Assembly: GCF_947623445.1 (NCBI RefSeq)
Contig: NC_135240.1
Span: 26,040,001-26,104,000, forward strand
Direction: 5' to 3'
DNA: 64,000 bases
Source of the DNA: Clavelina lepadiformis
Lineage: Eukaryota > Chordata > Ascidiacea > Aplousobranchia > Clavelinidae
Shown: one piece after another, positions 1 through 64,000 of the stretch
Numbering within the stretch: the stretch's first letter is position 1
How the letters are laid out: each line of letters begins with the position of its first letter
The notes under the pieces: model-generated
Database searches by the model: none
What the model was told of the DNA's origin: nothing
What the model saw: the letters and a program-made list of their open reading frames with translations, nothing else
Translations under genes and position numbers: made by a program

Positions 1-1930
1 GTGGATTATTTCCTGCTTCTTGCGAAAACCCTCAAAACCTGAAGGTTGCCGGCTATTACGCCTTTGACAGCGTTTGTATTCCAAGGCGAGTTTTATTAAA
101 AATTAATTATATTTAAATAACATATAAATGATGCCGTTTAGACGAAATATATATAGCTAAACCCAAAATAAATAGTTCATTGATTTGTGAAATACCTCTG
201 CTGTTATTTTACTAACGTCTCTTATTTTGCGATACTACGTTATTTGGCATATCAAAAACTGGTGCTGTGTTTTTTTAATAAGTAAACCTTACAGATTGGT
301 GATAGTGAAACATAGCTAACATTGTTGCGCTAAGCATGTATAATTTATGCTTTACCGCATGGTAATTACATCTCGTTCATTTGTTCATGTTGTTAATTTG
401 TGATTGCATCTCTTTCACACGATGTGATTAACATGCGATGCAATCAACACGATGAAATTACTGCGACGAAATTACCGGACACCATGTGTTGATGATCGGT
501 GAACGACATTGCACCCAAAAATAACGCCCGTTGTCTTTATGCCTATAGGATTGCTTGGCACGAAATCCAAATCTTTTTCTATGGTTATTAACCGCATAAC
601 AAGCCATCATGATCATATACTGATCTCATTGGTTTTTATTATTAGCAAACGTAGGATTCCAACGCTTCCACCGCAAAGTGAAGGAAACCACCGTTTTATG
701 TATAGAACTAATACCTGGATATATGTACTCGTATACCAGTTGTGATTGAAGCCAGTAATACTAAACGAAGAATGCTTGTTGATTTTCAATTTTTTCTTCC
801 TATTTTAGATTCTACAGCAACCCTTCTGACCCAGCCTCGTCCTTTACGATCTTCATCATGGCTTTCAACTTTATCGCATTTCTTTACATGCTCACCGCCT
901 ATTGCGTCATATACAGACTGACTTCGAAAGATGAGGGTAAAATGCACAAACCGTTAAAATTCATTTTTTAGATCACGCTTGTCGTCTCCTTTATGCATCT
1001 GGTTCAACAGTATTTTGGCGGTAGAATTTTTTTAAAGATTTGTCAGCTGTAGATATACGTCACAATGCGTCTTTTGCTTTGGACTTAAAATATTTGATAT
1101 ATCCGTTTCCGCTTCTGGCAGATATCAAAATCAATTTTTGTATTTTCTACAGTATTATAAGCTATAGGCTACACTATATCGGCTATGGGGTTGTGAGTTT
1201 TCAACATGTTACTCAAAACTGGTGTACCCATATAATCACTTCATGCTTCTTTTCGCACACCGTCATAGTTGTATTATCTATTCTACAGTATATACGGATA
1301 GAGATGACGTAATGTTGTCAATCACATATATTCTTATATGAGGGCTCTCCTTCAGTTGTATTGCACAATCACTCAGGAATTATTTATCAAAGCGTGACTT
1401 AATTCACCAGTTTGCTTTTGTTAACTATAGGTGGTATTCGCACCAGTAATCATCGAGATTCTGAAGTCGACCTGCGTCATAAAGAAAACAGGGCCTTGTG
1501 GGGAAAAATCGTGCGCTTGGTGATGACTGATCTCGTGTGCTGGGTCCCGATTTGCGTCACGTCGTTTCTTTCTTTTGCTGGAGTGACGATTCCAGACGAA
1601 TTTTATCCGATCACGGCAATCATTCTTTTTCCGATCAACAGTGCCCTCAACCCGTGGATATACTCAGCAGTTTTGAAGAACATTTTAAGTAAGATAAGAT
1701 TCTTGAAAAGGGTGATCCCGGTGAAGACTCACCAGCCTAACAAAATCGGCCAGAGTCGGTCCCATTCGGATTTGACTTTTCCCAGCGAGAACAACCAAGG
1801 AAAATTTCCATACTTTGCTTGCTTGGGAGCCAACAAAAGGTCGATGGACACGGGCATGTGTAGTCTGCCCAACTCACCGTCCAGTCAAAATAACACCCAG
1901 GACGGTCTTACTCTGGCCACTGAACTTTGA
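1..1930 (+). CDS. Relaxin-receptor/LGR-like class A GPCR, 3' part
   Basis: Three exons: 1-85 (reading from base 3), 809-936 and 1431-1930, ending in TGA; the 5' part lies outside the window. Exon 1 gives extracellular loop 2 with the conserved YYAFDSVCIP stretch, exon 2 gives TM5 (FIMAFNFIAFLYMLTAYCVI), and exon 3 gives TM6 (TDLVCWVPICVTSFL), TM7 with the motif INSALNPWIY, and a Ser-rich tail. The TM6-TM7 link with VTIP followed by LFPINSALNP resembles relaxin receptors RXFP1/2 and the related invertebrate LGR/GRL101 receptors. The ligand-binding ectodomain is not visible, so the subtype is unsure. The first intron starts with GC (CCAAG|GCGAGT) and ends in AG; codon phase closes across both introns. 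A surface receptor signalling through G proteins is inferred from the family. AATAAA at 2145-2150 fits as the poly(A) signal. Confidence 0.85.
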
Positions 1931-2144
1931 GCAAACACACGTCGGTTAAAATACTCGATGAGCTTTGTGACATCACATACATCTACAGCTACAGCTAGTA
2001 TCCAGCAAAATATTTACAACGTGGTACTCAAGTATACTGTAACTATGAAACTTGTATTGAGAAATGTGGCGCCTGTCGCCAAGTAACATGTCGAAAGCTA
2101 TTTCGGTGCGTAATGTTTTGAGGAGGCTTCCAGTTTGAAAGATG

Positions 2145-2150
2145 AATAAA
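2145..2150 (+). terminator. Poly(A) signal of the GPCR gene
   Basis: AATAAA lies about 215 bp after the GPCR stop codon on the same strand; no other strong signal is seen before it. Confidence 0.5.
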
Positions 2151-3614
2151 ACAGCAAAAATATCCTTAAACAGGATGAATAGACGTTTTTTCTCAATCTA
2201 AAAACATTCTCAATGCAGATGCTGGTTTGTAAGATATTAATTTATATTTTTGCATTATATCATGCACTCTTTACCTTGAATTGATTTTTTTATGTTTGAG
2301 TTGTTAGTCTACTGTCATTCTAATTTACTGTTATCCTTATTTTTGCACATTATTTCGAACTAATTATATTCAGTTATTATTCGTTTGTAGTTATGGTCTA
2401 AACAAGTAGCCTATCAAATGGACGGTGTCATTTAACTTATTTCCAAATTTTACAGCCGTGTTATATTATTACAGAATCTAGTAATTATCGAACGGAATTG
2501 AGTGTCTGCATTGGATTAGAAAGCATAGAATCTATTGTTAGTTGGTTATTAGTATCTAATGTCTTAACAACATACGTTTGCTGGAACGCTCTGTGCTTAA
2601 GGAGCTAAAAATGTTTACTCGATTGCATGCTAAAAGCGAGACAGCCGCAGTGCACGTAAGGCTGCATTCACACACGGGAATCACAAGCATGTCTTGCTCC
2701 TTGTGGTCGCTCTCTGAGCGTTCACACTCGCTAAAAATGTGCGTTCAAACTGAGCGGATTTCTCGACCAGGAATCACGTTTTTCGTATGTGTGAACGACT
2801 AAAAGTAGGGTATCGTTTCAGGTTTGACAACCAGTAAAATCGTAGGAATGAAACCTGGAACTTGGTTTAGGAGGTAGTCTCAGGCAGTCTGGTTTGCATC
2901 GTGTTTACAGACAAGTGTATCCGCCTAAAGCTGCAGTATTCTGAAGGGAGACATATTTATGGGTTTAAAACGGAATAGGCTAATGAGTTTGGCTGGTTTC
3001 TATATAAAACCTTTTGTCAGTCGAAAGGTTTTGATAGTACAACAGAAATAGTTTACAAGAAATTTTTTTTATTATAGGCATGTACACTTTTTCAATATTA
3101 CGAATAACCAAAAACATAAGCAATTGCCTATAAGATGTCTATTGAGTTACAATCACCAGATCTAGCTTAGACAACTTATCTGTTGATTTCGGTGATTCAC
3201 TCGGCTAACTCTGCTCGCTGTTAGAAGTGCGAGCTAATATAACGTGAAAGCAATGGGAGTTAAAATTTTCTACATGAAAAACGCAACGAGTCGTAGCAGG
3301 TGCAGCGAGCAAAACAATGTTTAGACAGTGGGAGATACATATAGCTAAAGCTGACACATTGAGACATGGACAAATAAAATCAGTGTCAAGGTTGGAAGTT
3401 CAGAGCAAGTTTCCAATAAAGACTTCATATCACAATAAACAAGTTTCCAAATACCAATCGACAGTTGAAGTGTTTATCAAAAAACAAATCCATGAACTTC
3501 AATCACTAACTAGAAAACACTTTTGCAAGAAATGATGTAATGGTATTAAAAATATCACCCTGCCCGCTGCAAACTACTAAAAGTTTGAAGGACTATCAAA
3601 AGATATTGTATTAT

Positions 3615-3735
3615 TTATTTTTTACCATTAACTGTGCGGAGCAAAAGTTAAGATACTAACCGTTGTAGTTATAGCACAATAAACCACATGCTCACAAACA
3701 ATTAACGAGCAGGAAAAATTGGTAAAGCCCAAGCC
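3615..3735 (+). repeat. Dispersed repeat, copy A
   Basis: The segment (a T-rich start, then ACTAACC and GTTGTAG, then AATAAA, then ATGCTCACAAAC) recurs in diverged form near 36255-36345 and 52925-53045 in the same order. No clear terminal repeats were found, so the class (SINE or miniature transposon) is unknown. Confidence 0.5.
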
Positions 3736-3754
3736 CATCTATTTATTTGTTTAG

Positions 3755-4385
3755 TTTACAAAACCGACATCGAAATGGTGGCCCCGAAATCATCGATCCC
3801 AGGGAAGAGGTAAGATCTCTAGACAGGAAAGTTGACCGAGAGATGTCTTCATCTGAACTGGTTGAACAAGCAAAACTGATGGGATTCGACGAAAGAATGA
3901 TAAAAACTGCTTTCAAAAGGTGAAACTTTGTAACTGATATGTGTTTCTGTCAAGAAAGTTGTCCTATTTTCTTTTTTAATTTCTATTAGATCAAATTTAT
4001 TAATAAATTTGAAAACCAATCTGTCTACAGGAAATACAAAGCCACAGGCAATGGATTTTCAAGGTTTGAAATTCTCGTTGAGTCTATTCTTGCGATGGAG
4101 GAAGAATCTGCTTCCAATGGATCTGAAGAAGAAGGATCAGCATCCGCAACAAATAAAGCAACTCCTTCAACATCATCCAGCAACCTATCTACAACGTCCG
4201 GACTTCAAGAGCTTCGTCGTTTACAGGAGGAAAGAATGTGTAAAGTTTGTGGCAATGAACAAGCGAGTGTTGTGCTTATTCCATGCGGACATATTGCTTG
4301 TTGTGTTGGTTGCGCTGAAAACGCATCGACTTGTCCCATTTGTCGTTTGCGAGTTCGAAAAAGAGTCCGATCTTTTATTGTTTAA
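3755..4385 (+). CDS. IAP-type UBA-RING protein, BIR part not found
   Basis: Two exons, 3755-3919 and 4031-4385 (stop TAA), join in frame (AG+G gives Arg). The first ends with a UBA-like segment (LVEQAKLMGFDERMIKTAFK) that continues in the second exon (KYKATGNGFSRFEILVESIL), as in cIAP/XIAP-type proteins. A Ser/Glu-rich linker follows, then a C3HC4 RING: CKVCGNEQASVVLIPCGH, C-C-GC, and CPICR near the C-terminus. In IAPs this RING is an E3 ubiquitin ligase that controls apoptosis. Exon 3755 begins inside a codon, so at least one upstream exon is expected, yet no BIR domain occurs between the GPCR gene and this exon. It could be the tail of a gene with a diverged first exon, or a duplicated fragment that kept its intron. 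An MDM2- or neuralized-type RING is less likely given the UBA. Confidence 0.8.
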
Positions 4386-5449
4386 AGCAAAAGGTTGTGA
4401 AATTTAAGTACCACTTTCGTAAGTTATTCTCTTGCTTTATTAATTACATTTCAATGTGAGCGATTTTAGAAGTTCTTTTTTTTATTTCTGAATTTATTAT
4501 TATATAAGACTATATATGATGAACTTATTAACATACGTTTTGCAATACATTTTCTGTGCTTGTTTGAAATTGTGATTCGCTTTCCTGCTTTTGGGATTAT
4601 ATTTTACAGTAATTAGCAATAATCTATTGAGGGATCAGACGGATTCTTTTGAAATTTAAGTCAACGCCGCGCTCGGGTGATTTTAAGTTAAGTGTGAACC
4701 AGGGCTTTGGAGCAGGCGTAAATGTTAAATTGCTCCAGCTCCAGCTCCGGAGCTCTCTTTTATCGTAAATTAGCTCCAGCTCCAACGATCATAACCGCTT
4801 GTATATTTTTTCTTCAATTCTAAAGTGGTGCACCTCAAATGCAAGCAAATGGAAAACCTTGGAAGCAATTTTGGCAATTTTTGGTTCTAAATAACAAAGT
4901 GGCAGAATATGGGCAGAGGAATTCTCAAAGCGGATGTTTTCTAATCTGTTTCTATTTTTTTCCACTTGTGTTAACTTGTATTATTATTTAATCGGTTGTG
5001 TCTTATGCTTTGTCAGCATTTCCCAATTTTTCTCTCCAATTCTACTAGATCTTCTTCCGATATTTCATTCCTACATATCACACCGTTCATATAGTGGTTA
5101 CGCTACCATATACATTTTAACAGAAAATTACCGTTCGTCGCTGGCTCTCGATCTAATTCTCTATTTTGAGAACATCTCGTCGCTTGCTCATGGGGTGGAT
5201 CACTGTCACTGAAATGTACAACTGAATAGAATTTGTATTGTATAGAATAGGATTGCTTCGTTTTGTACTTACATTTTTAATTTACACCGTTTTATTCCGG
5301 GGAATACAGACTCGGCTCAATGGTGATCGTTCGTCGAATGATTCGTATAAGTACAGTACACTGATGAATTGGTTACGTTTTGGTAGGCTCAAATTTAGCT
5401 TGAGGGGTCACTTCCCAATAAAACGACAATTTTTAGCCGGCAACACAGT
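4386..5449. other. Intergenic, no gene seen
   Basis: AT-rich. A 92-codon frame at 4934-5212 is rich in F, L, Y and S, has no recognisable domain and is read as non-coding. The left part holds a hAT-like terminus near 4700. A segment at 5385-5424 resembles the inverse of 5836-5860 inside the first macrosatellite unit. Confidence 0.5.
4700..4800. mobile_element. hAT-like transposon end, fragment
   Basis: CAGGGCTTTGGAGC at 4700 has the CAGGG start common to hAT termini and is followed by a GCTCCAGCTCC-rich subterminal stretch. The matching opposite terminus was not found, so the extent is a guess. Confidence 0.35.
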
Positions 5450-5500
5450 GATTGTGACCGTGTCGCACTCAATGCGTCATATTAAAAAAAGTAAAAACTT

Positions 5501-5530
5501 TCCGGTCCAATGCGCATGTGACGTCGATGT
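5501..5530 (+). promoter_or_regulatory. Promoter-like block of the macrosatellite unit
   Basis: CCAAT (5507-5511), TGCGCATG (NRF1-like, 5511-5518) and TGACGTC (CRE-like, 5519-5525) lie within 20 bp. They sit about 630 bp before the nuclease ATG. A good splice acceptor (AATCTACACAG, ending 6151) lies 7 bp before that ATG, so a spliced 5' UTR is likely. The block recurs in units 2 and 3 and is the only part kept in the partial unit 4. Promoter activity is inferred. Confidence 0.4.
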
Positions 5531-6158
5531 GGAGTAGTTCGTCGTTGCTTTGACGACAGCTGGTTCCAGGTCTAGGCTAAGTTGTAAATTTTGTGTGGGT
5601 TTGAATTTTTGGTTTTTTGGAGTATTTGTCATAAAATTTTAAGCTAAAAACTTGTTGTAAAGTTTAGGCAATTGTTATCGAAAACTGAGTACACGGATTT
5701 TGTCCAAATTAAGACTGTAGACAGACATAACCTAGGTCTCGTTGCAAGCCAAAATTCAGGGTAGGTTTATGATGTAGTTTTGCGTTGGTAGCTTCTTGAT
5801 TTAATGTACTTTGCATTGAAAAGCCTATCTCTTTGAATTGGGACATGACCCCTTAAGCAAAAATTTATTATGAATGTAGACTTCAGTTTTTAAGCTTTCT
5901 CAACTTGCTAGTTTGTCTTTGGGCTAGGCTATTAACTAGAAGTTAATGGCAAATTTTCCAGAAATAGTTTTGGCTGGCTTTTCTGTATTTAACAGCGTTT
6001 AATTCTTTGTTTATTTATTTTATTTGCAAAACTGGTAGGACAGTTATTGTTTGCGTGCTATAATGAAGTGTACGTAATTTTCTGACAGAATGGATGCGTT
6101 TTAAAGTTAATACAAATGTAAAGCAATAATATTTTATTAAAATCTACACAGACAAACG

Positions 6159-6506
6159 ATGGAAAAGCTAATAAAAAATTTAACAAAAGACATGGTTCGG
6201 CTGGGTCCTAACGATTCTTGTGTTTGCTGGATTGGCGCAATAACGGGTAACGGATACGGTAGCATCAACTTTGACGGCCAGCGGCTAGGTGCTCATAGGC
6301 TGGCATATATGTTGTTGGTACAAAAATCAATTTTACCGCTTGCAAGCGAGTTGCAAGTAAGTCATGCGTGTCATTGCCGGGTTTGCGTAAATCCAGTTCA
6401 CTTAAGTTTAGAACCAGCCGACGTGAACAATGCAAGAAAACGATGCAACCACCATCAATATTGTTTTGGTCATGGTGCTTTTAAGAACTGCCTTTTCTGG
6501 CCTTGA
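6159..6506 (+). CDS. I-PpoI-like His-Cys box homing endonuclease, copy 1
   Basis: 115 residues from ATG to TGA. The C-terminal half shows the full His-Cys box: active-site His69 in VSHACH, zinc ligands Cys71, Cys76 and His81 (NPVHL), metal-binding Asn90, then Cys96, Cys102, His105 and Cys111. The spacings H-2-C-5-C-5-H-9-N-6-C-6-C-3-H-6-C nearly equal those of Physarum I-PpoI (2-5-5-9-6-7-2-4). The N-terminal half has CWIGAITGNGYGSI and AHRLAY, typical of the zinc-binding-loop homing endonuclease family. Such enzymes cut long DNA sites and are best known from mobile group I introns in protist rDNA. No group I intron or rRNA sequence is seen here. All key residues are present, so the enzyme is probably active; its target is unknown. 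A strong splice donor (CAA|GTAAGT) lies inside the box at 6357. Confidence 0.9.
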   Translation: MEKLIKNLTKDMVRLGPNDSCVCWIGAITGNGYGSINFDGQRLGAHRLAYMLLVQKSILPLASELQVSHACHCRVCVNPVHLSLEPADVNNARKRCNHHQYCFGHGAFKNCLFWP

Positions 6507-6542
6507 GCATTAGGTAGTACAATAGTTCTTTGGGTTATTTTT

Positions 6543-6912
6543 TTAAGTTTCTACAACTGTTCCGTCTAATTCATGCTGTTTAAACCGCATTCCTTTGCAG
6601 AATTTCCGTCTTCGACGAGCCACTGGAGTATTTCTTTTCAGTTCAAGTTGCATATCAGACGCTTGCAACGCCGCCATCCGTTTTGTTGCTGGGGACCCTT
6701 TTTGTAGAGGAATGCCCGAAACATCGCAAGCCATGGCAACTCCGCTACTAAAACCATTGTTTCGGCATAAAACTGCAAGATGCAATCGACCAGGTATTGT
6801 GTTTTCAAAATGTCTGCCTTTCGGCAACGTTTTCGAAAATGTAGCGTTTACACTTTCGCACTTGTTTTTGTTTCTACCTAAACGGATTTTACCCAAAACG
6901 CTTAGCGCTTAG
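6543..6912. other. Conserved region open on both strands, copy 1
   Basis: A frame on the minus strand (6543-6896, about 117 codons, rich in Lys and Arg) overlaps one on the plus strand (6595-6912, about 105 codons, rich in Phe and Leu). Neither opens with ATG and neither resembles a known domain. The plus frame is preceded at 6600 by a strong splice acceptor (TTCCTTTGCAG), so it could be a 3' exon of the nuclease transcript. The minus frame looks more like a DNA-binding protein by composition. Three identical copies give no substitution data to decide between them. Confidence 0.35.
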
Positions 6913-7422
6913 GTTAACAGTAAGTCGAACTAAAGGAAATAACAGAAGTTTACTTTAGTACTTAAAATTTAGTTGAAACTAGCTTATAGTTAACTAGGAA
7001 GCTCTAGTTTAACAAGGAACTGAACAAAATGGCAGCAAACGTTAACATCTTACCCATTACATAGTGGCAAATTTCTGCAATCGTTCAGTCGTGTTAAATA
7101 CGTGAACGTGTTTAGTGCTACATGTAAAAATAGCCAAGACAGAATAGGAAACAATGTTTATCAAAAACGCTTGATTTTAACGGTTGACTGACATTCCTAT
7201 TAGTGATAATAACTTACCGTTAGGTTGAGTGATTCAACAAAATGGTTCGCTCATGTTAACCGCCACAAAAGCTTGTGACGCGCGAACGGTTCAATTCACC
7301 GTGGAGACGTAGGCGTAGCTAGGTCACGAAATCAGCTTGATTCTCATCTAGACTACGCTAGCTAGATTTTCATCTAGACTACGCTGGCTTGATTTTCATC
7401 TAGACTACGCTAGCTTGATTTT

Positions 7423-7504
7423 CATCTAGTGGCCGAGTGGTTAAGGCGACAGACTTGAAATCTGTTGGGCTCTGCCCGCGTAGGTTCGAATCCTGCCGAC
7501 AACG
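7423..7504 (+). pseudogene. tRNA-Ser(UGA) pseudogene, unit 1 position 1
   Basis: The body from 7430 is a complete tRNA-Ser (D arm, ACAGA/TCTGT anticodon stem, anticodon TGA, long variable arm, T arm). The first seven bases are CATCTAG from the neighbouring 28-bp repeat and cannot pair with CGACAAC, so the acceptor stem is lost. Confidence 0.8.
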
Positions 7505-7580
7505 CGGAATTGAAATTATGTTTTCATAAGAGCTTCGAGAAAAGTGCGATTTTATTTATTTGCATTGAACATTAAGCACA

Positions 7581-7662
7581 ATTGTCGTGGCCGAGTGGTT
7601 AAGGCGACAGACTTGAAATCTGTTGGGATCTGCCCGCGTAGGTTCGAATCCTGGCGACAACG
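7581..7662 (+). tRNA. tRNA-Ser(UGA), unit 1 position 2, slightly degraded
   Basis: 82 nt with discriminator G. Base 1 is A instead of G (mismatch with C72) and the T stem has CCTGG for CCTGC. A box and B box (GGTTCGAATCC) are intact. Functionality is doubtful. Confidence 0.7.
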
Positions 7663-7738
7663 CAGAATTGAAATTATGTTTTCATAAGAGATTCGAGAAA
7701 AGTGCGATTTTATTTATTTGCATTGAACATTAAGCACA

Positions 7739-7820
7739 GTTGTCGTGGCCGAGTGGTTAAGGCGACAGACTTGAAATCTGTTGGGATCTGCCCGCGTAGG
7801 TTCGAATCATGCCGACAACG
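7739..7820 (+). tRNA. tRNA-Ser(UGA), unit 1 position 3
   Basis: The acceptor stem GTTGTCG/CGACAAC pairs fully, and the anticodon loop is CTTGAAA (anticodon TGA). The T stem reads CATGC instead of CCTGC, one mismatch that also alters the B box end. The gene may be weak. Confidence 0.75.
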
Positions 7821-7896
7821 CAGAAATGAAATTATGTTTTCATAAGAGATTCGAGAAAAGTGCTATTTTATTTATTTGCATTGAACATTAAGCACA

Positions 7897-7978
7897 GTTG
7901 TCGTGGCCGAGTGGTTAAGGCGACAGACTTGAAATCTGTTGGGCTCTGCCCGCGTAGGTTCGAATCCTGCCGACAACG
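7897..7978 (+). tRNA. tRNA-Ser(UGA), unit 1 position 4, intact
   Basis: 82 nt, all stems pair (acceptor GTTGTCG/CGACAAC, anticodon ACAGA/TCTGT, T stem GTAGG/CCTGC). Anticodon TGA reads UCA. A box TGGCCGAGTGG and B box GGTTCGAATCC match the consensus. Confidence 0.93.
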
Positions 7979-8031
7979 GTGATATTAAATTTGCAAATTC
8001 ACAAGTATATTGAGAAAAGTGCCACTTCAAA

Positions 8032-9156
8032 GAGTACTAGAGTACTAGAGTACTAGAGTACTAGAGTACTAGAGTACTAGAGTACTAGAGTACTAGAGTA
8101 CTAGAGTACTAGAGTACTAGAGTACTAGAGTACTAGAGTACTAGAGTACTAGAGTACTAGAGTACTAGAGTACTAGAGTACTAGAGTACTAGAGTACTAG
8201 AGTACTAGAGTACTAGAGTACTAGAGTACTAGAGTACTAGAGTACTAGAGTACTAGAGTACTAGAGTACTAGAGTACTAGAGTACTAGAGTACTAGAGTA
8301 CTAGAGTACTAGAGTACTAGAGTACTAGAGTACTAGAGTACTAGAGTACTAGAGTACTAGAGTACTAGAGTACTAGAGTACTAGAGTACTAGAGTACTAG
8401 AGTACTAGAGTACTAGAGTACTAGAGTACTAGAGTACTAGAGTACTAGAGTACTAGAGTACTAGAGTACTAGAGTACTAGAGTACTAGAGTACTAGAGTA
8501 CTAGAGTACTAGAGTACTAGAGTACTAGAGTACTAGAGTACTAGAGTACTAGAGTACTAGAGTACTAGAGTACTAGAGTACTAGAGTACTAGAGTACTAG
8601 AGTACTAGAGTACTAGAGTACTAGAGTACTAGAGTACTAGAGTACTAGAGTACTAGAGTACTAGAGTACTAGAGTACTAGAGTACTAGAGTACTAGAGTA
8701 CTAGAGTACTAGAGTACTAGAGTACTAGAGTACTAGAGTACTAGAGTACTAGAGTACTAGAGTACTAGAGTACTAGAGTACTAGAGTACTAGAGTACTAG
8801 AGTACTAGAGTACTAGAGTACTAGAGTACTAGAGTACTAGAGTACTAGAGTACTAGAGTACTAGAGTACTAGAGTACTAGAGTACTAGAGTACTAGAGTA
8901 CTAGAGTACTAGAGTACTAGAGTACTAGAGTACTAGAGTACTAGAGTACTAGAGTACTAGAGTACTAGAGTACTAGAGTACTAGAGTACTAGAGTACTAG
9001 AGTACTAGAGTACTAGAGTACTAGAGTACTAGAGTACTAGAGTACTAGAGTACTAGAGTACTAGAGTACTAGAGTACTAGAGTACTAGAGTACTAGAGTA
9101 CTAGAGTACTAGAGTACTAGAGTACTAGAGTACTAGAGTACTAGAGTACTAGAGTA
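8032..9156. repeat. 8-bp satellite (AGTACTAG)n, array 1
   Basis: About 140 uninterrupted copies, 1.1 kb, with no variation seen by eye. The unit is the 6-bp palindrome AGTACT plus AG. It runs directly into the start of macrosatellite unit 2. Confidence 0.98.
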
Positions 9157-9873
9157 GATTGTGACCGTGTCGCACTCAATGCGTCATATTAAAAAAAGTA
9201 AAAACTTTCCGGTCCAATGCGCATGTGACGTCGATGTGGAGATGTGGAGTAGTTCGTCGTTGCTTTGACGACAGCTGGTTCCAGGTCTAGGCTAAGTTGT
9301 AAATTTTGTGTGGGTTTGAATTTTTGGTTTTTTGGAGTATTTGTCATAAAATTTTAAGCTAAAAACTTGTTGTAAAGTTTAGGCAATTGTTATCGAAAAC
9401 TGAGTACACGGATTTTGTCCAAATTAAGACTGTAGACAGACATAACCTAGGTCTCGTTGCAAGCCAAAATTCAGGGTAGGTTTATGATGTAGTTTTGCGT
9501 TGGTAGCTTCTTGATTTAATGTACTTTGCATTGAAAAGCCTATCTCTTTGAATTGGGACATGACCCCTTAAGCAAAAATTTATTATGAATGTAGACTTCA
9601 GTTTTTAAGCTTTCTCAACTTGCTAGTTTGTCTTTGGGCTAGGCTATTAACTAGAAGTTAATGGCAAATTTTCCAGAAATAGTTTTGGCTGGCTTTTCTG
9701 TATTTAACAGCGTTTAATTCTTTGTTTATTTATTTTATTTGCAAAACTGGTAGGACAGTTATTGTTTGCGTGCTATAATGAAGTGTACGTAATTTTCTGA
9801 CAGAATGGATGCGTTTTAAAGTTAATACAAATGTAAAGCAATAATATTTTATTAAAATCTACACAGACAAACG

Positions 9874-10221
9874 ATGGAAAAGCTAATAAAAAATTTAACA
9901 AAAGACATGGTTCGGCTGGGTCCTAACGATTCTTGTGTTTGCTGGATTGGCGCAATAACGGGTAACGGATACGGTAGCATCAACTTTGACGGCCAGCGGC
10001 TAGGTGCTCATAGGCTGGCATATATGTTGTTGGTACAAAAATCAATTTTACCGCTTGCAAGCGAGTTGCAAGTAAGTCATGCGTGTCATTGCCGGGTTTG
10101 CGTAAATCCAGTTCACTTAAGTTTAGAACCAGCCGACGTGAACAATGCAAGAAAACGATGCAACCACCATCAATATTGTTTTGGTCATGGTGCTTTTAAG
10201 AACTGCCTTTTCTGGCCTTGA
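9874..10221 (+). CDS. I-PpoI-like His-Cys box homing endonuclease, copy 2
   Basis: Encodes the same 115-residue protein as 6159-6506, with every catalytic and zinc-binding residue. The upstream acceptor and internal donor sites are also the same. See copy 1 for motif positions. Confidence 0.9.
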   Translation: MEKLIKNLTKDMVRLGPNDSCVCWIGAITGNGYGSINFDGQRLGAHRLAYMLLVQKSILPLASELQVSHACHCRVCVNPVHLSLEPADVNNARKRCNHHQYCFGHGAFKNCLFWP

Positions 10222-10257
10222 GCATTAGGTAGTACAATAGTTCTTTGGGTTATTTTT

Positions 10258-10627
10258 TTAAGTTTCTACAACTGTTCCGTCTAATTCATGCTGTTTAAAC
10301 CGCATTCCTTTGCAGAATTTCCGTCTTCGACGAGCCACTGGAGTATTTCTTTTCAGTTCAAGTTGCATATCAGACGCTTGCAACGCCGCCATCCGTTTTG
10401 TTGCTGGGGACCCTTTTTGTAGAGGAATGCCCGAAACATCGCAAGCCATGGCAACTCCGCTACTAAAACCATTGTTTCGGCATAAAACTGCAAGATGCAA
10501 TCGACCAGGTATTGTGTTTTCAAAATGTCTGCCTTTCGGCAACGTTTTCGAAAATGTAGCGTTTACACTTTCGCACTTGTTTTTGTTTCTACCTAAACGG
10601 ATTTTACCCAAAACGCTTAGCGCTTAG
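10258..10627. other. Conserved region open on both strands, copy 2
   Basis: Same frames as 6543-6912, with no change seen. Coding status is undecided. Confidence 0.35.
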
Positions 10628-11137
10628 GTTAACAGTAAGTCGAACTAAAGGAAATAACAGAAGTTTACTTTAGTACTTAAAATTTAGTTGAAACTAGCTT
10701 ATAGTTAACTAGGAAGCTCTAGTTTAACAAGGAACTGAACAAAATGGCAGCAAACGTTAACATCTTACCCATTACATAGTGGCAAATTTCTGCAATCGTT
10801 CAGTCGTGTTAAATACGTGAACGTGTTTAGTGCTACATGTAAAAATAGCCAAGACAGAATAGGAAACAATGTTTATCAAAAACGCTTGATTTTAACGGTT
10901 GACTGACATTCCTATTAGTGATAATAACTTACCGTTAGGTTGAGTGATTCAACAAAATGGTTCGCTCATGTTAACCGCCACAAAAGCTTGTGACGCGCGA
11001 ACGGTTCAATTCACCGTGGAGACGTAGGCGTAGCTAGGTCACGAAATCAGCTTGATTCTCATCTAGACTACGCTAGCTAGATTTTCATCTAGACTACGCT
11101 GGCTTGATTTTCATCTAGACTACGCTAGCTTGATTTT

Positions 11138-11219
11138 CATCTAGTGGCCGAGTGGTTAAGGCGACAGACTTGAAATCTGTTGGGCTCTGCCCGCGTAGGT
11201 TCGAATCCTGCCGACAACG
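11138..11219 (+). pseudogene. tRNA-Ser(UGA) pseudogene, unit 2 position 1
   Basis: Same broken 5' acceptor strand (CATCTAG) as in unit 1; the tRNA body starts at 11145. Confidence 0.8.
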
Positions 11220-11295
11220 CGGAATTGAAATTATGTTTTCATAAGAGCTTCGAGAAAAGTGCGATTTTATTTATTTGCATTGAACATTAAGCACA

Positions 11296-11377
11296 ATTGT
11301 CGTGGCCGAGTGGTTAAGGCGACAGACTTGAAATCTGTTGGGATCTGCCCGCGTAGGTTCGAATCCTGGCGACAACG
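11296..11377 (+). tRNA. tRNA-Ser(UGA), unit 2 position 2, slightly degraded
   Basis: Same two defects as unit 1 position 2: A at base 1 and CCTGG in the T stem. Confidence 0.7.
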
Positions 11378-11453
11378 CAGAATTGAAATTATGTTTTCAT
11401 AAGAGATTCGAGAAAAGTGCGATTTTATTTATTTGCATTGAACATTAAGCACA

Positions 11454-11535
11454 GTTGTCGTGGCCGAGTGGTTAAGGCGACAGACTTGAAATCTGTTGGG
11501 ATCTGCCCGCGTAGGTTCGAATCATGCCGACAACG
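11454..11535 (+). tRNA. tRNA-Ser(UGA), unit 2 position 3
   Basis: Full acceptor stem; one T-stem mismatch (CATGC), as in unit 1. Confidence 0.75.
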
Positions 11536-11611
11536 CAGAAATGAAATTATGTTTTCATAAGAGATTCGAGAAAAGTGCTATTTTATTTATTTGCATTGAA
11601 CATTAAGCACA

Positions 11612-11693
11612 GTTGTCGTGGCCGAGTGGTTAAGGCGACAGACTTGAAATCTGTTGGGCTCTGCCCGCGTAGGTTCGAATCCTGCCGACAACG
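11612..11693 (+). tRNA. tRNA-Ser(UGA), unit 2 position 4, intact
   Basis: All stems pair and anticodon TGA; no difference from 7897-7978 was seen. Confidence 0.93.
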
Positions 11694-11746
11694 GTGATAT
11701 TAAATTTGCAAATTCACAAGTATATTGAGAAAAGTGCCACTTCAAA

Positions 11747-14607
11747 GAGTACTAGAGTACTAGAGTACTAGAGTACTAGAGTACTAGAGTACTAGAGTAC
11801 TAGAGTACTAGAGTACTAGAGTACTAGAGTACTAGAGTACTAGAGTACTAGAGTACTAGAGTACTAGAGTACTAGAGTACTAGAGTACTAGAGTACTAGA
11901 GTACTAGAGTACTAGAGTACTAGAGTACTAGAGTACTAGAGTACTAGAGTACTAGAGTACTAGAGTACTAGAGTACTAGAGTACTAGAGTACTAGAGTAC
12001 TAGAGTACTAGAGTACTAGAGTACTAGAGTACTAGAGTACTAGAGTACTAGAGTACTAGAGTACTAGAGTACTAGAGTACTAGAGTACTAGAGTACTAGA
12101 GTACTAGAGTACTAGAGTACTAGAGTACTAGAGTACTAGAGTACTAGAGTACTAGAGTACTAGAGTACTAGAGTACTAGAGTACTAGAGTACTAGAGTAC
12201 TAGAGTACTAGAGTACTAGAGTACTAGAGTACTAGAGTACTAGAGTACTAGAGTACTAGAGTACTAGAGTACTAGAGTACTAGAGTACTAGAGTACTAGA
12301 GTACTAGAGTACTAGAGTACTAGAGTACTAGAGTACTAGAGTACTAGAGTACTAGAGTACTAGAGTACTAGAGTACTAGAGTACTAGAGTACTAGAGTAC
12401 TAGAGTACTAGAGTACTAGAGTACTAGAGTACTAGAGTACTAGAGTACTAGAGTACTAGAGTACTAGAGTACTAGAGTACTAGAGTACTAGAGTACTAGA
12501 GTACTAGAGTACTAGAGTACTAGAGTACTAGAGTACTAGAGTACTAGAGTACTAGAGTACTAGAGTACTAGAGTACTAGAGTACTAGAGTACTAGAGTAC
12601 TAGAGTACTAGAGTACTAGAGTACTAGAGTACTAGAGTACTAGAGTACTAGAGTACTAGAGTACTAGAGTACTAGAGTACTAGAGTACTAGAGTACTAGA
12701 GTACTAGAGTACTAGAGTACTAGAGTACTAGAGTACTAGAGTACTAGAGTACTAGAGTACTAGAGTACTAGAGTACTAGAGTACTAGAGTACTAGAGTAC
12801 TAGAGTACTAGAGTACTAGAGTACTAGAGTACTAGAGTACTAGAGTACTAGAGTACTAGAGTACTAGAGTACTAGAGTACTAGAGTACTAGAGTACTAGA
12901 GTACTAGAGTACTAGAGTACTAGAGTACTAGAGTACTAGAGTACTAGAGTACTAGAGTACTAGAGTACTAGAGTACTAGAGTACTAGAGTACTAGAGTAC
13001 TAGAGTACTAGAGTACTAGAGTACTAGAGTACTAGAGTACTAGAGTACTAGAGTACTAGAGTACTAGAGTACTAGAGTACTAGAGTACTAGAGTACTAGA
13101 GTACTAGAGTACTAGAGTACTAGAGTACTAGAGTACTAGAGTACTAGAGTACTAGAGTACTAGAGTACTAGAGTACTAGAGTACTAGAGTACTAGAGTAC
13201 TAGAGTACTAGAGTACTAGAGTACTAGAGTACTAGAGTACTAGAGTACTAGAGTACTAGAGTACTAGAGTACTAGAGTACTAGAGTACTAGAGTACTAGA
13301 GTACTAGAGTACTAGAGTACTAGAGTACTAGAGTACTAGAGTACTAGAGTACTAGAGTACTAGAGTACTAGAGTACTAGAGTACTAGAGTACTAGAGTAC
13401 TAGAGTACTAGAGTACTAGAGTACTAGAGTACTAGAGTACTAGAGTACTAGAGTACTAGAGTACTAGAGTACTAGAGTACTAGAGTACTAGAGTACTAGA
13501 GTACTAGAGTACTAGAGTACTAGAGTACTAGAGTACTAGAGTACTAGAGTACTAGAGTACTAGAGTACTAGAGTACTAGAGTACTAGAGTACTAGAGTAC
13601 TAGAGTACTAGAGTACTAGAGTACTAGAGTACTAGAGTACTAGAGTACTAGAGTACTAGAGTACTAGAGTACTAGAGTACTAGAGTACTAGAGTACTAGA
13701 GTACTAGAGTACTAGAGTACTAGAGTACTAGAGTACTAGAGTACTAGAGTACTAGAGTACTAGAGTACTAGAGTACTAGAGTACTAGAGTACTAGAGTAC
13801 TAGAGTACTAGAGTACTAGAGTACTAGAGTACTAGAGTACTAGAGTACTAGAGTACTAGAGTACTAGAGTACTAGAGTACTAGAGTACTAGAGTACTAGA
13901 GTACTAGAGTACTAGAGTACTAGAGTACTAGAGTACTAGAGTACTAGAGTACTAGAGTACTAGAGTACTAGAGTACTAGAGTACTAGAGTACTAGAGTAC
14001 TAGAGTACTAGAGTACTAGAGTACTAGAGTACTAGAGTACTAGAGTACTAGAGTACTAGAGTACTAGAGTACTAGAGTACTAGAGTACTAGAGTACTAGA
14101 GTACTAGAGTACTAGAGTACTAGAGTACTAGAGTACTAGAGTACTAGAGTACTAGAGTACTAGAGTACTAGAGTACTAGAGTACTAGAGTACTAGAGTAC
14201 TAGAGTACTAGAGTACTAGAGTACTAGAGTACTAGAGTACTAGAGTACTAGAGTACTAGAGTACTAGAGTACTAGAGTACTAGAGTACTAGAGTACTAGA
14301 GTACTAGAGTACTAGAGTACTAGAGTACTAGAGTACTAGAGTACTAGAGTACTAGAGTACTAGAGTACTAGAGTACTAGAGTACTAGAGTACTAGAGTAC
14401 TAGAGTACTAGAGTACTAGAGTACTAGAGTACTAGAGTACTAGAGTACTAGAGTACTAGAGTACTAGAGTACTAGAGTACTAGAGTACTAGAGTACTAGA
14501 GTACTAGAGTACTAGAGTACTAGAGTACTAGAGTACTAGAGTACTAGAGTACTAGAGTACTAGAGTACTAGAGTACTAGAGTACTAGAGTACTAGAGTAC
14601 TAGAGTA
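11747..14607. repeat. 8-bp satellite (AGTACTAG)n, array 2
   Basis: About 357 copies, 2.86 kb, uninterrupted. True length could differ if the assembly collapsed or padded it. It exits into unit 3 through the same AGAGTAGATTGTGACC junction as array 1. Confidence 0.98.
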
Positions 14608-15316
14608 GATTGTGACCGTGTCGCACTCAATGCGTCATATTAAAAAAAGTAAAAACTTTCCGGTCCAATGCGCATGTGACGTCGATGTGGAGTAGTTCGT
14701 CGTTGCTTTGACGACAGCTGGTTCCAGGTCTAGGCTAAGTTGTAAATTTTGTGTGGGTTTGAATTTTTGGTTTTTTGGAGTATTTGTCATAAAATTTTAA
14801 GCTAAAAACTTGTTGTAAAGTTTAGGCAATTGTTATCGAAAACTGAGTACACGGATTTTGTCCAAATTAAGACTGTAGACAGACATAACCTAGGTCTCGT
14901 TGCAAGCCAAAATTCAGGGTAGGTTTATGATGTAGTTTTGCGTTGGTAGCTTCTTGATTTAATGTACTTTGCATTGAAAAGCCTATCTCTTTGAATTGGG
15001 ACATGACCCCTTAAGCAAAAATTTATTATGAATGTAGACTTCAGTTTTTAAGCTTTCTCAACTTGCTAGTTTGTCTTTGGGCTAGGCTATTAACTAGAAG
15101 TTAATGGCAAATTTTCCAGAAATAGTTTTGGCTGGCTTTTCTGTATTTAACAGCGTTTAATTCTTTGTTTATTTATTTTATTTGCAAAACTGGTAGGACA
15201 GTTATTGTTTGCGTGCTATAATGAAGTGTACGTAATTTTCTGACAGAATGGATGCGTTTTAAAGTTAATACAAATGTAAAGCAATAATATTTTATTAAAA
15301 TCTACACAGACAAACG

Positions 15317-15664
15317 ATGGAAAAGCTAATAAAAAATTTAACAAAAGACATGGTTCGGCTGGGTCCTAACGATTCTTGTGTTTGCTGGATTGGCGCAATA
15401 ACGGGTAACGGATACGGTAGCATCAACTTTGACGGCCAGCGGCTAGGTGCTCATAGGCTGGCATATATGTTGTTGGTACAAAAATCAATTTTACCGCTTG
15501 CAAGCGAGTTGCAAGTAAGTCATGCGTGTCATTGCCGGGTTTGCGTAAATCCAGTTCACTTAAGTTTAGAACCAGCCGACGTGAACAATGCAAGAAAACG
15601 ATGCAACCACCATCAATATTGTTTTGGTCATGGTGCTTTTAAGAACTGCCTTTTCTGGCCTTGA
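15317..15664 (+). CDS. I-PpoI-like His-Cys box homing endonuclease, copy 3
   Basis: Third copy of the 115-residue nuclease with an identical protein. All His-Cys box residues are present. See 6159-6506 for the assignment. Confidence 0.9.
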   Translation: MEKLIKNLTKDMVRLGPNDSCVCWIGAITGNGYGSINFDGQRLGAHRLAYMLLVQKSILPLASELQVSHACHCRVCVNPVHLSLEPADVNNARKRCNHHQYCFGHGAFKNCLFWP

Positions 15665-15700
15665 GCATTAGGTAGTACAATAGTTCTTTGGGTTATTTTT

Positions 15701-16070
15701 TTAAGTTTCTACAACTGTTCCGTCTAATTCATGCTGTTTAAACCGCATTCCTTTGCAGAATTTCCGTCTTCGACGAGCCACTGGAGTATTTCTTTTCAGT
15801 TCAAGTTGCATATCAGACGCTTGCAACGCCGCCATCCGTTTTGTTGCTGGGGACCCTTTTTGTAGAGGAATGCCCGAAACATCGCAAGCCATGGCAACTC
15901 CGCTACTAAAACCATTGTTTCGGCATAAAACTGCAAGATGCAATCGACCAGGTATTGTGTTTTCAAAATGTCTGCCTTTCGGCAACGTTTTCGAAAATGT
16001 AGCGTTTACACTTTCGCACTTGTTTTTGTTTCTACCTAAACGGATTTTACCCAAAACGCTTAGCGCTTAG
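15701..16070. other. Conserved region open on both strands, copy 3
   Basis: Same frames as in units 1 and 2; coding status undecided. Confidence 0.35.
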
Positions 16071-16580
16071 GTTAACAGTAAGTCGAACTAAAGGAAATAA
16101 CAGAAGTTTACTTTAGTACTTAAAATTTAGTTGAAACTAGCTTATAGTTAACTAGGAAGCTCTAGTTTAACAAGGAACTGAACAAAATGGCAGCAAACGT
16201 TAACATCTTACCCATTACATAGTGGCAAATTTCTGCAATCGTTCAGTCGTGTTAAATACGTGAACGTGTTTAGTGCTACATGTAAAAATAGCCAAGACAG
16301 AATAGGAAACAATGTTTATCAAAAACGCTTGATTTTAACGGTTGACTGACATTCCTATTAGTGATAATAACTTACCGTTAGGTTGAGTGATTCAACAAAA
16401 TGGTTCGCTCATGTTAACCGCCACAAAAGCTTGTGACGCGCGAACGGTTCAATTCACCGTGGAGACGTAGGCGTAGCTAGGTCACGAAATCAGCTTGATT
16501 CTCATCTAGACTACGCTAGCTAGATTTTCATCTAGACTACGCTGGCTTGATTTTCATCTAGACTACGCTAGCTTGATTTT

Positions 16581-16662
16581 CATCTAGTGGCCGAGTGGTT
16601 AAGGCGACAGACTTGAAATCTGTTGGGCTCTGCCCGCGTAGGTTCGAATCCTGCCGACAACG
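16581..16662 (+). pseudogene. tRNA-Ser(UGA) pseudogene, unit 3 position 1
   Basis: 5' acceptor strand replaced by CATCTAG, as in the other units. Confidence 0.8.
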
Positions 16663-16738
16663 CGGAATTGAAATTATGTTTTCATAAGAGCTTCGAGAAA
16701 AGTGCGATTTTATTTATTTGCATTGAACATTAAGCACA

Positions 16739-16820
16739 ATTGTCGTGGCCGAGTGGTTAAGGCGACAGACTTGAAATCTGTTGGGATCTGCCCGCGTAGG
16801 TTCGAATCCTGCCGACAACG
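16739..16820 (+). tRNA. tRNA-Ser(UGA), unit 3 position 2
   Basis: Base 1 is A, but the T stem is the intact CCTGC, unlike the copies in units 1 and 2. Confidence 0.78.
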
Positions 16821-16896
16821 CAGAATTGAAATTATGTTTTCATAAGAGATTCGAGAAAAGTGCGATTTTATTTATTTGCATTGAACATTAAGCACA

Positions 16897-16978
16897 GTTG
16901 TCGTGGCCGAGTGGTTAAGGCAACAGACTTGAAATCTGTTGGGATCTGCCCGCGTAGGTTCGAATCATGCCGACAACG
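16897..16978 (+). tRNA. tRNA-Ser(UGA), unit 3 position 3
   Basis: Acceptor and anticodon stems pair. It has GGCAACAG where the others have GGCGACAG (base between D and anticodon stems), plus the CATGC T-stem mismatch. Confidence 0.72.
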
Positions 16979-17054
16979 CAGAAATGAAATTATGTTTTCA
17001 TAAGAGATTCGAGAAAAGTGCTATTTTATTTATTTGCATTGAACATTAAGCACA

Positions 17055-17136
17055 GTTGTCGTGGCCGAGTGGTTAAGGCGACAGACTTGAAATCTGTTGG
17101 GCTCTGCCCGCGTAGGTTCGAATCCTGCCGACAACG
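17055..17136 (+). tRNA. tRNA-Ser(UGA), unit 3 position 4, intact
   Basis: All stems pair and the internal A and B boxes are consensus. Its flank matches the position-3 repeats, so it belongs to the extra 158-bp repeat of this unit. Confidence 0.93.
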
Positions 17137-17212
17137 CAGAAATGAAATTATGTTTTCATAAGAGATTCGAGAAAAGTGCTATTTTATTTATTTGCATTGA
17201 ACATTAAGCACA

Positions 17213-17294
17213 GTTGTCGTGGCCGAGTGGTTAAGGCGACAGACTTGAAATCTGTTGGGCTCTGCCCGCGTAGGTTCGAATCCTGCCGACAACG
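17213..17294 (+). tRNA. tRNA-Ser(UGA), unit 3 position 5, intact
   Basis: All stems pair; anticodon TGA. It corresponds to the last tRNA of units 1 and 2, with the same 3' flank (GGTGATATTAAATTTGC). Confidence 0.93.
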
Positions 17295-17345
17295 GTGATA
17301 TTAAATTTGCAAATTCACAAGTATATTGAGAAAAGTGCCACTTCA

Positions 17346-17443
17346 ATGATTTCCTTTATACATAGATCATTAAGCATAGTTTTCATGGCCTAGCGGTAAT
17401 GTTAATGTTAATGGGTAATGTTAATGGGTAATGTTGTAATTCT
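17346..17443 (+). pseudogene. Decayed sixth tRNA-Ser repeat
   Basis: CATTAAGCATAGTTTTCATGGCCTAGCGG-like sequence aligns with the flank and 5' half of the tRNA repeats (CATTAAGCACAGTTGTCGTGG), then dissolves into a short GGTAATGTTAAT repeat. It is missing from units 1 and 2, where the satellite starts at the equivalent place. Confidence 0.6.
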
Positions 17444-18017
17444 AGAGTACTAGAGTACTAGGGTACCAGGGTACCAGGGTACCAGGGTACCAGGGTACCA
17501 GGGTACCAGGGTACCAGGGTACCAGGGTACCAGGGTACCAGGGTACCAGGGTACCAGGGTACCAGGGTACCAGGGTACCAGGGTACCAGGGTACCAGGGT
17601 ACCAGGGTACCAGGGTACCAGGGTACCAGGGTACCAGGGTACCAGGGTACCAGGGTACCAGGGTACCAGGGTACCAGGGTACCAGGGTACCAGGGTACCA
17701 GGGTACCAGGGTACCAGGGTACCAGGGTACCAGGGTACCAGGGTACCAGGGTACCAGGGTACCAGGGTACCAGGGTACCAGGGTACCAGGGTACCAGGGT
17801 ACCAGGGTACCAGGGTACCAGGGTACCAGGGTACCAGGGTACCAGGGTACCAGGGTACCAGGGTACCAGGGTACCAGGGTACCAGGGTACCAGGGTACCA
17901 GGGTACCAGGGTACCAGGGTACCAGGGTACCAGGGTACCAGGGTACCAGGGTACCAGGGTACCAGGGTACCAGGGTACCAGGGTACCAGGGTACCAGGGT
18001 ACCAGGGTACCAGAGTA
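17444..18017. repeat. 8-bp satellite (GGTACCAG)n, array 3
   Basis: Two AGTACTAG-type copies at the left edge, then about 69 copies of GGTACCAG, then the same AGAGTAGATTGTG exit as the other arrays. The variant differs from AGTACTAG at the first and sixth bases by complementary changes, so the palindrome around GTAC is preserved. Confidence 0.97.
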
Positions 18018-18180
18018 GATTGTGACCGTGTCGCACTTATTGCGTCATATTAAAAAAAGTAAAAACTTTCCGGTCCAATGCGCATGGACGTCGATGTGGA
18101 GTAGTTCGTCGTTGCTTTGACGACAGCTGGTTCCAGGTCTAGGCTAAGTTGTAAATTTTGTGTGGGTTTCAATTTTTGGT
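18018..18180 (+). repeat. Partial macrosatellite unit 4
   Basis: About 163 bp matching the start of units 1-3 (through GTGTGGGTTT), with a few changes (CTTATTGCG for CTCAATGCG, one base lost in GCGCATGGACG). It then breaks off into unique sequence and marks the right end of the array. Confidence 0.9.
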
Positions 18181-18940
18181 GCCAGGCCAACATAACTCAA
18201 ATAAAACCATTTTAGGAAACATGTTACACAAATAAAAACACTTATGATACTTTCAAAACAACTTCAAAAATTAGAATCAAAGAAAAGGCTTCCAAAGTAA
18301 CACGTAGTTTTTTGTCCAATGGTTACACAAGAACTTATCAAAATATGTTTGATCATAACGCTATAATGTTTGCATTTGCTTCTTAGTAATCTTTGCTGCC
18401 ATGTTTTCGGAATACGTAAATATGGAATACTATATCGCCCTACCATTATAAATGCGGTGTCAGTGTAAGTTACAAGTTTACTGCAGCAACGGCTATGTCA
18501 GTATGTATACAGCGTCAAAATACCAAACAATAGCAGAAAACATAAGCGTGAGGTATAGCCAACTTGATATTAGAACTTAAGGCCGTGCTTGTCATTACTT
18601 GACTTGACTTGACTTGACATTACTAGTCAACACTTTCACCATCTTCAGGCACGTTTTCAGCTTACCTGGTTCTTTTACCTTTTTTTTGCGTTATAACGTG
18701 CTATTATCAATTAGAAATTTTTCTCCCTATCGTGCCAGAAACAAAATAAAATGTTAAGAATAAACAAAACTTTAAAAATAATTCGAAATTTTAGCTGTTA
18801 ATTTCTGTAAAAGGGTATTCCCCTAAAATATTACCGATAACTTAAAAGTGAAAGCTTTTTTGTGGTTGGTTTGTTTGGAAATTAGTACAAAAGTTACAAA
18901 GGTGCAGATTCAAGGAATTAAACAATTGATATTGGCTGAA
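18181..18940. other. Intergenic between macrosatellite and NARS2
   Basis: AT-rich and no gene recognised. A (CTTGA)n microsatellite of about four copies lies at 18598-18618. A 60-codon minus-strand frame at 18264-18446 has no recognisable domain. Confidence 0.6.
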
Positions 18941-21900
18941 ATGATCACGAAATGCCTGAGAAGATATTATTCCCAAAACATGATAAAACGATACAAAGTG
19001 AAGGACATTTTTAAAGAGAAGCCTAGTAAAACGTCTGCTGTCGTACAGGTACAGGTGGAAAACAAAAATAGTTTTTCATCTCCTTTGTATACAAATAAAA
19101 GTACTGGTTACATTATTACAAGCAGAAAATAAGTGGAACAAAATCAGACTGCTGACTGGCCGGAGTGGAAAATGAGGCACTTGAACGCACGAGATTTGTC
19201 AGCGTGTACGCCGAGATTTTTATCTTCACGCCGATTCATAATAATTAAACAAAGAATTGAAACTTCAATGCACGCCATCACCACAAAATTTGCGTTTTTG
19301 CACGCACGATTTCTTGTCGAAAACTACCCTACGTTTCATTCGAGCTGACCGGTAATAATGATTTGTGATAATGACAAACTAAAAACTTCGCTGTTTTCTG
19401 ACCTAACACAAACTTTTTGATAGACGGCTATACCAAATGTTACAGTGCATTTTACACTGCGTGAGAATTAGAATTGTGTGCTGGAAACAAAGTTTGTGTG
19501 GAAAATTTTTCACGTACACTATAAACTTAACAGTCCACAAACAAAATAGTAATTTTTAATTAACCAGAATCTACAGTTATGTATTGGGTATCATCATTTT
19601 TCTGCAGGGCTGGATACGTTCAGTTCGCAAACACAAAAACAGATGTTTTGTGGACATAAATGATGGTTCGTCATTGGATTGTTTACAAGTTGTCATGAGG
19701 CCAGAAATATTTAAAAAGTAATATAATATTATGTAAAATTTTGTTTGTTATTTGGTCCATAGTTTTACTTGTTTTCGTTTGACTAGTTCTGATTTTTCAT
19801 ATGAATGATTAGAAGCGCTTATGAGCCATGAAAATTAATCTAAGTAAAATTATCATCAGTCTTTTCTTTTCAGTGGCATGAGCTACGGTGCTTCGATCAA
19901 GGCAGTCGGAGAGATTGTGGAAACAAATTTGAACAAAGCAAAGGTTGAGATGCATTGCGTTGAAGCTAAGTTGATAGGAACATGTGATGACGTGTGTATT
20001 TTGACTATTTTTGTTTTAACAAGCCACAGTCAGCTGAGTTAAACTTCATTCAATTTTTACCATCTTACATTTGAGCACAAAGTCATTTTTAACATGAAAC
20101 CAGCTCACAATAACTGTATTTTCAGTTTTTCGTGTTATTTCCCCAGACATTTCCCTTCCTAAAACATGCTGGACATGATGTACAGTACACCAGAACATTT
20201 CCACATCTTCGAATGAGAGAAGACGAAATGGCCGGTGTCCTTCGTGTGAGAAACTCACTTGAAATGCAGTTCCACAGATACTTTCAGGTTGTCAGAAGAG
20301 ATAAAATGCAACTTGGACAAAATATTATAAAGTCATACCTCGTTAATCCGGACCACTTTGTTTCGTCGTAAAATGTCGGTTTAGTGGGGTATCCGTATTA
20401 TCGGAAAGCGAAAAATCAATCAATCTTGCAAATGTAGCACCATGTTCAGAAAGCAGTAAGCACCTTACTCCAATTCAAAGTATGCGTATGCGTAACACTT
20501 TAAAGAGTGAAACTGCAACATTATTATGCGTAGATAATCGGTTATTGTGTTTGTCAACAAACTACTGTATCTAGGACAATCGTGAATCGTTTTTCTCCTC
20601 ACTCTTAATAATCCGGTTTATCGGATTTTATTGCTATTTGTTTAGCACATTTGTTCCAAAACTTTTGTGTCGGAGTCGGACAGCGGGGTTTCCGGATTAA
20701 AGGGGTAAAATGCATAGGAAGAAATCCGTTCCCGGCAGTATTATGTCGGATAACTGGGACCGGTTGTTCTGGGTTTCGGATTAACGAGGTCTCACTATAT
20801 TGATTTATGATCTAGAATATATTTTCAAGTATTTTGTAGTATCAATTTAAGATTATTCTATTACTCAACCAAGTAATGATTTGTATTTAGTAACTTACTG
20901 CTGTCATATTTCATAGTGAATCAAAGCAACAGTATTTAATAACAAATTATTTTTAGGATAATGGGTTTCTCCATGTTCACACCCCGGTTTTAACATCAAG
21001 CGATTGTGAAGGGGCTGGAGAAATGTTTTCTGTAACGTCAAACAAAACAATTGAAACATTTGATGAGGACAGTCACAATGAAAGTGATGTTGATCGAACC
21101 AATCAAAATAGCAAATCAGACACTGTAAATGATGTCACTCAAGACTTAAATGAGTATTCAGACAAACCTATAGCACAAAGCAAAGCTTTGCAAACTCAAC
21201 CTAAATCAGAAGCAAAATCAGAGTTTTTCGGTAATCCAATTTATTTAACTGTATCTGGTCAATTTCACCTTGAAGCTTGTGCTCTAGCATTAGGAGATGT
21301 CTACACGCTTAATTCGGCTTTTCGAGCTGAAACTGGCACATCTAAGAAACATTTAAGCGAATTCAAAATGCTTGAAGTTGAATTGGCATTTACTAAGGTA
21401 AGCCACATATTGCTTCTGTACTGTTATTGTGTCACTGTAGTGCAGTGGGCCCAGCTCATACGCAAACCTTTGAAAAGAAAATACCCGAAAAGTTTAAGCT
21501 TTTGAAACTTCTGTGTTAATATATCAAAGTTAATATCTTAGGTGCTTTCTGTTTTACATCTGACTTTATTTATTATATCACTGAAGTTGACAACGTTCTG
21601 TGATCATCAAAGTAAATAGTGTAATATTCATAATACCCTTTTGTGATACGGTGGAAACCGCACTGCTACAAATCAGAATTCATAATCTGATTTCTTTTGT
21701 AGCTTTTAAATGATCTTGTTGCCTAATTAGGGTCTTGATGACGTGATTCATTTAATTCAAGAAAGCACGAGGTCGGTTTTGCTTGACACCTACGAAAGTT
21801 GCTCGCGAGACATTGAAAACTTCACCATAAATTTACCCCCTGAGCATCAGAAAGCAGTTTTGGATGCAGCATGCAAAACATATGAAAGGTTTATTGCATT

Positions 21901-22852
21901 ACAACGCTATAACACATGGTTTTGTGTCATTACATCAATCCGCTATTAGTGCCAGGTTGGATATCGTTCAGCTGATCTTGCGTTGAATCTCTGACAGGAT
22001 TACTTACCACGAAGCGATCAATCTGTTGCAACAAAACTCAAAAGTTTTGAAAACTCCAGCGCCGCATTGGGGGGATGACATCAACTCTGAACATGAATCT
22101 TTTCTAACAAAGCATTGTGGGCAACTTCCGGTTTTCGTCACTGACTTTCCCGTGGAATCAAAGCCGTTCTATGCGTTTGCAAACCCAGACGAAATGACTG
22201 TAAGTTGTGGTAGTGTGCATCCGAGTATAGTTAATCTTTATACTGCAGTTAGTAATTAAGTCGATTTGAAAGCGCGTCCTGATTAGTTTCAGTAAAAGAA
22301 TAATACTAACATCGAGCAAGGTTAAAAATGTTGGGTCAAGTCTATCACCAGCTGGACTAAGAAGAGCAGCGTAATTACTTATGCACGGAAAAGATATGAG
22401 AACTTATTACGTTGTTGGGATTAATTAGGCTATTTTGAAGTTACTCTGAATGATTCGTAACGATTCGTTGATGAAACGTATTCTTTGACATACGCAAACG
22501 CGTCGGCCATTCCCTTTAGGGTAGGTTTTCTGACCGATATTAAAAAAGGCAGAATTTAACCAACACCAACATATGTTCACAGGTGGCGGCTGTGGACCTG
22601 ATTTTCCCGTTTTGCGGCGAGCTGTGTGGAGGCAGCGTTCGTGAGCACAGACTAGAATTATTACGCAACAAAATACACCGCCTGGGCCTGGGCGACAGCT
22701 ACGATTGGTACTTAGACTTGAGACGGTATGGAAACGCGCCACACGCTGGCTACGGTTTGGGTTTTGACCGACTGATTCGCTTCGTCCTTGGAATCAATAA
22801 CATTCGAGACGTGGTGCCATTTCCACGGGCAGTACGGTCGTGTCTTTTATAA
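18941..22852 (+). CDS. NARS2: Asparaginyl-tRNA synthetase, mitochondrial type
   Basis: Eight exons: 18941-19054, 19608-19717, 19874-19991, 20147-20287, 20957-21397, 21731-21888, 21998-22199 and 22583-22852; phases close throughout, giving 517 residues. The N-terminus is basic and Ser-containing ([17 protein letters not shown]), a plausible mitochondrial presequence. Next come the OB-fold anticodon-binding domain ([20 protein letters not shown]), the class II catalytic core (FLTVSGQ-type [11 protein letters not shown], motif 2 FRAETG, Asn-binding [13 protein letters not shown]) and motif 3 ([19 protein letters not shown]). It matches vertebrate NARS2 along its length and should charge tRNA-Asn in the mitochondrion. 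Exon 5 carries an insert of about 50 residues, rich in Asp, Ser, Asn and Lys, where the human protein has a short loop. A pogo-type miniature element lies in intron 4. AATAAA overlaps the stop codon. Confidence 0.95.
20326..20797. mobile_element. pogo/Tigger-type miniature element
   Basis: Inverted ends: CCTCGTTAATCCGGA on the left and TCGGATTAACGAGGTCTCACT on the right, with TA beside both. The interior has repeated GGATTA/TAATCCG pieces but no transposase frame. It sits in NARS2 intron 4. The CTCGTTAATCCG terminus is typical of pogo-like non-autonomous copies. Confidence 0.6.
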
Positions 22853-22856
22853 TAAA
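22851..22856 (+). terminator. Poly(A) signal fused to NARS2 stop codon
   Basis: The last codons read TTA TAA TAA A, so AATAAA shares two bases with the stop codon. A second AATAAA at about 22978 may be the one used. Confidence 0.5.
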
Positions 22857-23338
22857 CGAAGTGGATCATGTTTTTTATGCTAGTTTAGTCTATTAAAATT
22901 TAATCTTGTTTGCAAGGAAGTTTTCGATTGAAATGGCCTTGAAGGCAACCTACTCTCTTATAAGCTGTTTAGAGCTGAATAAAACAAAAGCAGCCATCGT
23001 TTCTCGACTTCTTTTGTGAGGACAACTCATTTGGGGATGTTAATGCATATTTAAAAATTTTTAATATAAAATGAAACGAAGTTAACCCCCATTGATATCG
23101 GTAACCGACGTCTGAAAGCACTAGACTGTGCTGTGACACAGAAGAGAACGCTATTAATAGCTGAGCGTGTATTGCAAAACTGGACGCTTTCAAATCAACA
23201 ACACAAGCATGCGGTGACTAATAATGCAGTCCCGGTATTTACTTATTACACATAAAAACGACAAAGACTTTGAAAAGTACAAATTTTTTGTTTACTCCGT
23301 TTATAACTCTATAACCCATTGAAAACAAACTTTTCATT
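22857..23338. other. Convergent intergenic NARS2/KCTD
   Basis: No gene seen. It should hold the 3' UTRs of the two converging genes, including AATAAA near 22978 on the plus strand. Confidence 0.6.
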
Positions 23339-25259
23339 TTAAAGCCTGCAAAATACGTACTCCATATAAGTTGTCCACTGCTTGTATTCCTCTTTTGATA
23401 GAGTCGGCATTGTTTTAGCGCCACTTGAGCAAGAGCTTACGAGTTCGAATCCTTTCTTGGCCAAAGTCTCGAAAGCGTATTCCAAGTAGTTGTGCTTGAG
23501 ATAATAGCGACATGTGTAGCCATCTAGCGGATATCTGGCCGGGTCCCTGCTGTCGTTGAGATCCTCTTGAAAAACCTTAAACGAAATTGAATATAATTGA
23601 TAAAGACGAAGTGTGAAATGTGACGATTGTACGTGGGCCCAACGCATAGCAATTACACCGTGAAATATCTTAATTGTGCGCCCTCTCGAGGAAACAAAAA
23701 TCGTTGATTAATTATATTATTATTCAAAGGTGTTTGGCAAGAATTCGAGCAGTTGTGAATGCGCCATATTTATGCGAGCGCGATTACTAAGACAATAGAT
23801 GTGTCTACGTGACGTCACAGGATACAACCGAAGCCTTAGCATAGCTACAAAGGACGTGACGTGACGGAAATTTGATCCAAGTGAGCCTTTCATTAGTTCT
23901 TGCTAAGGTCGGTTATGTACCGATTCAATGTTATGTTATGTTACGTAACGTTGTCGGACTTAAAAGCTGGCAGTTAGCCTTGATTTTAGGCCCCACATGA
24001 TCGGTGACCACAAAAAAGAGAACAATTAACTCGAAAAAGTTGGGATGTAAGGTCGATATCCTACATCTCGTATTACCACGTCACTATTATCAAAATTGTA
24101 GGCACCGACCACTCAATTCAAAGCATCTATAAAGACAAAAATTGAGTGCCTCTACCACCCGTACACAGTTTCACAGTTTCAACCCGTACCCGATTTTTCG
24201 GTTTTCATGCGCCAATGACATTCTCATATTTCCACGTTGCATAATGCTAGGCAATGACTCTGGGTTACGTAAAAAAGACCTTTTTTGACGAAGCAGCTAT
24301 TTTCGATTAATGGCAACACAAGATTGAAAGTCAAATTGTAGGGGAATTACCTCTTTGGCAACGTCGGATCTCCCAGATACAGTGATGCGAGTTATTTTGC
24401 GAAATTTGGCCAAGTCATTGGATGGGCCGTCTCTGGTCGCAGTATCAGCACCCCGATAACCGATTGTGATGAAATAAGGACCACCGTTTGAAAGCCGGTC
24501 AAGATTAGAATGTTCTGAGACTGATCGACTATTAATAATAACAATTGCTCACTATAAATATTTAAATGATTCAGAGAGTAACTTTGGTATTGGCTGTAGT
24601 GTAACGATACTAAACGTTTCCAATTACAAAAAAAACATTTTCAAAGTTGTGCCAAGTCAATCAGTTTTCTGCAAGTAGCCTATAGCTTCCACCTGATTGG
24701 TTTCATGAAGCGCAAGGGCGCTTTGTGCTGAGCTTCTTCCAGTACTTTGCATTCGAATAACTGCGCATGCGGAGAAAGAAAACATACGTGACTCAACCAC
24801 TTATTTGCAGCGCAAGTTACAGTTCGTACAAAATCTTAAATAAGTATCCCGGAGGCTTTCATCTGATTTTATTCACAGAAGTAGCTTGTTGAAACGGCTT
24901 TTACTTACCAATTCAACGAGATTGTGTAAACCGTAAAATTCCGCTTCTAATCGCAGCCTGAAACGGTCGGCAGGATGCGGTAGAAGCTTCGTTAACCAAG
25001 TTGGTTCGACGATCTCCGGTTGGCGAAGGTAGTCAAGAATGTAACGAAAACTCTGGGCATCTCTATCCAAGAATGGTCGATTGTTTGCATCTTTCAGAAT
25101 TGGAATCGAGTCGGAATCGTTGCCGGCAGATTGATGTAGAAACGAAACAACAGATCGAGCCAGTTTCGATTCGGGGTGTTTCCCGGTCAAAGTACTGAGA
25201 GCGGTGGAATACAGGTGGCCACCTACATTGATTTCCACAACGCTATCAACGTTGTTCAT
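23339..25259 (-). CDS. KCTD8/12/16-like BTB (T1) protein
   Basis: Exons on the minus strand: 25259-24909, 24514-24351 and 23575-23339. Exon 1 is a T1-type BTB domain (VVEINVGGHLYSTALSTL, FLDRDAQSFRYILDYLRQ, EAEFYGLHNLVEL). Exons 2 and 3 form the H1-type C-terminal domain (FITIGYRGAD, ARYPLDGYTCRYYLKHNYLE, ending YMEYVFCRL). This arrangement is that of KCTD8/12/16, auxiliary subunits that bind GABA-B receptors and G-beta-gamma at the plasma membrane. The ATG chosen is at 25259; no upstream in-frame ATG was found. Exon 1 ends on a codon boundary but exon 2 begins with two leftover bases, so a small exon is probably missing from this model or one base is wrong in the assembly. Confidence 0.87.
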
Positions 25260-26299
25260 TGTTTTCTGCAAGCCAAAGTCAACTGAATGGTGCTTAGGTG
25301 ATTCGAATTGCAGCTCGACTATCTACTATCTGATAAGTGATAAGTAAACAAACCGCTCTGACGAAACTTGATCAGTCTGCTGTATATGTACGCCGCTGCT
25401 CAACGTGGTAAAAGCGAGAACTAACGCAATGTATACGCAACCAGCTAACCTGTACGTGATTAGAAAAACAGCGACAGCATAGGCCTATACAGGTCCTGAA
25501 TACACGCGCACGCTCAGCCTGATTTCAGTTCCGGAAGTACGTAACAAATAAAAGCGATGATAGCCTTTTTCTAAACAGCGTTTACAAGCAAGGTGCCTTT
25601 TTCAGTCGTGAATCTCTTAAGATTTATTGATCCGTTGTCGCCGAAAAAGGTCAAGTGCGGTCATATACCCGTGATATGTCACCGTCAGGTTTGGACCTCA
25701 TTAATATTTGGAGATCAAGCAAGCGTCTAATCCGTCTTCGCCAGGTTAAATTAGGCCTTTATTGGCGGTTCACCATAAATAAACCAGTATCGAATGTTAC
25801 AATCTGTATTTGGAAGTTTGACGAAGATCGACCGAGATTTAAACGAATCTTCGTGTCTAATGACGTTATGCCTTTATACGATGATGTATGTAAACAAGAT
25901 TGATCAAAAAACGTCCAGACACGTATGTTGTAACTAATGGAACTGGGCATTAAATGCTGCTACCTTTCGTTAGCTATATACGCGGTATCACACATACTTG
26001 TAGTACTTTTAACTTATGTAATTCAATTATAACATTCACGGCGTCATATGTGATTTAAAATATCGAACAGATTATATAAAAAGGGAAACATACAGAATAT
26101 ATACACTGTTGAACTTTCAGCCCAGATATACTAAACGTTACAGCGCACCAATACAGCTAGATATAAGCAACCGTTGTAAGCTAATGTATTCGCTTTGTAA
26201 CAGAAATACTTTTTTAAGTTATGTAGCCTACAACATAGCGACTTATTGACGATGCTGTGCATTCCAAGAATATAGCTCACTCGTGCGAGTGCTGTCCAG
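25260..26299. other. Intergenic KCTD promoter side / Kelch-gene 3' side
   Basis: No gene recognised. Short frames on both strands near 25655-25950 overlap each other and carry no domain. Confidence 0.55.
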
Positions 26300-29200
26300 T
26301 CAAATAGCAACAACACAACAATGGTCTCGGGGCTCTTCCATGCGTGCTTCTATCGACCATTGATCAGTTGCTGGATCGTTAGACTCAATCGACACACGAT
26401 GTTCACTATGAAAAAGAAACAAGTTTCAGTCTCTAACGATTTTAATTAACTGTAGAAAACTCATGGACATGTTGCCGCAATTTTGTTTTTATTTTTGCTA
26501 TCGGAAATGCGATATCATTTCTTCATAATTTCCTATAATCAAGAAAGTCTTAACGTATTCACGGTCATTTAGTAAAGTTAACTTCATTAACGGCATACTG
26601 TGGGGTAGCTTGTGCAACTACCTAACTTTTAGCAAGGCATTCAACACTTCGTTAAACATGAAAGCATCTACAAAAGTGGTACTGTAGAGTGTTCTCAGTC
26701 AGTACATGTGGTAGACACACATCACATGTGCATAACAATGACAACAGAGGCCAAAAAGTGCAATACTAGGACAGAATTGGGTAAATGTGTGACAAATTTC
26801 CTCTACCTACCTTTTACCTAAAAGCAAACTTTTTAAAAGATCAACAATTTCTAAGAATTTTAACTATCTCCATTTACCCGCCAACGACAAATATTTTCGA
26901 ACCAACAACACAAGCACAATGATACTTTCTTGCTTCATTCATTGATGCAACCTGACACCAGGTGTCAGTCTTGGGGCTGTATTTTTCGACAACTGAAAGC
27001 GAGCAACCAGTTTTACAGTCTCTTCCCCCTACACAAGGTAACCAAAATTTCATCGCTATTTATATTCGTCCATATCTTTAAACTGTGACATTTTATGTAA
27101 TTTTTGTGATAACCCAGCACACTAATAAATAATAAATGATATTTATTTTATTAATTAATGATATTTTATTATTTTCATAAATAATAAAAAAGCATTAATT
27201 TTTGTTGTACACAAGTATATGTAAGTTGAAGTTGTTGTTATAAACAAGTTACTACAAACAATGATACATTGTACCTTCTTAACTATTTCAAATAGAATGA
27301 AAGTGTGTAATATAGTTATAATTACCAATTGCATAAATCTCATTATTTAAAGCAACAGCTGCTAAACATCCTCTGCCATGCGCCATAGAACAGACATACT
27401 TCCATCCAATTTCAATGTTTTCAAGATCAAAGCGTTGCATAGATGTTATGTCGGCAGAATGGTAGTCACCCATGGCGTAGAGGAATCCTGAAAACTCACA
27501 GATTTTACCGGTAACAATTACAGAGCAAGTAATTAATAATAACAACCTTATCACCAGTAATTAATACAAAACATTACAAGATTTGACATTTTTAAAGATG
27601 ACATTAACACAGAGATTTAATAAAAATATTTGTGTACTAACCCACTTTACAAAGCTTGCATTAATGTAATGTAAAAAAATTGCAATTAACATTAAAATAA
27701 GTTTGCACAGTACAATTAGCATTAAACCTTGACAGCTAACCAGACCAAAATTAAATCTGGTTAAGCTCATATTTTTCAGAAGGGTCCAACTGTTTTGTGA
27801 AATATCGAAATATTCTGTAGTTCCATCTCCATAATATCCTTCTACGACAAAGATTCGATCTAGATAACAGAGTATGTATTAAGAACAGTGAAATTTAAGT
27901 AAACTATATCAAAAAGAGAAAATGTTAGTGCAAAGTATCTCTAGTAAAAGACTTTTTTTATTCTATACAGAGCTGGGGTCCTTTGTTAGAAGTGATGCTC
28001 TTTTTTAAATCAGTTGGGAAACCATGAGCATGCTCTTTGCTAAAAGTTATCTGCTTGTTGCTCCTTTTTTGGCACAAACAATGTTGCGAACGCACAAAAT
28101 GGATTTTGTTTATTACAGCGATCTTCAGACATTTTATTAGCGCTAGTAATTTGCTTCATGTTGCTTACCTTTGCCTTTATTTTTGTAAGTTAACCGATAT
28201 ATGCTTTGAAAGTGAACAATACTAAATTAACGAACATAAGTACAGTATCTACAATTCTAGAAGGTTCTAAAAAACCATACTCTTATTTTAATCATTTGTG
28301 GCAGGTGTGACTAAAATAAAACTATTTAACATCAGATTCCTGAAATTGTCTAACATTTACAACAAATAATGATAATAATTAATTAATCAATTGGGCTACA
28401 GTTGACCACACGTTCTAGGCTGACAATGCAAATTTGCAACATACAAAATCCGTTTTTGTGAAAATATTTAGTTTATTTAATTGCCAAAAAGAGCAAGAGC
28501 ATGAGTGACAAAACGAGTGTGCTATTTTATAGAAAAGCGTAAGCATGAGTGACCCTCTATTTTTATAGGAAAGTGATCTTCTTTGTAAAAATACAGTTGC
28601 CCAGCTCTGAGTCTACAGATATATTAATTGATTAATTTGTTGATAAAGCTAATGCAGTCATACCACAGAACTCTGATTTCTAAAACGTTCTACTTTTCAA
28701 GCAACATGGTTTTGCTTGAAAAATCTTATCGATTTCAGTATTTGATTTCAAGTTATTTCAATTTAGCGACATTCAAGTTCCAAGATATCACTGTATATCT
28801 ATTTGTCTTAAATATAAATATTTTTCAATTAAAACATTAACATATGTAAAATTGTAAAAATACCAACCTCCATGGACTATTGCTGATGCACCTGACCGTT
28901 TTGCGCACATATCAGACAATTCAATCCATTTGTGTGGTTTTTTCAAATTTATTTTTTCCACTTTTCTACTGCCTCTAAATAACTCACCACCACCCATAAC
29001 ATAAACTGTGTTGTCTTTTTTTACAGCAGTTGCACTATGATGTTTGAAGTTCATATTCTTAAAAAAAAAAACTGTTATTTCAATTTACTAATCGCAGGTT
29101 ATTACACATCCATCAACAAAGTTTGGTTCAAACTTTTTGCCACCATTTTGATGTGATACTTTTTAAATTACAGCAATAACTTTGGTAATAATATAATTGC

Positions 29201-32200
29201 CTTAACTAGCGAGATTTTTAACCCAGAAGAGTGACCAATTAGGACAAACAAACTTCATTTCTCTCAAAAGCTCTAAAAATAAATACTTTTTAGACGTTCA
29301 GACATTTTTACCAAAACCAACAAATGTTCGACAAAAGCAACGCTTAGCGTGTTGCTATTGGCAAAACAAGTGTTACATGACACCTGCAGTTAAAAGTTGC
29401 AACAAACAGAATCATGTTGCTTAGCTGCTCACCAACAATAAAAAATGAATAATTAATTTAGTGTGAATTCAGTTTAAAACAAACTTCTCATCTGCTAGAT
29501 TCGACTTCGACAATATTTTTTTAAATAATATTACTAAACTTTAGGTGCTAACGAAGGCATGTGTGTTTGAAAAAAAAAGATCAACTTCTTTTATTCCCGA
29601 ATGTAGTAAAATCACCCAAAATACAATAACTCAAAAACCACGGCATGAGGCCTAATGTAATGTTGCATGTAAACTAAGCCTAAAACTACCTCATGTAAGA
29701 AATGACATAATTCACATATTTCTAGCTTCCGTTACATTGGCGCAAAGTCAAAAGTGGATTTTTTGGCCTAAAACACACATTTCCTCTTTTTCATGCCAAA
29801 TTTAATTTAAATTTTGCACCCCATGCTAAAAACAACAGCAACCATGCTCCCCTCTGATTGGTCTAAGCAAGATTTTTTACAGCTCTATGTAAGAATCTAA
29901 AAATAAACCAAGAAATCTTATTTGTTCAGATCTTATTTCATACACCTCCAGGAACAATTGAAAGGTCATGATTGAGGAATGCTTAACCTAACCTAACATA
30001 CTTAAAACCTAACACAAAGTTATTGGATAATTAATGTACTATATAGGGATGTCCAACCTTTTATTATAGTGGGCCGCATTGTCACTTGAAATAATTCAAT
30101 GGGCCACAGAACCTATTAAATTTCAAGAAAAATGGGTGCATAAAGTTCATACTTTTGGAGTGAAAATGACTAGCGGGCCGCACAAAAATCTCAGGCGGGC
30201 CGCAGGTTGGACATCCCTGTACTATGAACTTTAATTCTTACATGACCATTCAATATTGAAATAACTTTTGTTAACACCTGTGCTATTTCTACTGCTATGA
30301 TCTCACTATAATAGTTGTAAACTGAAAATTATACACTCACTGGAAATTTGGTCCATGTATCGTTGGCAATATTATATTTCGTAGCATTTATGCCTGAGTT
30401 CCAATCACCCAACACCAGTATCTCATTTGACATATTTTTAGATAAATACTTTGCTTCTGCATGAAAGAATATTTTATTAAACTGATTAAAGAAATGTATG
30501 CTAAAGATGTCAACACAAAATCCTTAAAAATTGTAAATAATTAATATAAAGTGTTTTTACTGGTTCTCAATCACCATAAACCTGCCAATTTACAGCAATA
30601 CACAATTATTAAAAGCATTAAACTTAAGTGCAAGTATAAGTGCCATTAATTATCTATCTACCTTTTCTTTCAGTGGATATATTAATTTTTGATAGTTGCT
30701 TGAATGTTAGCTGCAAAATATTCTGAGTGCATTCTAAGCTCCTTTTCACAAAGTCCTAAAACACATTTAGGTCACCACAAAGTGCATACTTACTTATATA
30801 TTGGTTTAGATTGCAACAGAAATTACATAAATTCCTAACAACAAAATGACCACTTTTCAATTAACCATCGATATAGTAAACGCATCATTTCTCTAAAGTA
30901 AAGGCATGCGTAAATTTAACACACCACTGTCAAAGTTGTGTGTTAAATTCGTTCTTACATTATACAAAATTTTTATTCTGGCTATTTGAAGAGGAATAAA
31001 TTACAAATGTTGCCAAGTTATCATGTCATTAACTAATATAATAACGGTATTATATATGACTCAGTTAATCCTTTACCAAAACCACTTGAACCATATTTTT
31101 GTGATTTTATAAATTTGAATGTGTGCAATAGTGACCATAACTGTCAACACAAGAAAACCCACCTCATTTTCAGATATATTTTGCAAAAATGCAAATGACA
31201 TCTCTCCAATGTCACAATATTTGAAGAGTTGTGGAAAGAACTTCTCTCTTTGGTCAGGTTTATGCTTTATCCAGCCAATGAGTGCTTTGTATTTTAACTC
31301 TGATGATATCTAAAAAAATTAATTACTACAATGTTTCATTTACAGAAAAAAATGTAATCATTTTGTATTGGGCGTAACAGACCTGCCAAAAGCGTCATAT
31401 CAAGGCGCAAATGCAAATGTCACAAACTTTATTTGAAAACAATGTTACTATTTGTGGAAGTGTCTGTTATGCTGCATGATGCTCCTAATTACACACTTTC
31501 CGACTGTTTCTTTGTAAGATTGCAACAACGTCATCATAATTAAGATCTTTAAATTGCTGTCCTTCAACAATCAAGGCAAAGCTGACATTAAAGAAATCTT
31601 CGGCCTTCTTCATAAGCTCTTCGTTGTTATACCTTGAACCATACATGCTAATGCTTAAGCAATTTCCAGGAGTCAAATTCTTTAACAGAAAATCGATGCA
31701 GCAGTCTTTGATGTCTGAGAAACACTCAATTAGCTAGAAAGCTTGAAAAAGTGCATAATTTATGATGTCCAACTGATGGAATACCTTACCAGGAATTTGC
31801 AGATATTCAGCAGTGTCCAAAAAGTCATAAACATTGTTATCATTCAGACTAATATCACCAGTGTATAAGTAGTTGATAACAGCTTCCATTATTGCAATAC
31901 TGACACCTTTCATGGTTGCCTTTCCATCATATTTTTCCTGCATCTAAGTAAACGAAATCAATACAATAACTTTGATAGACTAATAAATTGTGAATATTCT
32001 GTTAATTAAACAAATTGTTAGTAAATATATGTTACTTAATCATGTAAACATATTCACCTAAAAAAATCATACAAGCTATCAGAAAATAATTATTACAAAG
32101 TCAACGACGACTCACGTGAGTTGTGAAAACCTTTTTATAAAAATCTGAAAACACACCGATAACACATTTGTGCACAAGCCATTCCTGTTGCTCGATACAT

Positions 32201-32836
32201 ATAGTGACATCACAAAGTTCTTGGCCAGACTTCCTGTCTCTGTTTAGGTTATTGTACAGATTCAACATGATATACATAAAATTTATAAAATTGCAGAAGA
32301 AAGTAAAAAAAATCACTTACACTGATTACAACACCCCTGTGTGATTGTGTAATTGTCATCAAACCCAACAATACGCCAAATTAGCACATGATAACCAATT
32401 TATTGTTTAAACTGACTGAAAGCAATTTAAGCCAAAGCAACAGGAATCACACTTTGGGATTAGTGGTTGTGATGATCATTATTTTTATCAAGTTGATTTG
32501 TGAATGCTGCGTGTTTCAAGTTCTTGGGCTGTTCTGCTTTGCTTGTTTGCCGAGTTATTATGCCGGCAAGCTATAATGATGGCATTTTTGTTTCATGTCC
32601 CCCCAAAAGCAATGACAAAAAGCAAACGATACAATATTTGTTATGCAGATGTTTCAGTCCACACTATAACGATTAGCAATGATTACATCAAATGGTAAAA
32701 AATTCAAGTTGTTCACTGTAACCCAATGAAATAGTTACCTATTTAGTTTCTCCAACAAACTGACAGCATGTTTACAGTAAACATCATTGACAGAACTTTC
32801 CTCAGGTATTCCTGGTCTTACTGCTGTTGAATTCAT
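26300..32836 (-). CDS. Kelch-like protein (BTB-BACK-Kelch)
   Basis: Twelve minus-strand exons, high to low: 32836-32739, 32239-32116, 31943-31790, 31714-31497, 31309-31163, 30755-30662, 30456-30341, 29057-28868, 27859-27728, 27487-27326, 27028-26878 and 26405-26300. Phases close at every junction and give 563 residues, a normal KLHL length. BTB: ELCDVTICIEQQEWLVHKCV through INYLYTGDISLNDNNV. BACK: residues about 125-275, with LNYDDVVAIL and LKYKALIGWIKHK. Kelch repeats: YVMGGGE, FVVEGYYGD, LYAMGDYHS, IYAIGGRD and FVVGG, each followed by a Trp block. KLHL proteins bring substrates to cullin-3 ubiquitin ligases. Which KLHL this matches is not clear. The last repeat is short. Introns hold two hAT-type miniature elements (27968-28609 and 30045-30219). 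Confidence 0.93.
27968..28609. mobile_element. hAT-type non-autonomous element
   Basis: Terminal inverted repeats CAGAGCTGGG and CCCAGCTCTG. The flanking 8-mers ATTCTATA and AGTCTACA match at 6 of 8 positions, as expected for an old hAT target duplication. No transposase frame is left. It lies in a Kelch-gene intron. A diverged relative lies at about 36760-37211. Confidence 0.7.
30045..30219. mobile_element. hAT-type miniature element (about 175 bp)
   Basis: Inverted ends AGGGATGTCCAACCT and AGGTTGGACATCCCTG enclose GGGCCGC-rich subterminal sequence, the familiar signature of one hAT group. Flanks TACTATAT and TACTATGA agree at 6 of 8. It lies in a Kelch-gene intron. Confidence 0.8.
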
Positions 32837-35062
32837 ATCATACGAGGAAGTATCAAAACTTCATTCAAAAATTAATTAAGCTAAAGCGCCAAAACAAATG
32901 CTTAGCCTTACACATGTTACAAATAACATTGTGGAGGTTGTTGTAGGATTCACATAAACTACACCTGTGTGAACCAAAATAAATATGCTTAAGATGTGTG
33001 CAAACAATAAATATACGTATCAGATATCACACTTACGGCTTGACGCTAATTGAACTGTTCACAATAATACTTTGTTAAACAGTTATTATCAACTAATTAT
33101 GCTCCTGTTAGATAATTTGCTAGAAATACAAATTGTTTAAGTTTGTTGGATAAAGACTAGACTTATGTGTAGAAATGTGTTGTAGTTCCAGAATGGAAAT
33201 TCAGCAGGATTAAAATTAAAACTTACCTTGCTAGATTGTACTAGCAATTGTTCCACATTTAGAAAGACTGAATGGTTCAGGATTTTTGTTTGCCAAAATT
33301 AACTAAACACAACTGTATCGTAATTTAAGTTTAGCCAAAGGTTAGAAGAAAGGACTTTTGAGTGGTTACCAAAACCTTTCATAACACAGAAAATGACATA
33401 AATGAACCAGACAGGAATCAATGAACTAACCAGAATTCATATATTTATCTATTCTATTTCCAAAATTATAAAAGTGCTACACTGACATTACTGGGACGAC
33501 AAAACTTACTAAATATCTTATTCATTTTGATTTCATATGATTTTGAATTTGCATACCAACAAAACCTAAATCGCACTCAAGCTTGTGTCATCATGCAAGC
33601 ATAAAAACTACCGTATTCCAAATTACAACATTTAAGCATGACACTTTATAATTAAAAAAGAGGGCTTTAAGTTTCTTGCTCAAGCTAATAAAAACTCTAT
33701 CGGTCTATCCCATGCATTAAGGTTTGACGATGAAATGTAGAAAGTTATGAAGGCATTGAAAAATAGTTTCTTAAGTATAACCGTACTACACTGAACTGGA
33801 GCCCTCAAAGGTCATGTCAAAACAGCACAAATACAGACAGCAGCTTGTAACTGGGTCCTAATTCTAACACTTGAATAATTCAAACTAGGTAATTAATTCT
33901 AAATTAAAACTGTGACAATTTCTTAAAATTCTATGTAATGTATACTATTTCTTAAGTTACCTCAAACTCTAAAGTTTAGCTCATGATTTCGAAATAATTA
34001 ACAAATATTGTTAATTTTATAGTGCTGTCTCTAATGTAGTGAGATTATTTTAATGGAGGTATTCAGGTATGTATTATTGGCAATCCTTTGTAATTCAACT
34101 GAGATACCTAACTTCAAAGAATTGCACAAAAAAGTTTGATTTCAAAGCTGTCACATCACATTTATAGGCAAGCATGGAAATGTATCTCCCTCTCTTACGC
34201 TCTCCCAAAAGCCAAAAACATCAATCATGTTATCATCAATTACATCTTTCAATATACGTGACATGGTATTTCACAGTGTTTTATTTCCAAAAATTAAATT
34301 CAGACAACATATAAGAGATGAAGAAAACTTAATATGAACACATTCAAAGTTTCAAAATTCATGGTATAACTAATACTCAAGAAAAACTGAAGTTTCTATC
34401 ATCAGGAAGTTTTATAACATGAATATGGAATATGAACTGTCCCGCAATTCAGTTTTTTTCCCAGCAAGTAGCAAAGACTTGTCAGTATTATTAGGGTTTC
34501 AATTTGAACAAGTGTTAACTTGAAGTACACAACCAGTTGGTAATTATTGAGAATGGGAGATGCAGAAGCTTAAAGGGAGGAGCAAGTCCAAAAACAAGTA
34601 AATCAACGAGCAATGATCATTGAATATACTGGTGGAAGAATCTTTAACAATACGGGCTGGTTGAGCAGTTATTGCAAAAATTGTATGCACATTTGGCCTC
34701 CTATTAGGACAGAGAGGGCAGTCAATATGCTTGATGACTGGGGTTTGTATTAGGTGTCGTAGGCTAGCTAACGCGTAATAATAAGTAGGTGATTAGTGAT
34801 TTGGACTTGCCCCTCACTTTAAACTTACACCAAGAAGGGGTCGTCAACAAGAAAACCAGACAAAAGAATAAACTCATTATGATTCAGGTGGCAACGGTTA
34901 TGACTTCACTCACACAACTACAAAGAAATATCATTATGCATTCTGACAAGGTGCAGCCGATTGTAAACATTTCATCAAATACTGACAATGACTTCTACTT
35001 TGGGTACGCATTATAAAAGGAAATGTACTCGTATTCCAAATTTCACCAGCGGTTTAACTGTA
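32837..35062. other. Intergenic between Kelch gene and ARL2
   Basis: 2.2 kb of AT-rich sequence. It should contain the Kelch promoter and the ARL2 3' UTR. Frames such as 34789-35016 have no recognisable domain. No RNA gene was seen. Confidence 0.55.
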
Positions 35063-37876
35063 CTAGTCTAAAGTGAAAATCCGACTTGAAATGTCATCAA
35101 GCATCCAATCAATCCCTTCCAGTAAATTTTGGCCAGTAACAGCGCTGCAGGGTAAAATGGACCAATGGTGAGTCTTGATGCTTTCCAAATCTAACACCTG
35201 CAAGCAGACAAACAATTAACTAATATTACAGATGACTTGTAAGCTAACAACGTTTGTATTTTTATGAAAGCATCAGGTGGGAATATTGGAATGTGAAATA
35301 AAATCTTACTTCTTTAATTTCAATGGCAGAAAGTGCTCCCGGCAGATCTTGTTTATTTGCGAAAACAAGAAGAGTAGCTCCTGCCAATCTCTGAGATGTT
35401 TATGTAATCAGTTAATATATGTCATAAAACCGTTATGTGTAATGTACCCCTATGCCTTATACCTATATATATATATAATCATGATTTTTATGACAAAAAG
35501 CTGAGTACTGTATCAGCAAGTTCTGAAGATTTGATAGACTTTATACGTAAACACACCAAATAGTCGCATTAATCACCTCCTCAACCAAAAGTTTGTGAAG
35601 TTCTTGAACACAATCTGCAAGTCTTCTTTTGTCTGCGCTGTCGACAACCCAAACCAACCCATCGGTGCTTTCAAAGTAGTTTCTCCAGTACGATCGCAGA
35701 GACTTTTGCCCACCTACGTCCCAGATGTTTAGTTTAAAGCTGCATGAATTGATATGAATACAGTGAATTTTGGTGACGGTGAATTCTTCATTTGTAACAA
35801 TACAGAAAAGTTTATTTATTTATTTATTTATAGTTTATTTAAAACTATACAGTTAATGTTTACTTAATTCCAAACCTATGATACAACTCAAAGTCACTTA
35901 AATAGTCCTGGCAAAATTTCAATACAGTAATTGCAATCATATTAACTTTTGATAACTCAAAGCAAACTAATAAATCATTTTAGCTTCGGGTAATGAGTTG
36001 TTATTGATGTTTTATTTTGTTTATAAAAGTATAGCTTCAATAGGTGTGTTACACTACATAAGCCTACAAAGTTGGGCAGGATTTAACCATTTACTATATA
36101 CATTTTAAGTATGATACTGGAAAGTGGACTTGTATTTTTAAAAGTTTAATGGCAGCAAAAGGGGTCGAGACTAATTCAAACAAAACACAGTGGGGTTATG
36201 GGATGACAAAATCATTTTTTACGTTTAACAATCATGACAAAAATTTATCAATGCTATTGTTTATTTTTTGCCATTGACTGAGAGATGAAAATAACAAACC
36301 GGTAACACTTATATCACAATAAAACAGAACACGCGTGAAAGCAAGTTACTGGGACAAACAATTTCCTAGTTAAGCTTCTCCAGCCTCATGGTATTCAATG
36401 ACCAATAATAAATTCATCACAAGTATATATATGAAATATTTTTTCACAAAATGGAAAACACACAAAATAGATACAAATGCTTGGATTAAAAACATGAATT
36501 AAGTATCTGAACTGTTTTAAAACTATAATTTTATGTAGCAAATAAATTATGACTGTTTTTAATACTAGTTTCACACACGATTTTTGCTCCATAAAGTTTA
36601 CAGCAAACAAAACAATATGCAGCACTAAGCACGTTGGAAACATGTGATGGTGGTTCAAAAGAAACTCTTTGTTTTTTAGGCTGACAACAACGGTAAATGA
36701 AACAGGTGGCTGATGAGGTGATGGAAAGGACTCAAACAGATGAACTGAGAAACCACCATAGTATCGTAATTTGCTTCACGTAGCCGTTATTTTTATAACT
36801 TAACCGAAGAGCTATGAAACTGAAGAATAATAAATTATTGAACGTCGGTATCTACAATTCTAGAAGGTTCTTAATATTCTGCTTGTCCATTAATCATTTG
36901 TGAAAGGTGTGATTAAAACAAAGACTCAGCATCGAGTTCCTTGAACTTTTCTAACATTTGTCTTGAATAATGGTAAGCAAATATTAGGCTAGAATTTACA
37001 CAATTTACAAATAGACACACAATTTACAATGAAAATTTGCAATATATCAATGCGATTGGTTTTCGAAAATGCACCGGAATTAAAACATTAAATATCATTT
37101 TAATTCGTAAAAAGAGCGAGAGGGTGAGCAGCAAAACGAGCGCTCTTTTCTCTATAGAAAAGCAGAAGTGCGAGCGATGCTCTTTTTAAAAGAGTGGTTA
37201 CCCAGCTCTGTGTACAAGTGTTTGATAAGGTTACGTGCATAGAACAAAATCCTCATACCTTAGGCTTAGACAAACAATTTAAGATCAAGTCAACATTTAA
37301 CGTTATTCCAAACCGAGATTGTAAATCTTAATCACTTACCCTCGATGTTCAACAGTTTTAATGTTGAATCCTAAAGTTGGTGATATAGTATTGATGTCAT
37401 CTCCAATAAACTTCTTCAGAATAGTTGTTTTTCCTGCATTGTCAAGTCCACTGCAAGATAGTTTTAAGGAAGCAACCAAAATAATAATTATATAGCCTAC
37501 ATAAGTTAACATTCTATTTTAGTAATTTGAGGTCTACTAATTTTTGTCCTTTATTTTTTGAACTTTGAGACCTTCCAGCGTTTTTGAAATCTACAAACAA
37601 CTGGTTTTATACCAATTGGAAGCTTGACCATATTTATAATAAGATATTCGAAAAATGTTATGCTTTCCAGTCTGGCTGAGAATAAAAACTTTAATACCAT
37701 ACCACAACATTGAATTTTTTCTGGCAAAGTCTGGAAGAAAACTAGGCTACATCGGTAGGCTAGTTATTTTACAGAGTTAAGGAACGAAAAAGTAAAATCA
37801 CTAAAGGATACAGCATAAGAATTCTAACTTCTTTTTCCTTTTGCTTCATTTTCTTCAAAATTGTGAGTAAACCCAT
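35063..37876 (-). CDS. ARL2: ARL2 small GTPase
   Basis: Five minus-strand exons, 37876-37812, 37450-37340, 35739-35577, 35390-35310 and 35197-35063, give 184 residues, exactly the length of human ARL2. Start [21 protein letters not shown]-loop GLDNAGKTT; switch region [40 protein letters not shown]; base-recognition motif NKQD; C-terminus [16 protein letters not shown]2 binds GTP and acts with tubulin cofactor D and PDE6D/UNC119 in tubulin folding, lipidated-cargo release and mitochondrial roles. The sequence is highly conserved and the call is firm. Intron 1 has a U12-type donor (GTATCCTTT) and a branch-like TTCCTTAAA close to its acceptor. Divergent from SLC3A2, with 1.6 kb between start codons. 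Confidence 0.97.
36255..36345 (+). repeat. Dispersed repeat, copy B
   Basis: Diverged relative of 3615-3735 (TTTATTTTTTGCCATTGACTG, then AACCGGTAACACTTATATCA, then AATAAAACA). It lies inside an ARL2 intron. Confidence 0.4.
36760..37211. mobile_element. Diverged fragment related to the hAT element at 27968
   Basis: It shares blocks with the right two thirds of 27968-28609 in the same order (TCTACAATTCTAGAAGGTTC, ATTAATCATTTGTG, AGAAAAGC, and the end ACCCAGCTCTG). The left terminus is not recognisable. It lies in an ARL2 intron. Confidence 0.6.
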
Positions 37877-38098
37877 GACGAACTGATTTAACAATTCACC
37901 TTCGGACCAATAACACACTTTTCCACTTCAATCCTATAAGGTTAATTTATTAAAACTAGGCTGTTTAGGCTGTTAATTAACCAATTTTATTACGCTTTCC
38001 TGAATTAATCATGCGTACAACACATGAATTCCTGGTTTCAAATTGTCTATGCAAAAAATCCCCGAAATCAAAATTGCCCGATAGAATTAGAAATGAGT

Positions 38099-38162
38099 GT
38101 CCAGAACATAGATATCTTATATATAATAACGTTATTATATATAAGATATCTATGGTCCAGAA
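38099..38162. mobile_element. 48-bp perfect palindrome with 8-bp direct flanks
   Basis: 38107-38154 is a loop-free inverted repeat with 24-bp arms (CATAGATATCTT... centred on AACGTT). GTCCAGAA stands on both sides (38099-38106 and 38155-38162), like a transposition target duplication. It may be two terminal repeats joined with nothing between them. A weaker relative is at 52463-52500. Confidence 0.6.
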
Positions 38163-39385
38163 GTACTGCTCATTAATTTTGTTTTAATTTAAGCTCTGAT
38201 TTCATAAATATTATGTAAACTCTAAAGCACCCTAAAGCTTTGATACTTATTCACGTTATATTGAAAATGAGTATAAATTGATAGCCTGAAACCATTCATT
38301 TCCCTGCAAAATAATTGAATTCATCGAAATACGAAAACTGTTTCCTAAGTTAGTAAGTCCGTCTAGTTCTTAAGAAATAGGCTTAGGTGTAGTCACGACC
38401 AAGACATAAGTTTATATTGAGATAAAAATTAGTATCACTTAAATTTCTTGTACCGTAGGTATTGTGACGATTACGTCACGACTCACGAGTTGTTTTTGAG
38501 ATGTTTGGAATTTAATTTGGGATTTTGTAATTCAGTTGTTTACCAGACTTGAGTTTTCCTTAATGACGTCAGATAATTTCCTCGCTTGAACTAGTTTGCC
38601 ACATATATATACTTTGTGTCCTATAATAAACAAAATGAGACTTTATAATTTAGTAATATATATAGACAGAAATTAAACAAACAGCAGAAGCAAACCGTTC
38701 GAGAAATGACAACCATCTCATCGAGTCAGAAGAAAAACAATTACCAATTCAACCAACCTCGCTTTTAAAATTTGTCATGGTATTAGCCTAGACTGCAGTT
38801 AATTTTGATTTATAGCTTCGTATAATTTAAAAGTTAAGAAAAAGTGTAAAGAATTGTATTTCCTACTTGAAGGACGATTTATTTTTTGTCACGCTTCTGG
38901 ACTTAACTTAACTCGTTTAACCATATCGTTTGAGCAGGACACAACTTTTTAGTTTACCAGCAAAGTTTAGTGTAGTTTAATTTTGTGGTTTTTATTTATT
39001 TTTACTGGTTTATCGCTATTGGTTCTTATGTTTGTCGGTTATGACGGTGTTTGTAAATTCATTTTGTTTAAATTTATTTTCACAAACTGATGATGACCAT
39101 TACATGACCTTTACGTTTTACTTTATAATTCAGTATGTAGGAAAATTTTTATTTCACTGCAAAACACTTGATTTACAGCAAGTAATCTTTCACTTGTGCC
39201 CGTGCATTCTGTGGTGTTTTTATTAATCGTTTTTGTTAATCGTTTTGTTTTTTTTCTTCGCAACGCAATACCGCATGATACCTAGTATTTGTATTTTCGA
39301 TGTCTATGATTACTGTTTCACTCCACAGCATATTGGTTTCATCTGACACAGGATATTACCGGTTAAAACCGGTTTACACGTAACG

Positions 39386-39393
39386 TTGCGTCA
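39386..39393 (-). promoter_or_regulatory. C/EBP-ATF-like site upstream of SLC3A2
   Basis: TTGCGTCA, read TGACGCAA on the minus strand, lies 129 bp before the SLC3A2 start codon. It resembles ATF4/C-EBP composite sites. Mammalian SLC3A2 is an ATF4 target, but the motif is short and could be chance. Confidence 0.25.
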
Positions 39394-39521
39394 TCTCCTG
39401 TCCTTGTCGGAATTGTGGCGTTGTTGCGTTGTCATTCCACCAATTCGTGTAGCGCTAGTTGAGCGAGGCTTTGTTGCTAAGAAAATTTTCTATTATTGGA
39501 AATTAAAACTACTGAATAATC

Positions 39522-42500
39522 ATGGGAAGTCCAGAGAAACCGATAGATGTTGAAATGGGTGATATGAACGATGAAACGAAGCAGCTTAACCCCGATGTTA
39601 AAACTGACAGTGAGCTAAAAGAAGAAGATAAGGAGGAACGTTTCACTGGCCTCAAGAAAGAAGAGCTTATGGGTTAGTTGTAATATGTCTATACATACAT
39701 ACCGCTGCTACGAATTTATTGTATTGATGACGAAGTAGACATTTGTGTCATGTTTTTTGCATGTAGCCAACTGCTAAGGTATCAAACATACAGTTCTAAA
39801 TGTGTCGTCACTTTGCCTTTTCAGAAATTGCTAACCAGCCTCATTGGGTGCGTGCTAGGTGGGCATTATTCATCATTTTCTGGATAATATGGGTCGCCAT
39901 GTTGGCTGGTGCCATTTTTATTGTGGTAACAGCTCCAAAATGTAAACCGGAACCAACTCCACAGTGGTATCAAGACGTTGTAGTTTATGAAGCCAAGGTC
40001 GATGAATTTGCCCAAAACTTTAAAGGTAGCCCCATAACAATTAGATCTTACTTTTAAAGTGATGGTAGTTTTAATAGAAAAACAAAACCATTTAAACAAA
40101 CATATCGATGTGTAGGCTATTACATTTCACTCATAGCAGTGTATGTCTGGATTATACTATAAATAAAGCGATGCATATTTTCATACAGGAATGGAAGATC
40201 ATTTGGATTATGTAAGCAAGTCACTTTTTTCAAAAGCTGTCATGGTAGCTGGCGCTGGAAAAGAATCAGACCCAGCAGCAGTTACCAATAATGATGATGC
40301 TGGGTTTGAAAGTTTGGTTAAAACTGCAAATGAGAAAGGTTAGTATCAGCATTGTGTTACCAACAAAGTTAATAATTTAAATTTTGGCAAAAAAATAAGT
40401 TGCACAGTATGTAAACAACGATCAAATGATATGATTGATTTCTGAACATTTGGATATTGATTTTGACTTTTTTATGCTATGGCAGTTGTAGCTGAAATTA
40501 GTTAAATAATTTCGAATCATGATATTTCTTATGACTTTGTTTTTGAATTCTTTGTCAATACAGAGATGAAGGTGATGGTTGATATCCCTGTTGACACCTT
40601 GTCGACGATGCACGACAATTTTGCTCAGAGTGCGACTGCTGCTTGTGCGTCAGATGCAAGTGGCATGTACTGCAACTTTTTTGTATGGAAAGCAAATGGA
40701 AGCACTTCTAATACTGTAGGTCTTACACATTGATAAATATCCCTTTGGAAGTTATTAAAATAATACGGTACTGTACGTTAATTAATTATTAATTGCTTTC
40801 TTGATGCAGGATGATTATGCTGAATGGGTTTACAATCCTGATAGAATGGCCAACTACAAAGTAAGCAAGGACAGCCCCAATCGTGCATTCCTAAACTATG
40901 AAAGCCCTAAAGCTTGGGAATTTGTTAAGGTAAACTAATCTCTCTGTTAGTTAGTCTGTTCATGATATCTCGCCATTGACAACTTAACATTTGAAACTTG
41001 GGAAATATAATTTGGTTGATAGTTGACATTTTTTATTTCAGATGCTTGTCAAGTCCTGGTTTGATCGGAAAGTGGACGGCATTCAAATACGGGACGTTGG
41101 ACATGTTCAAAACATTGAACCCAACAAATTAGTCAAAGATATTTGGGAAAAATTCTACACAAATGAAACCTCCAATGAGTGAGTATCTTTCTGTTTGTAT
41201 AGGGTTTTTATTTAATTGACATTCGATTGAATTATTTATATATTCAGTTTTCAATATTTATTCACTATTCAGTAATTACTAATTAGGTTTAGTAAATTTT
41301 TTGTTTTTAGAAAGCTGCTTCTGTAATTATTTTGTTTACGTAGTTCTTCTAAAAATAAGAAAAACTTACCCAACTTTTTCAGAGCTCTGTTTGTCTACTC
41401 ATCATCACCAAATCCAGAACTTAATCCGGTCATGCTTGATGTGAACAACACAAACACTGGAAAAAGTCCCATGATTTTGAGCGACCACTTGTCATCTCAC
41501 GCCAATCTTGAAGCAGCAGGAAAAATGATGAGAGATGCCATTGAAGGATGGAGAAATTCTACTCGCCAGATTGGAGCAAACTTGGTATAATTTGCTTCCT
41601 TTGCTAAATTGTGTATTTTATTAAGTTTTTAGCTTATTGTGTGTCGTAGAGAACAAGTTGAGCCAGCCACGCAATGTTAATTTTTGCAGTTGACTTTATG
41701 TGTGTTTTCATTTTGTTCCAGCTAACTCCATTGGGTGGTTCACTTGTGGAGACTCGATTCTCGAACACAAGCATGGGAGCTGCTCTTAACCTTCTGTCAA
41801 TTTCAATACCTGGTGTACCAGTTATTAGGTCCGGTGATGAGGTTGGCGCCTCATCTCCAGTCCTGACATGGGAAGCATCTGATCCAGATGTTAGTCTTCA
41901 CATCTTGTGCCTTTTCTTCACTTTAATCGTATTTATGACAACGTTTTCTCTGTTGTCTTAAGAGTGCACCTGTCAATTCTTCCAACGTTGTTCTAAACAC
42001 CGTCACGGCTGCAACAGTAAGAAAAGTGGAGGGAATTCAAGCCATGCAGTCTCTGCGTTACGATACACGCAATGAAGATACAAAGTTCAGCTTTATTGAT
42101 ACTGGTAAAAACATTTTAACTGTGAAACTTGCTTGAACATCAGATAATAGTTATAACCTTGCCCCTCGTTTTATAACAGACAACAACAATGTGATCGCAT
42201 TCCATCGCAAATGGGACACTAAACCCTCTGTTTTGGTCGTGAGCAATTTGAGTCCCAGCGCTCAAACAGTGAACGTTGTTTCATCATCCGGTCTTATGGA
42301 TAAGAAAAAACCAGCCAAAAAAGCCAAGGTGAGTCAAACTTGAAATTTATCGCCCTTCCAGATAAGGCAGCACGTCTGCTTTGACTAACAGTCCTCGTAT
42401 GTATAACTAATCTATATCCGGTAAATAACTATTTGTTTTTCACAGGTTGTAGTGTCTTCTTCTGCGGCTTTTGGGGATGGTAAACTGGTTGAATTGGATA

Positions 42501-42544
42501 AAGTGAACTTGCCGTCTGGCACAACTCTGATCTTGGGCGCCTAG
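39522..42544 (+). CDS. SLC3A2: 4F2 heavy chain (CD98hc)-like amino acid transporter subunit
   Basis: Eleven exons: 39522-39672, 39825-40025, 40189-40338, 40564-40715, 40810-40929, 41042-41178, 41383-41584, 41722-41889, 41963-42104, 42180-42328 and 42446-42544; 556 residues with all phases closed. Type II membrane protein: acidic cytosolic N-terminus ending in KKEELM, the conserved WVRARWALFIIFW block, one membrane segment (residues 63-85), then Cys90 (VTAPKCKP), the position that forms a disulfide with the SLC7 light chain in mammals. The ectodomain is alpha-amylase-like (QWYQDVVVYEAK, VDGIQIRDVGHVQ, IPGVPVIRSGDEVG) and has no evident catalytic triad, as in 4F2hc. It escorts LAT-type transporters to the plasma membrane. 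rBAT/SLC3A1 is an alternative, but the short ectodomain and N-terminal motif favour 4F2hc. Confidence 0.94.
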
Positions 42545-43137
42545 GCATCACCAGTTTGTTTCATCTAAATCTAATTAGTGGATTGTAAACCACCCAACTC
42601 AGAATTGCCCATCAAAATTTTTACTTTTCGAAATGTTTTGCCTATACTGTATATTCAAATAGTATAATTCGGTTTAACAATAAATTAATTTGAATAATGA
42701 ATTGATTTATCTTCCCATTGTCTTCGTTTATGAACTGAATTATCGTCTCAGTGTCTGCGTTTGTATCTGGCTGTCGTCTGTGTTCCTACTTAAAGTTTTT
42801 CCGCATGTGCTGACATCGCTCAAAAGTATCCGTAAACACCAGTTTTGTCTCTAACAGCATGTTACAGGAAAGTTACACAAAGTGCAAATTCAAATACAGA
42901 CTTCACAGTATGCAGAAAATTAATCTACTTAATTTGCTGAAACAGTGAAACTTCATGAATTACGTTGATGCGGTGCATGTCGTATAATAAAAATTATAAT
43001 CAAGTTTTCAATGTGATGCATTTGTCTTACTGTGGAGGAATTTTGGACAACAAGCAAAGTTGAACCTGAGATTTTGACAATGGCTTCTGTACCTTGAAGT
43101 TTTGAGACATTGATGCCAGCGGTCGATTGATTCTCAA
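42545..43137. other. Convergent intergenic SLC3A2/LRRC74
   Basis: 593 bp with no gene; it holds the 3' UTRs of both converging genes. Confidence 0.6.
42679..42684 (+). terminator. Poly(A) signal of SLC3A2
   Basis: AATAAA about 135 bp after the stop codon. Confidence 0.55.
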
Positions 43138-46100
43138 CTAAATAACTTTTCGCGAGTTGGGAATTCCTGCGGTTGTTTGTTTCTGTGTTTTGATAACTGT
43201 CTTGGATGGAAAATAGTTGCTACTTGATCGAACTGGGATAGGAATGGAGATCTCGCTATCCACCATATGATCATTGGAGCTTTTGTTTTGATTGCTTTCC
43301 GATTCGTCTCTTGAAGCGAATCCCAGAGCCGATTTTGATCGAATTGTTTTTGTCTCCTCAACGCCTAAAAACTTCACCTTTGTTGAAGCCAGACCAGTAG
43401 GACTTCTTCTTTCACCCGTCTCCACGCTATGAACTCGCAAGAGGGCGCTAGTAACCTCTGTCACGTCAACTTTTGCTTTTTCCTGTTCTACAGAAATAAC
43501 CATGCTTCGACTGCGCAGGGGAGTGAGATTAGGTGAGGCATTGGGGCTGTTTGTGGTTGATGACGTGGCCAGTACGGCCTGCTTCCAAGCGGATTTGAGT
43601 TTTTCCTCCTCTTCCTTTTTCCTAGCTTTAGTTTTTGCCAATTTTCGCTTTTCCTCACGTTGACGGAGCAAAGCCTCCTTCCGTCCCTTGAGTAATTCCC
43701 TAAATGATTTTCGTCAAAGGAACAATAAATAATGTAGATTGAGTTAAATTGTAAAAGTAATAAAACCTTATTGTTTCCTTTTTTGTTTTAAACAACATAT
43801 TAATTTAACGGGAACAGTATATAAGCTAAATCTGACAGAGATTAAATATCTGTACTTATATATAGGCTAACTTATCATAGACATTCTTAAACGTGCACCG
43901 GATAAATTTTTGTTGAAAAATGAAGGAGCTTTTCACAAAGCAAAGGTTTAGCGATAACCTTCCAGAAAACTAATGATTTGATTTAATGAAACTAATGATG
44001 AAGAAAGCCTACTTTACGAAGTTAATTGAATATATTCAGCACAAACTTTGTACGACCACAACAAAAACGCAGAACGGTTGATCAGTTTATAAAATAAATT
44101 ACGCGGCTCAATCTCGCGAAATATAAATTGGCTTGTTTATTTTCTGGCCTCAACTCTCAAGCATGACAGAAGCAGTGGTGATGAAATTTTACATCTGCAT
44201 TTGACTCTCAAATACGTTTCTCTTGCTTTCCAACACCCTGAAATGATTTGAAATAAAATTTCTACAGAATTACTTTTGCAGCAATTTGGTACAACTTCCT
44301 TGCAATAAAAACTTACACTTCTTTTAAGGCTAAAGCTTACGGGCCTTTGTCTTACTCTTATAATTACCTGTGCTACGTCTCCTACCTGAATACACATTAA
44401 TCATCTTATTTACCTTTAGGCCTATATGCTATGAACTGTCCATGTAAATAACCACTGCATTCACCGTAAATGAGCTGTCTATAAACGCAAGGCGAAAAAC
44501 TTACTTGTAGTCGACCTGCCCGTCGACATCAACATCCAAGCTGCTGACTAAATTCTTAAGTTGCTTCTTCGTGAATGGGATTCCAGCGTTCTGGATCCCT
44601 CTTTGGAATTCTTGAGGAGAAATTTTCCAGCTTGTGTCTTTATCAAAGCTTTTGAACAAGTCAACCAAGCGCAGTCTTTTCTCTTGAAGAAAATTCTGAA
44701 AGCGACAGTCCTCGTTAAATTCATTGATTCCAATCCGCATAAAGCTCACTTTATTCGATTTTAAGAAAGTTGCCCTACCTGGAGCAGCATCATAGGGTCA
44801 TCTTGCGGCGAACCTCTCCTTGTAAATCCCTCGCCAGATGTCTCTCTACGATTTGTTGTGAAAGAGAAAGAGGTACTGCTCCCTTTAGCGGCCATTGCTC
44901 GTTGTTTTAATTCCTCCGCCAGATCTTTGAATTCTTTGCTGATTTGGATACCCTAGGTGCATCAGTAGCCGTGGGTTAAGCTTCGGTTAGCTCAAAGATT
45001 ATACTTTGTCACATCATAGATCAGCTAGTTAAGCTATAATGTGATAAAACTAAACGTCGTCATTGGCACGAGCCCTAACAACAAAACCATTAAAAGCAGT
45101 AAGCCTTTCGCTACGTGTATGGCTTACGCCATCCTTCGTACCCTGAGATCTAGGTCCTCCAGAGCAGATTTTTCGTTCTTAGCAATAGATCGGAGTAATA
45201 TTAAAGCTCCGTCTCCTCCGATCGGGTTTTCTCCCAATTTGAGTGTTTTTAACGTGTCGTTGATTTCAAGACCTTTGGCGAGCATAAAGGCACCTAAAGA
45301 ACGGTTTGACTGAACCAACTTATACGTCTTATGCATACGAAACAATGACTACTTCGCTATGTCTGACGTAGGCTGAATGTATATCGAATGTGATAGGCCT
45401 ACTACTTATTAAAAATACTTTGGCAAGCAGTGAGTGATCTTAATGTTTATTAAATATTCATATCCAGTAGATATAAAACACACCTTTTCCCGTGATTCTG
45501 TTGTTGCTCAAATCAAGCCACGTGAGGGAGTTGTTTGTCTTCAGTGCTTCACCCATCGCCATAGCGCCCTCATCCGCAAACCCATTCCAGGATAAATCAA
45601 GGGATTTTATTGTGATGTTTAACTTCATCCCTGCGCAAATTGCTAACGCTCCCTAAAGCAAAAGTTAATAACTAAAATGCTTGCGTTTTCTGTTAAGATT
45701 TGTGAACTTGTTAGAATATAAAAAACAGTGTCTCGATCGCATTACAATCTCTGAGAGCGATTTAATGCTATCCCTGATGTGCTGAGGTGTTTTAGGTGTC
45801 AAAAGCTGCACCTATGAACATTACAGTCGTCTCAATATTTGGAGTTGAATTAAATCCTAACTTTACCTTTCGCCTCAAATGATTCCAGCTTAAATTAAGG
45901 CGTTTTATGGCTTCGTTTGACGCAATTGCTTGACCTAGCCACTCCCCACCGACTTCACAAAAGGCATTGCCACTCAGATTTAATTCCTTGGAACAATGAG
46001 AATATAACTTTAGCCCAAACTTTTCAACCATGATTCAATACGCGAAACTATAGGGTTAGCAACAGATTGTCTTAAATACCTTCAAACGAAAATTTTGTTT

Positions 46101-47379
46101 GAGCGCTTCCGCAAAATACTGGGCGTCCGAATCTTTGAAGTCATTTCTGGAAACGTTGAGTTCTTTCAAAGACGTGTTTTCTTGCAGCACCTCGCACACA
46201 AATCGAGCTCCCTCAGTGCCCAGTTTGTTGCAAGATATATTCTGAAATATCAAGGTATCAACAGGTAGAATGTTTTGAATAGCCAACTTCAACATGATAA
46301 AAAGCTGACTAGATAAACGTTATTTGTTCGCAATAAACTGTAACTCATCAAGTACCGGTTGGTCCACGTATATTAACTAACCAAGTAGCAAATGTAGCAA
46401 TTTTCCATCAACATTTCAGCAATATCCTGCATGCCTTCAGACGTAATCCAATTGTCTTCGATATTCAGTTCCAAGATGGACGTGTTCACCTAAAGTTTGC
46501 AAATGATATTATAAAAATATGCTACTAGAATTATTCGTAGATCGTAAAATAAGCATGTTGACAGGAATTAAATCGCACATATTAAAGAAAGATGTTAGAC
46601 ATAAAAACTTGTTGATTGCAGGGGACCTGCAGTTACTGGTTGATTCATGTTCAATAAAGCACCGGTAACTTACCACCAACGGTGCTGCAATAGCTTTGGC
46701 TCCATTCGGACCCAGACTGTGGTGGCTCATATTCAACACTTCGTCGTTCATATGCGCTAGAAAATACGAGGCTGGTACCACGCCGAGTTGCTCGCAGTAT
46801 TTGACGTATGTGTCTTTTGCTGTCATGCTGCGGTACTTATTCACTGATGTATCTGGCATTTAGACATTTTTAAAGATATGTGTTCTATTGTGTTAGTTAC
46901 TACAAATAGTGTGTTAGCCCAGTTGTAATTTTTATGTCTTGTCTACCGTTATAATGAAGGGATTTCATACGTACTGTTGGCTAACCTTTGACTTTCCACC
47001 ATAACGTTTAAAAAACGTAAATAATAATTAATAGATTACGCAATCTCAGGTAAGATTCAATCAGTCGTAAATGTAAAAAGACAGATCATTTATTCATTTC
47101 TAGGAACCAATAAAAAATCGAAAAACGAACCTTCCATTTCCAAATCGGTGTCGTATTCGTCTTCATCGCTTGTCACTGGAGCTTGAAGTTGGACTTTAAA
47201 GGCTTTCTTTCCAACATCCTAGGCATGATAAGAGTATGAGCTACTCACTCTATGCGTTAAAAAAACCCACAATTACAAAATAATTTCACCTCATTTTCCG
47301 TGACTTCATTAACATCTGTTAGACTTCCCTGCAACATTTCATTTTCTTTTTTTTCGTCGTTTTCCGGGTTTGGCGCCAT
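43138..47379 (-). CDS. LRRC74-like leucine-rich repeat protein with EF-hands
   Basis: Eleven minus-strand exons: 47379-47290, 47218-47131, 46852-46674, 46489-46382, 46241-46080, 45986-45867, 45652-45484, 45293-45142, 44952-44779, 44695-44505 and 43699-43138; 664 residues and phases close. An acidic N-terminus is followed by the block CEQLGVVPASYFLAHM typical of LRRC74A/B. Then come ribonuclease-inhibitor-type LRRs (LNMSHHSLGPNGAKAI, ELNLSGNAFCEVGGEWLGQA, SLDLSWNGFADEGAMAMGEA, LKLGENPIGGDGALIL). Residues about 415-480 hold two canonical EF-hand loops (DKDTSWKISPQEF and DVDVDGQVDYKE). A basic, Glu/Lys-rich coiled segment and a Ser-rich tail follow. Function in animals is poorly known; a calcium-sensing scaffold is inferred from the EF-hands. 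It is longer than I recall for vertebrate LRRC74A (about 490). Confidence 0.88.
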
Positions 47380-49214
47380 GTTTTAATATTTTAATCTACA
47401 CTTCTACAGGATGAAAACGCACCAGAAAAAAAATTAACTCAATCACTTCTTATCAACAAGAAATTTGGTCTTTTTGACGTCATAATCGTTTACATGACGC
47501 TTATCAGCTGGTGACCTTACGGTTATCTAAAGCTGACAGTTAAGCCAAACCTGTGCAATTGCTTTTCTTCTTGTGAAGGCTGTTAAGTTTTAAATGTTTT
47601 CAAAATACCAGGGCAAGCTTTTTCCGGTTACTTTCTCTCAGATAGGTAAAAGACACTTTGGTAAATATTTGCTGTCAGAATAGAGTCATTCTAAACAGAA
47701 CTGCCTGTATTATCACTACTTAAATGACGCAGAGAAGCCATCAAGTCAAATATTAATAAGGTTCTATTCAAATAATTCAACAAATTCTCAAGGAGGGAAA
47801 GCAAACATGTTCATCACAACGCCTGCAAACCGCATACCAAATCACTTTAAAGCCTGTTTGTTAATATACAAATCTTTAGCTTTTAAAGGCGATACTGTAG
47901 AAATGAGTTGTGGAATGTGAATTATATTGTCGCCATAAATGCCCCATTGCTTTTGTAATGGGAACCTGTAACACAACAGTTCTGCCGACACTAATAATTT
48001 ATGATCTAGCCTTACAACGTAATGTTAAGCTTACGGTCACCATAGCAACGACACAAAAATACTTGTGCGACCACGGATACGTTACATAAGCCAATACACG
48101 TCTTAATTTGAATTATAGCAGAGAATTTTATTCAGATACGTTTACAACACAGTACGCTTACACAGGCCAAATATACGGGCGTCGTGCAAGGAAATCTGGA
48201 AACTACTTTTCCAAATGCATAAGGTACATGCAAAACGATACAGAAATCCCGTTTTAATTTAAAGGTAACCGAGCGCAGATACAGCTAAGAGAAAGGAAGA
48301 GTAGAATAAGACGAACGACTTTTGCGAGAGTAGCAGAATTACACACTTTCTAGATTTCCTTGAAAAACAACTGACATCTGAATGGTAGAGTTGCTTGCGA
48401 GCTAATGCAGTACTCGTAAGACCGGTGTAGTACTGTAGTAATATTTATCCCAGTTTCAGTAAATTCTTAAGACATCTTTGAGGTTTTGCAAACCTATGTT
48501 GTCACTACAGTATATGTTGTGCTTTCTGTTTGATGGTTAAACAATGAACTTTGTTGACAAAATAGGAGAGTGGCATGATAGTAGGAAAAATATGCTAAAA
48601 ATACAGAGTTCAGATTTGTAGATTAATTATCAATAGCTGAAACAAAAAATACATATCCAATATTTTTTCAGTACAACCGTAACAAAGCACACCACTATGC
48701 TGGGCTCACTGTTGACAATGGATGTTAATTAATTTCTAAAACAGCATCTTTACAACTATACAAAAAAATTAAAAAGGAATCACTGACAACAAAAAACTAT
48801 AAAAATGAAAATAAAATCACAAATTTGAAGCACAGCCGGCAAACGTTTGTTTAACAGCTCAAGAGCATTATAGATTTTCTTGAAAAATTCACACAATGCA
48901 TATATTGCATGATGCCCACCTTTTACGTCAACTGCTTTAAGTACGCAATGAACAAAGGCTACATGCAGCAAAAGCTCGTCAACTCAACTTGGCTTAAATC
49001 GAAATTTCGATTAACACGAAGTAATTTTACAACCTACAAGTGCTGATGACTATTTAACAAGATTGGGATAACTCAAAGTAATTTAATCAGTTTCTTGAAC
49101 TAAAAGAACTTTAACTGCACATAGCGATAACGTATAGTAAGGTTATTACAATCTAAATATGCATATTGAGAAGAAAAACACAGAATATATGCAAACAAAA
49201 CGTTTAAGGTTTTA
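47380..49214. other. Intergenic LRRC74 / LCLAT1
   Basis: 1.8 kb holding the presumed LRRC74 promoter and the LCLAT1 3' side. Short frames (for example 48780-48971) carry no recognisable domain. Confidence 0.55.
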
Positions 49215-49216
49215 TT
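49211..49216 (-). terminator. Poly(A) signal fused to LCLAT1 stop codon
   Basis: On the minus strand the coding end reads TCG TAA TAA AAC, so AATAAA overlaps the stop codon by two bases. Confidence 0.45.
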
Positions 49217-51505
49217 ACGATGGATTATTTAAATATTTTTGATATATGTTCTGCTGCTTAGCATCACCCTTTGCCTCATTTAAAAACCGGCCACCCTTTT
49301 TACCCCAAAGTTTTTTAGGTTTACGCATTTCGTGGATAATCATTTCCATTTTTTCAATGCCGTCTAAAAGTACAGTTTCCGTCAGGTAGAAAAGAACCAA
49401 CATGAATGCATAGAAGCGAGCAAACTGTGACACTATTAGTAGGTAGGTAAAAATAATAGAAATAAGAACCCATGAAATCAACGCCAACCACAGAATCCAT
49501 GACCTGGGGTGGTATGGGGGCTTCTTCTTTGACTTGAACTTACGCAGCGAGTGATTGGGCTCGGAGTAGAATTCCTTGAGAAGCTCTTCCTTATTGGCCC
49601 AGATCTTTTGGCACCAATTCGCCAATTTCTCTTCATCTTTAGGCAGCTGCAGAGGAAGAGATTTTCTATTTAAACTTATAAATACAAAAATATTGCAAAT
49701 CATCAGCATAAATGACAAAAGTCACTATTGCTTTGCATCTTACACATTGCACTTCTTATCTGCATTTATTTTCGTAAAAAAATGCTGAAGTTTCCAAACC
49801 TCTGAAATGGAGTGACGCTTTATGTGAAAATGCACTTCACGAGGGACCTCCCCTAATAGCATCTCCTTTTCTCCTTGTGGAAGATTGTATGGGTATGCAA
49901 TGGTGACATCATGAACAGCGTGAATACCACTTACTAAAATATCCAAATAAATACAGAAAAAAATATATGTTAACTTCAAAGGTGTTACTATGTGTCACTA
50001 TAACTTCGATTAAAATACTGGGTGTAAAATAAATACATTAAATAATAAATATATAAATTAAAAATACACTTTCATCAGCAAAAATGCCACTGAATAAACG
50101 TAACATAACAAACATATATATATGTAAAATTGTGTAAATAAACATATGTTGCCTTTAAAGGAGCTGCTAGTTTAATTGAAAATAACTCACTTTCTCTGAG
50201 CGTGTTAACGAAGTAGGTGAATCCTTTAGTGCGTGGATGTAACACATAATCAAACACAGGAAGATCCTTCTTCTTAGCAAATTCTGCACTTCTTTTTCGA
50301 TTGTCTTCACTCAGATCAGTTCCTTGGATGAAAGACGTGTATCAACATTAACCTAACTAACATTAACGTAACATTAACCTAACTAACGTTGTAATTATGA
50401 TAAATAAATGCAAACACTTGTTTCTTTTCAAAGGTTTAATAGATTTAACCTAATGATGATAGGTTTACATGCGGCAAGCTGGTACTACAATATTAGTAAT
50501 TGGTGCACTAATAGAAGGAAATAAACAAAAAGGCTAGAAAACTATCCATAACAGCACACAAAAACATGTGGCAATGTCAAACACAGTTGACAACTAATTT
50601 CTGTGGCACAAACCTTCAGGAAAGAAGAGAATGTTTGGCTTTGAATCGAGCTCCACAAAGTAACTTAATATTCTGTCAATATGATCCTGGTCTGTTTCCC
50701 AATTGCGATCTAGAAATATGTAGGCGGCCACTTGCATCGCCCATCCTAAGAAAAAGATCTTTTTTGTGTGATATTCATATTACCAAATGCAACATTTTTT
50801 CAACAAAAATGACATTGGGAAAAAAGAGTATTTAAACGAACTGTAATTAATTTGGGCAAAATAAATAACTGCATAGTACCTATTCCTGGGACACGTTTGA
50901 GCGCCGACTTTAAGGCAATTTTTTGTCGATTCAAGATTTTCAGATGGAAAACAACAGGAAAAAAGAACATCCAATCAATGCGTGTTCTGTGGTTCATTAG
51001 GACAACTGTTTTTTCATGTCTTTCTATAGAATCACCGGTGACCACAATCTTGGTCCTGAAAACCTTCTCTGAAAGAATTGCAAGGTAATTATGTGGTTGG
51101 TTTGGCAGATAAATGAAGACTTACACAAAAATCCAAAACACTTTAAGACAGAACTTACCATAAATAGCCTTGAAGATGTTGAAAGTCACATGAAAAAACA
51201 AAAAATAAGTTTGCCCATTTACAATTTTCAGATTTTAAGTACTTAAACCAAACTTCAACGGACACTAAACTCATGAAGAAACACATGAAAAACGATTTAT
51301 GATTACTTACCACTAAAACAGTTTGCCAGGTTGAAGCCAATACTTCAGCCACTCTTCTAAAGAGCCAAGGCCACACAAACATGAGCGGTAGAACTGGTCC
51401 ATAAATAAATACAGCGCCGTAGAAACTCGTTATAAAAATAAATGACAGTGAAAGGATTCCCCCAATGATTCCGAAAGGCGCATACCGCAACTTGCTGCTT
51501 GTCAT
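49215..51505 (-). CDS. LCLAT1: Lysocardiolipin acyltransferase 1-like (LPLAT/AGPAT family)
   Basis: Seven minus-strand exons: 51505-51311, 51168-51159 (10 nt), 51068-50880, 50745-50614, 50322-50191, 49933-49800 and 49646-49215; 407 residues. N-terminal membrane segments (ITSFYGAVFIYGPVLPLMFV) are followed by the acyltransferase motif NHRTRIDW (about 94-101), VPGIGWAMQ, FPEGTD (173-178), LHPRTKGFTYFV and HDVTIAYPYNLPQ, then a C-terminal tail with membrane segments (WILWLALISWVLISIIFTYL). The order and wording match vertebrate LCLAT1, an ER or mitochondria-associated enzyme that re-acylates lysophospholipids such as lysocardiolipin and lyso-PI. The 10-nt exon is needed for frame: exon 1 ends at a codon boundary and exon 3 starts with two leftover bases. 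AGPAT5 is a less likely alternative. A hAT miniature element sits 82 bp upstream of the ATG. Confidence 0.93.
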
Positions 51506-51586
51506 AATTGCATGTAGCTTTCTAATTGTTGGACGCTAAACGGCAAGAAATACCACCAGTCACCAAGAAGCAGCATGTGCCTAGGC

Positions 51587-52029
51587 CAGAGGTGACGAAC
51601 CTGCGGCCCACCAAACGATTTGACAAACGCCCATACATGCAAGGCATATAGGACTTATAGGAAATTCCTATAACACCGGCAGGGTTGCCATACCGTCCGG
51701 AAAATTCCGGACATGTCCGGAATTTAGGGTTAAATTTTGCGTCCGGGAGACCAGCAGTCTTGAACTTTCTTTCACCTGTTTCTAATCTTTGCGCAATGCG
51801 ATATCAAAAGCTGATAGCACAATTGAGTCGCAGCAGTATGTCTTCAATAGATTGCCGCACTCAATCGATGTATTTTTTGCGGCCGCGGGAGCAGCTAAAA
51901 ATCTGCCAAATGAAGCGGTTGTGCTTGAATGCTAATTATTATGCAAAATGTTAAAAAAATTGTGCGGCCCGCTTGCTCAGCCGTAACTGACAAAGTGGCC
52001 CGCGTCATCGAATAGGTTCGTCACCCCTG
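51587..52029. mobile_element. hAT-type miniature element with exact 8-bp duplication
   Basis: 443 bp from CAGAGGTGACGAACCTGCGG to AGGTTCGTCACCCCTG, flanked on both sides by GCCTAGGC (51579-51586 and 52030-52037). GCGGCCC-rich subterminal regions fit one hAT group. Inside, near 51681-51750, CAGGGTTGCCATACCGTCCG with CCGGAC repeats looks like part of a second hAT-like element. No transposase frame. Confidence 0.92.
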
Positions 52030-52462
52030 GCCTAGGCCTACAACTACAAGCTTAGTCTACAACAGAAAAACCAACCATTAATATGATAATGTAAAACATT
52101 AAGCCGTAAAAATAAACTACTGCATTTATACTTTTCAATCAGTCGGAAATTATGATTTGAGCCCAACATTTTTTGTTTGTTTGCAATGAACTTGTTCATG
52201 CTGTTCATTGACCATCATTTGACCTACATGTCTGATCATCTTGCAAGCGAAAGTACGTTAATCTATAAAAATCGCATAATATAAATACAGGAGTGACATA
52301 TTTACATAAAACTGCAGTTAGTAAACGAAAGTTTACTGAATAAATTAATAAATATATGAAAAAAATATATAATTTAAGTATAATAGTAGAAATATATATG
52401 CAGTATGTTTTCACATATATTACTTAATTAAATGTTAGCAACACTTATGTAAGGGTATCTAT

Positions 52463-52500
52463 CATAGATATTTTATAAACATGTTGATAATATATCTATG
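52463..52500. mobile_element. Small palindromic insertion, decayed
   Basis: Arms CATAGATAT and ATATCTATG, the same terminal bases as the palindrome at 38107. The flanking 8-mers GTATCTAT and GTGTTTAT match at 6 of 8, both differences being transitions. Confidence 0.4.
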
Positions 52501-52924
52501 GTGTTTATACGCTCAATGCTAATAGACATCGTATATTTAAACTTATGTTGTAAACTTAATAACTAGTAAGTGTAGTACTGTAGTAAGGACATGGTCTTTT
52601 CGTCCGTAATTTTATATATCGCATTCAAGTATTGAGACACTGTGCCTTTTTTCCAAATCTTGAAGAGTAAAGTGACCCATCTAACTTTAATATGGTTGGA
52701 TATCTTTAATTTGATAATGGTGTAAACCGCTAAATCCTTTCGCTTCGTGTTTGATGCAAAGAGGATATGTGTAGTAAAAAAGAAGTAAACACGCAGTTTG
52801 AAAAGTGCTGCAGGCCCTTGCAGTGGCATTCTCTACTCATCTAGCTGTTTGGTCAAAGAGTTAAGGGAGTTAAGAGAATGATGATTGGCGCTGCTGTATG
52901 CACCAAAATAAAGGTACGGGAAGT

Positions 52925-53045
52925 ACTTTTCGTATTATTTATTTTTCGACTTTGCCTGTGTGAGCGAAACTTATGGCACTAACCTCGTTGTAGACTGGTC
53001 AATCAAAAATATGCTCACAAACCATCAACGAACGGGGAAAAGCGG
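52925..53045 (+). repeat. Dispersed repeat, copy C
   Basis: Diverged relative of 3615-3735 (ATTATTTATTTTTCGACTTTG, ACTAACCTCGTTGTAG, ATGCTCACAAACC, AACGGGGAAAA). Confidence 0.45.
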
Positions 53046-55459
53046 AAAGACCCTGAGGGCTTAAAGCGTAGGCCTACCAGGTTCATTGAACAGGTAGGAA
53101 TAGTTTACTCTGCTAAAAATTTAAATCTTGCAGCTTCAACTTTTCCAAAGATTTTGCAAATGGTTGGTGGTGTGGTATTGGATCTTATGTAGACTCACTA
53201 GAACGTGCCACCAAGTTACAAGTTTCAACGCGTGATTGATTGTAAGTTCTGGGCAATGTGTATGAGCCTCAACTACATGACTCATGTTTTTCACACCCAC
53301 AAAGTCTTATAGCTAACATGTGCTGTTTAATTGATATCTGATCACAAACATCATCTAGCATTTCATGGATCTGACAATGTTTGTATATTTGACTATATAT
53401 TTGAATGAATTTGATACTAGTTCATTCTGATTTTTTAGCTTCTTCATTGGTATACTGACACATTACATCGAAGCAGCACGATATAACATTTGTTAGAATG
53501 AGTTTTACTTGAATAAGCTTTGAGTCGTTATCACAGAAGCAGCTGTTTGTACAAACTGTAAAGCCTCTGTAAAAAAGGAAAAGGAAAAGGATCATTATAA
53601 AAACCGCACGAGAACGATACAGAAAACACGACGACAGAAAACAGAAAACACGAGATTTTGTGGTGTTGTGGAATAAATTTAGGAATAATGTTATTCTTTC
53701 GTTGTTCATTTATAACTCTCGGTTTCTAATTTTAATTAAGAAGTTTGTATTAAACTATATTGACTTTCCGTAACTTTTTATCTGTTCTGTATCCTGTGTG
53801 TTATATGTAGAAGATAGTCTATGTGGCCTTTAAACAATTTCAATCTCATTCTTACATTCGCAAAGCATTCCAGTGGGTAAACACAAGGAATCCAAGCTTG
53901 TTAAGTAGCTGACAAATGCTGTGTTAATCCAAATGATGTGGAAGTAAAGTCAAATGCAGTGGGAATAAAAAGCAAATGAGTAAATATTTGAGTCAAATTG
54001 GTATCGATTCGAGCTTTTTCCAGTGATAAGGAATCAGCATTTTTTAACACTACTTTGACTATATAATGTTCCCTTGCTGATTTTCAAAAGGGCGTCCTTC
54101 ACCAATGCAGAATCAACTGTCGCTATAAATTATAGGCAAAATATAATTGTGCCAATTTTTTCGACGCTATTGCATATATATTATATATGCAATGTCACTG
54201 GGCTTCGCAAGGCGTTAACAAGTGCAGTTGTGGTTAACGGTTCATTTTCAGGAATACCAAAACATGGAAGTCCTAATAAATTGCATCCATCGGAACACAT
54301 ACATATAGATAACCTCTGGAATCGGGTTTTGAACGCAGATAAATCATCGCCAAGTTTCATTGTATGGAAATCGCATATAATTTTAACTTCTGCCATGACG
54401 TAGTACAGCAAAGATATGCGTATATCGACCGTAAATGGTTATTATTTTATTGAACACAGCGAAATAACCTGGCAATATTGCTATTTCAATAAGAAAATTT
54501 ATTGTGAATAACTTTTTTTGGCAATGCTGAATGTGCCTGCAATACCGACTATAAATGTTACGTGTTGTTATGTCTAAAATTACCATAGTTTCCTTCAGTT
54601 ACATGATAACGAAGTTTATGAGCAAAGTATAGTCAGCATTGAAAATAGCACATCATCCGCGCTGGCTTCTTCATTCGACGTATAGACGTGGTTATCTGTT
54701 ACATAACGCATCTGTTTTATTCGAAATTCAGTGTCTTCTGGAAACAGCAGACGCGCAAAAGACAACAAGCAACAATGACATTTTTGCCACATCATGCCGT
54801 TTGTTACTCAGCAGATAAACAAAGGAAACGTCACTCACTATGAAGTCTGGCGTCTAATACTTTGAACATAGAAATCACTTCCCTGAAGTAAAATGTCATA
54901 CTCGAAAACCGTTTTAAATGACTCGGGATATTCGACTGATCATTTGCTATTCTAGATCACGGAGAAAAGTTCTTCTTGCCTTGAATGGTTGAGACAACAG
55001 CACGCAATTAGCGATGTCTCGCAAATTAAAAAACAATTTTGAAAATGCCAAAAGCACATCGCTGTTGAAATCATTCGCAGATGGAAGATAGAAATGGTTA
55101 AAATGTGAAAGCTGGCATTTCGAATACGACTGTTATTTTTTCAATAATAAAATAAAAAAATATTTATCGAATGGAAGGTCGAGCAGACAACATATGGAAT
55201 TGACAGCAAAACCGCTGAAGATTTGATTAGCGATTTGAGACCAGTATTCACATTAGTGTGTGTACGTTCGCAGAGTAAGTTATAAGTCAGACAGTTTTTT
55301 CTCACACGGTTCAAGCTTTTGGAAAAACAATGATTGCAAACTCTGTGTTTTAGTAGAACATTGCGAAAAGTTAAAAAAAATTAAGGATATTAAACTCAAC
55401 AAACTCAAACCTAAACGTTGATTATTCTTTGTGATGGTTGACTCTACGATGACTGAGAG

Positions 55460-58400
55460 ATGAGTCAGATGAAAAGTCCAATTTCAAGACCAAACAACGT
55501 CGGGCTTTCCTGCTGCTGTTGTAGCGATGCATACTTGAGCGAATCATCTGACAATGATACGAAATATTCTTGCAAAATTGAAAGAGATTTTGTGTCGAAA
55601 ACGACCTGTCACGGGATATCTTACTGGTGTGAAAGCACTCACTGTCTTCAACGAATTTTCTGGATTTTGTTTGTCTTAGGTGAAGGAAGTTATTGTCTTG
55701 TTATTTTAATGCTTTTAAATTCTTATTTATTATGAAGACGGGTTCGTTAACTCTCATAGTCTATTTACGGAATCTTTTTATTGCATATTTTATATTCAAG
55801 TAGCCTAATTATAAATTGCACTATTCAACTGCTGTCGTTTTTCAGGTGTTACTGGCGGCATGTTCTTTCAAGTGTATTCAAGAATCTTAGATTACTTCGA
55901 TTACAAAGCAAGCACCGATACGTCGCGAGAATTCAAGTCGGAAATTGAATTTCCAGCTGTCACATTTTGCAATTATAACAGGTACTGGGGCGGAGTAGGC
56001 GTATTAGTCCATTTTGTGCTAGTTATTCATGCACCTTGACTAGTTTCTCCACGATAATGACTTCCCAAGCGGTTGATTCCTTTTCTTAATGAAGAGAAGT
56101 TTAATGTTTCTACACGTTTATATGGACAAGCTTGTTAGTAGGTTTTACTCCATTTTTTTTAGATATTTTTTCCCGGATTCCAAAGAAGAGCTTCACGCGA
56201 TGCATCTTCTAAGTACAATAACCTCTCCTCTTTTTCTCGCCTATGCTCACACACATTCTCTTCCTATCGATCGAGATGCGTACGGATTCTTCCACGCAAA
56301 AGTCAACTTTACCACGTCCGGATATCTCTTCAAGAAAGGCTACCATCTCAATAATAACACGCTAAGATTCTGCAGGTGATTAGTTTTGGAACTTGTAACA
56401 AAATTAATATGATTGGCATATCGTGATGATTTGTACCTGACAAACCGAATTTCCAAACAATGCCGCTTTTTCTCCCGAGTGTGTATTTGGCATCATGATT
56501 TTAATTTAGAACCAGCACACACTTTTGTGAACAACACTTTATGTTAAACCACCTGTAAAGGTAAAAACAAACCAGCAGCAACGATGAAGTTTGCTTTGAG
56601 TAAAACGTTTTCAAAATTTACCTGAAAAGAATATTATTTCCATCTCCAGATTCCGGTCGTCTATCTGTAGTGCAGAAGACTTTCATCCCGTCATCACGAG
56701 ACTTGGAAAATGTTACACCTTCAATAGGAACGAGAGCATCAAGAGGGTGCAGTCGGTGGCCGGTGCGAGCCAGGGACTTCAAATAACTCTCAATGTTCTT
56801 CACGAAGATTACACAGAGGAGGCGTTTTATGGAAACCAAGAAGCAGGGATTAAATTTCAGGTTGAAATTATTTCCACTTCATTTCATTTTTCACTTTCAC
56901 TTTTTTTCACATTTTTTTCACATTTTTTTCACATTTTTTTCACATTTTTCACTTTCACTTTTTCACTTTTTTCACTTTCATTATTTTCATTTCATTTTAC
57001 CTTTGGCAGATTTTCACTTTTTTTCGTCAGTGGAGGGGTATTATTCACGCTAATAGCGATAACGGTTGGGTTTCGAGCGATTTTTACTCGACACCATTTT
57101 TTATCCAGGTCCATTCAAAGTACGAAGCTCCGAACGTCGAAAAATACGGAGTTGCGGTACCGGTCGGCCACAAAGCGTTTGCTGTAGTATCGAGGAAAGA
57201 CTCGGAGATATTACATCATCCTTGGGGACAGTGCAGACCAAATGAACAAAGGAAGCTAAAATATTTCTCCACTTACACTATAAATTCTTGCATGAAAGGT
57301 AAATCCAAGGGTATGACCTATTCACGTTCAATTTTTAAGCTAAAAACCCGTAGTAAAATATACAAGGGAAATAGTCCAAAGTGTCTTGTGTTAAAATTGT
57401 ATAAAATGTTAATTGTTTATATAGTTTGAGCTTCACGTACGGTGAATATTGGCCACTATATTACAGTGGCTATTTTATGAAATAAATTAAGTATTATGCA
57501 CTTCTACTTCTACCAAATATTTATAACTTTGTGCAATTTTGAAGTAAGAGACGGAACCGCCAAAACTTTACAATTATCTCTGTTTCGAATTGCAAATTAT
57601 TATTATTTTAATATTAAAATTTTTTCTTTCCAAATATCATAAGCACTAAAACTTACTCTACTTTCCGCGGTAAACAGTTTCAACATAAAATTTCACTTAG
57701 AATGTTATACTGAGAGCTTAGTCGATAAATGTAAATGTCGATCCTATGATCAATACTGGGCCTGGGATCATCCAGAATGCGACCTACGTCAAATGGAAGC
57801 ATGTGCGACCTCCTATACAATTGTAATGGAAAATAAGGCAAGTATATATTTGGTGAAGTACATCGTTGCACAATGCGCATCTTTGCAAAAGTACGAACAA
57901 AATTTCAACAGAACTAAATTTAAAAATTCTTACAACAACTTTTTCTTTTTGCTTTGTTACAACAACATTGTTTAATGAATGAATGCTGTCATAACAACAT
58001 TCAGCAGCTTTATAACAATAGTGAAATCTATTATTAAAAGATACCAATATATGGAACAGCATAGGAAACAGCATAAACATACCGGTGCTTCAGCAACATA
58101 TAAAAATTTCAAAAAAAATCAATAAATTTGTTTTATATCAAAATAGTTTACGCCGCAAAGCTGCAAATGCACTATGCCCTGTTCCTTTACCGAGTTCACA
58201 ACCATCCCTTCCTACGCGACTGCACCCGGTCTCCAGACCAGAAGATTTTACGAGGTAAGTTTTGTGAGCAAAACTAAATATACTCTTCCATGAAACATCC
58301 ATAAGTGCTGAGGCACTTGCCTCTGTAAATTGTTTGGAACTGCATTGCACTACATACTTCATTAACTATTCGGTTACTGGATTTAATTACGGGACTAATT

Positions 58401-59381
58401 AGCATATTTTCTTTCGTAAAAATTTAATCCTGGCAACGGTCTTGAAAACGAGATAAATAACTTGGCATAAGAGCGTTTTTTAATTTTTTTTAAAGTTATT
58501 TTTATAACATTAATTAATATTCAGTAATAAAAAATCATCTTGATCATGTGATGCCTAGAGTCTAGGCCCTAGACCAACGTTCCTTACAAATAAAAATGAA
58601 ATTGTTAAAAGAAGTCGCTGGGTTACACAAACAACTCTCGCTACGTGCAAGAGAATTTCGTGTCTTTGGATATCACGTTTGCCGAGATTGGGTTCACCAA
58701 AGAAACGCAATCGAAGCAAATTGATGAAATTGGACTTATGAGTGACATCGGTAAGACTTTTGGAAAATCTTTCGATATTGTATCGACTGATTCTTCTAAA
58801 TATCTGCGGAAGAAATTCACTTTATTCTTACTTTTTGTCCAGCGTGTGTCCTTTTTATTTTTTCTGAAATCTCTTTTAAACGTGGGCCTGTGAAGCTTAG
58901 TTATGATCACATGTTAAATATATTGAAGAGACATTCGCATGTTCTACATATACAGGGCCTCGGATGGCACAGATTTAGAATATACGGTATTTCTTTTCGA
59001 AAATCAATAATACCTACAGCCTTTATAAAACGATAAAATGAATATATTTGTCTAGCTCCACCCTGAAGCTTAAAAGGACGTCACGATTTCTGCCCAAAAT
59101 CTCCTCAAAGACATCAAATAACTTTTATTTCAGGTGGACAGCTTGGTTTATGGGTTGGCATGAGTTTCGTGACAGTAGCTGAGTTCATTCAATATTTCAT
59201 CACGAGAGTAGTCTCCTGGTGCAAATTTTCGCAAAAGAAGAGAAAAAGAAGAAAGAAATATCGGATGGGAAGAAGTGCAATAGCGGAGAAGACAAAAAAC
59301 GAGGAGAGAGAAAGAACTTTTGACACCATTTTGCATGGGGAAACGGTTAAAGGGAGTGACGTAATTACTTTGCAAACATAA
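55460..59381 (+). CDS. ASIC/ENaC-family (DEG/ENaC) sodium channel
   Basis: Nine exons: 55460-55679, 55846-55981, 56163-56375, 56650-56860, 57109-57298, 57701-57837, 58147-58254, 58612-58750 and 59134-59381; 533 residues, all phases closed. The cytosolic N-terminus has the gating His-Gly motif (TTCHGISYW). TM1 lies around residues 63-85, followed by the FPAVTFCNYNR signature. The ectodomain shows the conserved GKCYTFN, AGIKFQVHS and a Cys-rich part (CYTESLVDKCKCRSY, SCKCTMPCSFTEF, TIPSYA). TM2 is GGQLGLWVGMSFVTVAEFIQ with the selectivity triplet GMS at 460-462, where ASICs have GAS. It is most like ASIC-type trimeric sodium channels; which stimulus opens it is not shown. Intron 6 is GC-AG (AATAAG|GCAAGT). 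A nine-codon upstream frame ends in a TGA that overlaps the start ATG. Confidence 0.93.
56890..57000 (+). repeat. Low-complexity T/C-rich tract in ASIC-like intron 4
   Basis: Runs of TTTTTTCACA and TTTCACTTT over about 110 bp. An open frame through it is a by-product of the repeat. Confidence 0.7.
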
Positions 59382-61068
59382 CCGTTATGTTACAATATTA
59401 GAGAAATAAAATAATCCCGTAAGATACTATCACAGGCAAGCTATAATTAAGGTAGATATATGAAATCTTATAACGACTGATATCAATTTTCTTTAATAAA
59501 ACAACTACAAAATCGCTGCTTTTTAAACTTAATTAAGACACATATATTTACATTATATTCTGATTTTCTAATATGCATGCAATGCTGTTCGTGGAATAAA
59601 ATTTAAAATCATATAACTAATTCTGTACGTTTGTTATAAACCATTTCTTCTTTAAAAAAATAAAAATAAATAAGCAGTTTAGTACATTCTTTATTATAAG
59701 TGTTAGTCAGTCTTTTGCACTGTTGCTTTTTTAATGTAAACTTCTTTTGCAAATGCAGTCTTGATTATTTCTTAAGAGCGTTAAAAAATAAAATAAAGTA
59801 TACGAAATGCCCAGTATAAATCAATGATTTTGTAAACTTCCGTGTCAATCAGCTGAGTTGATCATTGTCTTGAGTTAATTGTTTTCCTTTGTTGAGGAAC
59901 AATTTTAGTAAATACCGAAATAGTTTTTGAAAGCCTTTTTATATATATAAGTCAGGGGTGGGCAACATACGGCCCGCGGGCCGGATCCGGCCCGCGACGG
60001 GATTTTGAGCGGCCCGCAGACAGTTTCCGGTCTTACATGATAATGTGGCCTGCGGCCACATTCTGCCGCAATCCCTGTATTGCGTCACTGAATAAGTCCA
60101 AGTTTGCCAACCTGAGAAAGATGGCCATAAATCTACTTGTTCTGTTCGGGTCTACATACATTTATGAGCAAACATTTTCGACCATGAACATTAATAAGAC
60201 AAAAGCTGCGTTCCAATCTATTCAGGAATCCGGCCCGCCAAGTACTTCATTTTCTCATATCAGGACCGCCGACCGAAGAAGTTGCCCGCCCCTGATATAA
60301 GTATGAAGCCAAAATTAAAACAGCACTTTCGTTGTAGGGAGCTAAATAATTGATGGGATGCATTAGTTTAATTTCATTTGAGGTTTACTGCATGAAAGAT
60401 CCTTCTAAACTGCTATGTTTCTTTTTTTTCATCTATATTTAATTTCTATTGATCTGTTGGCTTTCTCAGGCGCTATGACGTCATACGTAAGTAAACTATT
60501 CGGCTACGAATATTGCTCGCTGCTATACTTAATTTTCACGCCACCATCGAAAATCCGAAATTTAAATGTTTTTCGCTATAGTTGAATACATGACATCTTA
60601 GAAATGTATACGAAGCGGTATTCATGATTCATCAAAGCCCATTAATGTCCGTTCAACACATAAGCATTACGCTACACGACTAAAGTGGTTTGTCATTTCA
60701 TACAACACTTAGCAAGGCGTGTGAAAAGTGCACCTGCACGAATTATAAGAAACTCTATACTTAGCTGTAAAATACTGTAAATGACCCTGGGGTTTAAAAC
60801 ACCAGGCACATAGCTGCTGAGGAACCAATTAACGACAAGCATATTGGTTATAGCTATCTAGTGATTTCCTAGCATAAGTAACAATTTTCGAGCAATATTG
60901 AAAAGTACGAATAAAAGAATAAATATTATTTGAGTCAAGCCGTTTTCTTACATAGAGACTTGCTGTACACATGAAAATGTTTTATGTGTTTGTAATTGCG
61001 TATTTCCACTTCGGTGACTACGTTTCTTTGAACTGTTTAAAGCATCAGAAAAGACCGTAAGATAAAAA
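59382..61068. other. Intergenic ASIC-like gene / colipase
   Basis: No gene apart from the transposon remnant at 59953-60294. The rest is AT-rich. Confidence 0.6.
59953..60294 (+). mobile_element. hAT element remnant with transposase C-terminal piece
   Basis: 342 bp from CAGGGGTGGGCAAC to GTTGCCCGCCCCTG, with a perfect 8-bp duplication ATATAAGT on both sides (59945-59952, 60295-60302). The middle encodes LRKMAINLLVLFGSTYIYEQ then TFSTMNINKTK, recognisable as the dimerisation part of hAT transposases. The rest of the transposase is absent, so this is an internal-deletion derivative. Confidence 0.93.
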
Positions 61069-62002
61069 ATGCGTTCTGTCACACTGTTGTTTGTCGTCTT
61101 ATTGTGGACAGCAGCCGATGCACAATTGGTAGAATTAACGGATCTGGTGAGTTTTCCGTAAATCAAACTGAAATATCCGTCACAATTTTTTGTTTTTAAT
61201 TTATCCTTTTAAACTTGAGAGAAGAAAAAAGCTTTGCAATTGGCAAGATATTAAACCGTGATTCAAACGTATTTAGGACAACGGAGAATTATGCTTCGAA
61301 GGCGACCAGTGCAAGAGCTACTGCTGTCAACGTGACTCTTACACGGAAATCGCTAGATGTCAGGCATACAATCCAGAAGGAGCACGTTGCCAAAACGACG
61401 TAAGCAAACGCCATAAATACGGTTACTTAATGAATAAAACTTTAAAAATAAAAGACAAATGTATCTTTCCTTTTTAAAGTCGATTTTTTTTCTCTGTAAC
61501 ATTTGGCCACACTTCTTTTACATAGAAACATAAATCATTTTGAGATAAATAATAATAAAGAAATTTAAGTCAATGCCAGAAATTAACAAATCACAGACAA
61601 AAACATCACAGAGTAAAAAAATCAAAATGCATATTGGACATTATTATGACTTATTACATAATACGCTTATTATGACGTCATTATGACTTTCCAGAATTAA
61701 GATCATCCCTGGGTTGAAATTATGAAATTATTTCAGCCGATTTCAGTTTCGGCAAAAATTGACTTGAAAATCAGACAAAACTGATTTCACGATAGTAGTC
61801 TATATCTATATAGGCCTAATTTTCTATAACATATTTGCTTATGAAATAGAAGTATTAAGTAAATTTTTTCTAGTAAAAAATAACTTAATTTTTAATTTAG
61901 GGGATTTGGGATGTCTACGATTACTGCCCTTGTGAGTTAGGATTGGATTGCAGGAAAGATTCCTGGGATGTATATTACTGCGTGGATCCCAATGACAGCT
62001 GA
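61069..62002 (+). CDS. CLPS: Colipase
   Basis: Three exons, 61069-61146, 61277-61399 and 61901-62002, give 100 residues. A signal peptide (about 1-18, LLFVVLLWTAADA) precedes the mature chain. The mature part matches vertebrate colipase: DNGELC, QCKSYCCQ, ARC, ARCQ and YCPCELGLDC, with ten cysteines in the colipase order (C, C, CC, C, C, C-x-C, C, C). Colipase is secreted and anchors pancreatic-type lipase to lipid droplets. The related prokineticin and Dickkopf folds share the cysteine pattern, but the NGELC-QCKS-CCQ wording is specific to colipase. AATAAA follows 39 bp after the stop. Confidence 0.92.
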
Positions 62003-64000
62003 AAACACAGTTATAAAGGCATAAAGTCCCTTAACATGAAAATAAACTGAAAAAATCATTAAAACTGTTGTGTTTAAACTGGTTTAGCTGATACGACCTT
62101 TTACATTTTAAAGAAATTATATCAATTCATAAAATTTGTCAATACAAAGACTTATTTGCAAGTATTTAGGCCTACTAAGAGATTGAACAAAGTTTTCAAG
62201 TACTTCAACGTTTTATAAGATTAAAGCATAGGCCTGTATTTTTATAACCATAAAAATAATCACACCCGATTAATAAATAGTATACAAGTATCAAATACTA
62301 GCCCGAAAGCTGGAAATCTAATGAATAACGTTATTAATTGTGCCCTCACGAATTTGAGCTTCACTTCCGCGTTTATTAGAACATTAACTTATTGTGCGAA
62401 TAGACAAAAAGATAGAAGTGTTGCCGAAAATTTATTGCTTAAAAATTTTATTGCTTCGTGAACTGTACTGCCATTCACTGCAATGTTTTATTATTTTCAT
62501 AAAATGTGCAACGTGCTGGCCATGTATGACACTGCGTCGGTAATGATTGCCTTCTACCCTGCAGTAAAAAAGACACAAAGCAATGAGTTACTATAAAATG
62601 GAAAATATAAAAAAACAATAAGCATTTAAAGCAGGTAGGTTACAGTTCCATGTAGTAAATGACGTCGCTGATACCTAATCCACAAAATGAAAAAATCGTT
62701 TTATACGAGTATATACAATGCACGGGTATTGCGTAGCCCATAAAAGTTTTCAACCTGATGGGGATTGCGATCTCCAAATGGGTGATTAGCATTGTTCTGG
62801 GGGGTCGCAAGGATTTTGAGAAACGGATATAAACTATTTCATAAACTCATTTTTGGGAAATGAAAGGTAGCTGGTCAAAAAACCAGGAGGTATGCTTTGA
62901 TACAACGTTTCAATTAGAAATGTTTTTACTAAGTGTGTAGAGTAGAAATTCTGAAACACACTCGAAAACGTTTGTTCATGGCCAACGACTAAGGATTTCT
63001 AAATCTTCTCTTGTATTGGCCTTATACTTTACCCTTCAATGCTTCAATGATTTTTTGCCGAATATTTTGTACAAAATACACCTCCTCATATTACACCTGA
63101 CAAAGGGCCTTGTCGGTGAGATCAACAACTTTGGATCTAAAGCTATTTAACATTATATCACACTAAACGCACTGTCTAAGTGGATTATATAAGAAGGATG
63201 CTCCTTGCCTACCTTTGATTAGTTACAACCAAAGGATCAAGGGATATGGCAGACTCACGTCTCAAAAATATGAAGAGCCATGTGTTTATGGGGTCGTCTT
63301 CAGAAGTAACCAAGCTCTTTTGCAGGACCAATATAGCTGTCGCGACAAGTGGGTGACAAGTGACAAGACAAGACAAGACAAGTGACAAGCTGCAATCATG
63401 AAAGAAATTGAGAAGGTAATCTAGTTAGAATTTAAATTTAGAAAATTAGTTTTTACAGATGCAGAAAGCGTTAGTAAACAAACAAAGTCTCTTCGTAAGG
63501 CTAGCCCTAAATAAGACACTTCTTATTAAGAAAAATTACAATATTTTCAGTTTGGTTTCCCTGACAATAACTCCCAAGAACGTGGCGGCAAAGCGGACTG
63601 CATGTTAGGCCTATAGTTAGCCTAATTTTAGTTTTCAACTGACAAGTGGGAATCAGTGGTTAGCAAAAAAAAAGCAACAGAGATTTACAAAAAACGGGAA
63701 TGGCGGGGGCAATTGCTTTGCACCGAAAATCTTTTTTTCATCAAACAAAACCAGGGGCAGATCTGGACCAGTCAGCTAATCAGCTATTGACCATCATCCA
63801 CCCACCCACCCCCACGGCCTTTTGCATAAAAGAATTCGAAGAAAGTCTCACATAAACGAGAAATATAAGTTTATTTTTTGGTCTACCTCCGCTTTTTATT
63901 TTACACTTCTCCTTAGCAAAGGTTTTTCAGACGACAAAGGAGTAGGCGCCACTTGGCACTTGACAATTCACGCTCCACTTAATTTTAGACGAAACGGTAG
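62003..64000. other. Intergenic, no gene seen
   Basis: 2 kb of AT-rich sequence. A GTGACAAG/ACAAG simple repeat lies at about 63345-63390. A GGGGTCGCAAGGATTTTGAG stretch near 62800 recalls hAT elements but has no paired end. Confidence 0.55.
62041..62046 (+). terminator. Poly(A) signal of colipase gene
   Basis: AATAAA 39 bp downstream of the stop codon on the same strand. Confidence 0.7.

Follow-up and report, generated by a model that had tools for sequence, protein, structure and literature searches.

A truncated KolobokP transposon with an I-PpoI-like nuclease, fused to a serine-tRNA macrosatellite in the tunicate Clavelina lepadiformis

Why does an intact gene for a homing-type nuclease stand in every unit of a tandem array in a chordate genome? 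In the window analyzed here (64,000 nucleotides of Clavelina lepadiformis, NC_135240.1, positions 26,040,001 to 26,104,000), the gene lies among tRNA genes and satellite DNA, and a first-pass annotation had proposed that the nuclease may cut within its own unit and so drive gain or homogenization of copies, which would make the array a self-contained selfish element built on its own target. We asked what kind of element carries the gene, where its relatives are and whether they multiply with or without an intact nuclease.

Results

The block consists of three near-identical fused units

The block (5404-17294) is made of three near-identical units, each with an intact 115-aa nuclease gene. It begins with a terminal inverted repeat (TIR) at 5404, not at 5450 as annotated earlier. 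Unit 1 opens on the forward strand with a complete 449-bp long terminal direct repeat (LTDR) of the A subfamily (5404-5852), of which 97-98% identical copies occur elsewhere in the genome; its TIRs, GGGGTCACTTCCCAAT ... ATTGGGACATGACCCC, are followed by TTAA (5853-5856). The forward-strand LTDRs of units 2 (9157-9567) and 3 (14608-15010) lack the first 46 bp, and with them the left TIR. The nuclease gene follows on the same strand (6159-6506, 9874-10221 and 15317-15664), and its reading frames are identical at all three positions, as had been reported. Adjoining it on the opposite strand, and convergent with it, is what is left of a Kolobok-type transposase gene, its last 129 codons, interrupted by one in-frame stop (6513-6899, 86% identical to the copy on contig C4), with corresponding remnants at 10228-10614 and 15671-16057.

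The rest of each unit, on the forward strand, is a serine-tRNA macrosatellite: a leader segment (6905-7330, 10620-11045 and 16063-16488) that occurs elsewhere without the nuclease, 3.7 copies of a 26-bp repeat (7334-7429; also 11049-11144 and 16492-16587), and tandem tRNA-Ser(UGA) genes with a period of 158 bp in unit 1 (7429-7978, 11144-11693 and 16587-17294). The tRNA genes noted in the first pass proved to be three, three and four complete copies plus one 5'-truncated copy per unit. The 8-bp satellite described for the array was found after units 1 and 2, where (AGAGTACT)n runs to 141 copies (8031-9156) and 358 copies (11746-14607), but unit 3 is followed by a different satellite, (GTACCAGG)n, in 71 copies (17447-18017). 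Aligned over 5450-7978, the units show as their only differences two substitutions and, in unit 2, one 8-bp duplication, and because they differ so little the amplification is recent, in agreement with the earlier reading of their near identity.

The joints between units do not run from repeat to repeat; the 8-bp satellite meets an LTDR that is 46 bp short. Compared with the arrangement (LTDR-INT)n-LTDR, the array is noncanonical: units 2 and 3 have no left TIR, there is no closing right-hand LTDR, and the single outer flank is TTGA.

The nuclease is of the I-PpoI type

The gene had been called an intact I-PpoI-type nuclease, and this assignment was borne out: the protein matches Pfam PF05551 (E 8.8e-11), its best sequence match in the PDB is I-PpoI (E 0.0019), and the frame is open in 3/3 units. 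All nine residues of the His-Cys box (H69, C71, C76, H81, N90, C96, C102, H105 and C111) stand where they had been placed. H69/C71/C76/H81/N90/C96 align opposite I-PpoI H98/C100/C105/H110/N119/C125, with C102, H105 and C111 outside the aligned part, which ends at residue 97. Judged from its sequence, the protein has the catalytic His and Asn and the zinc ligands that define the box. This pattern and the match to I-PpoI are what it shares with the His-Cys box homing endonucleases of group I introns, from which it differs in being encoded in a DNA transposon, in its length (115 aa versus 163) and in having no group I intron. The 13 Rfam matches in the window at the gathering threshold are all to tRNA and none is to a group I intron; since no intron was found and the gene sits in a transposon, an intron origin was rejected. 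A viral origin was also considered and set aside, one tblastn scan of IMG/VR with the nuclease having given no relative. No cut site of the nuclease was found.

Between the nuclease genes of the window and C4, dN/dS was 0.27 (20 synonymous and 23 nonsynonymous changes, P 0.0002). The window branch held 9 synonymous and 7 nonsynonymous changes (P 0.0025), which points to purifying selection in the past of that branch, and selection was unclear on the C4 branch (7 and 12, P 0.09). No sign of constraint was seen between the B-subfamily genes at 2.95 Mb and 6.28 Mb of C1 (dN/dS 0.71, 4 synonymous and 11 nonsynonymous changes, P 0.38) or in a second pair of B-subfamily nuclease genes (0 and 1 changes). 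The window transposase tail held 10 synonymous and 20 nonsynonymous changes (P 0.13).

The nuclease is an accessory gene of a KolobokP transposon

KolobokP elements encode a DDE transposase and, on the complementary strand, an I-PpoI-like nuclease (Kojima & Bao 2022, PMC9587614). They have an LTDR-INT-LTDR plan, in which the LTDRs are about 450 or 660 bp long and bear short TIRs (5'-RR..YY-3'), and a TTAA-type 4-bp target duplication (TSD); multimers, LTDR-less joints and solo LTDRs have been described (PMC9587614). The Clavelina elements resemble them in all these respects, with LTDRs of about 450 bp, and by these features compared with the published description the nuclease belongs, as an accessory gene, to a composite-like DNA transposon of the KolobokP lineage. 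It is one half of a transposon whose transposase is truncated in the window.

An I-PpoI-like nuclease lies opposite the transposase strand in the window, C4 and C1 copies. The Kolobok-superfamily DDE transposase is recognized through the C4 copy, the window itself retaining the tail only. Fuller copies are present on C4 and elsewhere on C1: PF20700 (Mutator-like transposase), which we infer to take in Kolobok, matched both exons of the copy in the C4 trimer (E 2e-18 and 2.5e-16), in which CCVH is seen by inspection between TTDND and CESVNAT, and tblastn also located the transposase, at 53% and 62% identity, in the C1 dimer. PF20700 gave no match to the transposase piece of stretch L018 and matched that of L013 only below the cut-off. 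PiggyBac, at first suspected of having supplied the TTAA repeat, was dropped because the transposase is of PF20700 with Kolobok-type ends.

The LTDRs measure 449 bp in subfamily A and about 450 bp in B, and their own TIRs, G-rich and imperfect, read GGGGTCACTTCCCAAT/ATTGGGACATGACCCC in A and GGGGCTGTAG/CTACAGACCC in B. TTAA flanks the C6 array and the C1 dimer at both ends, and also stands on either side of an LTDR inserted within a tRNA-Ser gene at GGTTAA, while a C7 multimer of ~25 kb with tRNA cargo has TTCA at both outer sides. A truncated B copy ends on the right within a 5S rRNA gene, at its TTAA. The C4 trimer showed no closing TSD. B units carry 0, 1 or 2 LTDRs, with periods of 1657/2110/2563. 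The LTDR-INT-LTDR plan, the multimers and the LTDR-less joints are those of the relatives, of which the window array represents a truncated form.

These relatives, on contigs C1-C8 of Clavelina lepadiformis and with target duplications on both sides at four places, uphold the nuclear chordate location given earlier and answer the concern over contamination. The number of units may be inexact, given the difficulty of assembling long repeats that are nearly identical, but the relatives differ in divergence and have insertion sites in 5S and tRNA genes, and the assembly is of 117-fold HiFi coverage with QV 67.4; we regard an artefact or contamination as extremely improbable.

KolobokP ends bound serine-tRNA clusters outside the window

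Outside the window, the A-type LTDR of ~450 bp bounds a nonautonomous family with an interior of serine-tRNA genes. A genome-wide search revealed 91 LTDR-to-cargo junctions in 14 groups and 0 with a reversed-pattern control. tRNA-Ser genes were present in 13/13 junction groups (13 of the 14 were sampled, once each), and 0/14 cargo stretches matched the nuclease or transposase; C7 is the one tRNA-cargo group read at both outer sides. The cargo has CTTAAGC or CTTAAGA where LTDR-less macrosatellite copies have CTGAAGG, CTAAAGG or CTAAAGT, and the capture breakpoint is ambiguous because the interior start, GCAAA, is shared.

It thus appears that clusters of tRNA genes became cargo of the composite-like KolobokP transposon, and that the LTDR-transposon and tRNA-macrosatellite components fused independently in the window. 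By analogy, the cargo family recalls bacterial composite transposons, in which separately mobile end modules (IS elements) bound cargo genes (PMC9587614 and general knowledge); here the host is a eukaryote, the ends are gene-less LTDRs and the cargo is tRNA clusters. The literature searched, which lay outside Repbase and subscription journals, gave no account of a composite-like DNA transposon that carries tRNA clusters in a eukaryote.

Are the clusters captured host genes, or are they a tRNA-derived repeat of their own? Anticodons differ within clusters (UGA, CGA, AGA and GGA), as expected for copies drifting inside a repeat, and the 1,196 tRNA-Ser core matches seem, in our judgement, far above the need of the genome. 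Against a repeat of this kind, the cargo genes score 37.7-64.6 bits with the tRNA model and clusters also stand without an LTDR in five stretches (L029 and L031-L034), and we think it unlikely. To the fuller reading, that KolobokP here is a true eukaryotic composite transposon whose separately mobile LTDRs captured host serine-tRNA clusters, carried them from chromosome to chromosome and amplified them into arrays, so that an element with a nuclease of its own helps to set how many genes a host tRNA family has and which anticodons they bear, we would give an even chance.

Large multimers carry a broken nuclease or none

Whole open nuclease genes occur in groups of three (window), three (C4), two (C1, 2.95 Mb) and one (C1, 6.28 Mb, with an altered N-terminus). 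Stops interrupt the listed nuclease genes in arrays of 84, 21, 19 and 7 listed units; in five further arrays (4-25 listed units) the nuclease was broken in the single unit sampled from each, and tRNA-cargo arrays reach 4-29 junctions with no nuclease in the sampled stretches.

One explanation of multimer growth is that a few intact copies supply the enzyme in trans, also to copies whose nuclease is dead or absent. Shared ends are consistent with this: the A-type LTDR is common to the intact window copy and the tRNA-cargo copies, and the B-type to the intact C1 dimer and the arrays with a dead nuclease. Two LTDR blocks, CCGGTCCA..GCGCATGTGAC and TACTTTGCATTG, are conserved between A and B, and abutting LTDRs, placed on C4 from coordinates only, would form a near-palindrome with a TTAA center. 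The C6 array could not be used as an LTDR-LTDR junction, because part of its second LTDR is inverted. The cut site is putative, however, the conserved blocks are a lead only and equally likely to be bound by the transposase, and unequal exchange in long identical arrays requires no nuclease, so that we consider supply in trans possible at somewhat below even chances.

A comparable, tentative weight goes to the explanation that the nuclease has no part in growth, multimers arising by ordinary unequal exchange and segmental duplication. The broken nuclease of the large arrays agrees with it, as do L031 and L032, tRNA macrosatellites that are likewise tandem and show no KolobokP sequence over the stretch read, but it leaves unexplained why synonymous changes of the nuclease are in excess both in the comparison of the window with C4 and along the window branch, the other comparisons not being significant.

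The cis-acting selfish array of the first-pass annotation, in which the nuclease cuts its own unit and repair adds and homogenizes copies, is distinctly improbable. It would account for a nuclease that is intact in 3/3 near-identical units with traces of constraint, and 'induced unequal crossover', by which the KolobokP nuclease would raise copy number, is a model published for this lineage, as untested (PMC9587614). Drive in cis nevertheless finds no support in the confinement of whole open genes to groups of 1-3 units while multimers of 7-84 listed units have a broken one, in the cargo arrays with no nuclease in their sampled stretches, or in window joints between satellite and truncated LTDR. 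Nor is a self-contained array supported, as its tRNA/satellite part exists elsewhere in the genome without the nuclease.

Discussion

Our results make it highly probable that the window block is a recently tripled, rearranged KolobokP derivative fused to a serine-tRNA/8-bp-satellite macrosatellite, with tRNA cargo borne by relatives elsewhere. The architecture of the block, the family features, the truncation, the fusion and the near-identity of the units are observed directly. On this reading, an A-subfamily copy (449-bp LTDR, nuclease and opposite-strand transposase) lost the greater part of its transposase and was joined to the macrosatellite, and tandem duplication with its joint in the 8-bp satellite afterwards tripled the fusion. 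The window nuclease is at present probably carried along by ordinary unequal exchange. In the living family, as in the published model, a double-strand break made by the nuclease at or in the LTDR could lead through recombination to multimers. The simplest route to cargo would be that mobile LTDRs land in TTAA-like sites of tRNA macrosatellites, two of them then mobilizing what stands between.

Compared with published KolobokP, the Clavelina elements differ in their tunicate host, in multimers of up to 84 listed units, in tRNA-Ser clusters as cargo, in ends within 5S and tRNA genes, and in a window nuclease that stands beside a truncated transposase and is fused to a tRNA macrosatellite. The chordate hosts listed in PMC9587614 are lancelets (Branchiostoma) only, with no tunicate, and KolobokP, which pairs a transposase with a homing-type nuclease, is now placed in a tunicate. 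Intact, dead and nuclease-free multimers coexist in one chromosome-level genome, and this coexistence makes the idea of induced unequal crossover testable. The tRNA cargo, if borne out, would provide a concrete route to the explosive growth of a tRNA gene family.

The window units belong to the KolobokP lineage

The genome examined spans 209 Mb in 95 contigs (C1 to C8 denote those referred to here), with the window at C1:26040001-26104000; for the assembly, PMC10884593 gives, in the portion drawn on, 117-fold HiFi reads and a QV of 67.4. The first-pass annotation had described three near-identical units encoding the same 115-residue His-Cys box protein, and this description was borne out: translation gave an identical 115-aa ORF in all three units (5404-17294), which matched the Pfam profile PF05551 (E 8.8e-11) and, by PDB sequence comparison, I-PpoI (E 0.0019). 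The nine His-Cys box residues it had named all stand where it placed them, and the aligned units (5450-7978) are two substitutions and one 8-bp duplication apart.

On the strand opposite the nuclease, and adjoining it, lies a transposase. Of this the window retains just the final 129 codons, one stop among them; in a trimer at C4:6.08 Mb, two transposase exons matched PF20700 (E 2e-18 and 2.5e-16). The element ends carry G-rich inverted repeats and lie at TTAA-type sites, and a ~450-bp block with its own inverted repeats, the long terminal direct repeat (LTDR), is found at the ends and between units. The array periods of one subfamily, B (1657, 2110, and 2563 bp), equal the interior with 0, 1, or 2 such blocks, the second being partly inverted in the C6 array. 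A nuclease opposite the transposase, inverted-repeat ends, TTAA-type sites, and LTDR blocks are features of the DNA transposon KolobokP in the published account, as far as drawn on here (Kojima & Bao 2022, PMC9587614), a name for which no other use was found in the literature searched. Membership in KolobokP accounts for the nuclease itself, and the window holds a previously undescribed member and variant of this lineage; the main text of PMC9587614 has zero occurrences of tRNA, tunicate, ascidian, satellite, or 5S rRNA.

State of the nuclease gene across the genome

A genome-wide search for the protein, which the first-pass annotation had proposed, revealed relatives in two subfamilies, A and B, among the best 150 of 285 candidates scored; the PF05551 profile gave 40 matches. 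Because only the best candidates are scored, unit and copy counts are lower bounds. Subfamily A comprises the three window units with an intact nuclease and the C4 trimer, whose nuclease is 82% identical to the window's and whose transposase exons are open. In subfamily B, a dimer at C1:2.95 Mb with TTAA on both sides has an intact nuclease 63% identical to the window's, a single copy at C1:6.28 Mb has an open frame with an altered N-terminus, and seven C1 copies have a 92-codon open frame with a frameshifted start. Each listed unit of the B arrays on C5 (at least 84 units), C6 (at least 21), C2 (at least 19), and C4 (at least 7) carries one TAG and one TAA. Further arrays with a ~2.45-2.49-kb unit, the nuclease place filled, lie at five places: C1:27.7 Mb (at least 25 units), C2:17.9 Mb (at least 12), C4:22.2 Mb (at least 8), C8:2.3 Mb (at least 6), and C1:3.99 Mb (at least 4). 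When 12 stretches were sampled, one from each of these five arrays and seven from other places, the nuclease was recognizable in 11 and broken by stops or frameshifts in all 11; in the twelfth (L057) no match to the nuclease was obtained.

At C1:2.4-4.0 Mb (stretches L009-L016, L026, and L027), B copies lie inside large near-identical, partly inverted duplications, and L026 and L027 also contain a satellite, (AAATATAAAT)n, along with ORFs that look like C2H2 zinc fingers. Separately, C4:17571211-17571570 (L017 4712-5071) holds an isolated His-Cys box gene with an open frame of 120 aa, 40% identical to the window nuclease (PF05551 E 9.5e-11); the 10-kb stretch gave no KolobokP transposase match, and ORFs ~2 kb away look, by eye, monoamine-oxidase-type. 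This gene may be a copy that was stranded or domesticated.

Does the nuclease drive the arrays?

Between the window and C4 nucleases we counted 20 synonymous and 23 nonsynonymous changes (dN/dS 0.27, P 0.0002). With 8 more ambiguous sites excluded, the window branch had 9 and 7 (P 0.0025) and the C4 branch 7 and 12 (P 0.09); two B genes differed by 4 and 11 (P 0.38). These uneven counts read as a sign that the nuclease was once useful to the window's lineage, a signal not uniform across branches. A nuclease supplied in trans may possibly drive the arrays. The proposal that the nuclease drives copy gain by cutting its own unit found no support: the whole open gene occurs in groups of 3, 3, 2, and 1 units, whereas in large arrays it is broken, or absent from the sampled stretches, so the main force is unlikely to be cis drive. 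As for the window's tripling, LTDR-LTDR exchange is ruled out, since at the joints (AGAGTACT)n directly abuts an LTDR without its first 46 bp.

The tRNA-Ser segment is a separate macrosatellite

After the transposase remnant, in window coordinates, lie a leader, 26-bp repeats, tRNA-Ser genes, and an 8-bp satellite. This segment was also found without nuclease or LTDR in stretches fetched from C8 and C6 (L033 and L034) and, in altered form, from C3 (L031 and L032), and it is therefore a separate macrosatellite. A tRNA-Ser core pattern (35 nt, up to 2 mismatches) had 1,196 genome matches, and its reversed control 0.

The 8-bp satellites beside tRNA-Ser clusters (window 8031-9156, 11746-14607, and 17447-18017; L033 1-1593; L034 799-1715; L036 1872-1987) keep their period and vary in sequence: AGAGTACT, its one-base variant CTAGAGTG, GTACCAGG, and TAGTTAGC. 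Single clusters mix the anticodons UGA, CGA, AGA, and GGA, which differ at the wobble base (L036, L037, L038, L040, L044, L048, and others). In L029 (C1:25872000-25880500), ~1-kb segments break up the tRNA-Ser arrays; by eye, these end in a fusion of tRNA-Leu-like sequence with the 3' portion of a tRNA-Ser gene.

Nonautonomous KolobokP elements carry tRNA-Ser clusters

Copies of the window LTDR were 97-100% identical among the best 40 of 562 candidates scored. After many LTDRs come TTAAGCAAATAACAGAAG, the leader and 26-bp repeats already described for the window, and a tandem run of tRNA-Ser genes, here termed cargo. A pattern for this junction (up to 3 mismatches) matched the genome 91 times (reversed control 0), and we sorted the junctions into 14 groups: on C2 at 2.05-2.11 Mb (29), 2.675 Mb (1), 2.685 Mb (1), 22.42 Mb (4), and 24.63 Mb (5); on C3 at 21.5 Mb (1); on C6 at 1.71 Mb (1) and 18.37 Mb (1); on C7 at 17.38 Mb (1) and 19.02-19.04 Mb (10); and on C8 at 1.66-1.69 Mb (19), 3.06-3.08 Mb (6), 15.98-16.01 Mb (11), and 17.76 Mb (1). 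One junction-bearing stretch was sampled from every group except C2:2.685 Mb. ARAGORN found 2 to 11 tRNA-Ser genes in each of the 13, with anticodons UGA, CGA, AGA, and GGA; Rfam gave 63 tRNA matches (37.7-64.6 bits), of which two, judged by position, are not tRNA-Ser. Nuclease and transposase had no match in these 13 stretches or in a fourteenth, the right edge of the C7 array. The ~25-kb C7 multimer, the single cargo group for which both outer flanks were read, has TTCA on each. The right ends of the cargo interiors are alike in 8 loci. Taken together, these results mark the LTDR-bounded loci as a nonautonomous form of KolobokP, present as (LTDR-INT)n multimers and as single copies, with tRNA-Ser clusters for its interior (INT). 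Weighting one stretch per group in 13 groups, we extrapolate ~343 cargo tRNA-Ser genes for 90 junctions, against the 1,196 core matches.

Some insertions suggest how the cargo could have been captured. In L030, an LTDR that itself holds a 1.3-kb insertion sits inside a tRNA-Ser gene, at GGTTAA, and is flanked on each side by TTAA; in L024, a truncated B copy has its right end in a TTAA within a 5S rRNA gene. L024 (C4:14802300-14812299) also has, on either side of this copy, oppositely oriented 5S rDNA arrays with a period of 229 bp. The cargo has CCCC-TTAAGCAAATAACAG where macrosatellites lacking an LTDR have CTGAAGGAAATAACAG or CTAAAGTAAATAACAG and where CTAAAGGAAATAACAG stands in the window. 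An LTDR may have landed in a TTAA-like site of a tRNA macrosatellite, which fits these sequences with a breakpoint made ambiguous by microhomology, and two LTDRs could then move the macrosatellite segment lying between them. The window array, in which the leader is complete, represents a fusion separate from the cargo family. The tRNA cargo is the part that a specialist would not expect.
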